Part shown: positions 1-61,328 of the stretch, one piece after another | Layout: the number at the start of each line of letters is the position of its first letter | How positions within the stretch are numbered: position 1 is the stretch's first letter | Assembly (NCBI GenBank): GCA_027296625.1 | Contig: JAPUIX010000183.1 | Coordinates: forward strand, 1-61,328 | Origin: Gammaproteobacteria bacterium | GTDB lineage: Bacteria; Pseudomonadota; Gammaproteobacteria; JAKEHO01 | Length of the DNA: 61,328 nt | Direction: 5' to 3' | Made by a program: the position numbers and the translations under genes | The notes under the pieces: model-generated | What the model saw: only the letters and a program-made list of their open reading frames with translations | Database searches by the model: none | Told to the model about the DNA's origin: nothing

Positions 1-83
1 GTGTCAATCTCTTCAAATTTCAGTGTAAGGCGATCATAAGCATCGGCAATTGGATCGCTGTTAGTAAAGGCTGCAGTTGTCAT
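1..83 (-). CDS. Start of an unidentified protein (partial, runs off the left edge)
   Basis: An ATG at 81-83 on the minus strand opens a frame that stays open to the window edge, giving 27 codons that begin MTTAAFTNSDPIADAYD. A GGGAGG ribosome binding site lies 8-9 bases upstream, which supports a real start. The visible residues do not let me recognise a family. The gap of about 266 bases to the TPR gene (84-349) holds no other gene that I can see. Confidence 0.55.
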   Translation of the reverse strand, partial: MTTAAFTNSDPIADAYDRLTLKFEEID

Positions 84-349
84 GGTGTGTCCTCCCGTCT
101 TTGTTGGGTGAATGGGTGGTCGGGTGATTCGTAACCGCCATAGGACGGCCAGTGGTATTTCCCTCGCGGGTCTTGTATTTCCACCGAAACCTGACCAAGA
201 GCAGGAGACATAAAAAAGCCGCAAGCTGTCGGGTGCGGGGGAAGAGCTTCCTTCTTACAAGGACTATAATTGACGTTAAGGTACTGAATTATAGGGATTA
301 TTTCTGATGGCCTGAACGGCCTGGGACGGTAATGGACGTGATTACGTAT

Positions 350-2098
350 TCACGGGTTGAAGCGTTCAATCACGTTGAGCAGGCGCTCATCATCCGGTGT
401 GGTCGCTAATGCACTATCCCACACCTCACGTGCTCCTTCCTTATCACCCATCACCCAGAGTACTTCACCCAAATGGGCTGCAATCTCCGGATCGTCGCGC
501 ATGGCTCTTGCCTTGCGTAGGTACGTGACCGCTTCCTCATATCGACCAAGCCGATAGAGTACCCAACCGTAGCTATCTAAAATATAGAAATCGTCAGGGC
601 TCAGTTCCTGAGCGCGCTTGATCAATTCATAGGCTTCTTCGTAGCGATCTGTCCGGTCGGCCAGCGTATAGCCCAGCGCATTTAGGGCCTGGGCGTTGTC
701 CGGCTGATGCTCCAATATCTCACGCAGGTCTTGTTCCAAAATATCAAGCCGATCCATCTTCTCAGCTAGCATGGCCCGCGCGTATAAAAGATCCGGGTTA
801 AAATTGTTTTCCAAGGCACGATCATAGACTTCCATCGCCTCTGCGTAGCGACCCTCAGTCGTCAAGATCTCACCTTCGGCTTGGACCAAGACGGTCTCTT
901 GACGGGGATTCTGGGTTTGAATCGCGTTGAGGTGGGCCCTTGCCTCTTCCAACTTACCTTGCTTCGCAAGTAGTAGCGCAAGGCGAACCTGTCCGTCGAG
1001 ATAATTTTCACCGCGTTCGACCCCCATATACCATGTGGTCGCCGATTCATAGTCGTTCTGCTCCTCGGCGATGCGCCCGAGATAGTAGCGCGCCTCATCC
1101 ACACGCTGATTGTTATCGACAAGACGACCAAAGTACTGCCCAGCATCATCAAAATGATTGTCCTGCAGATAAAGAAGGCCGAGTGCATAAAGGACATCCG
1201 CATTATCTGGCTGCTGGAGGATTAGAAGCTCATAATTCTCACGCGCTTCGTCATACCGTTTGGCTTCCGTTAAGAGCCGCGCGTAGGTCATGCGCACATT
1301 GAAATCGTCTTCCCGCTCACCAAGCCTTTCATTCAGCCAAGCCAAGGCGGCATCCATATCATCTTGCTTTTGCAGGACCGAGACGTAGGTCATGGCCGCA
1401 TTGAAGTTATCTGGATCGAGTACGAGGACCTGCTCCAGCGCGGTTTGCGCCGTGTCATAATCCCCCACACGGACCGCTAAGTGAGCGTACGCGAATAACG
1501 CCTCCGGATCGTCTCGGCGTTCGGCGACCAGCTCTTGCATAAGCTCTAGTGCCACCTGCTGATCTTTTTCCCGACCGAGCAAATTGGCAATCATCCAAAG
1601 CTTCTGGTTGGAATTGCCACTGGGGGTCGCAAGAATGTAGTCAAATTGGCGCAATGCCTCCTTGGTATCACCTGTGCGAATAGACATCGCCACCAGTACC
1701 TGCCGGGCCTCAATGTTATCGGGGTCTGCGCGCACCCAAAGGCGTGCGGCTTCCAGCGCCTTGTCGTCCTTCCTCGCGAAAACGGCGATTCGGGTTGCCC
1801 GCTCAGCGAGCTGTGGGTCAGGAATACTACGTGCAAGCTCCAAATAGTTATTGACTGCAAGATCAGGCTGACCGCGCTGACCTGCAATTTCAGCCACCAG
1901 CAGCTTGTAAAGGATCTCTTGCGTGAGTTCCTGCTGCGGGCGCACGGCGGGTTCGCCGGCCTTTGCGCCCGCCGCCGGCTGTGCCGCAGTTTCAGGGCTC
2001 GCTGGCGTCCCCTTCAGTGTGCCACCGGCACACCCACTCAACAGCCCAACCACCGCGCCCAAAACAAGCGCCTGGACCCATACATTGCGATGTATCAT
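350..2098 (-). CDS. TPR-repeat lipoprotein
   Basis: A 582-residue outer-membrane or periplasmic lipoprotein built almost entirely of tetratricopeptide repeats. The chosen ATG (2096-2098) starts a classic lipoprotein signal: basic MIHRN, a hydrophobic stretch, then lipobox LSGC, so the mature protein begins at that Cys. An in-frame upstream start at 2191 would put about 31 non-signal residues in front and is less likely. After an Ala/Pro linker, helical repeats with the TPR pattern (for example NAQALNALGYTLADR and DSYGWVLYRLGRYEEA) run to the C-terminus. In many gammaproteobacteria a gene of this type lies divergent to hemA, next to lolB and ispE; here lolB is not in the window. TPR proteins scaffold protein complexes; the specific partner is unknown. 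Confidence 0.88.
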   Translation of the reverse strand: MIHRNVWVQALVLGAVVGLLSGCAGGTLKGTPASPETAAQPAAGAKAGEPAVRPQQELTQEILYKLLVAEIAGQRGQPDLAVNNYLELARSIPDPQLAERATRIAVFARKDDKALEAARLWVRADPDNIEARQVLVAMSIRTGDTKEALRQFDYILATPSGNSNQKLWMIANLLGREKDQQVALELMQELVAERRDDPEALFAYAHLAVRVGDYDTAQTALEQVLVLDPDNFNAAMTYVSVLQKQDDMDAALAWLNERLGEREDDFNVRMTYARLLTEAKRYDEARENYELLILQQPDNADVLYALGLLYLQDNHFDDAGQYFGRLVDNNQRVDEARYYLGRIAEEQNDYESATTWYMGVERGENYLDGQVRLALLLAKQGKLEEARAHLNAIQTQNPRQETVLVQAEGEILTTEGRYAEAMEVYDRALENNFNPDLLYARAMLAEKMDRLDILEQDLREILEHQPDNAQALNALGYTLADRTDRYEEAYELIKRAQELSPDDFYILDSYGWVLYRLGRYEEAVTYLRKARAMRDDPEIAAHLGEVLWVMGDKEGAREVWDSALATTPDDERLLNVIERFNP

Positions 2099-2473
2099 TT
2101 TTGTGTGAAAATGAGTGCCCATATAGCTATAGAACATGCGAACATGCACAAGCAGCCTGAGTGACCGCAAAACCCCTTTAGGGGTTGACACAATAAACCC
2201 CGTCGCCGTTTTCCACCAAACTTATTTTCCTTCGCCGTGTGGCTTCGAATCAAGCCGCTGGCGGCACGCTGAACTTGCTTAAAGACTCAATATACCCGAG
2301 CTTGTCTATCATCGTCATGCCCCACGGGCCTGCTCTAGGCAAAACAGTCACTTAAATTGATTTCTCATCCGGCACGGCCGGGAGAAATGGGTGGCCAATC
2401 GCCCTACGTTGCTTGTATTCACACAGCCCTTGCCGCAGAATTTTCATACCCTCATGGCCGTCCCGTCGCACCC
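2099..2473. other. 375-base divergent intergenic region between the TPR gene and hemA
   Basis: No credible gene. The spacer must carry promoters for both divergent genes, but I could not fix -10/-35 boxes with confidence. An inverted repeat (AACCCC, loop TTTA, GGGGTT) lies at 2171-2186. Reading frames that extend hemA upstream to 2357 use poor start codons and carry no family homology. Confidence 0.6.
2171..2186 (-). repeat. Short perfect inverted repeat, terminator-like on the minus strand
   Basis: AACCCC/GGGGTT stems with a 4-base loop. On the minus strand the hairpin is followed by TTTT, so a transcript running toward the TPR gene would meet a small terminator-like hairpin about 75 bases before the start codon. 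It could be a leader attenuator, the end of an upstream transcript, or chance. Confidence 0.35.
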
Positions 2474-3739
2474 ATGGTCTTGTTAGCAATTGGAGTCAAT
2501 CACAAAACCGCGCCGGTGGAAATCCGGGAAAAGGTGAGTTTCGCGGTTGACCGCGTGCCCGATGCGTTAACGGAACTTACACAGCAGCAGGGCGTGAGCG
2601 AAGCCGTGATCCTATCGACGTGTAACCGGACGGAGATCTATTGCGGGCTTGCGGACCAGGACGGTCAGCGCGTCATCGAATGGTTTATTCACTACCACGA
2701 CCTTGAAAGTTCGCAGATAGTGCCCTATTTGTACACCTATCCCGACCAGCGCGCGGTGGAGCATGTACTTCAAGTCGCTAGCGGTCTGGACTCCATGATC
2801 CTCGGGGAACCCCAAATCTTGGGGCAACTCAAATCAGCCTACCAAACAGCTGTGCAAACCGGCACCATTGGCAAATTACTCGGTCGGCTTTTCCAACACA
2901 CCTTCGCGGTGGCAAAACAGATCCGTACGGATACCGCCATCGGCGCAAGCCCGGTTTCCATCGCCTTTGCAACCGTGCGACTCGCGAAACAGATATTTGG
3001 TGATCTGTCTGAGAAAACTGCGCTCTTGATAGGCGCAGGGGAAACGATTGAGTTAACGTCAAGACACCTCCATGAGAACGGACTCGGGCGCATGATTATT
3101 GCAAGCCGTAATCTGAAGCGGGCGCAGGGTATCGCCGCCGAATTCAGTGGCTATGCAATCACGCTTGGCAACATGCCCAAGCATGTCGCCGAAGCTGACA
3201 TCATCATCTCGTCAACGGCAAGTCAACTGCCTATCCTCGGTAAAGGCATGGCAGAAAGCGCAGTGAAGCTAAGAAAACACCGCCCTATTTTTATGGTGGA
3301 CATCGCAGTCCCCAGAGACATTGAACCGGAGGTAGGTGAATTAGAAGACGTGTACCTTTATACCGTAGATGACCTCAAGGGGGTTATTGAACAAAACCTC
3401 CAGACCCGCCAACAGGCCGCACTGCAGGCCGAGGAGATCATAGCAACGGAAGTTCTCCGCTTCATGACGTGGCTACAGTCTCTTGATGCAGTTTCGACGA
3501 TCCGTGCACTACGCGAGAATGCCGAAACCCTCCGGCAGGAAGCACTTGCTAGAGCGCAAAGGAAACTCGCACAAGGTGTCGCACCGGAGAAGGTCATTCA
3601 AGAACTCGCCCACACCCTCACCAATAAGCTCATCCATACCCCCAGCATTCAACTTCGGTCGGCGGCTACAGAGAAGCGACATGATCTACTGGAAGCCGCG
3701 CAAGAGCTGTTTGATCTCAAAAATGGCCGCCGTAGATGA
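2474..3739 (+). CDS. hemA: Glutamyl-tRNA reductase
   Basis: Catalyses NADPH-dependent reduction of glutamyl-tRNA(Glu) to glutamate-1-semialdehyde, the first committed step of C5-pathway tetrapyrrole synthesis. The 421-residue length fits the family. The start at ATG 2474 places GVNHKTAP at residues 7-14 and the catalytic Cys of STCNRTEIY at residue 50, its usual position. Next come the GLDSMILGEPQILGQ block, a Rossmann fold with LIGAGETIEL, and the helical dimerisation domain. The frame is open upstream to a TTG at 2357, but that region is not family-like. It heads hemA-prfA-prmC, a conserved gammaproteobacterial order, and supplies the pathway continued by hemC, hemD and hemX/Y at 43-47 kb. 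Confidence 0.97.
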   Translation: MVLLAIGVNHKTAPVEIREKVSFAVDRVPDALTELTQQQGVSEAVILSTCNRTEIYCGLADQDGQRVIEWFIHYHDLESSQIVPYLYTYPDQRAVEHVLQVASGLDSMILGEPQILGQLKSAYQTAVQTGTIGKLLGRLFQHTFAVAKQIRTDTAIGASPVSIAFATVRLAKQIFGDLSEKTALLIGAGETIELTSRHLHENGLGRMIIASRNLKRAQGIAAEFSGYAITLGNMPKHVAEADIIISSTASQLPILGKGMAESAVKLRKHRPIFMVDIAVPRDIEPEVGELEDVYLYTVDDLKGVIEQNLQTRQQAALQAEEIIATEVLRFMTWLQSLDAVSTIRALRENAETLRQEALARAQRKLAQGVAPEKVIQELAHTLTNKLIHTPSIQLRSAATEKRHDLLEAAQELFDLKNGRRR

Positions 3740-3867
3740 AAAGGAAAAATAGCGCTTTTAAACAAAACCTTACGCTCATTTGAGCTGCCGAGTTATAATA
3801 ATTCGATATCCCGTTTACTTTTCGGCCCATATCCGGGCATGAATATCATCATTAAAGACCGCTAGCC

Positions 3868-4953
3868 ATGCTGAAGGAATCATTACGTATCAAGCTCGAA
3901 AAGCTCTCCGATCGCCTCGAGGAGTTGAACCTCCTGCTCGCTGATCCCGCCGTGATCAACAACCAGGACCGCTTCCGGGAATTGTCCAAAGAATACGCAG
4001 AAGTTAACCCCGTCGTCTCTTGCTTTAACGAGTATGAGAAAAACACAGCTACCATCACGACATCACGGGAGCTGATGAAGGACGAGGACGCCGAAATACG
4101 TGCGCTTGCAGTGAAGGAGCTCGAACAAGCCGAAGAAGATAACACTCGCTTAGAGATGGAGTTTCAGCGGCTCCTGCTCCCCAAAGATCCGGCGGACAAG
4201 AGCAACCTTTTCTTAGAAATCAGGGCCGGCACTGGTGGAGAGGAGGCTGCCCTCTTCGCAGGGGACTTATTCCGAATGTATACGCGCTATGCAGAGCTCC
4301 GTGGATGGAAAATGGAAATGTTAAGTGCCCACCTCAGCGATCTGGGCGGGTACAAAGAGATCATCCTGCGCCTTATCGGCCAGGGAGCGTACTCTCGGCT
4401 CAAGTTCGAATCCGGCGCACACCGCGTACAGCGCGTTCCTGAGACTGAATCCCAAGGGCGTATTCACACGTCCGCGTGCACGGTTGCCGTATTGCCTGAA
4501 GTTGATGAGGTAATCGACTACGAGGTCAACCCGAATGATCTCAGGATCGACACCTTCCGTGCTTCGGGTGCTGGCGGCCAACACGTTAATAAGACCGATT
4601 CGGCGATTCGGATCACGCATCTACCCACAGGTATGGTGGTCGAGTGCCAGGACGACCGTTCTCAGCATAAAAACCGTGCGCGAGCCATGGTGTTACTAAA
4701 AACAAAATTGGTGGCCGCTGAGCGAGCACGCCAGATTGCTGAACAGGCAGAGAGCCGACGCAGCCTTGTCGGCAGCGGTGACCGCTCCGAGCGCATCCGT
4801 ACATACAACTTTCCTCAAGGCCGTGTGACTGACCACCGGATCAACTTGACGTTGTATAAACTGGATGGGGTGCTGCAAGGCCAGCTCGATATGTTCATCG
4901 ATCCACTGATCAATGAACATCAGGCCGATTTACTCACCGCGATGGGTGACTGA
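3868..4953 (+). CDS. prfA: Peptide chain release factor 1
   Basis: Recognises UAA and UAG stop codons in the ribosomal A site and triggers release of the finished polypeptide. The 361 residues match the family. The tip motif is PET at 191-193, the PxT stop-codon discriminator of RF1 (the usual PAT with Glu in the middle). The catalytic GGQ loop is at 236-238 within [13 protein letters not shown]. The N-terminal helical domain and the C-terminal domain ending near residue 361 are intact. It lies 128 bases after hemA and before prmC, whose product methylates the GGQ glutamine, so enzyme and substrate are encoded together. Confidence 0.97.
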
Positions 4954-4987
4954 CGTTGCGACACGTTACAAATACGACCCTACCCTC

Positions 4988-5833
4988 ATGGCGCTGACGA
5001 TCAAAAGTCTCCTAAATGAAGCAGCGCGCACGTTGGGCCATTTGCCCTCGGGCCAGCTCGACGCCGAGGTGCTTCTGTGTACCGTGCTTGGTGCCGATCG
5101 CGCCAAACTCTATGCCTGGCCGGAGCGGATGGTGGCAGAGGGACCGGGCTTACGTTTCCAACGACTCGTCTCGCACCGCGCTGACGGCTGGCCTCTCGCG
5201 TACCTGACCGGTTGCCGAGAATTCTGGTCTCTTCAACTTGAAGTCACGGCTGACACCCTGATCCCAAGGGTCGAGACCGAGCACCTAGTCGAAGCGGCCG
5301 TGCGGCACGTACCAGCCGATCGCCCTGTTGAGATTGCCGAACTCGGCACAGGATCGGGTGCCATCGCGTTAGCCATCGCCGCAGAGCGACCGTATGCCCA
5401 GATTGTTGCAAGCGATATCTCCGAGCAGGCGCTCACCGTGGCGGAACGGAACGCTTTGCGCCTTGGGATCACCCGGGTCCGCTTCCGACAGGGTGACTGG
5501 TGTGATGCGCTCAACGACGAAGCCTATGACCTTATCGTCTCGAATCCACCCTATATCCGTGACGACGATCCACATTTGGCCGATGGCGATGTGCGCTTCG
5601 AGCCGGGTTGTGCACTTCGGGGCGGACCGGACGGCCTTGCCGCGGCTTATGCCATCATCCACCAAGCGCCTGATCACCTCAAACCGGGTGGCTGGTTGTT
5701 GCTAGAACACGGCTTTGATCAGGGGCCCTCAATCCGGAAGCGCTTTGGGAAAAACCGCTTTAATTGCATTCACACTTATTTTGATTATTCAGGCCATGAA
5801 CGGGTTACAGAAGGACAGCGGGCCGACTCCTGA
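4988..5833 (+). CDS. prmC: Release-factor glutamine N5-methyltransferase PrmC (HemK)
   Basis: SAM-dependent methylation of the glutamine in the GGQ motif of release factors. The 281-residue product has an N-terminal helical recognition domain, the SAM-binding ELGTGSGAIALAIA motif, and the catalytic NPPY at 186-189 in IVSNPPYI. The ATG at 4988 is chosen because the family normally begins about there; the frame is also open back to 4913, inside prfA. It directly follows prfA. The C-terminus overlaps the next reading frame by about 38 bases, suggesting translational coupling. Confidence 0.95.
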   Translation: MALTIKSLLNEAARTLGHLPSGQLDAEVLLCTVLGADRAKLYAWPERMVAEGPGLRFQRLVSHRADGWPLAYLTGCREFWSLQLEVTADTLIPRVETEHLVEAAVRHVPADRPVEIAELGTGSGAIALAIAAERPYAQIVASDISEQALTVAERNALRLGITRVRFRQGDWCDALNDEAYDLIVSNPPYIRDDDPHLADGDVRFEPGCALRGGPDGLAAAYAIIHQAPDHLKPGGWLLLEHGFDQGPSIRKRFGKNRFNCIHTYFDYSGHERVTEGQRADS

Positions 5834-6278
5834 TATTCGCAGCCGCGCGAGTGATGAACGCGAGTGGCTAAAGCAGCGCACGCTCACGTTCCGTCATAGC
5901 GCCTTTGAATCTCGTGATGATATTGAGAATAGGCTTCGCGACATCCGTCAGAGTGACGGCGTGAAATCCGCCAAGACCCGCTCCAACGACCGCCTATCGA
6001 TTACCTATGATCTACGTGTGACAAATCTCGAAAAAATAATAGAGGTGCTCACGTCTGCGGGTATCACATTAGGAAATTCCATTTACTTAAAACTCCGCCG
6101 GTTTATGATTCACTATATAGAAACGATTCAACAAGAAAACGCCACAGCACCATCGGGCTGGCACACTTATGTCCGTGACATCTATGTCAGTCGCTACCAA
6201 GCCCGCCGCCATGGTGCTCGAGATGATCGACCTCAACAGTGGCGCAAGTATTTACATTCACCCATTGATGACCGATAG
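5796..6278 (+). CDS. Conserved protein of unknown function, HMA-like fold with basic C-terminal signature
   Basis: About 160 residues from the ATG at 5796, which overlaps the end of prmC; an earlier in-frame start at 5715 would overlap prmC by 119 bases. The N-terminal half (FRHSAFESRDDIENRLRDI, then VKSAKT and LSITYDL) resembles the beta-alpha-beta pattern of heavy-metal-associated or ferredoxin-like domains but lacks a CxxC. The C-terminal third has a distinctive YVSRYQARRHGARDDRPQQ segment followed by WRKYL. From memory, similar proteins with this C-terminal signature occur in other beta- and gammaproteobacteria, but I know of no function. It lies just upstream of the E1-like and JAMM genes, so a role with them is possible but unproven. 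Confidence 0.75.
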   Translation: MNGLQKDSGPTPDIRSRASDEREWLKQRTLTFRHSAFESRDDIENRLRDIRQSDGVKSAKTRSNDRLSITYDLRVTNLEKIIEVLTSAGITLGNSIYLKLRRFMIHYIETIQQENATAPSGWHTYVRDIYVSRYQARRHGARDDRPQQWRKYLHSPIDDR

Positions 6279-6369
6279 AGGGATCAGGTGACACGCACCA
6301 ACGGCACAGCAACGTTCAGGTGAGCTTTACTGTCGCCTTTCGGAGCTAACGTGTAACCTTTAACAATCG

Positions 6370-7167
6370 ATGAACGACGAAGCCTTACTCCGCTACAGCC
6401 GCCAGATTATGCTGCCGGAAATCGATGTGGCCGGGCAAGAGCGATTATTGCAAGCCCGCGTAATCATCATTGGCCTGGGGGGCTTAGGATCTGCGGCATC
6501 GGTCTACTTAGCCGCGGCCGGTGTGGGGCACCTGGTCCTTATAGACTATGATCGCGTAGAACTTGCCAATCTACAGCGACAGGTCGTACATAGCAGCGGA
6601 GATATTGGACGCGCGAAGGTGGATTCGGCGCGCGACCACCTGCTTAGTTTAAACCCCGAAGTGGAGATCGACACCATCGGTAACCGGCTAGACAACGACG
6701 CCCTAGAAAAAGTGATCGCTCATACGGATGCCGTCGTTGATGGGAGTGATAACTTTCCCACGCGCTTCGCGATCAACCAAGCCTGCGTTAAAACCAGAAC
6801 ACCGCTCGTATCCGGCGCTGCAATAAGCTACGAGGGACAGATCAGTGTTTTCGGCGCCAATAAAAATAGTCCGTGTTACCGCTGTCTCTATAACGATGAG
6901 GAAGCCCCCGCCGAGACCTGCGCTGCGACTGGAGTAATCTCGCCCCTGTTAGGCATCATTGGCAGCCTGCAGGCAATTGAGACCATGAAACTTATTATTG
7001 GAGTCGGTAAAACGTTACAGGGCCGACTGCTGCGTGTGAATGCACTAACCATGGAATGGCGTACGTCAACGCTCAATCGAGATCCCGATTGTCCAGTGTG
7101 TAGCCCCTATCAACGTGACCAGGAGCCAAGTCAAACTTCCGCGCCCGCTCGCCAAGCAGATGCTTGA
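6370..7167 (+). CDS. moeB: HesA/MoeB/ThiF family E1-like adenylyltransferase
   Basis: Adenylates the C-terminal glycine of a ubiquitin-like sulfur carrier (MoaD, ThiS or similar), preparing it to receive sulfur. The 265 residues show the nucleotide-binding GLGGLG at 35-40, the conserved LANLQRQ and DGSDNFPTRF segments, zinc cysteines in CYRC (169, 172) and CPVC (241, 244), and the probable catalytic Cys184 in TCAATGV. There is no C-terminal rhodanese domain, so sulfur would come from a separate donor. The gene overlaps the JAMM protease gene behind it. No ubiquitin-like carrier is in the window, so MoeB (molybdopterin) versus ThiF (thiamine) cannot be settled. Confidence 0.88.
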   Translation: MNDEALLRYSRQIMLPEIDVAGQERLLQARVIIIGLGGLGSAASVYLAAAGVGHLVLIDYDRVELANLQRQVVHSSGDIGRAKVDSARDHLLSLNPEVEIDTIGNRLDNDALEKVIAHTDAVVDGSDNFPTRFAINQACVKTRTPLVSGAAISYEGQISVFGANKNSPCYRCLYNDEEAPAETCAATGVISPLLGIIGSLQAIETMKLIIGVGKTLQGRLLRVNALTMEWRTSTLNRDPDCPVCSPYQRDQEPSQTSAPARQADA

Positions 7168-7525
7168 ACATGCACAAGGCGTGCCCGAGCTTGAGGTCTG
7201 CGGACTCTTAGGCGCACGTCGTGGGCAGGTAACGAGCGTCTACCCCGTACCGAACACAGCGGATGATCCAAGACGTTACTTTCTTATGGAACCTCGCGGA
7301 CAAATCGACGCCATGCGTACGATGCGCCAAGCAGGGGAGACCCTCTTTGGCATATACCATTCTCATCCCAGTACACCTGCCCAACCCTCAGTCCACGATG
7401 TCGAACTGGCGGCTTATCCCGGCGTGGTCTACCTCATTATTTCACTCGCCAAACCGGAGGCGCAGATGGGCGCGTTTTACTTAGACGGTGCATCGTACAA
7501 GGAGGTCGCGCTCAGCATCTATTGA
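7115..7525 (+). CDS. JAMM/MPN-family (M67) metalloprotease
   Basis: A 136-residue single-domain zinc isopeptidase-type enzyme. The JAMM residues are all present: Glu27 in LEVCGLL, then H82, H84, S92 and D95 in HSHPSTPAQPSVHD. Start at GTG 7115 (overlapping the E1-like gene by 53 bases) retains the LPRPLAKQMLEHA helix that begins the domain; an ATG at 7160 would overlap by only 8 bases but cut into it. Bacterial relatives such as Mec and QbsD trim extra residues from the tail of ubiquitin-like sulfur carriers before E1 activation, so pairing with the preceding E1 homologue is functionally sensible. The actual substrate is not in the window. Confidence 0.88.
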   Translation: MTRSQVKLPRPLAKQMLEHAQGVPELEVCGLLGARRGQVTSVYPVPNTADDPRRYFLMEPRGQIDAMRTMRQAGETLFGIYHSHPSTPAQPSVHDVELAAYPGVVYLIISLAKPEAQMGAFYLDGASYKEVALSIY

Positions 7526-7567
7526 GCACACGGTTTGTTGGACTGCAACGAATGCGCGGCGGCGGAT

Positions 7568-7587
7568 GCCGGGCGCACACGCCCGGC
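7568..7587. repeat. GC-rich inverted repeat between convergent genes
   Basis: GCCGGGCG, loop CACA, CGCCCGGC forms a perfect 8-bp stem between the JAMM gene and the convergent tpx gene. There is no T-run on either side, so it is not a standard intrinsic terminator, but its place between convergent genes suggests a role in ending transcription. Confidence 0.4.
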
Positions 7588-7605
7588 CCCATGAAAACTC
7601 CGCAG

Positions 7606-8103
7606 CTATAAAGCAGCTAACGCCCCATCGTAATCGGGCTCTTGGGCAATTTCTGGTACCAGCTCCGTATACCGAATCTTATCATTCTCATCAATAACAA
7701 CTACCGCCCGTGCCGTGACCCCCGCAAGGGGACCGTTTTCGATGAGGACACCGTAGTCACTCGCGAAATCTCGTGACCGCATCATTGACAACGCGATCAC
7801 ATTTTCCACCCCCTCGGCAGTGCAAAAACGTTTTTGCGCAAACGGCAAGTCTGCGGAAATTATTAGAAAAGCCGTATTCTGACGTGCCATCGCTGCATCG
7901 TTAAATTTTTTAGTCGACGTCGCGCAAACAGGTGTATCAAGACTGGGTACGATATTGAGCAACTTTTTTTTGCCTTTAAATGAATTAAGGCTTAATTCGT
8001 TGAGGTCTCCGTCCACCAGAACAAAATCTGGAGCATCACTGCCGACAGTCGGCAATTCGCCGTTCGTGTGAACTTCATTACCTTGTAACGTGATCGTTGC
8101 CAT
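7606..8103 (-). CDS. tpx: Thiol peroxidase (atypical 2-Cys peroxiredoxin)
   Basis: Reduces hydrogen peroxide and alkyl hydroperoxides with electrons from thioredoxin, in the cytoplasm or periplasm. From the ATG at 8101-8103 the protein is 165 residues with the peroxidatic Cys60 in SLDTPVC, the supporting Thr57, and the resolving Cys94 in KRFC, matching the Tpx pattern. A GAGGAGG ribosome binding site precedes this start and favours it over the in-frame ATG 15 bases upstream. It is transcribed alone, convergent with the JAMM gene. Confidence 0.96.
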
Positions 8104-8306
8104 TATTAACCTCCTCATGGTGCCCTATCAGATGATCGATAACACTCTCAACGATCCGGCTGTGTCATAATAACTAACCGATCCATTGATCCATGCTCCA
8201 AGATCTTGAATGGACTCCACAACGTCATCACCACAATCCCCGATTCCATCAAGCCCATGGCAATCGACGGCTGCCGTGCAGCCACTGCCGGAAATTCAAG
8301 GGATAC

Positions 8307-8705
8307 TTAGTCTGCTTCCTGATTCTCTGCAAGCTCGGTATATGCATCGGCATCGAGCAAGTCGTCCAGCTCGCTCGGATCCGCGGGCTCCAGTTTAAAG
8401 ATCCAGCCATCACCGTAGGGATCCTGATTAATCAGCTCCGGTGTCTCCACAAGCAGTTCGTTAACAGCCAGGACCTTACCCAACACAGGACAAAAGATAT
8501 CCGATGCAGACTTGACCGACTCTACCACCGCACACTCCTCTCCCCCCTCATACGTTCGCTCCACCTCAGGCGGTTCTACGTAAACCATATCACCTAGCTG
8601 TTCCTGGGCATAATCAGTAATACCGACACGTATGGTTCCATCCTCCAAGAGCTGCGCCCATTCATGGGACGACGTGTATCTCAACTCATTCGCTACGTTA
8701 CCCAT
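8307..8705 (-). CDS. gcvH: Glycine cleavage system H protein (stand-alone)
   Basis: Carries the aminomethyl group between the P and T proteins on a lipoyl arm; the attachment lysine is Lys65 in ESVKSASD. The 132-residue length fits the family. The genes gcvT and gcvP are not adjacent, so either they lie elsewhere or this H protein serves mainly as a lipoyl relay, as described for some stand-alone GcvH proteins. The acidic C-terminal tail ([18 protein letters not shown]) is normal for the family. Confidence 0.95.
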
Positions 8706-8959
8706 GGGTCCGTCCGCCGATTATTCTTTGACCTAACTTTCAACCGCCCGGGGACATCGCTTTCCGCGAGGAACGGAACTGCGCGAGACACAACTCAATT
8801 CTGGCACGCTGCTTACGACAGGCCCATAAGCGCCGAAGTTTTGCATACGAACGCTGGCAGCTTTCTCCGTTCGCCTTACCTGCGGGCTTTAACGAACACA
8901 CCCAATTCAGGCCGCCCCCTAATATGGATCATAGCCGATCACCGTGTCTTCCCCTAAGC

Positions 8960-10030
8960 TTATGAGGGCCTGGGTACCTGAATTCCTTCCCGCCCAAACA
9001 CCACCAAATGATCAATCTCGAGCCGGATCCCGATGGGTTCATTAAGGCGATGGTCGTGGTGACTGGGCACTAGGCTTACAACCTGAGCACCGCTATCGAG
9101 GCACAACGTATAGAGGAACTCCGCACCGCGAAAGACCTTATCGACCACAGTGGCTGTTTGGTTGCTATCATCGTCGTGAATAATGTCATCAGGGCGGATC
9201 AAAACCGCGACGGGCGTGCCCTTTTCATATTCTTGGGGCACGAAGCCACAAATGACACCGAGTTCTGTTTGAACATGATTTTCGTCCACGACGTTGCCTG
9301 GTAGAAACACTCCTTCACCAACGAAATCTGCGACGTACGTACAGGCAGGCCGATGATACAAATTGTAGGCCGTGTCCCACTGCAACAGCCGCCCGTCTCT
9401 CATAACGCCCACGACATCCGCCATGACAAAGGCCTCGAGCTGATGATGACTTACCAGCATTGTGGTGATCCGATCCTGTTTCAAAATAGCTCGCACTTCT
9501 TTTGCGAGCTGTTCTCTGAGCTCAACATCCATGCTTGAAAATGGCTCGTCCAATAACAGTATTTCAGGGCGGGGGACGATGGCACGTGCTAGGGCCACCC
9601 GCTGCTGCTGCCCGCCCGAAATCTGATGTGGATAGGTCAAAAGAATGTCCTCAATACCAAACATCTTTGCAAGTTCCGTCGTTCGACGTGCCTTCTCCAC
9701 GTTGGTAAGTGCAGCAAGACCAAATTGGATGTTCTCTTGAACCGTCAGATGAGGAAACAAAGCAAAATCTTGGAACACCATACCGACCTGTCTCCGCTCC
9801 GGAGGTAAGACGCGTGCTTTATCACTGACCTTAACCCCCTTCATTAAGATCTCCCCGGAGAAAGGCGTTTCAAACCCAGCAATAGCTCTCAGCACCGTCG
9901 TTTTGCCACAACCGCTCGGCCCCAACAGACAACCGATCTGACCTTCGGCCAGCGAAAGCGACATCGCCTCAATAACGTGGTGCTCGCCATATCCAAGCAC
10001 AATTTCTCTAATTTCGAGGACTTCCTTCAT
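8960..10030 (-). CDS. fbpC: Ferric iron ABC transporter, ATP-binding subunit
   Basis: Powers uptake of Fe(III) delivered by FbpA. The 356 residues contain Walker A GPSGCGKTT (37-45), the Q-loop in VFQDFALFPHL, the signature ISGGQQQRVALA, Walker B EILLLDEPFS, and a C-terminal OB-like regulatory domain, as in FbpC/PotA-type subunits. The start overlaps the end of fbpB by 23 bases, and the order fbpA-fbpB-fbpC is transcribed on the minus strand. The assignment to iron rests on the paired FbpA and FbpB; the ATPase alone would only say FbpC/PotA/CysA-like. Confidence 0.92.
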   Translation of the reverse strand: MKEVLEIREIVLGYGEHHVIEAMSLSLAEGQIGCLLGPSGCGKTTVLRAIAGFETPFSGEILMKGVKVSDKARVLPPERRQVGMVFQDFALFPHLTVQENIQFGLAALTNVEKARRTTELAKMFGIEDILLTYPHQISGGQQQRVALARAIVPRPEILLLDEPFSSMDVELREQLAKEVRAILKQDRITTMLVSHHQLEAFVMADVVGVMRDGRLLQWDTAYNLYHRPACTYVADFVGEGVFLPGNVVDENHVQTELGVICGFVPQEYEKGTPVAVLIRPDDIIHDDDSNQTATVVDKVFRGAEFLYTLCLDSGAQVVSLVPSHHDHRLNEPIGIRLEIDHLVVFGREGIQVPRPS

Positions 10031-11714
10031 AACCGGGACGAGAACGCGAAATGGACAAACTCAGCACAATGACAGGAAGAATGCCGACCAACATAATTGC
10101 AAGCGCGGGATGAGACGCATCGACAAGCCGTTCGTCATTGGCTAGCTCAAATGTGCGCACAGCCAATGTGTTGAAGTTATACGGCCTTAGCACGAGCGTG
10201 GCCGGCAATTCCTTTAATACATCAACGAATACGAGCAATAATGCGGTAAAGAGACTGCCGCGCATGATTGGCATATGCACCCTGCGCAAGACAGTTCGGG
10301 GGCTCAAGCCGAGTGACCGCCCAGCCTCATCTATTTCGGGCTTGATCTTACTTAGGCCAGCATCCACCGTATTCAGGGAAACTGCAAGGAAACGAACCAT
10401 GTAGGCAAACAACAAAACCAATAACGTGCCACTGAACAACAAACCCGACGACACACCAAAGGCCGTTTTCAACCATGCATCGAGGGTGTTATCCAGCCAA
10501 CCAAACGGCAACATCACCCCGACAGCGATCACAACACCAGGCACCGCATAGCCCATGCCCACAAGGCCTATAGCAAATCCGGTAGACGCCCTCCCATGCA
10601 GTCGCTTGCCATAGAGCATAAATAAGGCAAGCCCGAGCGCGAGAATGGTCGCTGAGAGCGCCAGCGTCACACTGTGACCTACGAGCACCAAAAATTCGCG
10701 ATTAACAAACGCTTCCCCGGATTGCATTGCCAATACCGCCAATAGGCCACCTGGCAGCAAAAATCCGAATAACACAGGAATCATACACGCGGAAAAGGCG
10801 AACACACCGCGCCAACCTTGCATGCTGCGCTCCGGCAGCGGACGGTAGCGGGTGCTGGTATGATGATATTGGGCTTGCTTACGTGAGTAACGTTCGAGCA
10901 TCACGAGCGAAAAAGCAAACAACATTAAGAAGGCTGATAACTGCGCCGCAGCAACGCTATTGCCAAGACCGAACCACGTACGGTAGATCCCCGTCGTAAA
11001 CGTACCAACACCAAAGTACTGTACCGTTCCATAATCTGCTAGCGCCTCCATCAACGCTAAAGATACGCCGGCGATAATCGCCGGTCGCGCGAGCGGTAAC
11101 GCGATCCGACTGAAATTCCGCCACGGTCCACAGCCAAGAAGTCTACCGGCCTCGAGTGCACAAATTGATTGTTCGATAAACGCTGTACGGGCAAGCAAGT
11201 AAACATACGGATAGAGCACCAGAGATAACATGACGATGGCGCCACCTAATGAGCGGATCTCGGGAAACCAGTAGTCGCCATAAGACCAGCCAAACCAAGC
11301 GCGGAGCCCGGATTGGACGGGTCCCGCAACATCAAGGAGGCCCGTGTAGGCATAGGCGATGATGTAGGCGGGCACGGCCATAGGCAACAAAAGTGCCCAC
11401 TCCAGGGTTCGGCCCGCAGGAAAGCGATGCATCGTGACAAGCCATGCCGGTCCGACACCCAAGACTAACGTGCCCGCGCCGACCCCGAGCATCAAAACAA
11501 CAGAGTTACCAACATAGTCCGCGAGGACAGTCTCTGCCAGATGTCGCCAGATATCTGCGCTCGGATAGAAAACCGATGCTGATATAACGATGATTGGAAG
11601 CGACAGCAGGGCTGCAGTAAACAAAACACCGGCGGTCCAGGCATTGGTAAAAAAGCCCGCTCTAAATGAGAGGAATCGCATTGCCGCCCGATGAAGTGTT
11701 GCTTCACTTGACAT
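10008..11714 (-). CDS. fbpB: Ferric iron ABC transporter, fused permease
   Basis: A 568-residue inner-membrane permease formed by two tandem MetI-like halves, each with about six membrane helices and an EAA loop (EAGRLLGCGPWRNFSRI in the first half, EAGRSLGLSPRTVLRRV in the second). This double-domain layout is typical of FbpB/SfuB, which forms the channel alone with the FbpC dimer. It lies between fbpA and fbpC, 44 bases downstream of fbpA. The start at 11714 gives a short polar N-terminus before the first helix; the internal Met12 is an alternative. Confidence 0.93.
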   Translation of the reverse strand: MSSEATLHRAAMRFLSFRAGFFTNAWTAGVLFTAALLSLPIIVISASVFYPSADIWRHLAETVLADYVGNSVVLMLGVGAGTLVLGVGPAWLVTMHRFPAGRTLEWALLLPMAVPAYIIAYAYTGLLDVAGPVQSGLRAWFGWSYGDYWFPEIRSLGGAIVMLSLVLYPYVYLLARTAFIEQSICALEAGRLLGCGPWRNFSRIALPLARPAIIAGVSLALMEALADYGTVQYFGVGTFTTGIYRTWFGLGNSVAAAQLSAFLMLFAFSLVMLERYSRKQAQYHHTSTRYRPLPERSMQGWRGVFAFSACMIPVLFGFLLPGGLLAVLAMQSGEAFVNREFLVLVGHSVTLALSATILALGLALFMLYGKRLHGRASTGFAIGLVGMGYAVPGVVIAVGVMLPFGWLDNTLDAWLKTAFGVSSGLLFSGTLLVLLFAYMVRFLAVSLNTVDAGLSKIKPEIDEAGRSLGLSPRTVLRRVHMPIMRGSLFTALLLVFVDVLKELPATLVLRPYNFNTLAVRTFELANDERLVDASHPALAIMLVGILPVIVLSLSISRSRPGYEGSPRN

Positions 11715-11758
11715 CGACGCCTCAAATTACAATGGCCATCCCGTTTTAATCCATTGAA

Positions 11759-12802
11759 CTACCGCCAGCCGGCACGGTCCATCAATCGCACCGCTGCGGA
11801 ATTGTTTTGTCCAAGTACTTCCAAGTTAAGTGAATCAGGACTGAAGTCACCCCAATCACGCAACGTGGCACTGGGTTCAACGGTGCTTCTGACAGGATAC
11901 TCGTGATTTTTTTCCGCGTACCAGGCTTGCGCCTCGGCGCTCGCCAGAAATTCTAGGAGGAGAATGGCCGCCTCAAGGTGCTTGGCTGATCGTGTCACCC
12001 CTGCCCCACTGACATTCACATGCACACCCCGGCCCGCTTGATTGGGCCAAAAAACCGTGACCCCCGAGCCTGCGGTGCGCTCCGCCGCGTGGTTAGATGT
12101 CAGCATCTTGGCGAGGTAATAGGTATTAACCAGCGCCACGTCGCATTGGCCGGCCGTGACCGCCTTGATCTGATCCCGATCGCCTCCCTGAGGGGGACGA
12201 GCAAAGTTCTCAACCAATCCGCTCGCCCACACCTCGGTCTCGTCCACACCCTTATGGGCAATCATCGAAGCCACCAGAGATTGATTGTAGATGTTGGAAG
12301 ATGAGCGGACACACAGCTTGCCTTGCCAGACGGGGTCGGCCAGCGCCTCATACGTGCTGAGTTCCTCTGCATGCACACGACCTTTGGCGTAAACGATCAC
12401 CCGCGCCCTGAGCGACAGGCCATACCAATAGCCTTGCGGGTCGCGGTAGGCTGCGGGCACGGCCTGATTCAATACGGGAGACTCGATGGCTTGCAGCATG
12501 CCCGCCTGCTTGGCCCGGTGCAGCCGACCCGCGTCCACTGTTAGAAACACATCGGCGGGCGAATTTGTGCCCTCAACTTGGAGGCGTTTTAGCAGGGTAT
12601 CCGCATCCCCCGTCAAGAGATTGACCTTGATACCCGTCTTCGTGGTGAACTTATCTAAGATGGGTTTGATCAGCGCCTCCTGGCGGGCCGAGTAGACATT
12701 GACTTCCTGGGCGTATCCCGGTGGCACGCTAGCGAAAAGGCCGCCGACCAAGCAAAGCGCACCCATGAGGCCAGATGCGACAATGCGTTGAAGGAATGCC
12801 AT
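11759..12802 (-). CDS. fbpA: Periplasmic Fe(III)-binding protein
   Basis: Binds ferric iron in the periplasm and hands it to FbpBC. The 347-residue precursor has a signal peptide of about 31 residues ending near PGYAQ, then the ferric-binding fold opening with EVNVYSARQEALIKPILD. The adjacent tyrosines in NTYYLAKM correspond to the paired iron-ligating tyrosines of the family. First gene of fbpABC. A Fur-box-like sequence about 25 bases upstream of the ATG suggests iron repression. Confidence 0.94.
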   Translation of the reverse strand: MAFLQRIVASGLMGALCLVGGLFASVPPGYAQEVNVYSARQEALIKPILDKFTTKTGIKVNLLTGDADTLLKRLQVEGTNSPADVFLTVDAGRLHRAKQAGMLQAIESPVLNQAVPAAYRDPQGYWYGLSLRARVIVYAKGRVHAEELSTYEALADPVWQGKLCVRSSSNIYNQSLVASMIAHKGVDETEVWASGLVENFARPPQGGDRDQIKAVTAGQCDVALVNTYYLAKMLTSNHAAERTAGSGVTVFWPNQAGRGVHVNVSGAGVTRSAKHLEAAILLLEFLASAEAQAWYAEKNHEYPVRSTVEPSATLRDWGDFSPDSLNLEVLGQNNSAAVRLMDRAGWR

Positions 12803-12825
12803 TCAAACATACTCTAAATAGAAAC

Positions 12826-12844
12826 GATAACGCATTTCATTCGC
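12826..12844 (-). promoter_or_regulatory. Fur-box-like operator upstream of fbpA
   Basis: GATAACGCATTTCATTCGC matches the 19-base Fur consensus GATAATGATAATCATTATC at 12 positions, with both outer half-sites best conserved. It sits directly upstream of fbpA, an expected Fur target. The assignment is by pattern and context only. Confidence 0.55.
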
Positions 12845-12981
12845 ATATGTTATGGGCCTACTGCAACCGCATCCCAGCCGGCGGGACCAGCCCATGGGGG
12901 GCCAATACAAAGTGATTGCTTGGTGGAACAATGATAAGAAGACGGGCGTGACACGTGCCGCACCCAGGCGGCCAAGTGAGG

Positions 12982-13203
12982 TTAAATGACGCCTTGCAGG
13001 CTGCCGTCGAAGGGTCGGCCTTGTGCCATCCTCAGCGTTGTCATTTTCGCCTCATCGAGACAGCATTTCGCATTCTCAAGGCAAGCCCCGCAGCTCGCGG
13101 CAATCAGCAGGGTCTCAGTCAACTGGCTGAGACTTTCGGCACCGCATGCGACGGCGCGTCGGATGTCCTTTTCCGTCACAGCATGACACACGCAGATATA
13201 CAT
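12982..13203 (-). CDS. bfd: Bacterioferritin-associated ferredoxin
   Basis: A 73-residue [2Fe-2S] protein that docks on bacterioferritin and reduces its iron core so that stored iron is released. The four cluster cysteines are Cys4, Cys6, Cys38 and Cys41 (CVCH and CGAC), the usual Bfd spacing. It lies 195 bases downstream of bfr in the same orientation and is preceded by Fur-like sites, consistent with induction when iron is scarce. An additional CC pair at residues 47-48 is not part of the cluster motif. Confidence 0.94.
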   Translation of the reverse strand: MYICVCHAVTEKDIRRAVACGAESLSQLTETLLIAASCGACLENAKCCLDEAKMTTLRMAQGRPFDGSLQGVI

Positions 13204-13257
13204 CGATCGTTTGCCCCCACAATGGGTGAGCCCCGCTGACCCGCGATTACTTCAAAA

Positions 13258-13288
13258 GATAACGATAGTACAAATGAGAACGATTTGC
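13258..13288 (-). promoter_or_regulatory. Overlapping Fur-box-like sites upstream of bfd
   Basis: GATAACGATAGTACAAATG (13258-13276) matches the Fur consensus at 12 of 19 positions and overlaps AATGAGAACGATTTGC (13273-13288), another Fur-type hexamer arrangement. Tandem hexamers are common at strongly Fur-repressed promoters. They lie 55-85 bases upstream of the bfd start, where a promoter should be. Confidence 0.6.
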
Positions 13289-13397
13289 AACAAGTACGCT
13301 CAGTCTATCAACCCGTACCTGAAGCGCGACGACGGGCGGCTATCAAGCGGATGACGCTTACAACAGGGGGTGGGGATCGCGCCTACGGCCCGCGACC

Positions 13398-13862
13398 TCA
13401 CATCTTCGACTGAAGATAATTTTGGAGTCCCACTTTCTCAATCAGCTCAAGCTGTGTCTCAAGCCAGTCGATGTGTTCCTCCTCGGTTTCTAAGATAGCT
13501 TCCAAGAGCTCGCGCGAGACGTAGTCCTTGATCGATTCGCAATAAGTGATCCCCTCGCGCAACAACGGCGCGCCCTGACGCTCAAGCGCAAGGTCGGATT
13601 CCAACATTTCCTTCACATCCTCGCCAATGGACAGCATGCCAATATCCTGAAGATTCGGTAGCCCCTCAAGAAAAAGGATGCGCTCGAGCAAACTATCTGC
13701 ATGTTTCATTTCATCGACGGATTCTTGGTATTCATGATCATTGAGTTCCTTTAGCCCCCAACTTTTAAACATACGAGCATGAAGGAAATATTGATTGATA
13801 GCGGTGAGTTCGTTTTTCAACACCTTATTTAGATGGTCGATAACTTTTTGATCTCCTTTCAT
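13398..13862 (-). CDS. bfr: Bacterioferritin
   Basis: Forms a 24-subunit haem-containing iron-storage shell. The 154-residue subunit has every dinuclear centre ligand at its normal number: Glu18, Glu51, His54, Glu94, Glu127 and His130. The haem-ligating Met52 is in VDEMKHAD and Tyr25 is conserved, so it is both catalytically active and haem-binding. bfd lies downstream on the same strand, forming a storage and release pair beside the fbpABC importer. Confidence 0.97.
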
Positions 13863-14122
13863 GATGCTACCTCATCACACGGTTAATCGCTGATCACACC
13901 CTCAGAGCGCGCTTGCTGCTAACGAAGCAATCTTGACGCGTATATCGATTACGACACACTATCGAGAGCGCGCATTGTCTGTCAAGGTACAACCGATTGA
14001 CTTATAGTGAGAATTATTCGCGTTTATTTATGTTGAGCTTAATGTGTGCTATCGATCAAGACGAGCGCTCATTCAGTGGCTGCTATACTGAAGAATTGAC
14101 ATTTCAATAAGGAGACTTTTCT

Positions 14123-14512
14123 GTGGACATCGGTACTATCATCATCCTTGGCCTTCTCGCCGCTTTATTGTTCTATGCGATCACGCTTTACAACAATCTG
14201 GTGTCGTTGAAACACAATGTCTCCAAAGCTTGGTCGAACATCGATGTATTGCTCAAACAGCGCCACGATGAACTACCCAAGCTCGTCGATACCTGCAAAC
14301 AATATATGAAGTACGAGCAAGAAACTTTGGAGAGGGTGATGAAAGCGCGCGCGGCCGTTGCCCAAGCCCGCGAAGCAGGTGATGCCGGCGCGCTTGGTCC
14401 GGCCAAGACTGAATTGCACCTCGGGCTCAGAGGCCTTTTTGCACTTGCGGAGGCCTATCCAGATCTCAAAGCGGACGAGACATTCAAGCATCTGCAAGCC
14501 CCTATCTCCTAG
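14123..14512 (+). pseudogene. lemA: LemA-family protein gene, 3' truncated
   Basis: The 129-residue product has the LemA N-terminal membrane helix, the LYNNLVSLKHNVSKAWSNID segment and the long helical core, but stops after HLQAPIS. LemA proteins normally run to about 185-200 residues with a further IADRREFYN-type helix that is missing here. A good AAGGAGA site precedes the GTG start, so the shortened protein could still be made. Immediately behind it, in another frame, lie the last codons of a different membrane protein (14497-14634), which suggests an internal deletion joined two neighbouring genes. LemA function is poorly known; a membrane-associated role is usual. Confidence 0.65.
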
Positions 14513-14634
14513 CCGCACTTGCTCAACCCAACCTGATTAAGAAATATCGTTTTTATGCCGCTGGTCTGATGACGACTTTTTTCCTCGCCGCCATTGCATT
14601 CACGTGGATGCTTGGTGCTCGACTAATGGCCTAA
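14497..14634 (+). pseudogene. C-terminal remnant of a membrane protein, probably a GIDE-family partner of lemA
   Basis: In the frame ending at the TAA of 14632-14634 the sequence reads SPYLLAALAQPNLIKKYRF followed by a hydrophobic helix rich in Phe, Leu and Ala and a short basic tail. This looks like the end of a membrane-anchored protein. A GIDE-domain (E3-ligase-like) gene is the common downstream neighbour of lemA, and its proteins end in a helix of this kind, so I infer it is what survives of that gene. The fragment has no start of its own. Confidence 0.4.
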
Positions 14635-14817
14635 TTTCCTTCAACTTTTTGTCGACTCGGCGCAGTCATGTTAAATTACACAAGCGATCCGGTAACTGAT
14701 TCCAAAATGTCCCTGTTCGCGATAGGCCGGTGATTTCCTGGCTGTCCGAAATAGACCACCTTGACCGAACATCCGCGTGTGTAACACGAGAACAGTGCAG
14801 ACCGACCTTGATACAAC

Positions 14818-16869
14818 GTGCGCGAGCCTAAGAAAAATCCCCTGCTGGACATAAAAGGACTACCAGCCTTTGCCCAGATCAAGCCCGACCACATCCAACC
14901 TGCGATTAATTATCTGCTGGCCAAGAATCGCAACCGGATAGCAGCACGGTTACAGGGAACTACCCCCTATACGTGGGACAACACCCTGAAAGTCTTCGAA
15001 GACCTTGAGGATAGGCTCAACCGAGCTTGGTCGATGGCGAACCATCTTCACGCCGTGGCGGACAATGATGCCCTACGTAAAGCCTACAACGCTTGTCTAC
15101 CTAAGCTTTCGGAGTATGCAACCGACATGGGGCAAAATAAGGCACTGTACGACGCCTACGCATATGTCGCTAATGGCGACGAGTATCCTCGCCTCGGGAC
15201 AGTCAAGCAGAAGATCATTGATAACGCCCTGCGGGATTTTCGCCTTTCCGGCATCGAACTTGACGGAAAGGACAAAACACGTTTTAAAGAAATCGAAAAG
15301 GAATTGTCCCGCTTGCAGACGAAGTTCGAAGAAAATCTACTAGATGCCACCCACGCTTGGGAAATGCATATCACCGACAAAGCAAAACTGGATGGCCTGC
15401 CGGATTCCGTGCTTGCGCTCGCCAAACAAACAGCACAAACAAAGCAGAAGCCTGGCTGGGTATTCACCTTGGAAGGCCCTTCCTATATGCCCGTGATGAA
15501 CTATGCCGCTGATCCGAGCTTGCGTTCCGAGATGTATGAAGCCTACGTGACACGCGCTTCTGACAGGGGTCCCACGGCAGGTCAATGGGACAACAGTGAA
15601 ATTATGGAAGAAGTTCTAGCGTTGCGCCATGAACAGGCGAGGCTCTTGGGGTTCGCGAATTACACTGAATTGTCTCTGGCGAAGAAGATGGCTAAGTCCC
15701 CTCAACAGGTCCTCGACTTTTTGCACGACCTTGCAGTGCGCTCAAACCCCATCGCACAAAAAGAATTGGCTGAGCTGCAAAGATTTGCAAAGAAATACTT
15801 CAAGATCGGGGACTTGCAGATCTCTGATATCGCTTACTATTCAGAGAAATTGCGTCAACACAAATTTGCCTTCTCGCAGGAGGACTTGCGCCCATACTTT
15901 CCCATCGCTCGGGTACTTGACGGCTTATTTGCCGTGGCCAGGCGTTTATATGGGCTTGCAATTCACGAGCGAACGAATGTACAGACATGGCACTCAGATG
16001 TGCGTTTTTTTGAAATCTATGATGAAACCGACGAAATGCGGGGATGTTTTTATCTAGATCTCTACGCGCGCCCACATAAGCGTGGGGGCGCTTGGATGGA
16101 CGAATGTATCGTGCGCAAGAAAACAACGTCAGGTGTACAAACCCCAGTGGCCTACCTCACGTGTAATTTCACTCCACCGATAGCCAGCGATCCCGTGCTG
16201 CTTACCCACGACGAGGTGATTACGCTTTTTCATGAGTTCGGGCACGGACTACATCATATGCTGACGCGCATTGACTGCCCGGGAGTCGCGGGTATCAACG
16301 GCGTTCCCTGGGACGCGGTCGAGCTACCCAGCCAACTTATGGAGAACTGGTGCTGGCAACGTGATGCTTTAGACCTCATCAGCGGCCACCATAAGTCAGG
16401 CGCGCCAATCGGACCCGATCTTTACAAGAAACTACTGGCTGCGAAGAACTTTCAATCAGGCATGCAAATGGTACGTCAGTTGGAGTTCGCTCTCTTCGAT
16501 TTTCTTCTCCACCTCGAATATGATCCGGCAAAAGGGGCTCGTATCCAGGAGATACTCGACAACGTTCGTAAGCAGGTAGCCGTTGTGATCCCACCGCCAT
16601 ACAACTGCTTCCAACATGGGTTTAGTCATGTCTTTTCTGGCGGATATGCGGCAGGCTACTACAGTTACAAATGGGCTGAGATTCTATCTGCTGACGCGTT
16701 TTCGAAGTTCGAGGAAACCGGTATTTTCAATCCTGATACAGGGCGACATTTTATGCGGTCGATCCTTGAGCAAGGGGGCGCCCGGGATCCATTAGCGTTG
16801 TTCATTCAGTTCCGCGGGCGCGAACCGTCGATTGAGCCATTGTTGCGCCATTCCGGAATCCCTGTATAA
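14818..16869 (+). CDS. prlC: Oligopeptidase A (M3 family metallopeptidase)
   Basis: A cytoplasmic zinc peptidase that degrades short peptides, including cleaved signal peptides. The 683-residue protein carries HEFGH at 472-476 (two zinc His and the catalytic Glu) and the third ligand Glu in VELPSQLMENW about 26 residues later. The C-terminal HGFSHVFSGGYAAGYYSY segment holds the family's substrate-binding His and Tyr. The start is GTG 14818; an in-frame TGA at 14809-14811 rules out anything further upstream. The ribosome binding site is weak. It is followed after 15 bases by the SH3-domain gene. Confidence 0.96.
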   Translation: MREPKKNPLLDIKGLPAFAQIKPDHIQPAINYLLAKNRNRIAARLQGTTPYTWDNTLKVFEDLEDRLNRAWSMANHLHAVADNDALRKAYNACLPKLSEYATDMGQNKALYDAYAYVANGDEYPRLGTVKQKIIDNALRDFRLSGIELDGKDKTRFKEIEKELSRLQTKFEENLLDATHAWEMHITDKAKLDGLPDSVLALAKQTAQTKQKPGWVFTLEGPSYMPVMNYAADPSLRSEMYEAYVTRASDRGPTAGQWDNSEIMEEVLALRHEQARLLGFANYTELSLAKKMAKSPQQVLDFLHDLAVRSNPIAQKELAELQRFAKKYFKIGDLQISDIAYYSEKLRQHKFAFSQEDLRPYFPIARVLDGLFAVARRLYGLAIHERTNVQTWHSDVRFFEIYDETDEMRGCFYLDLYARPHKRGGAWMDECIVRKKTTSGVQTPVAYLTCNFTPPIASDPVLLTHDEVITLFHEFGHGLHHMLTRIDCPGVAGINGVPWDAVELPSQLMENWCWQRDALDLISGHHKSGAPIGPDLYKKLLAAKNFQSGMQMVRQLEFALFDFLLHLEYDPAKGARIQEILDNVRKQVAVVIPPPYNCFQHGFSHVFSGGYAAGYYSYKWAEILSADAFSKFEETGIFNPDTGRHFMRSILEQGGARDPLALFIQFRGREPSIEPLLRHSGIPV

Positions 16870-16884
16870 AGGCAGCATACGATC

Positions 16885-17676
16885 ATGTTGAATACTTGTT
16901 TAAAGCTGCTTTCGGTGCTTGCAATCATGATCATGCCATTGGCGATCATGGCAGAGACCGTCTATGTCATCGACAAACTCCTCGTCGGGGTTCACGAAGA
17001 CAAGACACTTGAGAGCCCTATCATTAAGGTGCTTCCCACCGGAACACCCCTGCAGGTGCTCAAGCGTGAGGGACACCTTGTATATGTACGCGACGCCGAA
17101 GGCATTAAAGGTTGGGTTGATGCTGCCTACCTAATGAGCGATATGCCTGCTGGCCAGATGCTTGAAAAAGTGGAATTGCGTAACAAACAGATAGAGAGCG
17201 AGCTTGCGACAGCACAGCAACAGCTTGCTGAACTCCAGCTTAAGTTCTCAGAAATGCAACGCACCGCTACAGAAACTGAAAGGACTGGCAGTACAAGCAA
17301 CGTACGGCTTCTAAGAAATGAAAACGAACAACTAAAGCAAAAATACGCAGCAGAGCGATCAAAGGTAGGAAAATTACAGAAGCAACTGCTTGAGCTTACT
17401 AAACAGCTTCAATCAGGAGGCACTGATAAAGCACTTGCCCATGAGCTAAAACGCCTCCAACAAGAAAACGAGCGACTCACAGAACAATTGGCAGATCGCC
17501 GAGCTGCTGCGCCATCTGATCCTGACAACAGGGCTGGGGATGATAGCCTTGGTATGGAATTCACATGGCGCGGGATGATCGTCATTTTTGTGGTAAGTCT
17601 CGTGATCGGTCTTATCCTCGGTGGATACCTGATCGACTACATACATCGAAAACGCCATGGTGGATTTCGAGTCTAG
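16885..17676 (+). CDS. Membrane-anchored SH3-domain and coiled-coil protein (TIGR04211-like)
   Basis: 263 residues: signal peptide at about 1-23; a bacterial SH3 domain at roughly 25-95 (VYVIDKLLVGVHED through GIKGWVDAAYLM); a long Gln/Glu/Leu-rich coiled coil at about 95-215; and one C-terminal membrane helix (about 228-252) followed by a short basic tail. This matches the YgiM-like TIGR04211 family, whose precise role is unknown but which is thought to act at the cell wall, with the SH3 domain in the periplasm. It lies between prlC and xth, almost touching both (15 and 3 bases). Confidence 0.85.
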   Translation: MLNTCLKLLSVLAIMIMPLAIMAETVYVIDKLLVGVHEDKTLESPIIKVLPTGTPLQVLKREGHLVYVRDAEGIKGWVDAAYLMSDMPAGQMLEKVELRNKQIESELATAQQQLAELQLKFSEMQRTATETERTGSTSNVRLLRNENEQLKQKYAAERSKVGKLQKQLLELTKQLQSGGTDKALAHELKRLQQENERLTEQLADRRAAAPSDPDNRAGDDSLGMEFTWRGMIVIFVVSLVIGLILGGYLIDYIHRKRHGGFRV

Positions 17677-17679
17677 AAC

Positions 17680-18450
17680 ATGCTCCGTATCGCCACGTGG
17701 AACGTGAACTCGTTGCGAGTTCGCCTATCCCACGTTTTAGACTGGTTAGCGCATGCGCAGCCCGACATCCTTGCCCTGCAGGAGACCAAACTACCCGACG
17801 AAGACTTTCCTACCGACAGCATCCACCAGAGCAGCTACCAAGCGATCTATGCGGGACAGAAGACTTACAACGGCGTTGCAACGTTAAGCCGACAGCCCGG
17901 TACCGATGTAATTACAGACCTTCCCGGATTGAATGATCCACAGCGTCGCCTGTTAGGCGCATCGTACGGCGAGGTGATGGTCCTGAACGTTTATGTGCCC
18001 AATGGAGCCGAGGTGAGTTCAGACAAATATGCATATAAGCTTGAATGGCTTTCGAAACTTCACGCATATATCGAAGAGCTCCTGGCCAGAAAACCCCACC
18101 TGATCGTGCTCGGCGACTTCAATATTGCCCCAGAGGATCGCGATGTGCACGATCCCGTGGCATGGGAAGGCAAGGTCCTGGTCAGCGAGCCGGAACGGAA
18201 CCAGTTTAAGCGCCTGCTAGAACTCGGGCTAGTCGACTGCTTTCGGGTGTTCGAGCAGGCCAGTGGGCACTTTTCTTGGTGGGATTACCGCGCGGCAGCT
18301 TTCCGTCGCAACCAAGGTCTGCGCATCGATCACATTCTTATAAGCAGTGAGCTGGCGAAACGTTGCACTGCTTGCTACGTCGACAAACGCCCTCGCGCCC
18401 TGGATCGGCCGTCGGACCATGTACCAGTTGTCGCCGAATTCACGCTGTAG
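17680..18450 (+). CDS. xth: Exodeoxyribonuclease III
   Basis: AP endonuclease and 3'-exonuclease for base-excision repair. The 256 residues show the endonuclease/exonuclease/phosphatase fold motifs in order: WNVNSLRVR, LALQETKL (metal-binding Glu), LGDFNIAP, RIDHIL and the final SDHVPVVAEF with the catalytic Asp-His. Length and order are normal for the ExoA/XthA family. It starts 3 bases after the SH3 gene. Confidence 0.96.
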   Translation: MLRIATWNVNSLRVRLSHVLDWLAHAQPDILALQETKLPDEDFPTDSIHQSSYQAIYAGQKTYNGVATLSRQPGTDVITDLPGLNDPQRRLLGASYGEVMVLNVYVPNGAEVSSDKYAYKLEWLSKLHAYIEELLARKPHLIVLGDFNIAPEDRDVHDPVAWEGKVLVSEPERNQFKRLLELGLVDCFRVFEQASGHFSWWDYRAAAFRRNQGLRIDHILISSELAKRCTACYVDKRPRALDRPSDHVPVVAEFTL

Positions 18451-18631
18451 CGGCTGAAAAACCAACTTTCCCTGTCTAGCGGTCACAGTAACCAAACTCT
18501 GGAGGGACCAAAAGCCGCTCGGCTGGTTTGCACCGTCGCGAAGATTGAAATAGACTTTAACACTTGAATTACAACACTACACATTCTGCCGCTTCGTTTT
18601 AGAGCGGACACCAAGACAAATAGGTCGGGCC

Positions 18632-18835
18632 ATGAAACCGGACATCCATCCCGCATATGATGAAATTACCGTAACCTGTAGTTGCGGAAATTCATTTAAA
18701 ACCAAATCCACACTTGGTAAGGACCTGCACATCGACGTCTGCTCACAATGTCACCCCTTCTACACCGGGAAACAAAAGCTCATGGACACCGCAGGGCGCG
18801 TCGACAAATTCCGCCGCAAATACGGCATCCAATAA
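18632..18835 (+). CDS. rpmE: 50S ribosomal protein L31, zinc-binding form
   Basis: A 67-residue ribosomal protein of the large subunit. Cys16, Cys18, Cys37 and Cys40 form the zinc site, so this is the C+ type rather than the zinc-independent paralogue induced under zinc starvation. The C-terminal HPFYTGKQK is characteristic. It sits between xth and the nuclease gene. Confidence 0.97.
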
Positions 18836-18858
18836 CCGGACGCAATAAGGGGGCTAAC

Positions 18859-19680
18859 TTGCGGACAGCCGCTCGTACGGAGTGGTTTTTCTTACGTGTC
18901 ATTCGGTCTGTCGTACTTAGCTCGGTACTTGTTGCGGCCCCGGGTAGCCTGTCCAACGCGGCCACAGATCCGGCCTGTGCCACAGATGAAGTTGACGATG
19001 AGGCCGATGTTCGCTCGATAGTGGATGGCGACACCATTGTACTCGCAGATGGCCGTCGCGTGAGGTTGATCGGCATCGATAGTCCGGAGATCGATTACGC
19101 TGGTGGCGGAGTCGAACCGTTTGCCGACACCGCACGCGGCGAGCTGACAGCGCTGCTCACCGCCCGACCGCATGTTGGCATACGCTTTGATGCGACACGC
19201 AGCGACCGATATGGGCGTCTGCTGGCCCATTTGTTCCTTGATGATGGCACAAACGTTCAAGCTTGGTTGCTAGAGCGGGGGCTCGGGACGCGACTGACGA
19301 TTCCACCCAACGTGATGTATCTTGACTGCTACCGTGTGACGGAGACACGCGCACGGGATGCGGCGCGCGGTATCTGGGCGCTTCCAGAATACCAGCCGAT
19401 TGAGGCGACCGAATTGACGAAGGAGGACGGCGGTTACCGAATTGTTACCGGCAACGTATTGCGGGTTGGCGAAAGCCGGTCATCCATCTGGATAAATATT
19501 GCACCGCGAATGGCCCTTCGCATCCGTCGCGAAGACCTGACTTACTTCGAGGGCATTAAGTTCCATCGCCTTGTCGGTAAACGGATCACTGCCCGCGGCT
19601 GGCTATATACGAAAAATGCTGAGATCCGCATGCGTATACAGCACTCGGCCAACCTGCAGATCGCTGATCCAGCCTCCTAA
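18859..19680 (+). CDS. Secreted staphylococcal-nuclease-like thermonuclease
   Basis: About 273 residues from TTG 18859, chosen because AAGGGGG lies just upstream and it yields an N-terminal basic and hydrophobic export signal ending near LSNAAT. The nuclease domain follows: VDGDTIVL, RLIGIDSPEID (equivalents of Arg35, Asp40 and Glu43) and SDRYGRLLA (Arg87 equivalent), so the calcium-dependent active site is complete. The C-terminal region after about residue 185 is a separate OB-like segment with ITARGWLYTKNAEIRM. It probably degrades nucleic acid outside the cytoplasmic membrane. A longer frame upstream overlaps rpmE and lacks a signal. Confidence 0.85.
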   Translation: MRTAARTEWFFLRVIRSVVLSSVLVAAPGSLSNAATDPACATDEVDDEADVRSIVDGDTIVLADGRRVRLIGIDSPEIDYAGGGVEPFADTARGELTALLTARPHVGIRFDATRSDRYGRLLAHLFLDDGTNVQAWLLERGLGTRLTIPPNVMYLDCYRVTETRARDAARGIWALPEYQPIEATELTKEDGGYRIVTGNVLRVGESRSSIWINIAPRMALRIRREDLTYFEGIKFHRLVGKRITARGWLYTKNAEIRMRIQHSANLQIADPAS

Positions 19681-19935
19681 CCACTCATGTATTGATCGGC
19701 ACGCGCTTTGAGGAGCGCCTCGGGTAGTCGCCGTTAATAGATCACGCCGAGGAACCGTTACGTATCCTGAATGGCTGCTACCCCACAGAGGAGCCCGGGC
19801 CAAATCAACTTCCTCACAATCATGCGGCAAATGATCCGAGGTTAGGCACTTCATGGCCCCAGAAACTTACCCCTTATGTTTAGGCAACTTCTAACGTAGC
19901 CAGCTTAAGCTATTGCCGGCCTTAGCGTTCGATCG

Positions 19936-20198
19936 TTATCCACATTTTTTGGGGATAACTCTGTGGACTCCTTCCAGATCCACGGCTCGAATCGGCCCTG
20001 TGATTACGATTGTAACAAAACAGTCAAAATTTAGCCGATCCAAAAAACACCATATATTTTAATCAGTTATAGTTCGATTGCGGCCCGGAATCCGGCTCGG
20101 ACGACGCCCAAAGCCCGTGGGCTAGCGCATCCGTTCACAAGTGTGTATAAAGGCAATCACAGCGGCCTTATTTGGGCCACTTTGGAACTTTTTCCACA
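19936..20198. promoter_or_regulatory. DnaA-box cluster with AT-rich segment (possible origin or DnaA-binding locus)
   Basis: Perfect 9-base DnaA boxes lie at 19936-19944 (TTATCCACA), 20142-20150 (TGTGTATAA, reverse) and 20190-20198 (TTTTCCACA). A one-mismatch reverse box (TGGGGATAA) is at 19950-19958, followed by TGTGGA at 19962-19967. Between them, about 20013-20071 is clearly AT-rich (AAAATTTA, ATATATTTTAAT). This resembles oriC architecture, but no dnaA, dnaN, rpmH or gidA is nearby and gene direction does not switch across it. The 20190 box also lies inside the spacer of the small-RNA promoter. Confidence 0.4.
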
Positions 20199-20211
20199 GG
20201 CCGGATTCTAA
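20184..20211 (+). promoter_or_regulatory. Sigma-E (RpoE/AlgU) type promoter for the small RNA
   Basis: GGAACTT at 20184-20190, a 16-base spacer, and TCTAA at 20207-20211 match the extracytoplasmic stress sigma factor consensus GGAACTT-N15/16-TCTAA/TCTGA. A start site six or seven bases further on would be near 20218. Confidence 0.65.
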
Positions 20212-20217
20212 TTAAGT

Positions 20218-20337
20218 CCTAGTGAACCGAATCCCGCTCTTCCTCCCTTGAGCGGGAACCCCCAGCCCGGCACCCCAGCCGGGCGATGCTGGCCCCGGTG
20301 TGCCCTCCCTCCCCCTTTCAGACCGGGGCCTTTTTTT
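20218..20337 (+). ncRNA. Candidate small regulatory RNA, ErsA-like
   Basis: The predicted 120-nt transcript has three strong hairpins and no open frame. Hairpin 1: CCCGCTC (20233-20239) pairs with GAGCGGG (20250-20256) and displays TTCCTCCCTT in its loop. Hairpin 2: CCCGGC/GCCGGG (20266-20283) with loop ACCCCA. Hairpin 3 is the terminator, whose loop also contains CCCTCCC. The loops expose CCUCCC, which is complementary to Shine-Dalgarno sequences and is a hallmark of RNAs that block ribosome binding. In Pseudomonas the AlgU-dependent sRNA ErsA lies in the polA-engB area, which is linked to the cytochrome c4 gene; here c4 is the next gene and the promoter is of AlgU type. Homology to ErsA is inferred from position, promoter and architecture, not from alignment. 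Confidence 0.65.
20291..20337 (+). terminator. Strong intrinsic terminator of the small RNA
   Basis: GGCCCCGGT (20291-20299) pairs perfectly with ACCGGGGCC (20322-20330), followed at once by seven T residues (20331-20337). The 22-base loop is C-rich. Confidence 0.9.
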
Positions 20338-20539
20338 GCCCTGGCCTCTAAGATTTCACCCCGCACTCGCTTGTCCCTCACATAAGGCCAGGCAAGTCCG
20401 CTGCATAAACCCGGCTCGACGGTATACACACCGTTGCACAAGGTTATACTCGATGCTACGTTGTGGCGGCCGATTTTCCTTGAGCCACCCGGACTCCGTA
20501 AGCAGAGGGCAATGATCCGAGGTAATAAAACAATCGACC

Positions 20540-21145
20540 ATGAAAACATTCCTCAAAATCACGGCTCTTTTGGTCATAACCACCCTAGGCGTCGCCGAAG
20601 CAGGCGGTGATCCCACCGCCGGTAAAGCCAAGTCAGTCGCCTGCGCCGCATGCCATGGTACAGACGGTAACAGCACCAATCCCGTTTGGCCCAAGCTCGC
20701 AGGCCAGAACGCCCAATACCTTCTGAAACAGCTCGCCGATTTCAAAGCTGGCGAGCGCATCGATCCGATGATGAGTCCCATGGCCACCCCTTTAACCGAG
20801 GCCGGCATAGCTGATCTCGCGAGCTTCTATGCGTCCCAATCGATCACGGTGGGATCTGCGAAGCCCGACTTGGTTGCTGCGGGTGAACGCATCTATCGGG
20901 GCGGCAACCGCGCCACCGGCGTGGCGGCCTGTATGGCCTGCCATGGACCGCGTGGCGTGGGCAACCCCGCGGCAAAGTACCCCGCATTGGGTGGGCAACA
21001 TGCTGCTTACACAGCGAAACAGTTGCGCGCCTTCAAATCTGGTGAACGCGCTAACGACCCAAACAGCGTGATGCGGACGATCGCAGCGAGGATGAATGAT
21101 GAGGAAATCGATGCAGTCGCCGAGTACGTAAGCGGTCTGCATTAA
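20540..21145 (+). CDS. Cytochrome c4 (dihaem)
   Basis: A 201-residue periplasmic dihaem electron carrier. A signal peptide of about 22 residues (ending VAEAG) precedes two tandem cytochrome c domains with haem motifs CAACH and CMACH about 100 residues apart. Methionines in MMSPMATPL and in the NSVMRTIAARM stretch can supply the sixth ligands. Cytochrome c4 passes electrons to terminal oxidases. It is followed by the ResB and CcsA genes that attach haem to such proteins. Confidence 0.94.
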   Translation: MKTFLKITALLVITTLGVAEAGGDPTAGKAKSVACAACHGTDGNSTNPVWPKLAGQNAQYLLKQLADFKAGERIDPMMSPMATPLTEAGIADLASFYASQSITVGSAKPDLVAAGERIYRGGNRATGVAACMACHGPRGVGNPAAKYPALGGQHAAYTAKQLRAFKSGERANDPNSVMRTIAARMNDEEIDAVAEYVSGLH

Positions 21146-21331
21146 GGTCGCTGGCAATGTCGTCTGAAGCATCGATCACCCGTGGAGCACCAAGAGTAAA
21201 TTTTTCCGCCAGCAACCATCAGGCAGGTTAAGACTCGACTTAATTAGTGTGTATCTGCCATCGGGCAGTACGCCTTTGGCCCGCATCTATCGAAAGGCTC
21301 TAAATTTCAACAGCAAGTCACGCTTTTCATT

Positions 21332-23353
21332 GTGAACGCCTCGACGATAACGTCCCGATCTCCTGCCAGCCTTGCCCGGATATGGATGCAATTCCTCGGC
21401 TCAATGAACTTGGCCATCACGCTTTTTGTGGGGATTGCCATTGCCTCAGTGATCGGTACGGTGTTGCGTCAGAATGAGTCGTACCAAAACTACATCATCA
21501 AATTCGGCCCGTTTTGGCACGAGGTCTTCAAGACACTGGGCCTCTACGATGTCTACGCGTCCGGTTGGTTTCTTTTCGCCCTCACCTTTCTCGTCCTCTC
21601 GACCAGTGTATGCGTAATCCGTAACGCTCCCATCATGATCCGCAGCATGCGCGAATTTCGGGAGAACATTCAGGAACGTTCGCTCCAAAATTTGCCCAAT
21701 CGCGCACAATGGACGGTCCAAAGGCCTCTCGAACAGGTCTTGGCAAGGATCAGCGCAATCCTTAAAGGCCTGGGTTATAGGCTGCGCATTAAGGATCACG
21801 GGACCCATACCGTCCTCGCTGCGATGAAGGGGGCAAGCAACCGCGCAGGGTATCTGCTGACACATATAGCAATCGTAACCATCTGCGTCGCGGGACTTTT
21901 GGACGGCAACCTGCCGCTGAAGCTCAAGGCGCTTTCAGGTCACATCACTATTGAAACCCGTGACATCCCAGTTTCCGAAGTGCCGGCGCAAAGCCGCCTG
22001 CCAACGCACAACCCCTCATTTCGGGGAAACGTCTCAATACCCGAAGGAAGTGCCGTGGATGTGGCATTTATCAACATCGCCGAGGGCTACGTGGTACAGG
22101 AATTACCCTTTGTGGTGGAAGTAAGAGACTTTAGGATCGCACATTACGCAAACGGTCAACCCAAATCATTCGAGACAGATCTGCTGATCCACGATCCGAA
22201 AATGCCTACGCCCTTGCGGTACACCATTGGCGTCAACAAGCCGTTGACTTACAACGGCTATACCCTCTACCAGGCGAGTTTCGGGGATGGCGGCTCCAAG
22301 TTGCAGCTGAAAGCAACATCTCTGAGGGGCCCCGCCAACGGCGAACGCGACATCCTTGAATTAACTGGCGTGATAAACGAAGACCTTAACCTCAACACCC
22401 TCGAAGGACCGCTGCGCCTGGAACTAACTGATTTCCGTCGTTTCAATATCCAACCCACCCCCGAAGGCGACCCGTCAGGAAAATCGTTCAGGGACGCCGG
22501 CCCAAGTTTCACATTCAAACTCCGCTGGCCCAATGGCGTCGCCAAGGAGTACATCAACTACATGTACCCCGTCACATTCGAGACGCGGCCGTTTTACTTG
22601 AGTGGCGTGCGTTCCTCCCCTGCCGAAGAATTCAAGTACCTGCATATTCCTGCGGATGCCAGCGGCGAGCCTGGCCGATTCCTTCGCTTTCAGATGCTTT
22701 TAAGCGATGACAAACGACTTGCTGAGATCACCCAAGACACCACACGCCGTTCACTCGCTGAAGCGCGAATCGACGACACCAAACTTCAAGAAGAGGTCAG
22801 CACTGCCATGGCGCAGCTCGTGGAAATTTTTAGGGCGGGTGGCTACGACGCATTGAGCGAGTATCTTGACGCGAACGTACCGGAAGACAAGCGTGGTGCC
22901 GCAGCCGAGGCCTACCTTAAAGTATTGGATCATGGGCTGCGAGACATCTATATGGCCGTATTGGAAGAGGAAGGGATCGACACAAGCAAAGAGATCAGCC
23001 CAGAAGACAGACAGTTCTTCGAGGACGCGGTCAGTGCGCTATCCGTGCTTCACAGATACGGATCGCCATTTTATCTCCAACTCGAGGACTTTGAGCATAG
23101 ACAGGCGACCGGCTTACTCATTACCCGTACGCCAGGAAAAAATATAGTGTATCTTGGCTTCGCGATGCTAATTACCGGCATTTTTCTCCTACTTTATGTT
23201 CCCCATCAAAGAGTATGGGCGCTCATTGCCACGAACGGGGGGGCGACGCACATTCTCCTGGCCGGTAGCAGGCTGCGGCATCAGCACGATTTCGCTAAGG
23301 AATTCGTTCAACTGCGGCGGAATCTACACGACGCCATAACAAAAACTAGATGA
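21332..23353 (+). CDS. resB: Cytochrome c biogenesis protein ResB (CcsB), system II
   Basis: With CcsA it forms the system II haem exporter and ligase at the periplasmic face of the membrane. The 673-residue protein has three N-terminal membrane helices (around 25-45, 85-105 and 175-190), a large periplasmic domain, and a final helix near 605-625, as ResB proteins do. The start is GTG 21332; internal ATGs at residues 19 and 25 are possible. Use of system II rather than the CcmA-H system I is a phylogenetic clue, being common in betaproteobacteria and found in only part of the gammaproteobacteria. Confidence 0.93.
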   Translation: MNASTITSRSPASLARIWMQFLGSMNLAITLFVGIAIASVIGTVLRQNESYQNYIIKFGPFWHEVFKTLGLYDVYASGWFLFALTFLVLSTSVCVIRNAPIMIRSMREFRENIQERSLQNLPNRAQWTVQRPLEQVLARISAILKGLGYRLRIKDHGTHTVLAAMKGASNRAGYLLTHIAIVTICVAGLLDGNLPLKLKALSGHITIETRDIPVSEVPAQSRLPTHNPSFRGNVSIPEGSAVDVAFINIAEGYVVQELPFVVEVRDFRIAHYANGQPKSFETDLLIHDPKMPTPLRYTIGVNKPLTYNGYTLYQASFGDGGSKLQLKATSLRGPANGERDILELTGVINEDLNLNTLEGPLRLELTDFRRFNIQPTPEGDPSGKSFRDAGPSFTFKLRWPNGVAKEYINYMYPVTFETRPFYLSGVRSSPAEEFKYLHIPADASGEPGRFLRFQMLLSDDKRLAEITQDTTRRSLAEARIDDTKLQEEVSTAMAQLVEIFRAGGYDALSEYLDANVPEDKRGAAAEAYLKVLDHGLRDIYMAVLEEEGIDTSKEISPEDRQFFEDAVSALSVLHRYGSPFYLQLEDFEHRQATGLLITRTPGKNIVYLGFAMLITGIFLLLYVPHQRVWALIATNGGATHILLAGSRLRHQHDFAKEFVQLRRNLHDAITKTR

Positions 23354-23469
23354 ATCAACATGACCATCCACCGCATAGCGGCCCACATTTAGGCAACAAA
23401 CCGGCCAGATCGCCATCTAATATACTTTAATATAATGCTCAGACACTGGAAAACGACGGAGAGCAAGCG

Positions 23470-24648
23470 ATGGCAGTGACACGCGATTCACTGATGCGTG
23501 CGCCCGGGCAGCGACCGCTACGTCAAACGTTGGGCATCTTGGCCTGGTTGTGGTCTGCCGTACTCGCTGGGGCAGTGACCTACACCACTATCGCCTATTG
23601 GGATTTTATGGATGCCTACGAAGTGGGCATTCTGGGTATGGCCACCGCCGCGCTGATGGTCATAGGATGGAAGTGGAAGCCGATTCGGTTCCTCACCATT
23701 ACTGTAGCCGCCTTGAGTCTGTTCAGCATTAGCCTATACGGCACCTCACTCGCAAGCGGCGAAGAAAAGTTTTTTCTAAAGTATCTTCTGTCAAGTCAAT
23801 CCGCAACGATGTGGATGAGTGCCCTCTATGTGATGGCGACCTTTACCTACTTCGGAAGCCTCTTTGCCAACTCGGAGTTTACCGGCAAGGTTGCGACAGC
23901 CATGACCTGGTCAGCGATCGCGATGGGGCTCATTGGCTTGATGGTGCGCTGGCGCGAATCGTATCTCATCAGTACTGACGTGGGCCACATTCCTGTCAGC
24001 AATCTCTATGAAGTCTTTATCCTATTCTGCATCATCACGTCGCTTGTGTACCTTTTCTATGAAGCGAAATACAGAACGCGCGCCATGGGAGGATTCGTTC
24101 TGCTCATCGTCAGCGCAGCAGTCGGTTTCTTATTGTGGTACACGTTTGATCGGGGCGCCAACGAGATCCAGCCTTTGGTGCCCGCCCTTCAGAGTTATTG
24201 GATGAAGATCCACGTGCCCGCCAATTTTATAGGCTATGGCTGCTTCAGCCTGGCGGCCATGGTTGGCGTAACCTACCTGCTGCGCGCGCTGAGCGAAAAG
24301 ACACGGCCTCATGGGTTCATGGCAGCACGCCTACCACCCCTCGATTTGCTTGACGATGTCATGTACAAGGCGATTGCTCTGGGTTTCGCCTTCTTCACCA
24401 TTGCGACCATCCTAGGGTCCTTGTGGGCGGCGGAGGCATGGGGCGGTTATTGGTCCTGGGACCCGAAAGAAACCTGGGCCTTAATCGTATGGCTAAACTA
24501 TGCTGCCTGGTTGCACATGCGCATTGCCAAGGGCTGGCGTGGGATGCCCATGGCCTGGTGGGCCATCGTGGGATTGTTCGTCACATTGTTTGCATTTCTT
24601 GGCGTCAATATGTTTCTGTCCGGCCTGCATTCTTACGGCGAGTTGTAG
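23470..24648 (+). CDS. ccsA: Cytochrome c biogenesis protein CcsA (ResC), system II haem handling protein
   Basis: A 392-residue polytopic membrane protein with the tryptophan-rich WWD haem-binding motif (WGGYWSWDPKETWAL) near residues 325-340 and conserved histidines in flanking helices. It moves haem across the membrane and presents it to apocytochromes held by ResB. A GGAGAGC ribosome binding site precedes the start. It follows resB and is followed by dsbA. Confidence 0.94.
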   Translation: MAVTRDSLMRAPGQRPLRQTLGILAWLWSAVLAGAVTYTTIAYWDFMDAYEVGILGMATAALMVIGWKWKPIRFLTITVAALSLFSISLYGTSLASGEEKFFLKYLLSSQSATMWMSALYVMATFTYFGSLFANSEFTGKVATAMTWSAIAMGLIGLMVRWRESYLISTDVGHIPVSNLYEVFILFCIITSLVYLFYEAKYRTRAMGGFVLLIVSAAVGFLLWYTFDRGANEIQPLVPALQSYWMKIHVPANFIGYGCFSLAAMVGVTYLLRALSEKTRPHGFMAARLPPLDLLDDVMYKAIALGFAFFTIATILGSLWAAEAWGGYWSWDPKETWALIVWLNYAAWLHMRIAKGWRGMPMAWWAIVGLFVTLFAFLGVNMFLSGLHSYGEL

Positions 24649-24694
24649 GGAGCATGCCATACAATTCATAGCCCAATAAATGGGGCCCCATCCG

Positions 24695-25354
24695 ATGAAA
24701 AGAATCCTTGTCTTGTTATGCGTCGTTTGGCTTACGCCATTTGCAGGAGCCGGTCTCGCCACTGCGGCCGAACCACAGTCTGGCCCGGAACATGCCTACC
24801 GGCGTATCGTGCCACCACAACCGACAGACACCGATGGCAAAGTGGAGGTGGTCGAAGTGTTCTGGTATGGCTGTTCCCACTGTTATGATTTTGAACCTTA
24901 CCTCAATGAGTGGCTCGCCACGATATCCCCCGACGTGCAGTTCAAGCGCATGCCCGGTGTCTTCAGAAAAAGCTGGATGGCTCATGCGAGGGCCTACTAC
25001 ACGGCCGAGCAACTTGGGATTGTCGAGGAAATCCACACACCGCTCTTTGATGCCATTCACAAAGACAACCAAAAGCTCAACGACGAAGCATCGCTGAAGG
25101 CATTCTTTGTGAGCCACGGGGTACGTGAGGAGGACTTCACTAAGGCCTACAACTCATTTACCGTCGATAGCAAAGTCAAGCAGGCGGTCGTCATGGGTCA
25201 ACGCTACGGTGTCACTGGCGTGCCCTCGATGATCGTGAATGGAAAGTATCGGTCCAGCGCCAGTATTACCGGGAGCTATGCGAATCTCATCCAGGCCGTC
25301 AACGAGCTCATCGAACAGGAAAGACAGGCGAGTAAGGTAGCCGCTCAGCCCTAG
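24695..25354 (+). CDS. dsbA: Thiol:disulfide interchange protein DsbA
   Basis: A periplasmic oxidase that introduces disulfide bonds. The 219-residue precursor starts at ATG 24695 (a start 15 bases earlier would place charged residues before the signal). It has a signal peptide of about 25 residues ending LATAAEP, active site CSHC at 60-63 within WYGCSHCYDF, and the cis-proline loop TGVPSMIVNGKY. Position after resB-ccsA fits a role in oxidising haem-binding cysteines of apocytochromes. Confidence 0.94.
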   Translation: MKRILVLLCVVWLTPFAGAGLATAAEPQSGPEHAYRRIVPPQPTDTDGKVEVVEVFWYGCSHCYDFEPYLNEWLATISPDVQFKRMPGVFRKSWMAHARAYYTAEQLGIVEEIHTPLFDAIHKDNQKLNDEASLKAFFVSHGVREEDFTKAYNSFTVDSKVKQAVVMGQRYGVTGVPSMIVNGKYRSSASITGSYANLIQAVNELIEQERQASKVAAQP

Positions 25355-25453
25355 ATTATTTCAGAAATGAGAAAAGGCCTTGCTGCAGCACAGGATACCA
25401 ACATTCCGATAGAGCACACGTTTTTTTACGTCTGCCCCAATCATTCGCAAATA

Positions 25454-25487
25454 AAACCCCCAAACTGTTTGCACGGCTTGGGGGTTT
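25454..25487 (-). terminator. Bidirectional hairpin terminator between dsbA and mscL
   Basis: AAACCCCCAA (25454-25463) pairs with TTGGGGGTTT (25478-25487) around a 14-base loop. Reading on the minus strand, the stem is followed by TTTAT, ending mscL transcription; on the plus strand it could also end dsbA. Confidence 0.7.
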
Positions 25488-25510
25488 GTGGGCTTGTGCT
25501 TGCTGTTTCT

Positions 25511-25918
25511 TTAGAAGATCTCTGATCTCTCCCAGTAATATTTCACCTCTAGGTGGCGGGTCGGTGCGGCTTCTTCGGCACGCCGCAACTGATTCATGGC
25601 CCGTATTAGCAAATAGATTACAAACGAAACGACCAGGAAACTGATTAGGTTGTTGATAAACAATCCCCAATTCACGGTCACTGCCCCAGCCTCCGCCGCC
25701 GCTTCGACGATCGAATAGGGGGCCGCGGTCGCCCCCTCCTTAATCACCAAAAACCAATTGGAGAAATCTACGCCCCCCAAAAGCAAGCCAACAGGCGGCA
25801 TAAGGACGTCATTGACCAGACTGTTGACCACCGTGCCGACTGCGGCACCGATGACGATCCCGGTTGCCATATCCAGCATGTTGCCTTTCAGCGCGAACTC
25901 TTTGAATTCTTTAAGCAT
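25511..25918 (-). CDS. mscL: Large-conductance mechanosensitive channel
   Basis: Opens under membrane tension to release solutes during osmotic downshock. The 135 residues contain the N-terminal amphipathic helix (LKEFKEFALKGNMLDMATG), a first membrane helix with GAAVGTVVNSLVNDVLMPP, a periplasmic loop and the second membrane helix, ending in a charged cytoplasmic helix. A GGAGGGAG ribosome binding site supports the start. It is convergent with dsbA. Confidence 0.96.
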   Translation of the reverse strand: MLKEFKEFALKGNMLDMATGIVIGAAVGTVVNSLVNDVLMPPVGLLLGGVDFSNWFLVIKEGATAAPYSIVEAAAEAGAVTVNWGLFINNLISFLVVSFVIYLLIRAMNQLRRAEEAAPTRHLEVKYYWERSEIF

Positions 25919-26253
25919 GTCTCTCCCTCCTCTAAGGCGTATTGTTAGCCAACCCGTAGCGCTTTTATCCCCTCGAAGAGTTAACGTTTCGGATTGTTGA
26001 ACACCACCACACCACCTTTTAGAAATGCGATACCAGATACCGTAGACCCGGTTAAAATTCGAACCATCGATTCCAATTCAGCAGGATCAAACCACTTGCT
26101 CCGGGGGTGCCTGTTCGCCAAACGCGGTATTCTCCCAGTGTTGGATTTGTGGCATAGTGATATGTTCAGCACCAAGTGTTGCCGTGGCTTACAGCATGGC
26201 TGAGAACCTATGGCTTCGCGACAAACGACAAAAACAGTGGGGAGGCCCATATC
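25919..26253. other. 335-base intergenic region between mscL and the DUF4332 gene
   Basis: A divergent spacer that must hold promoters for both neighbours; none could be fixed. A minus-strand frame at 25981-26262 (93 codons) ends in a plausible-looking VSGIAFLKGGVVVFNNPKR segment, but it has no recognisable family and no clear ribosome binding site, so I do not call it a gene. Confidence 0.5.
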
Positions 26254-26661
26254 ATGAGTCAATCAATAGAGACAATCGAGGGCATTGGTCCTGCGTATGG
26301 TGAAAAACTCCGCAATGCCGGTTGCGGAACGCCCGAGGCTCTGCTCAACGCTGGCGCTACGCCTGATGGTCGTCAGACGATCGCCGCCAAGACCGGTATC
26401 AGCGATTCGGTCGTCTTGCGTTGCGTGAATATGGCTGACTTGTTTCGGATTAAGGGAGTGGCCGGCGAATACGCTGAGCTGCTGGAAGCGTCGGGCGTGG
26501 ATACAGTGAAAGAGCTCAGACACCGTAACGCAGAAAACCTCGCCGCTAAGATGGAAGAGGTCAATGGCACAAAGCGGCTCTGCCGGGTAGTTCCGAGCCT
26601 GAAACAGATCGAAGATTGGATCGCCCAGGCCAAAGAGCTGCCACCGGTGGTGACGTACTGA
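26254..26661 (+). CDS. DUF4332 protein with helix-hairpin-helix-like repeats
   Basis: A 135-residue soluble protein beginning IETIEGIGPAYGEKLRNAG, a helix-hairpin-helix type motif often seen in DNA-binding proteins; a second similar motif appears at FRIKGVAGEYAELLEASG. This is the DUF4332 pattern. The ATG at 26254 follows GGGGAGG and is preferred over the longer frame. Function is unknown; a nucleic-acid-binding role is inferred from the fold only. It is followed by a hairpin terminator. Confidence 0.85.
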   Translation: MSQSIETIEGIGPAYGEKLRNAGCGTPEALLNAGATPDGRQTIAAKTGISDSVVLRCVNMADLFRIKGVAGEYAELLEASGVDTVKELRHRNAENLAAKMEEVNGTKRLCRVVPSLKQIEDWIAQAKELPPVVTY

Positions 26662-26742
26662 GATTTCGGTAGGAATCCACCGGAACGCCTTGGCCCAACG
26701 CCGGCAAACTTTCTATTTAAAGGGATCCTCGCAGCACAGACC

Positions 26743-26772
26743 GACCAGGCCCACTTAGGGCCTGGCCGTTTT
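26743..26772 (+). terminator. Intrinsic terminator after the DUF4332 gene
   Basis: CCAGGCCC (26745-26752), loop ACTTA, GGGCCTGG (26758-26765), then CCGTTTTAT. The stem is perfect and the T-run short. Confidence 0.7.
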
Positions 26773-26952
26773 ATGCCGGCTGGTGCCAACTCCCCGAGGT
26801 CCAATCTGCTTAACGTACCGACAACAGATTTTGCCAGCCATATACTGCGCATGACAACCCCGCTTGACTGATTCAATTGACCTGTCGGTCGCGATACACT
26901 CGCAACCCGAAGGGAAAATCCGTCTTACCAATCGCTACGGAGACAGCCCAAA

Positions 26953-28461
26953 ATGACAAACGGACCCGAACTCCTTATCGGTGGCACCGGAGACCGCCAG
27001 TGTCGCATGGCGGCGCGAATGGGGAACCGGCATGGGCTCATCGCCGGCGCCACGGGCACCGGTAAGACCGTTTCGCTACAAGTACTAGCCGAGGGTTTCT
27101 CCCGAATCGGCGTGCCGGTTTTCCTGACCGATGTCAAAGGCGATCTGTCCGGACTCGCCAACCCGGGAAAGCCGCACCCCAAGATCGATGAGCGCGTCCG
27201 CAAGATTAAAATCACCGACTACCAACAACGGCCAAACCCAGTACTCTTCTGGGATCTCGACGGGGATCTTGGGCACCCCATTCGAGCCACGATATCCGAT
27301 CTTGGGCCCTTGATGCTGTCCAATCTGTTTGAACTGAACGACACGCAGACTGGCGTCTTGTACAGCACGTTTAAGATGGCCGACGACGGCGGCTTACTCT
27401 TGCTCGATTTGAAAGATCTGCGCGCCATGCTCCACTGGATGGGAGAAAACGCCAAGGAACTTCCGAATGAGTACGGCAATATCTCGAATGCAAGTATTGG
27501 GGCCATTCAACGGCGGCTCCTCGTTCTCGCGGAGCAAGGGGCCGAGAAATTTTTTGGCGAACCCGCACTACAACTTTCAGATCTGATGCAACATGATTTC
27601 TCCGGAAACGGAGTCATCAGCATTCTGGACGTTACCCGCTTAGTTTCCGAGTCCCCAAGACTGTACGCAACATTTCTGCTGTGGCTTCTGGCCGAGCTAT
27701 TTGAACAACTACCCGAAGTCGGCGACGCCGATCGTCCCAAGTTTGTCTTCTTTTTCGACGAGGCGCATTTGTTATTCAACAGAGCCCCGAGAGCGCTGCA
27801 CGACAAAATCGAACAGGTGGTGCGCCTGATTCGCTCAAAAGGGGTTGGCGTTTTTTTCATCACCCAGAGCCCGCTCGATATCCCCGAGGATGTGTTGGGC
27901 CAGCTCGGTTGCCGCATACAGCATGCCCTGCGCGCGTTCACCCCAAAGGACAAAAAAGTCGTAAGAACCGTCGCCGAGACCTTTTGACCCAACCCCGGTG
28001 TGGATCCGCAACGCGCGATCACCGAACTCGGCATTGGCGAAGCCTTGGTGTCGGTGCTCGATGAGAGCGGGAGCCCAACACCCGTGGAACGTGTCTTGAT
28101 GCGACCACCCGAATCCCGTATCGGGCCGTTGGATGATGCCGAACGCAAAGAAATCCTAGACCGTTCACCGATGCGCGGCCGCTACGACCAGGATATCGAC
28201 CGCGAATCGGCCTATGAGTTATTGGAGCAACGTGCCGAGAAGGCAGCAACCGAAGAAGCCGCCAGACGCGCCGAAGCCGAAGAGACTAAGCGACAAAAAG
28301 AAGTCGAGAAACGTGCCCGGCGCTCTGCCGGGCGGCAGCGCCAGGGTGTCAGTGAAGCCTTTATCAAAAGCGCCGCGCGTGCCGTTGGCAGCCAGGTAGG
28401 CGGACGCCTTGGGCGGCGAATTGTCCGCGGGCTGCTGGGTTCCCTTTTGGGTGGCCGGTGA
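26953..28461 (+). pseudogene. yjgR: HerA-type ATPase of the YjgR/DUF853 family, interrupted by an in-frame TGA
   Basis: The two open segments (26953-27987 and 28000-28461) are in the same frame and together give about 502 codons, the normal length for this family. The first part has Walker A GATGTGKT (residues 32-39), the DVKGDLSG segment and Walker [13 protein letters not shown]. The second continues the family C-terminus (ITELGIGEALVSVLDE and later a Glu/Arg-rich region). They are separated only by TGA at 27985-27987 in VRTVAETF-stop-PNPG, where relatives appear to have Arg (CGA to TGA would do it). It may be a nonsense mutation, a sequencing error or readthrough; a second protein from GTG 28000 would lack the ATPase site. 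The cellular role of YjgR is not established. Confidence 0.85.
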
Positions 28462-28571
28462 GCCTCACTCGGGCTTCGAATAATTCCCAGCACTGACACC
28501 GACAAGAGCGAAGTCCGACCGCGTATAACCCCTTCCAGAATCGATTTGAATGACGCTTGATCAGACGTGTC

Positions 28572-28648
<77 letters not shown>

Positions 28649-28894
28649 AGGAATTCGCTGCATGCAGGATTGACTTATCAACCGTCCAATGAGGCCCCAT
28701 TTGGACACAACACCCCACCTATCCAAGCAGAACCTGGCTCTGGGGCGTCAAATGTAGCGTACCCGTTTGCGGCAGACCAGTCCACGGCCGAGTGTTCAGC
28801 GACACGGGATCTGGTAATATTTTCGCCGAATCTTCGGGCCCACCAATAATCAAGCATCCGGGCGGTAACCCCAAGAGAGCAAAAGGGAGGCAGC

Positions 28895-29434
28895 ATGAGC
28901 AAAGAACAAGACACACTATTTTTTAGAAACGTCGCCGGCGTGATGGGCGCGCTCATCGCCGCCGTGTTGGTCTTCTTCTTGGTGGCGCGTGCCATTGGCG
29001 AAGGCCACTACGCAGCGGCACCAACCAGCAAAGAAGCCAAAGCCGAGATCGCCAAAGCAGTCGATGAGACCATTAAACCGGTCGGCAAGGTGAAAGTGGC
29101 TAGCGTGACGGACGTACGCGAGGAAAACATGATCAGTGAGGACCTCCTGGGCTCCCCCGCACCCCAGGCCGTGGCTTTAACTGAAGAGGGCAAGAAAATA
29201 TACGATAAGGCCTGTGTCGCCTGCCACGGGGCGGGTGTCGCCGGCGCCCCCAAACTGGGCGATGCCGCCGCCTGGGCGCCACGCATCAACCAAGGTATGG
29301 ATGTGCTCTATGAGCATGCCATCAAGGGCTTTCAAGGGAGTACCGGGCTCATGCCGCCTAAGGGTGGATTCACGGACTTGAGCGACGAGGAGGTCAAGAC
29401 AGCCGTGAGCTATATGGTGGACCAAGCCCAATAG
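28895..29434 (+). CDS. Membrane-anchored monohaem cytochrome c (c5-like)
   Basis: 179 residues with a single N-terminal membrane helix (about residues 12-33: VAGVMGALIAAVLVFFLVA), a Lys/Ala-rich linker, and a C-terminal class I cytochrome c domain with haem motif CVACH and the probable axial Met in GLMPPKGG. It resembles cytochrome c5/c555-type electron carriers. A GGGAGG ribosome binding site precedes the ATG. It stands alone between tRNA-Arg and a terminator; its haem would be attached by the ResB/CcsA pair at 21-25 kb. Confidence 0.9.
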   Translation: MSKEQDTLFFRNVAGVMGALIAAVLVFFLVARAIGEGHYAAAPTSKEAKAEIAKAVDETIKPVGKVKVASVTDVREENMISEDLLGSPAPQAVALTEEGKKIYDKACVACHGAGVAGAPKLGDAAAWAPRINQGMDVLYEHAIKGFQGSTGLMPPKGGFTDLSDEEVKTAVSYMVDQAQ

Positions 29435-29459
29435 AATCACGTTAGAGAATCGATTCGAA

Positions 29460-29486
29460 GAGGGAAGTTTCAGGGCTTCCCTTTTT
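29460..29486 (+). terminator. Intrinsic terminator after the cytochrome c5-like gene
   Basis: GGGAAG (29462-29467), 8-base loop, CTTCCC (29476-29481), then TTTTT. It lies between this gene and the convergent dctP-type gene. Confidence 0.75.
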
Positions 29487-29494
29487 CCTTACTG

Positions 29495-30619
29495 CTAGTA
29501 TTGTAGACTGCGTCGGTAGGCGTCATCGGCGATCGCATTCCAGGCGTCGTGCCTGGCGCGAAATTCCCGGTAGGCATCGTAGATGCGCTTGAAAGTTGCA
29601 TCCTTCCCGGCCTCTTCCTCCAGCGTCTCGTGCGTCAATGCCCGTAACTCTCGCAACACATCCGGCGGGAACTCCAGGACCTCCACATGGTGGACCTCCT
29701 TAAGCTCTTGCAGGGCCTCGAGGTTTAGCGTCTCAAACTGGGCATACATCCACAGACTGGCGGCCCGTGCCGCCACTTCGATGATGGTCTTTAGATCATC
29801 GGGCAATTCGTCCCAGGCCCTAGCGCTGATAATGAGCTCCAACGCCGTGCCCGGTTCGTGCCAGCCCGGGTAGTAATAATATTTCGCCGCGCGGTGCAGC
29901 CCCAATCTCAGATCGTGATAGGGACCGACCCATTCCGTGGCGTCGATTGTGCCCCGCTCAAGCGCGATGTAGAGTTCACCGCCCGCCATCAGGACCGGAT
30001 TACCGCCGGCCTTCGCCAGCACATTGCCACCGAGGCCCGGGATGCGCATCTTGAGTCCCTTCAGATCAGCCACCGATTCAATCTTCTTGTTGAACCAGCC
30101 GCCCATCTGCACCCCTGTGTTGCCCATGGGAAAGACCACCAGATTAAACGGCTGATAGAGCTCACCCCAGAGTGCCAATCCCCCGCCGCTGTACAGCCAA
30201 GAGTTCATCCCCTTCGCCGTCATCCCGAACGGGACAGTGGAAAAAAATTGCGCGGCCGGGATCTTGCCGGCCCAGTAATAGGCCGAACCATGGCCCATCT
30301 CCACGGTGCCCTGGGAAACCGCGTCAAACGCCTGGAGCGGTGGCACCAGCTCCCCGCCGGCAAAGACTTCGATAACCAAGCGCCCACCGCTCATAACGCG
30401 GACATCCTCCGCGAATTGCTCAGCGCCCTCCTGAAATACGGGGAAATTGGCCGGCCACGTGGTCACCATCTTCCAATGAAATACCTTGCTGGGATTATCT
30501 GAAGGTGTCCGCGGCCTGGCAGGGCCATCACCGCCATCACATCCACAAGTCAATAACAAACTAAAAGCGCCAATAAGGTAACGAACAATGCGCGAGCATG
30601 GAGAGCGGAATAGGTTCAT
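29495..30619 (-). CDS. TRAP-type substrate-binding lipoprotein (DctP family), orphan
   Basis: 374 residues from ATG 30617-30619. The N-terminus is a lipoprotein signal with lipobox LTCGC, so the protein should be anchored by lipid rather than free in the periplasm. The rest is a DctP fold: FHWKMVTTWPANFPVFQEG, VEMGHGSAYYWAGK, ADLKGLKMRIPGLGG and IDATEWVGPYHD, a pattern typical of binding proteins for carboxylates or mannonate-like acids. No DctQ or DctM membrane subunit is in the window. An in-frame start at 30673 would overlap uvrD and spoil the signal peptide. It lies 14 bases downstream of uvrD. The ligand is unknown. Confidence 0.88.
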   Translation of the reverse strand: MNLFRSPCSRIVRYLIGAFSLLLTCGCDGGDGPARPRTPSDNPSKVFHWKMVTTWPANFPVFQEGAEQFAEDVRVMSGGRLVIEVFAGGELVPPLQAFDAVSQGTVEMGHGSAYYWAGKIPAAQFFSTVPFGMTAKGMNSWLYSGGGLALWGELYQPFNLVVFPMGNTGVQMGGWFNKKIESVADLKGLKMRIPGLGGNVLAKAGGNPVLMAGGELYIALERGTIDATEWVGPYHDLRLGLHRAAKYYYYPGWHEPGTALELIISARAWDELPDDLKTIIEVAARAASLWMYAQFETLNLEALQELKEVHHVEVLEFPPDVLRELRALTHETLEEEAGKDATFKRIYDAYREFRARHDAWNAIADDAYRRSLQY

Positions 30620-30633
30620 GGCGGAGTCGATGC

Positions 30634-32784
30634 CTAGATCGTCTGCAATCCCGCGTACGCCGCCACCAGCCATTTACGGCCTGCCTGTTCAAAATTGACT
30701 TGCACACGGGCGTGGCCACCCCGCCCCTCCAGATTGAGCACCACGCCCTCCCCAAACTTGGCGTGTAGAACCCGCTGGCCGAGTTGCAATTCACCGCAAA
30801 CCTCGCTGGCATTCTCGTCGAGTACGATGGGCTCCGTCGCCGTTCCTCCAACACGTACTTCACTTACAAACTCGATGGGCAGCTCGCTCAGAAAGCGGGA
30901 TGCCTGCTGATACAAATCCGATCCATGTAAACGGCGGCACTCGGCATGGCTAATGACGAGTTGCTCCTTTGCCCGGGTAATACCGACATAACAGAGCCGT
31001 CGCTCCTCTTCCAGCTGGGCGGGGTCGTCACTGCTACGCTGGTGAGGAAACAGACCCTCCTCCATACCCACCAGAAACACCAACGGGAATTCCAAACCCT
31101 TTGCTGCATGCAGGGTCATCAACTGCACGCCGTCTTCGAAGGCATCGGCCTGCGCTTCCCCAGCTTCGAGCGCCGCATGGGCCAGAAAGGCGGGCAGAGG
31201 CGCCAGATCATCGTCTGCGCCGACCTCAAACTGACGGGCCGCGGTGACCAGTTCCTCCAGATTCTCAATGCGCCCCAAGGCCCGTTCGTCTCTCAGTTTG
31301 CGATAGTGATCAACCAGCCCACTCTCAGCGACGACGTGCTCTACTGCATCGGGCAGTGCCAACCCCGTCATGGCTTCTTGCATCCGCCGAATCAGTTCCA
31401 AAAACCGGTGCACCGCATTCTGCGCCCGTGCGCTGATCCCCCCATCTCGGGTGATTCGCACGGCAGCTTGCCACAACGGCAAACCTTCCGAGCTCGCCAG
31501 CGTGCGTATCGCCACCATCGTGCGCGTACCGATACCCCGTGGCGGCGTGTTGCACACCCGCTCAAAGGACGCATCATCGTCCGGAAAGGCCGAAAGGCGC
31601 ACATAGGCCAGTGCGTCCTTGATCTCAGCGCGTTCATAGAACCTGAGCCCCCCGTGCACACGATAGGGGATCCCCGCATGAATCAGGCCTTCCTCAAAAA
31701 CCCGCGACTGGGCACTGACACGATAGAGCAGAGCACACGCTCGATAAGGCCGCCCATCTCCGCGCCATGCCCTCATCCGATCGACCACATAGCGGGCCTC
31801 ATCCTGTTCGTTGAAGGCCCGATAGACCGCAATTTTCTCGCCATCCGGCCCGTCGGTCCATAGCTCTTTACCGAGCCGCGAACGATTATGTCCAATCAAG
31901 GCGTTCGCAGCGGCCAATATTGTTCCGGTCGAGCGATAGTTCTGCTCCAAGCGCAATAGACGGCTGTCCGGAAAATCTTCCTCGAATCGCTGCATGTTTT
32001 CGATGCGCGCCCCACGCCAGCTATAAATTGACTGGTCGTCATCCCCCACAGTGAACAGCATGCCGCTCGATCCCACTAAAAGGCGCAACCACGCATACTG
32101 AAGGGCGTTCGTATCCTGGAATTCATCCACGAGCACGTGTTTGAAGCGATCCTGGTAATGCCGAAGCAATGTTGGTTTCTCCCGCCACAGTTCGTGAGCA
32201 CAAAGCAGCAGTTCGCCAAAATCCACCAGCCCGGATCGCCGACAGACTTCTTCGTAGGTGTGGTAGATCCGGATCATCTGTTGGTGCGAGCGATCACCAA
32301 AATCCTCGAGATGCCGAGCGCGCAGCCCCTCATCCTTGCGCGCATTGATAAACCACTGTGCTTCTTTTGGTGGCCACCGGGACTCATCAAGCTCTAGTGT
32401 CCGGATGACGCGGCGGATGGTTCGATATTGATCCTCAGCGTCCAGGATTTGGAAGCTTTGCGGCAGCCCGGCCTCCTGCCAATGGGCCCGCAGCAGCCGA
32501 TGGGCAATACCATGGAACGTGCCGACCCACATGCCGCTGCAAGGCGCCCCCAGAAGCTCCTCGATGCGGGCGCGCATCTCCGTGGCAGCCTTGTTGGTAA
32601 ACGTGACGGCGAGGATTCCATACGGGCTCGCCTGGCCCGTTTGGATATACCATGCAACGCGATGCGCGAGTACACGGGTTTTACCACTCCCAGCACCAGC
32701 CAACACAAGGATATTGCCGGGGGGTGCCGCAACGGCTTCACGTTGCGCTTCATTGAGGGGATCGAGGATGGGAGAGACATCCAT
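30634..32784 (-). CDS. uvrD: DNA helicase II (UvrD)
   Basis: A 3'-5' superfamily 1 helicase acting in nucleotide-excision and mismatch repair. The 716-residue protein begins LDPLNEAQREAVAA (Q motif), then Walker A GAGSGKT near residue 30, VDEFQDTN (Walker B), GDDDQSIYSWRGA, LEQNYRST, LMTLHAAKGLEFP, and CYVGITRAKEQL. The C-terminal tail has the Tudor-like GQRVLHAKFGEGVVLNLEG segment that contacts RNA polymerase in relatives. Nothing is missing. Confidence 0.96.
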   Translation of the reverse strand: MDVSPILDPLNEAQREAVAAPPGNILVLAGAGSGKTRVLAHRVAWYIQTGQASPYGILAVTFTNKAATEMRARIEELLGAPCSGMWVGTFHGIAHRLLRAHWQEAGLPQSFQILDAEDQYRTIRRVIRTLELDESRWPPKEAQWFINARKDEGLRARHLEDFGDRSHQQMIRIYHTYEEVCRRSGLVDFGELLLCAHELWREKPTLLRHYQDRFKHVLVDEFQDTNALQYAWLRLLVGSSGMLFTVGDDDQSIYSWRGARIENMQRFEEDFPDSRLLRLEQNYRSTGTILAAANALIGHNRSRLGKELWTDGPDGEKIAVYRAFNEQDEARYVVDRMRAWRGDGRPYRACALLYRVSAQSRVFEEGLIHAGIPYRVHGGLRFYERAEIKDALAYVRLSAFPDDDASFERVCNTPPRGIGTRTMVAIRTLASSEGLPLWQAAVRITRDGGISARAQNAVHRFLELIRRMQEAMTGLALPDAVEHVVAESGLVDHYRKLRDERALGRIENLEELVTAARQFEVGADDDLAPLPAFLAHAALEAGEAQADAFEDGVQLMTLHAAKGLEFPLVFLVGMEEGLFPHQRSSDDPAQLEEERRLCYVGITRAKEQLVISHAECRRLHGSDLYQQASRFLSELPIEFVSEVRVGGTATEPIVLDENASEVCGELQLGQRVLHAKFGEGVVLNLEGRGGHARVQVNFEQAGRKWLVAAYAGLQTI

Positions 32785-32916
32785 CCAGCAATTTTAACGT
32801 CGGCTTTGGCCTTTTGCACTGTGAAGTGCCACGCGCCCCAAAGCGCAGGCGCGCGATGCGCCGCATGCTGTGAGGACGCGGTAGAATAGGGGCACATCCA
32901 AGCTGGAACTCGATAC

Positions 32917-34269
32917 GTGTCCGAAATCGCGCTGACCAACCGTTCGGCACCCAATACCGATACCCTGTGCTCGCTTATCGCCCAGTTGCTTGATGAAGGC
33001 AGGGCGCATGGCGCGACGGCCGCCGAGGCCAGTATCGACACAGGGTCCGGTCTTGCGATCACCGTGCGTCTGGGGGAGGTGGAGACGATCGAACACCATC
33101 GAGACAAGGTCTTGGGCGTTACGGTCTACATTGGCAAGCAGAAGGGGAGTGCGAGTACTTCGGATCTGAGCGCGCGCGCGATAGCGGACACGGTTCAGGC
33201 TGCCTGTGCCATCGCGCGTTACACCCAGGAGGACGCCAGTGCGGGCCTTGTGGAGCCTGAGTTGATGGCTAAGACCATCCCGGATCTGGATCTCCATCAC
33301 CCGTGGGATCTTGCGCCGGATGAAGCCATTGGGCTCGCAGAGACCTGTGAGACCGAGGCCCGAACGCTCGACGCGCGCATCAACAACTCCGAAGGCGCTA
33401 CGGTCAACACCCATCGGGGACAGCATGTCTACGGCAACACGACGGGTTTTCTGGGCGCCTGGTCCTGGACCGGTCACAGTATCGAGTGCACGGTGATCGC
33501 CGAAGACGCCAGCGGGATGCAGCGGGACAGCTGGTATTCCGTCGCCCGGGATCCACGTGAGCTGCAAAGCGCAGGATCGGTGGGGCGGCGTGCTGGCCAA
33601 CGGACAGTACGTCGGCTCGGTGCAAAGCGCTTATCCACACGCAATGTGCCTGTTGTCTTCGAGGCAGAGGTGGCGAAGAGTCTCTTCGCGCACTTTACGA
33701 GTGCCATCACCGGCGGCAATCTCTACCGGAAGTCGTCCTTTTTGCTAGACCACCTCGGCAAACAGGTGTTCGCTCCGCACATCCGCATCCACGAACAGCC
33801 CCACCTCAAGAAGGCGCTCGGCAGCGCGCCGTTCGACAATGACGGTGTCGCTACCCGGGCGCGCGATATCATCAAAGACGGCATACTCCAGGGCTATGTG
33901 CTGAGCGCCTATTCGGCCCGCAAACTTGGCATGCAGACCACCGGCAACGCCGGGGGTGTCCACAATCTCACCGTCGACCCGGGCGAGTGTGACCTCCCTG
34001 GCATCTTACAGATGATGGACACCGGCCTTCTGGTGACAGACCTCATGGGCTTTGGCGTCAACCTGGTCACCGGCGATTACTCGCAGGGTGCGATCGGGTT
34101 CTGGGTGGAACGGGGCACCATCCAATTCCCCGTGGAGGAGATCACGATTGCTGGCAATCTGCAAGATATGTTTCTGCAGCTGGTAGAGGTAGGGAGCGAT
34201 GTGGATACCCGCGGGAATATCCGCACGGGCTCCGTCCTCATCGAACACATGACCATAGCAGGCGAGTAG
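32917..34269 (+). CDS. pmbA: Metalloprotease PmbA (TldD/PmbA family)
   Basis: Half of the TldD/TldE protease that degrades or matures peptides (microcin B17 and CcdA in E. coli). The 450 residues start at GTG 32917 and contain the family core, including the segment GNAGGVHNLTVDPGE and the C-terminal GFGVNLVTGDYSQGAIGFWV. PmbA (TldE) itself lacks the zinc motif and needs TldD, which is not in the window. It is divergent from uvrD. Confidence 0.94.
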   Translation: MSEIALTNRSAPNTDTLCSLIAQLLDEGRAHGATAAEASIDTGSGLAITVRLGEVETIEHHRDKVLGVTVYIGKQKGSASTSDLSARAIADTVQAACAIARYTQEDASAGLVEPELMAKTIPDLDLHHPWDLAPDEAIGLAETCETEARTLDARINNSEGATVNTHRGQHVYGNTTGFLGAWSWTGHSIECTVIAEDASGMQRDSWYSVARDPRELQSAGSVGRRAGQRTVRRLGAKRLSTRNVPVVFEAEVAKSLFAHFTSAITGGNLYRKSSFLLDHLGKQVFAPHIRIHEQPHLKKALGSAPFDNDGVATRARDIIKDGILQGYVLSAYSARKLGMQTTGNAGGVHNLTVDPGECDLPGILQMMDTGLLVTDLMGFGVNLVTGDYSQGAIGFWVERGTIQFPVEEITIAGNLQDMFLQLVEVGSDVDTRGNIRTGSVLIEHMTIAGE

Positions 34270-34490
34270 AGGTCACTCTGCTGTAGATGGGTCAGCATGG
34301 CAATCGCTTACCATGCCCCCCATTTTGACCCAAGGGGATTTAAGTGGCCCGCCTACGGCCTCATCCAGGGGGTGTGTCCCAGACAATTCCGCTCCGCGTT
34401 CCCCAGCACAATGAAAACTAGGCTATGCTCATTGGGGTTAGCTCGGCGCCTCAACTATTTGATACAAAACCCCGTTGGAGTGACAGACTT

Positions 34491-35438
34491 ATGCTGGAGC
34501 AAAGCGCCCCTGATCGCAGCGCCACAGACGCCCTGGACCGGCTGATTGATCAAACAACGCAAATCATTCTGGGCAAAGAAGACGTCATCCGCCTTGCGCT
34601 GGCTTGCCTAATGGCGCGCGGTCATTTGTTGATCGAAGACCTGCCCGGCGTCGGGAAGACGACATTGGCACACGCGCTGGCGCGAGCACTGGGGCTCAGC
34701 TTTCAACGAATCCAGTTTACCAGTGACCTATTGCCCGCCGACATTCTTGGTGTGTCTGTCTATAACCAACAGACCGCCACATTTACCTTTCACCCGGGCC
34801 CGATATTTTCACACGTCATCCTAGCCGATGAGGTAAACCGGGCGACGCCCCGAAGTCAAAGTGCATTATTGGAAGCCATGGAAGAAGATCAGGTCACTCT
34901 CGAAGGTGAAACCCGGCCACTACCAAAACCGTTTTTTGTTATCGCGACGCAGAACCCGTCGCACCTGATCGGCACCTTCCCACTTCCTGAGTCCCAACTC
35001 GATCGGTTCTTGATGCGACTAGAACTTGGTTATCCGGACGCCGCGGCAGAACGTGATCTCCTAAAGGGTCGCGATCGTCGAGATATCCTCGCCGATATGG
35101 GCCCAGTGATCGATGCCGAGCGACTTTTATCTATCCAGCAAGAGGTTGCCCAGGTCCATGTCGCCAGCGCCTTGTTCGATTATCTGCAGGATCTCCTGGA
35201 ATTTAGTCGTCAATCACCTTACTACCTAAACGGGCTATCACCCCGTGCCGGCCTTGCAATTCTACGCGCCTCCCAGGCCTGGGCCTTGATGCATGGCCAC
35301 GCTGAAGTACTCCCCGAAGATGTCCAGGCCGTCCTTCCCAGCGTGATCGGACATCGTCTGCGCCCAACTCAGGGCGAGAGTGACTATTCACCCACCAGAC
35401 TCGCCAGTGACTTTATTGCGCAGGTTCCTATCCCATAG
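34491..35438 (+). CDS. MoxR-family AAA+ ATPase
   Basis: A 315-residue AAA+ chaperone-like ATPase: Walker A LPGVGKTTLAHA, Walker B VILADEVNRATP, sensor ATQNPSHLIGTFPLPESQLDRF, and a C-terminal lid with SPRAGLAILRASQAWA. ATG 34491 is chosen because GGAG lies upstream and the family starts about there; the frame is also open back to 34425. MoxR proteins are thought to help assemble or activate partners encoded next to them, usually DUF58 and VWA proteins. Here the partners are DUF58 and a transglutaminase. Confidence 0.93.
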   Translation: MLEQSAPDRSATDALDRLIDQTTQIILGKEDVIRLALACLMARGHLLIEDLPGVGKTTLAHALARALGLSFQRIQFTSDLLPADILGVSVYNQQTATFTFHPGPIFSHVILADEVNRATPRSQSALLEAMEEDQVTLEGETRPLPKPFFVIATQNPSHLIGTFPLPESQLDRFLMRLELGYPDAAAERDLLKGRDRRDILADMGPVIDAERLLSIQQEVAQVHVASALFDYLQDLLEFSRQSPYYLNGLSPRAGLAILRASQAWALMHGHAEVLPEDVQAVLPSVIGHRLRPTQGESDYSPTRLASDFIAQVPIP

Positions 35439-35454
35439 CAATGAGCAGATAAAT

Positions 35455-36438
35455 ATGGGCATATCCCTTGATCTTCCAAGGCTCAACACCGTAGCGCATC
35501 CTGTTCGCCTCGACCGGCACCAAGTGTTTATTCTGCCAACACGCTACGGTTATACGTTTGCCATAGCACTGCTTGTCATGCTGTTCGGTTCCATCAATTA
35601 CAACAACAACCTCGGCTATCTTCTCACCTTCTTATTGGGCAGCCTGATGCTGGTCACCATCCTGCACACTTACCGCAACCTTGCCGGCCTCACTGTTTAC
35701 GGAGCAACCGTGACGCCGGTCTTCGCCGGGGATGAGGCGGTCTTTCGAATCTGCCTCGATAATCGCGGTAGTGACGCCCGCTTCGCAGTAGCACTTGAGC
35801 GCTGGCCAAAGCGGGAGAAGAAAAATGGTTCCCCGCGACACCCATCTAAGGGTGAAAGCCTGCCCACGCTGGTCGACGTGCCAAACGATCAACTCCTGTC
35901 TGCGTCCGTCCCCGTACCCGCCGTGAAAAGGGGCCGACTTACATTAGGTCGCCTAAAACTGTCCACCGGTTTTCCGCTGGGGCTTTTTTGTGCCTGGTCA
36001 TATATCGATCCGGGGCTATCGTGCTTGGTCTACCCTCGTCCGGCAGGGCAACATGCCCTGCCGTCAACCATCCCCGATGGGACCGAGGCTCGCGCAGGGA
36101 GCCAGGCCGGCACGGAGGACTTTCTCGGATTCCGCCATTACATCCCCGGTGACTCAACGCGATACATCGCCTGGAAGGCCGTGGCGCGGGGCCAGCGGCT
36201 TTTGATTAAACGCTTTGGTGGCAGCGGCGCCGCGCTGTGGCTCTCCTGGGCTAATGTGGCACATTTGCCCCATGATGAGGCACGCCTGTCACAACTCTGC
36301 CTCTGGGTCATTGGTGCCCACGCAGAGGGTTTGCGCTACAGCCTTCGCGTCCCGGGAACTATACGTCCCCTTGATCACGGCGAGGGCCATCGTCGCGAAT
36401 GTCTCGAGGCACTGGCGCTCTACGGGATTGCCTCGTGA
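35455..36438 (+). CDS. DUF58-domain membrane protein
   Basis: 327 residues. Two membrane helices near the N-terminus (about 30-75, TFAIALLVMLFG and LGYLLTFLLGSLMLVTIL) are followed by a beta-rich region and the DUF58 signature RHYIPGDSTRYIAWKAVAR near residue 225. ATG 35455 is preferred over a longer frame overlapping moxR. Its stop overlaps the GTG start of the next gene. DUF58 proteins are VWA-like but their action is not established. Confidence 0.9.
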   Translation: MGISLDLPRLNTVAHPVRLDRHQVFILPTRYGYTFAIALLVMLFGSINYNNNLGYLLTFLLGSLMLVTILHTYRNLAGLTVYGATVTPVFAGDEAVFRICLDNRGSDARFAVALERWPKREKKNGSPRHPSKGESLPTLVDVPNDQLLSASVPVPAVKRGRLTLGRLKLSTGFPLGLFCAWSYIDPGLSCLVYPRPAGQHALPSTIPDGTEARAGSQAGTEDFLGFRHYIPGDSTRYIAWKAVARGQRLLIKRFGGSGAALWLSWANVAHLPHDEARLSQLCLWVIGAHAEGLRYSLRVPGTIRPLDHGEGHRRECLEALALYGIAS

Positions 36439-38417
36439 GCAGCCCCCGCACCAGATGGCTTGATCTTAATAACCCAATGGCATGGTTAGTCCTGGGTCTC
36501 GGGCTTGTGATCGCGCCACACACAGGACGTATGCCTCTTTGGATACCGGTGTGGTTCGCTGTGATCGCCCTCGGGCGCCTCCTCGAGCACCTTCAGGGCT
36601 CGCAGGCGATCAGTCACTGGCTCCGACGCTTATCAAGCGTGCGCCACGTGCTGACGCTCGGCCTCGTCGTCGCGGTGTACTTAAGTTTCGGTACCCTCAT
36701 GGGTCGCGATGCGGGCGTTCCGCTCTTAGTGGTGCTGCTGGGGTTAAAGCTGCTCGAGATACGCAGCAGGCGAGACCACTTTGTGCTGGTATTCATAGGC
36801 TACTTTCTCGTTATTACCAACTTTCTCTACTCTCAATCCATCCCCACGGCACTCTACATGTTTGGGATCGTGATCGTCATCACAGCCAGCCTCATTGCGC
36901 TCAACGATGCCAATGCCAAACTTACAGCCACACACCGCCTGCGCCTTTCTGCCTCATTGGTGATGCAGTCACTACCGATCATGCTGGTCGCCTTTTTGTT
37001 GTTCCCACGCATCTCAGGCCCATTATGGGGCGTGCCGATTGAGGCCTATGCGAACCTGCCCGTCCTGAATGACGAAATGGCACCCGGGACGATCAGCAAG
37101 CTGAGTCAGTCAAACGCCGTAGCCTTTCGTGTCAAATTTCACAGCGCGGCGCCCGACCCATCTCTGCGCTACTGGCGCGGCCCTGTGCTCTGGGCAACCG
37201 ATGGCCAAACATGGACCCCGGGAATCAGCCGCAATGCGGCGCTCGTACCCGTATACGTGTACGACAGACCCGTTACGTACACGGTCACGTTGGAGCCACA
37301 CAACCAGCGCTGGCTCTTTGTCCTGGACATGCCGAGTTCGTCCCTCCCGGTTGGCCGCCTGACACGGGATTTCCAGATGATTGCCCTGGCGCCCGTGCGT
37401 CGGCGACTGCGCTACACGGCGGACTCGTACCCGCAATATCGCATTAGCACGACCGATATCTTTGAAAAGAGCCGGGCACTGCAGTTACCCGTCGCTCGAC
37501 ACCCGCGCGCCCTCGCCCTGGCCAGAACCTGGCGCGAGAAGAGCAGCGGCGCGGAGGAAGTGGTGCAGCGGGCGCTGGAGTTCTTCCACGCAGAGGAATT
37601 CTATTACACGCTGACACCACCCTTGATCACTGGCGATAGCGTCGACGGGTTTCTGTTTGATACGCGACGGGGATTTTGTGAGCACTATGCTGGCGCATTT
37701 GCAACGCTCATGCGCGCCGCTGGGATCCCTACCCGGATCGTGACAGGCTATCACGGAGGCGAATACAACCCCATCGGAGATTACTTCATCGTGCGCCAGC
37801 GTGATGCCCATGCCTGGGCCGAGGTCTGGTTTAGCGAACGTGGCTGGGTACGCATCGATCCCACCACAGCGATCCACCCAAGCCGGATTGAGTTGGCAGC
37901 GGGGCTAGTGACCACACCGGGGATCGCCGCTATTTCACTCACCTTGGAACACAACGCAACCATTCGCCAACTCTGGCGGCGCCTACACAACACGTGGGAC
38001 GCTACGAAAAATCAGTGGAACCAATGGGTTTTGGGTTACGGGCCGAAACGACAGGTTCAATTACTCTCGGAGCTCGGTATCGGCCAAATTGACTGGCGCG
38101 GCATGACGTTGGGACTCGTTGCCTCCAGCACGACGATCCTATTTGGCGTCGCACTCTGGCTATTCTGGCGGCCCAAATCTTCAATCGATCCCATTCGAGC
38201 GGCTTATGATCAATTCTGTCGGCGGCTTGCGCGGCGCGGGATCGCACGGGCAACCTTTGAGGGACCTATCGAGTTCGCCCGGCGCGCCTCAGTGCGCTAC
38301 CCTGCAAGAGCCGACGAGATCGATGACATCACCAATCAATATATCCGCCTACGTTACAGTGCAAGGCCTGGGAACCTCAGCGTCTTTAAAGCACGCGTAC
38401 GCCATTTCCATCCCTAG
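36435..38417 (+). CDS. tgpA: TgpA-type transglutaminase, polytopic membrane protein (DUF3488)
   Basis: 660 residues from GTG 36435, which overlaps the DUF58 stop as GTGA. Several N-terminal membrane helices (DUF3488 region, about 15-195) lead to a periplasmic transglutaminase-like domain with catalytic Cys in DTRRGFCEHYAGAFATLMR, His in QRDAHAWAEVW and Asp in VRIDPTTAI. A final membrane helix (about 555-580) precedes a short DUF4129-type tail. It closes the MoxR-DUF58-TgpA operon. In Pseudomonas aeruginosa the TgpA homologue is essential; its substrate is not defined. Confidence 0.92.
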   Translation: MSSPRTRWLDLNNPMAWLVLGLGLVIAPHTGRMPLWIPVWFAVIALGRLLEHLQGSQAISHWLRRLSSVRHVLTLGLVVAVYLSFGTLMGRDAGVPLLVVLLGLKLLEIRSRRDHFVLVFIGYFLVITNFLYSQSIPTALYMFGIVIVITASLIALNDANAKLTATHRLRLSASLVMQSLPIMLVAFLLFPRISGPLWGVPIEAYANLPVLNDEMAPGTISKLSQSNAVAFRVKFHSAAPDPSLRYWRGPVLWATDGQTWTPGISRNAALVPVYVYDRPVTYTVTLEPHNQRWLFVLDMPSSSLPVGRLTRDFQMIALAPVRRRLRYTADSYPQYRISTTDIFEKSRALQLPVARHPRALALARTWREKSSGAEEVVQRALEFFHAEEFYYTLTPPLITGDSVDGFLFDTRRGFCEHYAGAFATLMRAAGIPTRIVTGYHGGEYNPIGDYFIVRQRDAHAWAEVWFSERGWVRIDPTTAIHPSRIELAAGLVTTPGIAAISLTLEHNATIRQLWRRLHNTWDATKNQWNQWVLGYGPKRQVQLLSELGIGQIDWRGMTLGLVASSTTILFGVALWLFWRPKSSIDPIRAAYDQFCRRLARRGIARATFEGPIEFARRASVRYPARADEIDDITNQYIRLRYSARPGNLSVFKARVRHFHP

Positions 38418-38436
38418 GTGACACAGCTGTTCGCTT

Positions 38437-39486
38437 ATGACGCTCAAGAACCTGCACGGCGATAACCCAGCAAAAGCTTCCTCATCACATGAAGCAGATG
38501 CAGGTGACTCCCATTCGAGGTCTTTGAAGACGGACCCAGCAGCGCTCGCCACGACCGAAGAACTCAAGCAGCTTCATCTCCTTAAATCAGCGGATCCGAG
38601 TGTGGTTGAGGCGGTGTTAGGGGATTGCCCGGTACAGGAACTCATGCCCGACGAGACGCTCATCAAGACAGGCGAAGCAAGTAAGCACCTATACCTTGTA
38701 CTTTCCGGTCGTCTTCGGGTGCACTTGTCTCCACAGGACGCCAGCCCCGTTGCTGTTATTGAGCCCGGGGAAAGCGTTGGTGAGATTTCGATCATGGATC
38801 ACCAGCCCGCTTCTGCCAATGTCATAGCCGATACACGCGCTCGCGTCTTAGTCGTCGACGAACGCACCCTGTGGCAGCTCATACAGCGCTCCCATGCAGT
38901 CGCAGTTAACATGCTGTTCACCCTCGCCCAGCGCCTTCGGTATGGCAATTCCGTGATCCACCAGATCAAAAAACTCTTACGCGAATATGAATACGACGCC
39001 ACCGTGGACCCGCTTACCGGGCTCTACAACCGCCGGTGGCTAGACAATATGCTGATGCGCCTGATGCAGCGGTGCCGAAGCAGCCATCAACCTTTTTCAG
39101 CTATCATGATCGACATTGATTTTTTTAAGCAGTACAACGATACGCACGGCCACATCGCCGGCGATCGGGCGCTGCGCACACTGTCCCATTGCCTTATGAA
39201 TAACCTGCGCCCCAAAGATCTCATGACGCGCTACGGTGGTGAGGAACTCATCGCGCTCCTTCCGGGCTCCAATTTGGAGGACGCACGACAGGTAGCGGAG
39301 CGGCTGCGAATCGTGGTTGGTTTAGCCGATATCAGTCTATCGGATGGCACCAAGCTGCCATCTCTGACCATCTCTCTCGGGATTGCGCAAATGCACCCGG
39401 ACGATACACCGGAAAGACTGATCGCGGCAGCCGATGCGGCATTGTATCGTGCCAAACGCGGAGGTCGAAATCGCGTTTGCGACTAG
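38437..39486 (+). CDS. Diguanylate cyclase with N-terminal cyclic-nucleotide-binding domain
   Basis: 349 residues: a Ser/Asp-rich N-terminus (1-40), a cNMP-binding-like domain at about 45-165 (with GESVGEISIMDH, the phosphate-binding cassette region), a linker helix, and a GGDEF domain at about 185-349. The active-site signature is GGEEL (267-271), an accepted GG(D/E)E(F/L) variant, and the inhibitory site RPKD (258-261) lies five residues before it, so product feedback is likely. It should make cyclic di-GMP in response to a bound nucleotide or other ligand. It starts 20 bases after tgpA, so the two are probably co-transcribed. Confidence 0.92.
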   Translation: MTLKNLHGDNPAKASSSHEADAGDSHSRSLKTDPAALATTEELKQLHLLKSADPSVVEAVLGDCPVQELMPDETLIKTGEASKHLYLVLSGRLRVHLSPQDASPVAVIEPGESVGEISIMDHQPASANVIADTRARVLVVDERTLWQLIQRSHAVAVNMLFTLAQRLRYGNSVIHQIKKLLREYEYDATVDPLTGLYNRRWLDNMLMRLMQRCRSSHQPFSAIMIDIDFFKQYNDTHGHIAGDRALRTLSHCLMNNLRPKDLMTRYGGEELIALLPGSNLEDARQVAERLRIVVGLADISLSDGTKLPSLTISLGIAQMHPDDTPERLIAAADAALYRAKRGGRNRVCD

Positions 39487-39516
39487 GCACTCAAGAATCA
39501 TAGACCCACGAGTTGA

Positions 39517-41301
39517 TCAACGCGCTGATACCCGCGCACTATCAGGCGGTTCCACATCGTTTGCAAACTGGACACGGTACAGACTGGCGTAAACTCCATT
39601 CTGTCTGAGCAACTCGCTGTGCGTTCCGGTCTCCACAATGCGTCCTTTTTGCATCACGACGATGCGCTCAGCATTTTCAATTGTCGACAATCGATGAGCA
39701 ATAATGATGCACGTGCGGTTTCTTTTCAGGGATTCCAGCGCTGCCTGGATGTGCCGTTCAGATGTCGCATCGAGAGACGATGTCGCCTCGTCCAAGATCA
39801 GGATAGGTGCGTCCTTCAACAGCGCCCGAGCGATCGCTAGCCGCTGGCGTTGACCGCCCGAGAGCATGACACCATCCTCTCCAATGAGGGTGTCAATCCC
39901 TTCGGGCTTCTGCCGAATAAACTCCATAGCGTGGGCCGCCTCGGCCGCTTTAACAATCGATTGGTCATCCGCCTCATGTAGCGCGCCATAGGCGATGTTA
40001 TTTCGGATGGTGTCATTAAATAGCACGACCTCCTGACTGACCAAGCCAATGTTTGCGCGCAATGACGCCAAGGTAATGTCCCGGATATCCACCCCATCTA
40101 ACATAATCCGACCGGATGTTGCCTCAAAGAAACGCGGTATCAGATTCACAAACGTCGTCTTGCCGCTACCGGAGGCACCGACCAGTGCTAGCGTTTCCCC
40201 TGCGCGGATTCTAATCGATATGTCGGTTAGCGCATCCGTGCTGATACGGGCGTAACGCAAAGAAACCTGCCGAAACTCAACTTTTCCCTTGGCACGTGCA
40301 ATGACTTGCGTGCCCGTATCCCGCTCTGTTTCTTGATCGAGGAGGCCAAAAATGCTTTCACATGCCGCCAAGCCCGGCTGCAGGGACTCATTGACCTTCA
40401 CCAGCCGTCTCAGAGGACCCATCAGGAGCGCCAACGCGCCAAAAAAGGACACGAAGTCACCAACCGAAAGCTTGCCAGCAGCCGACTGCAGTGCAGCAAC
40501 ATAGATGATCAAAGCGAGCACCACAGCAGAGATGAACTGAACCGATGGCCCCGTCGCCACTGCAGCCGTGACAAACTTCATCGTATAGCGGCGAGCCCAG
40601 TTGATGGTATGGCGGAATCGTCCAATCTCTTCTTGCTGGCCACCGTATACCTTGATGATCTTATGGGCTTTAATTGCCTCCTCAAGAAAATGGGTCAGCT
40701 CTCCCATCGATCCTTGAAGGTTTCGACTCATAGTCCGCAGGCGATTGCTAAAATAGCGCACGATCAGTACAACGACGGGCGCACTAATCAATGCGATTAA
40801 CGCCAAGAACCAATCGACATAAAACATAAACGCAAGAAGACCGAGTACTGCGAGCGAATCGCGCACCAACACCAAGGTCGCATATGTCGCGGCAGTATTG
40901 ATCTGTGCCACGTCATAGGTGAACTTGGAGATCAGCGTGCCGGAGGGGTTATCGTTGTAGAAACTGGCCGGCAACGCGACTAGCCGTTCAAACATCTCGG
41001 CTCTCAGATCCATGAGCACCTTATTGGCGACCCAGTGAATTGAAAAGCCACTTGAGAACGCGGCCAAACCACGTACAAGGAACACGCCCAGAAACAGCAA
41101 CGGCACTTGTACCAATGCATCTGGATCTTGCTCGATCAAGGTGCCATCGAGCAGCGGTTTCATCAGCGCCGCCAGAGCGGGATCTGTTGCCGCGTATACC
41201 GCCATGGCGAGTATGCTTAAAATAAAGATGCGCTTGTACGGCACGACATAGCGGAGCAGTCGCAAATATAATCGAATGCCGCTTGCCGTCTCGAACTTCA
41301 T
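39517..41301 (-). CDS. msbA: Lipid A export ATP-binding/permease protein MsbA
   Basis: Flips the lipid A core across the inner membrane. 594 residues from ATG 41299-41301: six membrane helices in the first 320 residues, then an ABC domain with Walker A GASGSGKTT, the Q-loop in VSQEVVLFNDT, signature LSGGQRQRLAIARAL and Walker B ILILDEATSSLD. The longer frame to 41436 adds 45 residues without family resemblance. It is convergent with the diguanylate cyclase gene and divergent from phosphoribulokinase; the usual partner lpxK is absent from the window. Confidence 0.94.
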   Translation of the reverse strand: MKFETASGIRLYLRLLRYVVPYKRIFILSILAMAVYAATDPALAALMKPLLDGTLIEQDPDALVQVPLLFLGVFLVRGLAAFSSGFSIHWVANKVLMDLRAEMFERLVALPASFYNDNPSGTLISKFTYDVAQINTAATYATLVLVRDSLAVLGLLAFMFYVDWFLALIALISAPVVVLIVRYFSNRLRTMSRNLQGSMGELTHFLEEAIKAHKIIKVYGGQQEEIGRFRHTINWARRYTMKFVTAAVATGPSVQFISAVVLALIIYVAALQSAAGKLSVGDFVSFFGALALLMGPLRRLVKVNESLQPGLAACESIFGLLDQETERDTGTQVIARAKGKVEFRQVSLRYARISTDALTDISIRIRAGETLALVGASGSGKTTFVNLIPRFFEATSGRIMLDGVDIRDITLASLRANIGLVSQEVVLFNDTIRNNIAYGALHEADDQSIVKAAEAAHAMEFIRQKPEGIDTLIGEDGVMLSGGQRQRLAIARALLKDAPILILDEATSSLDATSERHIQAALESLKRNRTCIIIAHRLSTIENAERIVVMQKGRIVETGTHSELLRQNGVYASLYRVQFANDVEPPDSARVSAR

Positions 41302-41489
41302 CCCGGAGGATTCCAAGCCCAGTGAAAACGCATGGTTGAGCCTCTCCTGATCAAGGCCGTGATTATACCCTAACGCAGCCGGCCTCCGCCCTTCGAGACT
41401 CGGTCTCTCAAATTTATATACAATAAGCACTGCCAACGAGTGCCAACATCGACAGTTGGGCGAAAAATTTATCTATTTGCGAGTACGGC

Positions 41490-42362
41490 ATGTCAAGCAA
41501 ACACCCTATTGTCGCTGTCACCGGATCATCTGGGGCAGGAACGAGCAGTGTGACGGCCGCGTTTGAACGGATCGCCGACGCGCAGCGCATCGATCCTGTG
41601 ATTATCCAGGGGGATAGCTTCCATCGATTTAAGCGTGCTGAAATGAAGACAGCCATGGAAACCGCCGAAGCAGAAGGAAGAAACCTAAGCCACTTCGGAC
41701 CGGAAGCGAACCTATTTGAGGAGCTAGAGCAGCTTTTCAAACAGTATTCGACGAACGGCACGGGTCAGCGTCGATTCTATGTACATGATGCGGCCGAGGC
41801 CGCCCGTTACAAACAACCACCCGGCACCTTTACCCCGTGGGAGCCCATATCTGAGGGCACGGATCTGCTCTTCTATGATGGTCTTCATGGGGGTGTCGTT
41901 ACCGATAAGGTAAATGTTGCTATTTATGTGGATCTTTTGATCGGTGTCGTGCCCATCGTCAATCTTGAATGGATCCAGAAGATTCATCGTGACAAGGAAG
42001 AGCGGGGTTATACGACTGAAGAAGCTGCCAACATGATTTTGCGACGAATGCACGACTACGTGCAATACATCATGCCACAGTTTTCACATACCCATATTAA
42101 CTTTCAACGCGTCCCGACCATTGACACAGCCAATCCGTTTGCTGTGACGGAGATCCCCACAAGTGCTGAGAGTTACGTTGTGATCCACGTTAAAGATCCG
42201 AGCAAGATCGAGGTAGACTTGAAAGCGCTCGTCACTGACTTTGATGGATCATTTCTATCAAGGCCCACAACCATCGTAGTACCCGGTGTAATGATGATTG
42301 ATGCCTTACAAACGATCCTGGGCCCAGCGATATCCCGTATGATGTTGGAAAAAAATAATTAA
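41490..42362 (+). CDS. prk: Phosphoribulokinase (class I, bacterial)
   Basis: Phosphorylates ribulose 5-phosphate to ribulose 1,5-bisphosphate, the substrate of RuBisCO. The 290-residue protein has the nucleotide loop GSSGAGTSS (12-20), with Thr where most P-loops have Lys, as is normal for this class, then GDSFHRF and the HDAAEAARYKQPPGTFTPWE stretch. Length and motifs are those of octameric proteobacterial enzymes. It strongly suggests an autotrophic Calvin-Benson cycle, though no RuBisCO gene is in the window. Confidence 0.95.
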   Translation: MSSKHPIVAVTGSSGAGTSSVTAAFERIADAQRIDPVIIQGDSFHRFKRAEMKTAMETAEAEGRNLSHFGPEANLFEELEQLFKQYSTNGTGQRRFYVHDAAEAARYKQPPGTFTPWEPISEGTDLLFYDGLHGGVVTDKVNVAIYVDLLIGVVPIVNLEWIQKIHRDKEERGYTTEEAANMILRRMHDYVQYIMPQFSHTHINFQRVPTIDTANPFAVTEIPTSAESYVVIHVKDPSKIEVDLKALVTDFDGSFLSRPTTIVVPGVMMIDALQTILGPAISRMMLEKNN

Positions 42363-42459
42363 AATGCGTCGCGCCCGCGCGTACGATTATGCAGAATAAG
42401 GTGCAGGCGAATGAGAACCGATATACTATCGCCACTAATCAACCGATTTGAGCTCACCG

Positions 42460-43116
42460 ATGCGTTCAATTCTGGTCCTTAATCCAAAAGGGGGTTGCGG
42501 GAAAACCACACTTGCTGTGAATATTGCCGGATATTACGCGCTACGCGGCAAGAAGGTGGTCCTTGCGGACTGCGATCCGCAGGGATCCAGCACTGACTGG
42601 CTAATGGAACGGTCGAGCGATCGTCCCCCAATCCACGGAATCGAGGCATTCTCAAGCGGGTTTCACGTACCCCGGGGAACCGAGTACGTAATCATGGATG
42701 CCAAGGCCGCTACTCATGATAGGCCCCTAGCGGATTTGGTGCGCCGCGCCCAGAGCCTCGTCATCCCGATCCTTCCGTCACCGCTTGACATGCGGGCCGC
42801 AAGCCGCTTCATTGTGGAACTGACAAGGTTGCGTCGAATTCTAAGCCACAACGTGAAACTGGCCACAGTGGCTAACAGGGTGCGCGAAGACACACTCGTC
42901 TCCTACCGCCTTGAAACCTATCTTGAGGGGCTGAAGCTCCCGAACGGCAAGAGATTACCGTTTCTCACTGTGCTCCGAGCCAGCCAAAACTACGTCCGCG
43001 CAGCGGACCAGGGGCTTACCATTTTTGAATTAGCACCATCCATGACCTACTACGACATGGAACAATGGGTCCCTCTATTGCGATGGCTAAACAGCACAAG
43101 GAGCATCCCTGGGTGA
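42460..43116 (+). CDS. Orphan ParA/MinD-type ATPase
   Basis: 218 residues with deviant Walker A KGGCGKTT (residues 10-17), the DCDPQGSSTDWL switch and a Walker B region VIMDAKAA. The C-terminal half has the normal ParA helices. There is no ParB-like gene or centromere-like repeat nearby. It follows prk by about 100 bases on the same strand, so a role in positioning a protein assembly rather than DNA is possible (compare McdA of carboxysomes), but that is speculation. A TTG start at 42448 is an alternative. Confidence 0.88.
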   Translation: MRSILVLNPKGGCGKTTLAVNIAGYYALRGKKVVLADCDPQGSSTDWLMERSSDRPPIHGIEAFSSGFHVPRGTEYVIMDAKAATHDRPLADLVRRAQSLVIPILPSPLDMRAASRFIVELTRLRRILSHNVKLATVANRVREDTLVSYRLETYLEGLKLPNGKRLPFLTVLRASQNYVRAADQGLTIFELAPSMTYYDMEQWVPLLRWLNSTRSIPG

Positions 43117-43209
43117 TCCGACTGATGCGAGACATCGCTGGCTCCACCACTCGCACATAAATGACCCGCCCGAGTTTATCTACTCCAAAACATTTGAGAT
43201 GGCTAATGA

Positions 43210-44493
43210 TTAAGCGGGAGAAGATCCACTGGTCGCTTCGCTCGCGACGCGGCGGGGGGTTGACTGATTAGACGAGTCACCAAGAAGCCCGGCCTGGGGC
43301 TCGCTTTTGTTCTCACCGGTGGCGAGCACCAGCCCCTCCCGATAACACAGTGCTGCCGCCGCGGGCTCCCCCATCTGCTCTAACAGATCCGCCAACAAAC
43401 GGTAACTCTCTGGAGAGGCCTGAAGATTGATGCTGGCCTCCAAATAGCTTCGCGCCCTGCCCCACAAGGCATTGCGCATGCACAATCTACCAATAGTAAC
43501 TAACAGCACTGGGTCCTTCCCATGAGACTCGAGCCATGTTTCGGCATGGGCAAGCTGCTTTGCTTCGTCTTTGCCCTCAATTAAGCCATACAACCGGACC
43601 AGGGAGCTATGCCATTCATGCTGCAACGCTTCCCGAACGAGTCGTTCACAACGAGTAGTATCCGACAGTTTGACCTTTTCCTCGACATAGGCTTGAAGCA
43701 AACTGGCCTCTTGACGTAGGGACCTAGGCACGCGCGCCCACACGGCATCCGGGGACTCGACCGTGGGTGTCTGTACAGCACACTGCAGGAGTGCCGTATA
43801 GGCTTCAAGTTCCTGACCCTTGCGCTTCTCTGCTGAGACCACATGGCGACGGCTGAGCTCCGGCAGAAGAGCCAATAGCCCATCCCAATCTTGCATCTCA
43901 CGGTAGAGCCGCATCAGCATCCACAAAACGTAGGCATGCTTGGGTTTGACAGAGCGTAGGTGCGTTAACGTGGCGAGCGCTTGCTCCATCTGCCGCTGGC
44001 GAATTTGCAGCGCTGCCTGGGTCAGACCCACTGCAATATCCGCCTCAGGCATGCTGTCGTGGGCTAACCGCAGATAACTATCACGACGGTCCAGGGCATT
44101 CTGTTTCTGTGCCGCACGTGCCGCTGCAAGATAGTAGACGACTGCCTTTTCGCTCTCCGGTAGGGCGTGTGTCAACGTCTTTTCAGCCAGACGCCAATCA
44201 CCTTCTGACAGGGCAATGAGTCCCCGAAAGAGTGCCTTCTCGGCCGACCGCTTGCGCCGCCCCTGAGCCCACAAGTGCAGTCTCTGCGGCACCCCCCATA
44301 GCTGGGCGAGGAGACGCAGAACCACGTAGAGGAGGAAAAACCCAAGTGCCAGCGCCGTCACAAAAAAGGCAAGGCTCATCTGTACGGTCCAGCTGCCGTA
44401 GCCAACGACGACGGACCCCGGCTCGTAGCGGGCGGCAATACCGAGCCCCACCGCCACCAGCAACACCAGCAATGTCATGACGAGCAACCTCAT
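43210..44493 (-). CDS. hemY: HemY-like TPR membrane protein of the haem operon
   Basis: 427 residues: two membrane helices in the first 65 residues (LLVMTLLVLLVAVGLGIAA, then SLAFFVTALALGFFLLYVV) and TPR-like helical repeats to about residue 395. This is the HemY N-terminal family found at the end of hemCDXY operons; it is not the HemY-type protoporphyrinogen oxidase. Its start overlaps the hemX stop by 4 bases. Its exact role in tetrapyrrole metabolism is unsettled. Confidence 0.92.
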   Translation of the reverse strand: MRLLVMTLLVLLVAVGLGIAARYEPGSVVVGYGSWTVQMSLAFFVTALALGFFLLYVVLRLLAQLWGVPQRLHLWAQGRRKRSAEKALFRGLIALSEGDWRLAEKTLTHALPESEKAVVYYLAAARAAQKQNALDRRDSYLRLAHDSMPEADIAVGLTQAALQIRQRQMEQALATLTHLRSVKPKHAYVLWMLMRLYREMQDWDGLLALLPELSRRHVVSAEKRKGQELEAYTALLQCAVQTPTVESPDAVWARVPRSLRQEASLLQAYVEEKVKLSDTTRCERLVREALQHEWHSSLVRLYGLIEGKDEAKQLAHAETWLESHGKDPVLLVTIGRLCMRNALWGRARSYLEASINLQASPESYRLLADLLEQMGEPAAAALCYREGLVLATGENKSEPQAGLLGDSSNQSTPRRVASEATSGSSPA

Positions 44494-45626
44494 GAGGGAG
44501 GCTCCGTCATGTTCGGCGTCGTTCCACCGATCTCAGCCTCCTTTTTCTCGACATAGGTCCGAAGGGCAGCAAGGGATGAGGAAACACCCGGCAGCGAAGG
44601 GGCAAGATTAAGCCGCTCCATGTGATCGAGGGTCTCCAGAACGTTGGCCACCGCTGGCGTCTTGATGTCGAAGTAGCGGACCAACCATTCCCGGATGGCC
44701 GTGATGGAGGCATTCAGATTCGCTGTATCCCGGCGAAGCACTGACAGCCGAGCACTTTCGAGTTCTAGTCGCAGATTCTGATACAAAAAATAACGCTGGT
44801 CCGGCAGTAAGAATACCGAATCATCCTGCGCATCCTTTCTCACTACGACCAACGATTTAATCTCCTTCCAAATGATGTCTACCAACTCCCGCCAGTTACC
44901 TGCGTGCTTTGGGCTTGCAGGCGTTACGGGCTCAGGGTCTCTTGCGAGCACCGTCTGCTTCAGTGGCAGTTCAGCTGCGCGTGATTGTAGGTCCGCAAGA
45001 TATAATGCGAGCCCCGTTATATCCACAGTCTCGACCGCGCGAAGCCGGTTCATGTCGTTGACGAGTTGCTCCCGTATCGGGATGAGGTCCGGATCGCCGA
45101 GATCCCGCAACCTCGCATCAGCGGCCTCTAGTGCCACAAGCGCCGTCTCCGCATCCGACTCAAGCGCAAGGCGCTGAGAAGCGATAATGAGAAGATATTC
45201 CACTTCCGCGAGCGTCCACTCAACAGGGCCCGTGCGAGCGCGTGAATAGACTTTCGCCAGCGACTCCTGCAGTGCGTGCTGCTCACGTTGCAATGCCTCG
45301 ACCTCGGATCGATCGTGCTGCCTCGCCTCCCCCTGGGCACTGAGGTGCATCTCCACCGCAGCGAGCTGCCGGGTTAGGGTCTGGATGCGCTCCGCCATCT
45401 GCTGACTTCTGGCTGTATAGTCGCCCCAAATCCAGTGGGCGCCGACACCCAATCCCACGATGACGAGGACCAACAAGACGCCAAAGGCCCAACCCCAAGT
45501 GGTTGGGCTGCGACCTGTGTTAGGGGCGCTAGCCACCGCACGCTCGGTGTGATCCCCGCCAGTTGTGCCCTTGGTACTCCCTTGCTCGGTCATCTCGTCA
45601 GATTGATCAGATGGATCGCTTACCAT
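44490..45626 (-). CDS. hemX: HemX-family membrane protein
   Basis: 378 residues with one membrane helix near residue 45-65 (WGWAFGVLLVLVIVGLGVG), a coiled-coil region and the HemX helical domain (VEYLLIIASQRLALESD). It is often annotated as uroporphyrinogen-III C-methyltransferase, but it lacks the SAM methyltransferase motifs; a structural or regulatory role in haem synthesis is more likely. It lies 6 bases after hemD and overlaps hemY. Confidence 0.92.
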   Translation of the reverse strand: MVSDPSDQSDEMTEQGSTKGTTGGDHTERAVASAPNTGRSPTTWGWAFGVLLVLVIVGLGVGAHWIWGDYTARSQQMAERIQTLTRQLAAVEMHLSAQGEARQHDRSEVEALQREQHALQESLAKVYSRARTGPVEWTLAEVEYLLIIASQRLALESDAETALVALEAADARLRDLGDPDLIPIREQLVNDMNRLRAVETVDITGLALYLADLQSRAAELPLKQTVLARDPEPVTPASPKHAGNWRELVDIIWKEIKSLVVVRKDAQDDSVFLLPDQRYFLYQNLRLELESARLSVLRRDTANLNASITAIREWLVRYFDIKTPAVANVLETLDHMERLNLAPSLPGVSSSLAALRTYVEKKEAEIGGTTPNMTEPPS

Positions 45627-45632
45627 GACCGC

Positions 45633-46442
45633 TTATTCCTCCGACTCCTTATATGTATAAGACCAAGCCTTCACGGCTTCCACCAACCCTTCATCGCTCG
45701 CCGCCGTTGCTATTAACAATTCTGAGGTGAACCCGAGTGTTTTCGCCAGCCCCACCATCCGCTGGCTGACGAGAACAAGCGGGATTTGCAGCAACTGCTC
45801 GCGCGTGTCCTTACCGATCATATTAAACAGGTTCAGAAGTCCCTCACGACTGGTGGTCATAATAATATCAACGGACTTTAGTCCCCCCGGATCTGTGATG
45901 GTAGCAGCTTTCGCCACAGGCCGAACCCGTCGATAGACCTCCGCATAGTCAACCAGAGCGCCACGAACGCTAAGCTCCTGACCCAAAAAATCGGGCCCCC
46001 CCTCCCCCCGGAAGATGAGGATGCGCTGCCCATTAACCGCGCCTGGCGCGAGTTCCGGTAGAGTCAACAACGCTTCACTGTTGGCCTGCTCAGTGGGAAA
46101 GACGGCGTTAGTAACGCCGTAACGATGCAATGCGGCGGCTGTCCCGGGTCCGATGGTAATGATCTTGAGGTGCGTGCTCGACTGTTCCCGATCCTGGATG
46201 AGCCGCATTCCCCAGTCAACAGCGTTCTGACTTACAAAGACGGCGACCTCAAATTCGGCGAGCCTATCCACTACGGCCGCCACGCGTCCGGGATCGGCAG
46301 GTTCTCGAATTGCTATCACCGGAAAACGCATCACGTTGCCCCCTTCGGCTTCGATACGTCTGCAGAGTCCATCTGCCTGATGAGCTGGCCGCGTGACCAT
46401 CACGCAAATGTCCGTCAACAGGAACGGTGCCACGTCACTCAC
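45633..46442 (-). CDS. hemD: Uroporphyrinogen-III synthase
   Basis: Closes and inverts ring D of hydroxymethylbilane to give uroporphyrinogen III. About 269 residues from GTG 46442, which overlaps the hemC stop as GTGAGTGA; an ATG at 46469 would add nine residues. Family features are [17 protein letters not shown] at the start, [10 protein letters not shown], and [12 protein letters not shown] in the second domain. HemD sequences diverge strongly, so the call rests on these motifs plus position between hemC and hemX. Confidence 0.92.
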
Positions 46443-47367
46443 GTGGAACGAGTTCCTCAAGAACCTCATCGGCCCCGCGGGACAAGAGCTCCTCAGCTAA
46501 GTGAGTGCCGAGTACGTCAAAATCCTCCGCGCGCCCGCGAATGCTGGCGCGTAAAAGCCGCGAACCATCAATACGTCCAACCAGCGCGCGGATCGAAAGC
46601 ACACCGTCGGAAAGCTCGGCAAAGGCGCTAATGGGTAACTGGCAGCCGCCATAGAGGCGTCGATTCACAGCCCGCTCGGCACCCACACACAATTGTGTCT
46701 CCGTATGATTCAAAGGCGCTATAAGATCCAAGACGTTCTTATCGTTTGCACGACACTCGATTCCAATGGCCCCTTGGCCAATAGCCGGTAAGATCGTTTC
46801 GGGCTCTAGATACTCCGTGATGCGCCGAGCTAGTTCCAAGCGCTTAACACCGGCAGCCGCTACTACGATGGCATCGAAATTCCCTTCGTCCAGCTTTTTT
46901 AGCCGAGTACCGACATTGCCGCGCAGATCCTTGATCATCAGATCACGGCGATAGGCCCGCAACTGACACTGCCGACGCAGACTTGACGTGCCGACGCTCG
47001 CCCCTTCGGGTAGGGCATTTAAGCTAGTATATCGATGGGATATAAGCACATCGCGGGGATCATCTCGCACCAACATCACGGGCACGTCGAGGCCTTCGGG
47101 CAACTCAACGGTGACATCTTTCATGGAATGTACCGCGATATCCGCGTTACCGTCCAAAAGCGCCTGCTCAAGTTCCTTGATAAATAATCCTTTACCACCC
47201 ATATTGGCCAGCGATACATCCACGAGCTTATCGCCGCGCGTCTCGCTGCCAATAATTGTAACCTCCAGACCCGGATGGGCCTTGCAAAGGCTGTCACGAA
47301 CATGTCCCGCCTGCCACAGGGCAAGAGGACTTTTGCGTGTTGCTATGCGAAGGGTGCGCGATGTCAT
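46435..47367 (-). CDS. hemC: Porphobilinogen deaminase (hydroxymethylbilane synthase)
   Basis: Polymerises four porphobilinogens into hydroxymethylbilane. The 310 residues include the N-terminal [14 protein letters not shown], the active-site Asp in [14 protein letters not shown], and the Cys that carries the dipyrromethane cofactor in [14 protein letters not shown]. It heads hemC-hemD-hemX-hemY on the minus strand and is divergent from gshB. Confidence 0.97.
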
Positions 47368-47486
47368 CTGGCGGGGAAGAAACAGAGGTAGAATCCCAAA
47401 TTAGGTCGTGCGCTCCTCATGCGCCGATCATACACTTCGAATACACTCTCGGACATGAAGTAATAAAGCTTACCAAAATACGTCAC

Positions 47487-48449
47487 ATGAGCATAAGACT
47501 CGGCGTCATTATGGATCCCATCAGCGGGATCAACATCAAAAAGGACAGCACATTCGCACTGCTGCTGGCTGCGCAAGCACGGGGTTGGCCGATCGACTAC
47601 ATGGAACTCGACGACGTGTTTCTAAGGAATGAATATGCGTGTGCGCGCATGCGGCGCATTACACTCGAGGACAATCCCAGTAATTGGTATCAGATCACTG
47701 GCGAGCAAACATCCCCTCTCGCTGAACTCTCCGTCATCTTGATGCGCAAGGACCCTCCATTCGACATGGAGTATGTCTACGTCACCTATATCTTGGAGCA
47801 TGCGGAAGCCCAAGACACCTTAGTCGTCAACAAACCACAAAGCCTAAGAGACGCCAACGAAAAGATGTTCGCAAGCTGGTTCCCGCAATGCCGGCCCCCG
47901 ACGCTGGTCACCCGAAAGGGCGAGCAGATACGTCAGTTTTTGGCTGATCATGGGGAAATCGTGCTTAAACCATTGGACAGCATGGGTGGTGCTTCAGTCT
48001 TTCACATCAGCGACGCTGACCCCAACATTAACGTGATTATCGAGACCCTGACAAAAAATGAAGCACAGTTTGCCATGGCACAACGCTACATCCCCGAGAT
48101 TACGGCAGGGGACAAACGCATACTCATGATTGACGGCGAACCGTTCCCGTACGCCTTGGCCCGTGTACCACCGCCGGGTGACATACGCGGCAATCTGGCT
48201 GTCGGCGCAAGCGCCGGAGGCGTTGCACTGACTGATAGGGATCGATGGATATGCGCCGAGGTGGGCCCTGTATTACGTGAGCGAGGTTTGTTGTTCGTTG
48301 GATTAGACGTAATCGGTGATTACCTCACGGAAATTAACGTCACTAGCCCAACTTGCATCCGTGAGCTTGAGGCGATCTATCAGGCCAATATTGCAGGACA
48401 AGTCATCGACGCTATTGAGCACCAGCTCAGCGGCGCCCAAAAGAGATGA
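47487..48449 (+). CDS. gshB: Glutathione synthetase
   Basis: Joins gamma-glutamylcysteine and glycine with ATP. 320 residues from ATG 47487 (MSIRLGVIMDPI), an ATP-grasp enzyme: NKPQSLRDANEK, LKPLDSMGGASVF, RYIPEITAGDKRI and EINVTSPTCIREL are family landmarks. The longer upstream frame overlaps hemC antisense and is not family-like. It is the first gene of the operon running to pyrK; the apbE start overlaps its stop by 4 bases. Confidence 0.96.
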   Translation: MSIRLGVIMDPISGINIKKDSTFALLLAAQARGWPIDYMELDDVFLRNEYACARMRRITLEDNPSNWYQITGEQTSPLAELSVILMRKDPPFDMEYVYVTYILEHAEAQDTLVVNKPQSLRDANEKMFASWFPQCRPPTLVTRKGEQIRQFLADHGEIVLKPLDSMGGASVFHISDADPNINVIIETLTKNEAQFAMAQRYIPEITAGDKRILMIDGEPFPYALARVPPPGDIRGNLAVGASAGGVALTDRDRWICAEVGPVLRERGLLFVGLDVIGDYLTEINVTSPTCIRELEAIYQANIAGQVIDAIEHQLSGAQKR

Positions 48450-49483
48450 TCCGATACGCCGCGCCGATTATTCTGCTGCTGTATTCTACTCTGACCTCGG
48501 GATGTCATCAGCAAGATAAACTTTTCCAATACCAATTCTTCGCCTTCGGCACCCTTATCGAACTGAGCCTTTGGGAAGTGGACCAGGCAACCGCAGAACG
48601 GGCTCAGGAAACCATTTTTGAAGACTTCAGTTATTTGCACCAGGATTGGCACCCTTGGCAAACGGGCACATTAGCCAGGATCAACGCCTTGTTGCACACG
48701 GGCGATCCAATCGCGGCCCCGCCATCAGTAATGGGCTTAATCAATGCGTCGATACCGCCCTTCGAGTCCAGTGGGGGACTATTCAATCCGGCCATTGGGA
48801 AGCTCGTTGAGCTTTGGGGCTTCCACCTAGATGATCTGCCCACAGTGCCCCCTGAGCCATCAGCGATCCGAGCGCTGGTCGCACAACATCCCAGCATGAA
48901 TGATCTCGCCATCGACGGCATCAAGCTAAAGAGTGCTAATCCTGCCATCAAGCTGGACTTTGGTGCCTTCGCCAAGGGCCGTGCCATTGATCTTGCCATC
49001 CGGAAGCTTCGTCGTATGGGCGTCGATAACGCACTGGTCAATGCCGGCGGGGATCTTGGCGCCATCGGTATGCGCGGCGAGCGCCACTGGCGCATTGGCA
49101 TTCGTCATCCGCGCCAGAACGGCATTATCGCCTGGCTTGAGACAGTCGGTAACGAAAGCGTGTTCACCTCGGGAGACTATGAGCGCTTTTTCTTCTACGA
49201 GGGCAGGCGCTATCATCACATTATCGACCCTCGGAACGGCTATCCAACAGATGACACCATCCTGGTTACGGTAGTACACCCAGAGGCTGCGATCGCAGAT
49301 GCTGCCGCCACCGCGCTGTTTGTTGCGGGCCCAGAACTATGGGAACAAACGGCGCGCGACATGGGTATAACCTACGTGCTACTGATTGACCACAGAGGGC
49401 ATATCCATATGAGTCCTGAGATGGCCAAACGCATCAGCTTCACAGTCGACCCACAAACCGGCATTGGCATACCAGAGTCATGA
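48446..49483 (+). CDS. apbE: FAD:protein FMN transferase, lipoprotein
   Basis: Attaches FMN covalently to a Ser/Thr of target proteins such as NqrB/C and RnfG, outside the cytoplasmic membrane. The 345-residue precursor has a lipobox TSGC, then the ApbE motifs KLDFGAFAKGRAIDLA, LVNAGGDLGAIG, VFTSGDYERFF and HHIIDPRNGYP. The target is not in the window (no Rnf or Nqr genes). It overlaps both neighbours by 4 bases (gshB stop, next ATG). Confidence 0.94.
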   Translation: MIRYAAPIILLLYSTLTSGCHQQDKLFQYQFFAFGTLIELSLWEVDQATAERAQETIFEDFSYLHQDWHPWQTGTLARINALLHTGDPIAAPPSVMGLINASIPPFESSGGLFNPAIGKLVELWGFHLDDLPTVPPEPSAIRALVAQHPSMNDLAIDGIKLKSANPAIKLDFGAFAKGRAIDLAIRKLRRMGVDNALVNAGGDLGAIGMRGERHWRIGIRHPRQNGIIAWLETVGNESVFTSGDYERFFFYEGRRYHHIIDPRNGYPTDDTILVTVVHPEAAIADAAATALFVAGPELWEQTARDMGITYVLLIDHRGHIHMSPEMAKRISFTVDPQTGIGIPES

Positions 49484-49842
49484 TGACCTACGCTGACCGT
49501 GTCGTATTGGTACTGGGGATCGCGCTCGTTGCCTGGCTGTACGCCCACTATTGGGGAGCGGACGCGCCCGGGCACTATGCGCGTATATTGGTGGGCAATA
49601 ACGAACACGAGATAGTGTCGCTTCAAACCGATCATGAAATTCGCGTTGCAGGGACGCTCGGCACGAGCCGTTTAGAAGTGCGCGAGGGAAAGATCCGTTT
49701 CATCGATTCCCCATGCCGTGGGAAACAGTGCGTTCACAGCGGTTGGCTTTCATATGGTGGGGAATTTACTGCCTGTCTGCCCAACCGGATCAGCATCCAA
49801 ATCTTGGGCCGACACCCCCGATTCGATGCCATTAACTTCTAG
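49480..49842 (+). CDS. NusG domain II protein, membrane anchored
   Basis: 120 residues: one N-terminal membrane helix (about 8-24) followed by a small beta-barrel with the DSPCRGKQCVHSGWL segment, the NusG_II hallmark, and ACLPNRISIQI. It is unrelated in function to the transcription factor NusG. This family commonly lies with apbE and a Gx transporter; its function is unknown, perhaps linked to electron-transport flavoproteins. The two Cys of CRGKQC and a third in ACLPNR could bind metal or form a disulfide. Confidence 0.88.
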   Translation: MMTYADRVVLVLGIALVAWLYAHYWGADAPGHYARILVGNNEHEIVSLQTDHEIRVAGTLGTSRLEVREGKIRFIDSPCRGKQCVHSGWLSYGGEFTACLPNRISIQILGRHPRFDAINF

Positions 49843-49917
49843 GCATGGGCAGCCGACCAAGATTTACATGTTTATCTCCACGAAGACCGCCGGGGAGGGC
49901 GCTTGGTGTAAGTTGAT

Positions 49918-50427
49918 ATGGTACTCCAGCCCACCCGTGATGATCTCCGAATCGCCTGGCTGACGGCCCTCGCGGTGTCCATTCATCTACTTGAGAGCGC
50001 CCTGCCGAGCCCTCTGCCGGGGGTTAAACCCGGACTTGCAAATGTCATCACCGTCGCTGTCTTGATCTATTTCGGTTGGGCAATGGCCGCATGGATATCG
50101 CTTCTGCGTGTCACAGCAGGGAGCGTCTTGCTCGGAACGTTTCTTTCCCCGACCTTCGTCTTGAGCCTGAGTGGCGCTGTGGCGAGCATTTTTGTCTTGG
50201 GTCTTGTCACGTTATCAACGGGCCGGACCCTACTCGGACCGGTCGGCTACAGCATCCTCGCCTCTATGGCGCACGTGTCAGGGCAGTTCGCGGTCGCCTA
50301 CCTGCTATTCATTCCGCACCCAGGGCTGTTCCGCCTGTTGCCGATCGTCATGAGCGCAGCTCTACTGTTCGGCGTCCTGAGCGGTATAATCGCCCACCAC
50401 ATGCTGAGGAAACTCGCCCATCCTTGA
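49918..50427 (+). CDS. Gx transporter family membrane protein
   Basis: 169 residues with about five membrane helices and the family signature PSPLPGVKPGLANVITV near residues 30-46. It is sometimes labelled heptaprenyl diphosphate synthase component I; the fold resembles ECF transporter S components. It forms a common trio with apbE and the NusG-II gene, suggesting flavin or quinone-precursor supply to membrane redox enzymes, though the substrate is unproven. Confidence 0.88.
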   Translation: MVLQPTRDDLRIAWLTALAVSIHLLESALPSPLPGVKPGLANVITVAVLIYFGWAMAAWISLLRVTAGSVLLGTFLSPTFVLSLSGAVASIFVLGLVTLSTGRTLLGPVGYSILASMAHVSGQFAVAYLLFIPHPGLFRLLPIVMSAALLFGVLSGIIAHHMLRKLAHP

Positions 50428-50444
50428 CGTCTGTTTCTAGCACC

Positions 50445-51446
50445 GTGAGCGTAACCCCGGCGGATCGCCTTGGGCTGACGGTTTGTCTTGCAATTATCGT
50501 CCACGCCATCGTCATCCTAGGGATAACGTTTACACCAACTGACAAACGCAAGCCTCGCTTCGACGCCATGGAGATCATCCTGGTGCAACAGAAAAGCGTA
50601 GCGCCCCCTGAAGACGTGGATTATCTCGCCCAAACCAACCTCGAAGGAGGTGGAGAAAGCGACACCAAAGAGAGCGCCGCGGCACCGCTGCGTGCGCCGT
50701 TCCCTGCTCCTCAACCTGAGATTACGGCCCCACCGCCGACCGCAGCGCACCCTCCCGTCCGGGAAGCACCCCCGCAGCCAGAGGAGCTGTCACCGCAACC
50801 TCCGCCACGACATGAAGTCAGGCAGCTGGCCACGGAAAGCACTACACCAGAAATACCAGAACCCGTCGAAAACAATAAACCTGATCAGAAGATCGAAAAC
50901 ACCGATCCGACAGTCACACAAATAGGAAAGGCGAAAACAGAACCAAGACCAAAGCCCATTGCGAGCAGCAAAACCCTCCTGACGGAAACTCGACCTGCAC
51001 CAAGCGCCGCTGCTTTGATCAGTAACAGCTTTGCGATTGCAAGCTTAAGCGCCGAAATAAAGCGAAAACTTGCGATCAAGGCAAAACGCCCGAAAAGGAA
51101 GTTCATCTCCGCAAGTACAAAAGAATACAAGTATGCAGCATATATGGAAGCGTGGCGATCGAAGGTCGAACGTATCGGTAACCTGAACTATCCTGACGAC
51201 GCGAGAAAACGAAAGCTTTCTGGGAGTCTGATATTGGAAGTTGCTTTGAATCCGGACGGAACGGTGAATCAAATAACCATTCGCCGGCCCTCTCGTTATA
51301 AGATACTTGATGACGCCGCGATTCGGATCGTACGTTTGGCAGCACCCTTTTCGCCTTTCCCAGAAGGCATACGCGAGGACGTTGATATTCTTCATATCAC
51401 TCGCACCTGGCAGTTCCTGAGCAGCCAGCGACTCCTAAGTAAATAG
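50445..51446 (+). CDS. tonB: TonB-family energy transducer
   Basis: About 333 residues from GTG 50445 (a TTG at 50424, overlapping the previous stop, is possible). One N-terminal membrane helix (LGLTVCLAIIVHAIVILGI), a long Pro/Glu-rich spacer that spans the periplasm (about 55-175), a basic region, and the C-terminal TonB domain ending ALNPDGTVNQITIRRPS and IVRLAAPFSPFPEGI. It would couple proton motive force to outer-membrane receptors. exbB and exbD are not in the window. The place between gshB and algH/yqgE is conserved in gammaproteobacteria. Confidence 0.92.
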   Translation: MSVTPADRLGLTVCLAIIVHAIVILGITFTPTDKRKPRFDAMEIILVQQKSVAPPEDVDYLAQTNLEGGGESDTKESAAAPLRAPFPAPQPEITAPPPTAAHPPVREAPPQPEELSPQPPPRHEVRQLATESTTPEIPEPVENNKPDQKIENTDPTVTQIGKAKTEPRPKPIASSKTLLTETRPAPSAAALISNSFAIASLSAEIKRKLAIKAKRPKRKFISASTKEYKYAAYMEAWRSKVERIGNLNYPDDARKRKLSGSLILEVALNPDGTVNQITIRRPSRYKILDDAAIRIVRLAAPFSPFPEGIREDVDILHITRTWQFLSSQRLLSK

Positions 51447-51523
51447 AACGTTTCGTTTTTGCAGTGTCGTAGTTGAGGAGACGTTGTATTCCCCTTGTAA
51501 GTTCTTTTCGGAGTACCGATACT

Positions 51524-52090
51524 ATGGAAATGCAACCGACCAATCTGACAAACCACTTTCTTATCGCCATGCCAGCGCTCACCGACCCCAATTTTTTCCA
51601 GACGGTGACGTACATCTGCGCCCATAATAACGAAGGCGCCATGGGGATCATCATTAACCGGCCGTTAGACCTCGAACTCGGTGATGTATTGTCACAAATG
51701 AAGATGCAGCGCCCGGAGTCTGCTATCAATGCTACTATGGTCTTTCACGGCGGTCCGGTACAACAAGAGCGGGGATTTGTGATCCACAAGCCTTCGCGGG
51801 AGTGGGAAGCGACAATCAATGTAGGCGATGACATTGGCGTCGCCACGTCGCGCGATATTTTGGAGGCCGTCGCCAATGGAAGCGGCCCGGAACACACCCT
51901 TGTGGCACTCGGATATGCTGGCTGGGGAGCTGCCCAGGTCGAGCGAGAGATCGTTGAGAATGCCTGGCTGAGTTGCCCGGCAGATGCGCAAATCCTGTTC
52001 AACACGCCACCAGAAGAACGTTGGCATTCGGCGGCTGCCCTCGTTGGTGTGGACCTTGATCGACTTTCCCACGATATCGGGCACGCGTGA
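51524..52090 (+). CDS. algH: YqgE/AlgH family protein
   Basis: 188 residues from ATG 51524: LTNHFLIAMPALTDPNFFQ, then the ICAHNNEGAMGIIINRPLDL core and LVALGYAGWGAAQVERE. The family is known as a regulator of alginate production in Pseudomonas but its biochemical role is unclear. Its GTGA overlap with ruvX shows translational coupling. The yqgE-ruvX-pyrR order is conserved. Confidence 0.93.
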   Translation: MEMQPTNLTNHFLIAMPALTDPNFFQTVTYICAHNNEGAMGIIINRPLDLELGDVLSQMKMQRPESAINATMVFHGGPVQQERGFVIHKPSREWEATINVGDDIGVATSRDILEAVANGSGPEHTLVALGYAGWGAAQVEREIVENAWLSCPADAQILFNTPPEERWHSAAALVGVDLDRLSHDIGHA

Positions 52091-52551
52091 CAGGGCGCTC
52101 AAAGACGCTGCTCGGCTTTGACTACGGTGAAAAACACATTGGTGTTGCAGTCGGACAGACACTCACGGCGACTGCGAGCCCGCTCGAGACAGTACAGGTC
52201 AAAAACCGCCAGCCCGACTGGGATACCATATCCCGCCTCATAGAAACTTGGAAACCCGACGCCTTGATCGTGGGGCTGCCCCTTAACATGGATGGCACAC
52301 CCCAAGCGATGACTCGGGCTGCGGAGCGCTTTATGCGGCAGTTGCAAGGCCGCTACCCGCTACCAGTGCAACCGGTAGATGAGCGTCTGTCTACCATCGA
52401 AGCCGTAGATCGCAGCAAAAGCGCAAGACAAACCGTGGACGCGATCGCCGCGCAGGTGATCCTTGAGACCTGGCTCGCTCTGAATCGAGACAAACGCAAA
52501 TTGGATGACAATAGAAATGGGGAGGCATCCGTGGGAAAGGGCGACCGATGA
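52087..52551 (+). CDS. ruvX: Holliday junction resolvase-like RNase RuvX (YqgF)
   Basis: 154 residues starting at GTG 52087. The RNase H-fold motifs are LLGFDYGEKHIGVAVGQ (first Asp) and LIVGLPLNMDGTPQ with a later PVDERLSTIEA stretch. It is thought to process 16S rRNA ends (as YqgF in E. coli). It overlaps algH and pyrR. Confidence 0.94.
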   Translation: MTGRSKTLLGFDYGEKHIGVAVGQTLTATASPLETVQVKNRQPDWDTISRLIETWKPDALIVGLPLNMDGTPQAMTRAAERFMRQLQGRYPLPVQPVDERLSTIEAVDRSKSARQTVDAIAAQVILETWLALNRDKRKLDDNRNGEASVGKGDR

Positions 52552-53054
52552 CGCCTGACAACGCCGTGGACGAGTTGCTTGCTCGCATGGCACAGGATCT
52601 TCGCCGTCAATTTGCCGACCAGAACCATACATCTCCACTTCTGATCGGTATTCATACCGGAGGTGTCTGGGTTGCAAGACGTCTACATCAGCTGCTCGGC
52701 CTTGAGACACCGCTAGGCGAATTGAACATTGCCTTCTACCGGGATGATTTTAGCCGCATCGGCATGCACCCGACTGTGACACCATCCAAGCTACCCTTCC
52801 AGGTGGAAGAGCGTCACGTCGTGCTCGTGGACGACGTGCTCTTCACAGGGCGCACCGTGCGGGCCGCACTCAACGAAGTATTTGACTACGGCCGTCCAGC
52901 AAGTGTTCGCCTTGCAGTCCTCGTGGAGCGTAGCGGACGGGAGCTCCCCATACAGGCGGATGTGGTCGGCCAGCACATGCCGCTCAATGAAGGTGAACAT
53001 GTTAAACTCACCGGCCCCGAACCCCTGGCGCTCGTGGTGCAAAAGGCGGCATGA
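52548..53054 (+). CDS. pyrR: PyrR bifunctional uracil phosphoribosyltransferase/regulator
   Basis: 168 residues with the PRPP-binding motif [17 protein letters not shown] and the N-terminal [16 protein letters not shown]. Gammaproteobacterial PyrR has uracil phosphoribosyltransferase activity; whether it also attenuates pyr mRNA is less clear here, since I see no anti-terminator leader in front of pyrB. It overlaps ruvX and pyrB by 4 bases each. Confidence 0.93.
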
Positions 53055-54031
53055 CGGAGCACAGTATCCAAATCGACAACCAGGGTCGCCTAAAGCACCT
53101 CCTAACCATTGAAGGGCTGAGCCGCGAACTGTTACTTGGGATCATGGATGCGGCCGAATCTTTTGCCGGAGTGGGACAACGGGCTGTCAAGAAAGTCCCC
53201 CTGCTTCGCGGCAAAACCATTGTTAACCTTTTTTTTGAGCCCAGCACGCGCACACGCACGACGTTCGAACTGGCCGCCAAAAGGCTCTCTGCCGACGTTC
53301 TCAATATCAACGTGGACACCTCTGCGACCTGCAAGGGCGAGTCTTTGCTGGACACGCTCAGAAACCTCGAAGCGATGCACTGTGATATGTTCATCGTCCG
53401 CCATAGCAACAGCGGCGCCGCGCATTTCATCGCCACCCACGTCTCCCCGGACATTCGAGTCATTAACGCGGGCGATGGATGCCACGCCCACCCAACCCAG
53501 GCGCTATTGGACGCCTTCACGATCCGGCGCCACAAAGGCGAGTTCACCGCACTGCGTGTTGCTATCGTCGGTGATATTGCCCACTCACGTGTAGCGCGCT
53601 CCGAAATACATGCGCTGAACACGCTTGGCGTCAGTGAGGTGCGCGTGATCGCACCCAAGACCCTTATTCCTGCCGGCATCGAATCGCTGGGCGTCCAAGT
53701 ATTCCACGACCTTAGCGCAGGGCTTGCTGACGTCGATGTCGTGATCATGCTCCGTCTACAACACGAGCGCATGAAATACGCGCTCTTACCCAGCGAGATG
53801 GAGTATTTTCGGATGTACGGGCTCACTGAAGAAAAGCTGGCGGCTGCGAAACCTGACGCCATCGTGATGCACCCCGGGCCTATTAATCGCGGTGTTGAGA
53901 TCGAATCGCGTGTGGCCGACGGGACCCATTCTTTAATCTTACAGCAGGTGAGCCATGGCATCGCCGTCCGCATGGCGGTGATGGCCATAGCCATGGCAAG
54001 CCAGGCCAGCGTATCCTCCGAAGCCAACTGA
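53051..54031 (+). CDS. pyrB: Aspartate carbamoyltransferase catalytic subunit
   Basis: Condenses carbamoyl phosphate with aspartate, the committed step of pyrimidine synthesis. The 326 residues contain the carbamoyl-phosphate loop [13 protein letters not shown], the [13 protein letters not shown] segment, and the C-terminal [11 protein letters not shown]. The N-terminal extension is of the class A type, which works in a dodecamer with the PyrX protein. It overlaps pyrX by 1 base (ATGA-type junction). Confidence 0.96.
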
Positions 54032-55317
54032 TGCGCATACGGATCGCCAACGGGCGTCTTATCGACCCGGCAAATGGCATCGACGGCATCCGTGATCTCT
54101 ATATCGCAGAGGGACGCATTCAATCCATCGGGCAGGCCCCGGTGGGGTTTGAACCGGACCGGGTGATCGATGCAAGAGGACAGATCATCTGCCCCGGATT
54201 GGTTGATCTCAGCGCCCGGCTGCGCGAGCCGGGCGAGGAATTCAAGGCCAGCATCGCCTCTGAGACCCGCGCGGCGGCCAGCGCGGGCGTGACCACGCTG
54301 TGCTGTCCACCCGATACCCGGCCGGTCATCGATACCCCAGCCGTCGCCGAGCTCATCCACCAACGTGCGGACGATGCGGGCATGGCGCGAGTTGTGACCC
54401 TTGGGGCCATGACCCAGGGGCTCGCCGGTGAATGCCTGGCGGAGATGCACGCACTCAAGTCGGAAGGCTGCGTCGGGATCAGCAACGCACAATCCCCTAT
54501 CACCAACACGGAGGTTGCGCGCCGGGCCATGGAATACGCTGCCACCTGCGGTCTTACCGTCATGCTCCATGCCGAGGATCCCTGGTTGCGGAATCGGGGC
54601 GTTGTCCACGAAGGACCTGTTAGCACGCGCTTGGGTCTCCCTGGCATACCCGAGTCGGCGGAAACGGTCGCAGTGAGTCGTGATCTATTGCTCATCGAGC
54701 AAACAGGCGTCAGTGCCCACTTTTGCCGACTCTCCACTGGCCGCGCGGTTGACATGGTCGCTGATGCCCAGCGCCGGGGTTTACCCGTGACCGCGGACGT
54801 CAGCGTCTATCACCTCCACCTCACCGATATGGATGTCGGGCACTACAATGCCAACTGCCACGTACGTCCCCCGCTGCGCACCGAACGCGACAAACAACGC
54901 CTAAGAGGGGGCCTTGGCGATGGGGTGATTGGAGCTGTCTGTTCCGATCACCAGCCCCACGACGAAGACGCAAAGACTGCTCCTTTTAGCGCCACCGAGC
55001 CCGGCATCTCCTCGCTCGAAGTCCTCTTGCCCCTGACGCTACGACTGGTCGATGACGGCGTCTTCGATGTGCAAACCGCACTTGCCACATTGACCTACAA
55101 ACCGGCAAGGATTCTAGGACTCGATGTGGGTACGCTCGCCACGGGGGCGCCGGCGGATGTGTGCATCTTTGAACCAAACCGCAACTGGCTTCTGACCGAT
55201 GTCGCAATGCAAAGCGCGGGCAAAAATTCGCCATTTATCGGCTGGGAACTCACGGGGAAAGTAACGCATACCTTGCTCGGTGGCGTCACTGTGTATGAAG
55301 AGACCCGCTCCGTATAG
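54031..55317 (+). CDS. pyrX: Non-catalytic dihydroorotase homologue, ATCase assembly subunit
   Basis: 428 residues with the amidohydrolase barrel, but the metal-binding HxH of true dihydroorotases is replaced: the site reads LVDLSARLREPG, so both His are gone. A later metal His is also lost (HFCRLST in place of CHxST). The HAED and SDHQPHD segments remain. This is the pattern of the inactive pyrC'/pyrX proteins of Pseudomonas, which are needed to hold aspartate carbamoyltransferase together. An active dihydroorotase must therefore be encoded elsewhere. It follows pyrB directly. Confidence 0.92.
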   Translation: MRIRIANGRLIDPANGIDGIRDLYIAEGRIQSIGQAPVGFEPDRVIDARGQIICPGLVDLSARLREPGEEFKASIASETRAAASAGVTTLCCPPDTRPVIDTPAVAELIHQRADDAGMARVVTLGAMTQGLAGECLAEMHALKSEGCVGISNAQSPITNTEVARRAMEYAATCGLTVMLHAEDPWLRNRGVVHEGPVSTRLGLPGIPESAETVAVSRDLLLIEQTGVSAHFCRLSTGRAVDMVADAQRRGLPVTADVSVYHLHLTDMDVGHYNANCHVRPPLRTERDKQRLRGGLGDGVIGAVCSDHQPHDEDAKTAPFSATEPGISSLEVLLPLTLRLVDDGVFDVQTALATLTYKPARILGLDVGTLATGAPADVCIFEPNRNWLLTDVAMQSAGKNSPFIGWELTGKVTHTLLGGVTVYEETRSV

Positions 55318-55325
55318 AGGATCCT

Positions 55326-56255
55326 TTGGTAGATGCAATGACGAACACCAAGGGGGACGCCGTGCCTCCCCCTATGGCGCAGCGGGACCAGCGCGACACG
55401 ATCTTTGTCGAGGCAGCCAACGTGCTCGCGCACGAGACCCGTGCCGGGGGCCAATTCATTATGCGCCTCAACGCGCCCCAAACCGCTGCCCATGCACGTC
55501 CCGGCGCCTTTGTTTATCTCCAATGCGCGCCCACCTTGCTGATGCGCCGGCCCATGTCGATCATGCGCACGGCCCCCAAGGCCGGCTGGATCGAAATCCT
55601 CTATAAAAAGCACGGCAAAGGCACGCAGTTACTCGCGAGACGGCAGATCGGTGAGGTCCTGAGTGTGATCGGCCCCATCGGTGTGCCATTCAAGCTTGAG
55701 GGCTATCGGGGTCGACCGCTGCTGATCGGCGGTGGTGTTGGCATTCCCCCCATGATCTTTTTCGCGGAGCACCTCAAGAATGCCGCCAATGCCTGCCAGC
55801 CCCTGGTGCTCATGGGCTCCGAGATCCCCTTTCCCTTTAAGCCGCGCCCCTCGCGGATCCTCGTCCCCAGCGTGCCCAACGGTGTGATTGCTGCCATGCC
55901 CCTCCTGGAAGATTGGGGGATCCCAAGCCGGCTGGCCAGTCTGGCTGGCTATCCTGGCTGCTTTGAGGGCTATGTGACAGACCTGGCCCGGGCAACCCTC
56001 CACGCCCTGGATGACACAGATCGGCACGAGGTTGAGGTATTCGCCTGCGGGCCTGATCCCATGCTCCGTGCGGTCGCGGCGCTTGCGCGCTCCTTGCAAC
56101 TGCCCTGCCAAGTCTGTGTAGAGGAGTATATGGCCTGTGCGGTTGGTGGGTGTGCGGGCTGTGTTGTACACGTGCTAACGGACCAAGGGCCGACCATGAA
56201 GCGCGTCTGTGTCGATGGTCCAGTATTCGATGCTAAACGTATCTACCCCGTATAG
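55326..56255 (+). CDS. PyrK-like dihydroorotate dehydrogenase electron-transfer flavoprotein
   Basis: About 309 residues: a FAD-binding ferredoxin-reductase fold (RRPMSIM and IGPIGVPFKL), a NAD site (IGGGVGIPP) and a C-terminal [2Fe-2S] cluster with four cysteines in MACAVGGCAGC and RVCVDGPVF. This is the PyrK layout. TTG 55326 has AGAGGA four bases upstream; ATG 55338 is an alternative. No pyrD is next to it. PyrK would normally pass electrons from a PyrD-B enzyme to NAD, which is unusual in gammaproteobacteria that use quinone-linked PyrD, so its partner is worth finding. Confidence 0.85.
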   Translation: MVDAMTNTKGDAVPPPMAQRDQRDTIFVEAANVLAHETRAGGQFIMRLNAPQTAAHARPGAFVYLQCAPTLLMRRPMSIMRTAPKAGWIEILYKKHGKGTQLLARRQIGEVLSVIGPIGVPFKLEGYRGRPLLIGGGVGIPPMIFFAEHLKNAANACQPLVLMGSEIPFPFKPRPSRILVPSVPNGVIAAMPLLEDWGIPSRLASLAGYPGCFEGYVTDLARATLHALDDTDRHEVEVFACGPDPMLRAVAALARSLQLPCQVCVEEYMACAVGGCAGCVVHVLTDQGPTMKRVCVDGPVFDAKRIYPV

Positions 56256-56323
56256 CTGTACGGCCATACCGTCCCGATCCGCGGCCGCCGACGGCGGCAT
56301 GCAAAGCCACTTAGGAAACATCG

Positions 56324-56995
56324 ATGCATGGCACATCGCGGCCTGTCTCAACTAACCAAGCCTATCCCCATAGGGGCCTCGGAACACGGCTTGCAAGGCA
56401 TCTCACCACACCGTTCTTAAGGCCGGTTAAGACCCATAACCTGCACGCGTTTCAGCTTACCCATCGCACCTGGCGCCGACATCAGGGGGCGCTGGTATTG
56501 GATTCGGGCTGTGGTATTGAGGAGAGCACCCGGATCCTCGCTGAACGCCACCCCCAGGCCTTTGTCGTGGGTATTGATAAGTCACGGCACCGCCTCTATC
56601 GCCGTACAGGCGGGCGCCCCATCTAACTCAAGGATAACTACGCCTTAGTCCGTGCTGATCTGGTCGACTTTTGGCGCCTTGCCAAGCACGCCGGTTGGCA
56701 CCTGGTCCGCCATTACCTGCTCTACCCAAACCCTTGGCCCAAGCAGAAACACCTAAAACGGCGTTGGCATGCCCACCCAGTCTTCCCCACGCTGCTCAGT
56801 CTAGGTGGTGTCATCGAGCTGAGAAGCAACTGGCACAACTACGCGTTGGAATTTGCTGAGGCGATAAGACTGGCAACAGGAAGGAACGCGGAGGTGAGTC
56901 GCTTCATCCCTTTGCGCCCGTTATCGCCGTTTGAAAAAAAATACTGGGAAAGCCGGCAGGCGCTTTACCTTTGCCGAGCCACGCTAGCGCCCTAG
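56324..56995 (+). pseudogene. TrmB-like tRNA (guanine-N7) methyltransferase, interrupted by an in-frame TAA
   Basis: One frame spans 224 codons with a single stop, TAA at 56624-56626. Before it: LVLDSGCGIEESTRILAE (SAM-binding) and FVVGIDKSRHRLYRR. After it, still in frame: ALVRADLVDFWRLAKHAG, LLYPNPWPKQKHLKRRWHAH and LRSNWHNYALEF, the hallmarks of TrmB/YggH-type methyltransferases. Either half alone is non-functional. It may be a real nonsense mutation or a sequence error; a functional TrmB may be encoded elsewhere. It lies 68 bases after the PyrK-like gene. Confidence 0.8.
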
Positions 56996-57026
56996 GCGCT
57001 CGAAGCACCACAGAGGATGGCAGCAC

Positions 57027-58085
57027 TCAACCGAAATTGATCTTCGCCTCCAAATTGGTACGGGAATCTGCATTATTCAGCGCCTCATCCAGACTGACAC
57101 GCCCTTCCTTATAAAGATTAAAAAGGGCCTGATCAAACGTCTGCATGCCGCGCGCTCCGCTTTGCTCCATCGCCTCTTTGATCTCATCCACGTGCCCCCT
57201 GAGGATGAGATCGCCAATGTGCGGCGTATTGATCATAGTTTCGATCGCTGCGCAACGCTTACCATCAAACCCTTCAAGCAGCCGTTGCGAGATCACTGCG
57301 CGAAGATTCATCGAAAGGTCCAGGAACAGTTGTTTATGGTGTTCCTGAGGAAACATGTTTACAACACGCTCCATTGCCTGGTTCGCGTTATTGGCGTGCA
57401 AGGTGGAAACGCAAAGATGCCCCGTATTACAAAGAACCAGTGCGGCGGCCATGCTTTCACGATCGCGGATCTCGCCGATGACGATGACGTCAGGCGCTTC
57501 ACGCATTGAACTCCTCAAAGCATTGCGATAGGAATAGGTATCGAGCCCTATTTCCCGTTGGTTGACGATAGATTTGATATTCGGGTACGCGAACTCGATT
57601 GGGTCTTCAATAGTCAAAATATGCCCATCCGCATTCTCGTTGCGGTGCTGGATCATGGCGGCAATAGTTGTCGACTTGCCGGTGCCGGTAGCACCTACCA
57701 TCAAGACAAGGCCTCGCTTTTGCATAATCAGATCTTTGAGAATTACCGGTAACCCCAACCGATCGATGGTCGGGATCGTGGTTGGAATAAGGCGCAAGAC
57801 CATGCTCACTTCACCCCGTTGCCGGAAGACATTGACCCGAAAGCGGGCCGACCTGTCCGGCAACCAAATGGCAAAATCTGCCTCGAGATGCTCCTCATAG
57901 TAGGCGATCTGGTGATCGGTCATGATCCCGTAGGCAGCTGCCTTAGTCATCTCGCCGGTCAGCATGGTCTTGCCCACCGAACTCATCTTCCCCTCGATCT
58001 TGATCTTGACAGGTGAGTTCTCGGTAAAGAACAAGTCCGAGGCGTTCTTCTCGACCATGAGCTTCAGATAAGGTGTGATGTCCAT
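57027..58085 (-). CDS. pilU: Twitching motility ATPase, PilU-like
   Basis: 352 residues from ATG 58083-58085 (a longer frame adds 30 unrelated residues). Domain order: N-terminal PAS-like domain (MVEKNASDLFFTENSPVKIK), Walker [11 protein letters not shown], Asp box LTIEDPIEFAYPN, Walker B VIVIGEIRDRESM and His box NTGHLCVSTLHANN. It resembles PilU, the retraction ATPase that aids PilT in the type IV pilus base. It is the last of three related genes. Confidence 0.9.
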   Translation of the reverse strand: MDITPYLKLMVEKNASDLFFTENSPVKIKIEGKMSSVGKTMLTGEMTKAAAYGIMTDHQIAYYEEHLEADFAIWLPDRSARFRVNVFRQRGEVSMVLRLIPTTIPTIDRLGLPVILKDLIMQKRGLVLMVGATGTGKSTTIAAMIQHRNENADGHILTIEDPIEFAYPNIKSIVNQREIGLDTYSYRNALRSSMREAPDVIVIGEIRDRESMAAALVLCNTGHLCVSTLHANNANQAMERVVNMFPQEHHKQLFLDLSMNLRAVISQRLLEGFDGKRCAAIETMINTPHIGDLILRGHVDEIKEAMEQSGARGMQTFDQALFNLYKEGRVSLDEALNNADSRTNLEAKINFG

Positions 58086-58187
58086 GGTTACTCGATGATG
58101 TTGCTTTTGAAATTGAAAACCGAACCCTACAAAAACGCGAATATTTAATGGATGTAAGGGGCTACCCGGAACCAATGAGGAAAGGAG

Positions 58188-59360
58188 CTAGCGGAGTAAC
58201 CCCCTTGCTTGTGCTTCCTTTTTCTCTTCTAGGCTGAGGTGGTCTAGTCCTTCCAACTTGTCCGCCTCTTTCGCGTCCTTGCCTTGTAGCTTGATGCGCA
58301 AGCGCAACTCATTAATTGAATCGGCGTTTCGCAATGCATCTTCGTAGGTGATCTTGTCATCTTCATAGAGGTCGAATAGCGCCTGATCAAAGGTCATCAT
58401 GCCAATCTCATTGGACTTCGCCATGATCACCTTGATCTCATGCACTTCCCCTTTGAGGATCAGGTCCGACATCAACGGTGAGTTCAACATGATCTCCACC
58501 GCACAAACCCGCCCCTTGCCAGACCGGTGTCTGATCAGCCGCTGAGCAATAAATCCCTTGAGGTTCAACGACAGATCCATTAACAACTGTTGGCGACGGT
58601 CGTCCGGGAAAAAGTTGATGATGCGGTCTAATGCTTGGTTCGAGTTGTTCGCATGCAGTGTAGCCATCGCCAAGTGTCCCGTTTCGGCAAAGGCAATCCC
58701 GAACTCCATGGTCTCACGGTCGCGGATCTCGCCCAGCAGGATGACGTCCGGTGCCTGTCGCAAGCTGTTCTTAAGCGCGATAGACCAATCATCCGTATCG
58801 ACACTGATCTCCCGCTGGGTAACAACACAATTCTTATGCTGATGGACGAACTCAATGGGATCCTCAACAGTGATGATGTGCCCATAGCTATTCTCGTTTC
58901 GATAATCAACCATCGCGGCGAGACTAGTCGACTTACCATGGCCCGTGCCGCCCACCAGGATCACAAGACCACGCTTTGTCATCACAATATCCTTCAATAT
59001 CTCGGGTAGCCCCAGCTCGTCGATCGTGGGAACCTGTGTATTGATGGTCCGGAGCACCATACCAACGCGTCCCTGTTGAACAAAGGCACTGACACGGAAG
59101 CGTCCGATCCCCGTTGGCGCGACAGCGAAATTGCATTCCTTTGTTGCTTCAAACTCCTTGAACTGCCTATCGTTCATGATGGCATAGGTCAGTTCCTTGG
59201 TATTCTCAGCCGTCAGCTTGGTCTTCGAGATTGGCGTGATCTTGCCATCGACCTTGATTGCGGGTGGAAAGCCTTCGGTGACAAACAGATCGGAACTGCC
59301 TTTACCGACCATAAGCTTAAGTACATCCCGCATAAATTTGATTGCTTGTTCGCGTTCCAT
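58188..59360 (-). CDS. Second PilU-like ATPase
   Basis: 390 residues with the same domain order as its neighbours. The Walker A reads GGTGHGKST, with His in place of the usual Ser or Thr; the catalytic Lys and Ser/Thr remain. The Walker B is VILLGEIRDRETM and the His box ETGHLAMATLHANN. A charged C-terminal extension of about 30 residues (KDAKEADKLEGLDHLS) is not shared by the other two. It lies between pilT (28 bases) and the other pilU-like gene. Confidence 0.9.
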   Translation of the reverse strand: MEREQAIKFMRDVLKLMVGKGSSDLFVTEGFPPAIKVDGKITPISKTKLTAENTKELTYAIMNDRQFKEFEATKECNFAVAPTGIGRFRVSAFVQQGRVGMVLRTINTQVPTIDELGLPEILKDIVMTKRGLVILVGGTGHGKSTSLAAMVDYRNENSYGHIITVEDPIEFVHQHKNCVVTQREISVDTDDWSIALKNSLRQAPDVILLGEIRDRETMEFGIAFAETGHLAMATLHANNSNQALDRIINFFPDDRRQQLLMDLSLNLKGFIAQRLIRHRSGKGRVCAVEIMLNSPLMSDLILKGEVHEIKVIMAKSNEIGMMTFDQALFDLYEDDKITYEDALRNADSINELRLRIKLQGKDAKEADKLEGLDHLSLEEKKEAQARGLLR

Positions 59361-59388
59361 CAGTATTCTCCTGCGCTGAGAAGCTCGA

Positions 59389-60423
59389 TCAGAACAAGTC
59401 CTTGTTCTGCGCGACTGCCCGCGCGGCCTGGCGACTCACAATATCTTTCTTAACTAGCGTCTGCAGATCCTGATCCAGCGTTTGCATACCGAATTGCTGA
59501 CCGGTCTGTATCGCCGAATACATCTGCGCGACCTTGTTTTCGCGGATAAGATTGCGGATCGCCGGGGTGCCGATCATGATCTCATGGACTGCAACACGCC
59601 CGCCCCCGTTCTTCTTGAGCAGCGTTTGCGTAATCACCGCCCGCAGGGATTCTGACAGCATCGATCGGATCATATCCTTTTCCGCAGCTGGAAACACGTC
59701 GACGATACGATCAATAGTCTTCGCAGCCGAAGATGTATGCAGGGTAGCAAACACCAAGTGACCGGTTTCTGCCGCAGTCAGTGCAAGCCGGATCGTCTCC
59801 AAATCGCGCATCTCGCCAACCAGAATAATATCCGGGTCTTCACGCGTAGACGAGCGCAAGGCTTCGTTGAACCCCAATGTGTCACGGTGCACTTCACGTT
59901 GATTGATGAGACACTTTTTGCTTTCATGAACGAATTCAATAGGGTCTTCAATGGTCAAGATATGGCCATAGATGGTCTCGTTCTTATGGTCGACCATGGC
60001 GGCAAGGGTCGTTGACTTGCCTGAACCGGTTGGTCCTGTAACCAACACCAACCCGCGCGGGTAGTCTGCAATATCTTTGAAGCTCGCCGGGCAATTGAGA
60101 TCCTCAAGGCTCAAGATCTGGGAAGGGATCGTCCTAAAGACCGCACCGCAGCCCCGGTTTTGATTAAAAGCGTTCACACGAAAACGGGCAAGGCCAGGAA
60201 TCTCGAAAGAAAAATCAACCTCGAGAAACTCTTCATAGTCCTTGCGCTGCTTGTCGTTCATAATGTCATACATCATGTCGTGCACTTCCTTGTGATCCAG
60301 CACCGGCGCATTGAGACGGCGCATGTCACCGTCCACTCTGATCAGCGGCGGCAACCCTGCCGAGAGATGCAAGTCTGAGGCCTTGTTCTTCACACCAAAC
60401 GCAAGCAGTTCACCTATATCCAT
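59389..60423 (-). CDS. pilT: Type IV pilus retraction ATPase PilT
   Basis: 344 residues, the normal PilT length. Walker A GPTGSGKSTTLAAM, Asp box LTIEDPIEFVHESKK, Walker B IILVGEMRDLETI, His box ETGHLVFATLHTSSA, and the C-terminal AIRNLIRENKVAQM region. It depolymerises the pilus at the inner membrane, driving twitching. First of the three-gene cluster. The neighbouring yggS is divergent, a common gammaproteobacterial arrangement. Confidence 0.95.
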   Translation of the reverse strand: MDIGELLAFGVKNKASDLHLSAGLPPLIRVDGDMRRLNAPVLDHKEVHDMMYDIMNDKQRKDYEEFLEVDFSFEIPGLARFRVNAFNQNRGCGAVFRTIPSQILSLEDLNCPASFKDIADYPRGLVLVTGPTGSGKSTTLAAMVDHKNETIYGHILTIEDPIEFVHESKKCLINQREVHRDTLGFNEALRSSTREDPDIILVGEMRDLETIRLALTAAETGHLVFATLHTSSAAKTIDRIVDVFPAAEKDMIRSMLSESLRAVITQTLLKKNGGGRVAVHEIMIGTPAIRNLIRENKVAQMYSAIQTGQQFGMQTLDQDLQTLVKKDIVSRQAARAVAQNKDLF

Positions 60424-60661
60424 CTAATCCTCCGGTCTGAATCGTCTAGGCTACAATACCGCGAAAAGCTGTCCCTTATACCGCGGGATCTGACACAGGC
60501 TGCAATATGAAAGTCGCCGGACATTCATGCCAATCACTACGGGTATGAGCGCCAGATGCGGTCTATTCATAATAACCGCAAAGGTACAGAGATAACACCT
60601 TGTCCCGTATCGAAAAATGAAGCATTCCTGGCCCTGATGAAGTATAGCCTACTGATGCAAC

Positions 60662-61328
60662 ATGAAAAGTATCGCCGAGTCTTTAGAAGACCTGAAGAAG
60701 CGCATCCGACAGGCGGAAAAACGCTTTAACCGGCCCCTGGGCTCCGTTCTCCTGCTAGCCGTCAGCAAAACGCGCCCCAGCACCGATATCCTGGCGGCGG
60801 CGGCATGCGGGCAGGTGCGGTTTGGGGAGAATTATCTTCAGGAAGCCCTGCCTAAGATCCAAGAGTTGACCGTCAACGGCCTTGAGTGGCATTTCATCGG
60901 ACACATCCAATCTAATAAGACCCGCTTGATCGCGGCCAATTTTGATTGGGTTCACACCATTGATCGAGAGCAGATTGCAAGGCGGCTGTCTCACCAGCGT
61001 CCCCCCTCGCTGCCCCCCTTGAACCTCTGTATTCAGGTCAAACTCAGCAAAGAGCCCGCCAACTCCGGCGTGGCCCTCGACGCGTTACCAGCGCTCGCCA
61101 AGCTTGTTTCTGACCTGCCCCGGCTTCGGCTGCGTGGTCTCCTGGCCCTGCCCGCGCCCACGGTTGAATTCGAGCAGCAACGCTTACCGTTCAGAGAGCT
61201 TTACCGGGCGCATACCAAACTCAACCGTGCTGGCATCAAGATGGACACGCTTTCCATTGGTACGACCCACGACATGGAGGCAGCAATTGCCGAGGGTGCG
61301 ACAATGGTGCGGATTGGCGCTGCCATCT
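60662..61328 (+). CDS. yggS: YggS-family pyridoxal-phosphate homeostasis protein (partial, runs off the right edge)
   Basis: 222 codons are visible from ATG 60662; the stop lies beyond the window. It is a PLP-binding barrel with the cofactor Lys36 in LLLAVSKTR, then VRFGENYLQEALPK, WHFIGHIQSNK and, near the edge, EGATMVRIGAAI. The family regulates PLP and amino-acid balance rather than catalysing a set reaction. A yggS near pilT is conserved in gammaproteobacteria. Confidence 0.94.
   Translation, partial: MKSIAESLEDLKKRIRQAEKRFNRPLGSVLLLAVSKTRPSTDILAAAACGQVRFGENYLQEALPKIQELTVNGLEWHFIGHIQSNKTRLIAANFDWVHTIDREQIARRLSHQRPPSLPPLNLCIQVKLSKEPANSGVALDALPALAKLVSDLPRLRLRGLLALPAPTVEFEQQRLPFRELYRAHTKLNRAGIKMDTLSIGTTHDMEAAIAEGATMVRIGAAI

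Follow-up and report, generated by a model that had tools for sequence, protein, structure and literature searches.

A predicted sigma-E-driven small RNA beside a cytochrome c4 gene and its family across the Gammaproteobacteria

Introduction

The space upstream of a cytochrome c4 gene on contig JAPUIX010000183.1 (the whole 61,328-nt stretch that was analysed is referred to here as the window) raises the question of whether positions 20184-20337 hold a gene in their own right and, if they do, what would control it and which known RNAs are its relatives. A sequence-only reading had proposed a sigma-E-controlled small RNA with anti-Shine-Dalgarno loops, likely a relative of Pseudomonas ErsA. The interpretation favoured here, which the comparative analysis makes quite likely, is that the segment is a free-standing sRNA gene, driven by sigma E, whose product would act in trans through C-rich loops on G-rich ribosome-binding sites, and that it belongs to a class-wide family.

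Anatomy of the RNA gene

The following elements have been located in the window, all on the forward strand:

20184-20190 (+): -35 element GGAACTT, of the sigma-E (RpoE/AlgU) type, from direct reading and conservation in the sister genome and relatives
20207-20211 (+): -10 element TCTAA, 16 nt after the -35 element, from direct reading and conservation
about 20218 (+): predicted transcription start, about 7 nt after TCTAA
20218-20337 (+): small RNA gene of about 120 nt (covariance-model match 20217-20338), from the fold and covariance models, with the predicted start
20232-20257 (+): hairpin 1, stem 20232-20239/20250-20257, loop TTCCTCCCTT, from fold and covariation
20265-20284 (+): hairpin 2, stem 20265-20271/20278-20284, loop ACCCCA, from fold and covariation
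20291-20337 (+): intrinsic terminator, perfect 9-bp stem 20291-20299/20322-20330 with T7 at 20331-20337, from sequence and fold

The promoter spacing, the hairpins and the perfect terminator stem with its run of seven T had all been pointed out earlier, and renewed reading and folding of the sequence confirm them. The fold has a minimum free energy of -53.8 kcal/mol (z = -4.25), with none of 200 shuffled sequences as stable. The loop of hairpin 1 carries the anti-Shine-Dalgarno sequence UUCCUCCCUU, and the terminator loop is large and C-rich, 16 nt with CCCTCCCTCCCCC (CCCUCCCUCCCCC). This terminator was not listed by a simple terminator scan, because its loop exceeds the 8-nt limit of that scan.

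A family across the class

In the sole congener sampled, MAG PMV_7.24 (G001, locus L019), a block 91% identical to the window runs from the -35 element through the terminator, with flanks that cannot be aligned; the neighbouring cytochromes of the two genomes share 74% protein identity. A first covariance model (R1), built from these two sequences, was run on a class-wide sample of 369 genomes and matched 91 of them, nearly always once each. A second (R2), built from 46 diverse matches, finds 199 of the same 369, or 166 at E <= 1e-7 as counted from the result table. Outside the class its best score is 35 bits (E 1.6e-6), and there it often gives several weak matches per genome in one family; since unrelated background reaches that level, matches under about 40 bits have not been relied on. 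The E-values of R2 and its successor are rough. The third model, R3, is a leave-out model of 68 sequences, none from the window's genus, though R2, the model used to collect them, had the window among its own sequences. With R3 the window locus scores 93.6 bits (E 2.6e-20 over the whole genome) and the G001 locus 101 bits, in each case as the top match of the genome. The window RNA is thus a member of a family found at one and the same place in the chromosome in much of the Gammaproteobacteria, the beta group included. The sequence-only reading had spoken of one RNA type extended to a further lineage, which is right as far as it goes and understates the distribution.

Some genomes carry more than one copy. 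Four tandem copies, about 200-300 nt apart and each with its own GGAAC-type sigma-E promoter, are present at G170:C33 (L133/L202) and at G278:C8 (L138/L203), and two or three family matches are also seen in G021, G337, G368 and G128. A possible second paralogue in the window's own genome (G000) was considered and rejected: the R3 match at C68:723-829 (L197; 38.4 bits) coincides with the 3' UTR of a gene resembling those for ribonucleotide reductase, by eye presumably nrdB, and no sigma-E motif was seen at that place. It does have a three-hairpin, terminator-ended fold with CU-rich loops, and is possibly a look-alike derived from a 3' UTR.

Chromosomal position

The two genes flanking the RNA in the window are:

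18748-19680 (+): staphylococcal-nuclease-type gene, upstream, in the place of polA, as in several relatives
20540-21145 (+): diheme cytochrome c4 gene, downstream neighbour conserved in synteny and marker of the slot, outside the RNA

In relatives the order is polA, sRNA, engB (convergent) and cytochrome c4, with hemB on the opposite strand in the place of polA in beta members. Of the 67 loci obtained from the genome-wide RNA search alone, 63 adjoin polA, engB or c4. That the next gene in the window encodes cytochrome c4 had been recognized from the sequence, and it does encode a diheme cytochrome c. The accompanying claim of novelty, a location away from polA and engB, has to be withdrawn: the window location is this same polA-sRNA-engB-c4 slot, from which engB has been lost and in which polA lies elsewhere. 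The polA gene of G000 is on another contig than the sRNA, and neither G000 nor G001 (both incomplete drafts) gave a match to the engB/YsxC GTPase over the family cut-off when the whole genomes were searched; this GTPase is usually essential. An intermediate arrangement, with nuclease, sRNA, engB and c4 in that order, is seen at locus L026.

In the window c4 follows 202 bp after the element on the same strand, and in 65 of 103 loci it likewise follows in the same orientation, so that the element might be taken for the 5' leader of the c4 gene, as an attenuator or cis-regulator. In 69 of the 103 loci, however, an engB gene on the opposite strand separates the RNA from c4 (median distance from RNA to engB, 37 nt), which rules out a leader there, and the element has a terminator of its own; the leader reading has accordingly been rejected on synteny and is rated very improbable. 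The same convergent engB, together with the opposite-strand hemB beside the beta members, would suit an RNA acting in cis, antisense to the message of engB or of engB and hemB, a role to which the name anti-hemB of a related RNA points. Against this stand 13 loci, that of the window among them, in which the RNA is kept beside c4 and engB is absent, which shows the RNA to be independent of engB; moreover, the features conserved are the loops and the promoter and not an overlap with engB. An antisense role on engB or hemB as the main function has been rejected on this persistence, and it is rated as improbable as the leader. A separate RNA gene acting in trans remains the preferred reading of the slot.

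Two further features were noted elsewhere in the window. The Rfam model of sRNA-Xcc1 (RF02221) matches positions 110-196 on the reverse strand with 57 bits against a gathering threshold of 53, making this a second member of a known sRNA family in the window, and a phosphoribulokinase above its curated cut-off lies at 41490-42362 (+), which fits the earlier view of the organism as an autotroph.

Selection on structure and loops

In two alignments, changes on both sides that keep pairing were found in 24 and 25 of the 26 base pairs, and 95% and 92% of the paired cells are filled by pairs, as compared to 77% and 69% in shuffles; none of 500 shuffles reached any of the covariation measures, and slid controls were far lower. 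Both had been made by fitting to the model. When 17 sequences were aligned with MAFFT, without such fitting, stems 1 and 3 were recovered and 13 of their pairs showed compensatory change; stem 2, which varies in length and register, was missed. The part that is conserved in sequence is the loops, with CTCC in 82% of first loops and CCCC in 75% of loops 2 and 3; across the family, loops are 52-56% C and have almost no GGA or GGG, a composition that bears out the proposed anti-Shine-Dalgarno character. By these sequence comparisons, the structure of the family RNA is under selection. A chance run of GC-rich hairpins ending in an intrinsic terminator, with no gene, would be conceivable given the background scores that the family models reach outside the class, but the covariation, the constant position, the promoter and the strong recovery of the window by the leave-out model make it the least probable of the explanations weighed.

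Promoter and sigma E

The 61-kb window has a single match to the strict sigma-E pattern, against an expectation of 0.06. Upstream of 84 of 113 distinct family matches there is a sigma-E-type site scoring at least 9/11, compared with 2.8% of dinucleotide shuffles, and in 70 of these 84 the spacer is 16 nt. Perfect consensus sites, defined as GGAACTT-N15..17-TCTNA, were counted in G000 and its sister. G000 has three: that of the window RNA, one directly before a sigma-32-like gene, and one elsewhere; G001 has one, found only at the sRNA. The sigma-32-like gene is read as rpoH, which is a classic sigma-E target. G000 also has an rpoE gene that exceeds the cut-off for RpoE and has an anti-sigma gene of the RseA_N type behind it, with GCGAACTT-N16-TCTAT upstream of the pair. 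The window promoter thus has the same form as those of rpoH and rpoE in its own genome, is a perfect consensus site and keeps both elements in G001, so that sigma-E control of the window RNA, as claimed from the first reading, is strongly predicted from the promoter.

It may be asked whether the same structured sRNA is driven mainly by a housekeeping sigma factor or some other regulator. The motif falls below 9/11 in 29 of the 113 family matches, and genuine sX13 loci have a weak, degenerate form (CGAACCA...TGTTA); given the latter, sigma-E control of the family may differ by lineage. Spot 42, which fills the same slot in Vibrionaceae, is CRP-controlled. For the window, this alternative is unlikely, if the most credible of those raised, in view of the perfect promoter, its retention in the sister genome and its likeness to those of rpoH and rpoE. 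Sigma-22 is a homologue of sigma E. The dependence of ErsA on sigma-22, which is strict (PMC7565897), also speaks for sigma-E control.

Relation to named small RNAs

The covariance search of Rfam that the sequence-only reading had suggested gave matches below the gathering thresholds, while that of related genomes found the conserved structure described above. On the window, the best Rfam match is to anti-hemB (RF02837), known also as Burkholderia RNA 7 and as ncS04 of B. cenocepacia, with 32.8 bits (E 3.8e-6 in 301 bases; gathering 49.5), followed by sX13 (RF02232) with 18.2 bits and ErsA (Pseudomon-1, RF01719) with 13.2 bits, both with gathering thresholds of 50; the ErsA model had no match in a search of the whole G000 genome. 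Identity with ErsA is therefore not borne out, anti-hemB being closest, but the kinship to ErsA is: sub-threshold matches of the ErsA model coincide with the places of the family model in 11 of 12 genomes, and those of the sX13 model in about 8 of 12. The anti-hemB model scores above gathering in beta loci (74-77 bits), but of the 30 best R1 loci it passes in only 3. In the reverse direction, R2 gives 30-33 bits on genuine sX13 and 27 bits on genuine ErsA, within the background range, and these scores by themselves were rejected as proof of homology, background outside the class reaching higher. From slot position and the reciprocal matches together, common descent of the family with sX13 and ErsA is likely, and anti-hemB of Burkholderia, sX13 of Xanthomonas and ErsA of Pseudomonas are very probably members of the family.

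Anti-hemB resembles the window RNA in its three hairpins, a nearly identical hairpin 1 (CCCGCUU-CUCCUCCCU-GAGCGGG type) and a CCUCCC first loop, and sigma-E-type promoters are also found in the beta relatives examined. It differs in having a shorter hairpin 2 and a shorter terminator loop, both less rich in C than those of the window RNA. Its slot is beside engB and hemB; in the window, c4 and the arrangement in relatives point to the same slot, with neither hemB nor engB as a neighbour. Sigma-E control, predicted for the window RNA, is not reported for anti-hemB in the literature cited here. ErsA has in common with the window RNA a sigma-E/AlgU-type promoter, C-rich loops and the polA-engB-c4 slot (L050, L141), but its first half differs, with only model positions 34-108 aligning, and it sits between polA and engB where the window RNA does not. 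The three stem-loops, C-rich loops (4C/5C in sX13) and strong terminator are shared with sX13, which, unlike the window RNA, adjoins polA and has loops of the types CCAUCCCCUG and UUCCUCCCCAAA.

Spot 42 (RF00021) fills the polA-engB slot, on the same strand, in Vibrio, Photobacterium and Grimontia (L043, L065, L067, L074), though with a different structure and different control; the family models do not match it significantly, R3 giving a weak 17-19 bits at its 3' half. The E. coli sRNAs MicA, RybB and MicL exert the kind of sigma-E-driven repression of mRNAs proposed for the window RNA, but their loci and anatomy are unrelated to the family, and they work through seed regions and Hfq, not C-rich hairpin loops. 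The presence of sRNAs near polA in several groups was already noted by the authors of the sX13 study (PMC3771888). No open-access literature was found that joins ErsA with sX13 or anti-hemB, or an sRNA with polA, engB and sigma E. A history that appears likely, if a little less so than the reading of the window gene itself, is that anti-hemB, sX13, ErsA and the window RNA all go back to one ancestral sigma-E-driven anti-Shine-Dalgarno sRNA, which occupied the polA-engB-c4 slot from an early stage of the Gammaproteobacteria, beta group included, with Spot 42 perhaps a replacement or a strongly diverged occupant.

Proposed mode of action and targets

The scheme proposed here builds on the conserved structure, the sigma-E-type promoter, the position and the presence in G000 of rpoE-rseA and of hfq; expression of the window RNA, its sigma-E dependence, its mode of action and its targets we infer from studied relatives and from the loops. 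Envelope stress would free RpoE from RseA, and RpoE would then transcribe the RNA of about 120 nt from near 20218 to the terminator. Its three hairpins would present the C-rich loops CCUCCC, CCCC and CCCUCCCUCCCCC. By pairing with G-rich stretches of mRNAs, at the Shine-Dalgarno site or early in the coding region, these loops could keep ribosomes from binding, and the synthesis of selected proteins, probably envelope and metabolic ones, would fall.

Parts of this scheme are known from the relatives. ErsA negatively regulates the OprD porin (PMC7565897) and algC (PMC5819304), and sX13 represses mRNAs independently of Hfq, its C-rich loops pairing with G-rich motifs close to the start codon (PMC3771888). 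Anti-hemB (ncS04) is expressed in B. cenocepacia as a transcript of 105 nt, which was unchanged under the conditions tested (PMC5688073); the RNA length predicted for beta members is close to this.

Target prediction over 870 kb and 798 ORFs did not discriminate, the mean energy of loop 1 at start sites being -7.7 as compared to -8.1 for a reversed-loop control. The start sites with the strongest duplexes (by eye those of proB, slmA, amtB/glnK and mscL) are not claimed as targets, since loop 1 is no better than this control. In G000 the hfq message carries GGGG immediately behind its start codon, the arrangement reported for Xanthomonas, where hfq is a target of sX13; it makes a weak candidate, as the GGGG falls in conserved Lys-Gly codons in all five genomes compared.

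Significance

So far ErsA, sX13 and anti-hemB have been known as separate fragments, and each of these Rfam families seems to cover one part of a single class-wide family. To our knowledge, those sigma-E sRNAs of E. coli that have been studied well have a narrow distribution, and the ancestral sRNA, if the proposed descent is true, would be the most widely conserved sigma-E sRNA known to us. A structurally conserved sRNA with a sigma-E promoter in about half of the sampled genomes of the class would be a core arm of the envelope-stress response, one studied so far piecemeal under three unconnected names. Once the families are joined, results obtained on ErsA (sigma-22 control, porin repression) and on sX13 (loops, Hfq-independence) can be put to the test in gammaproteobacteria of the beta group and outside it, the orphan anti-hemB RNA acquires a role open to experiment, and the polA-engB slot becomes a comparative system for how an sRNA changes its regulator and its targets.
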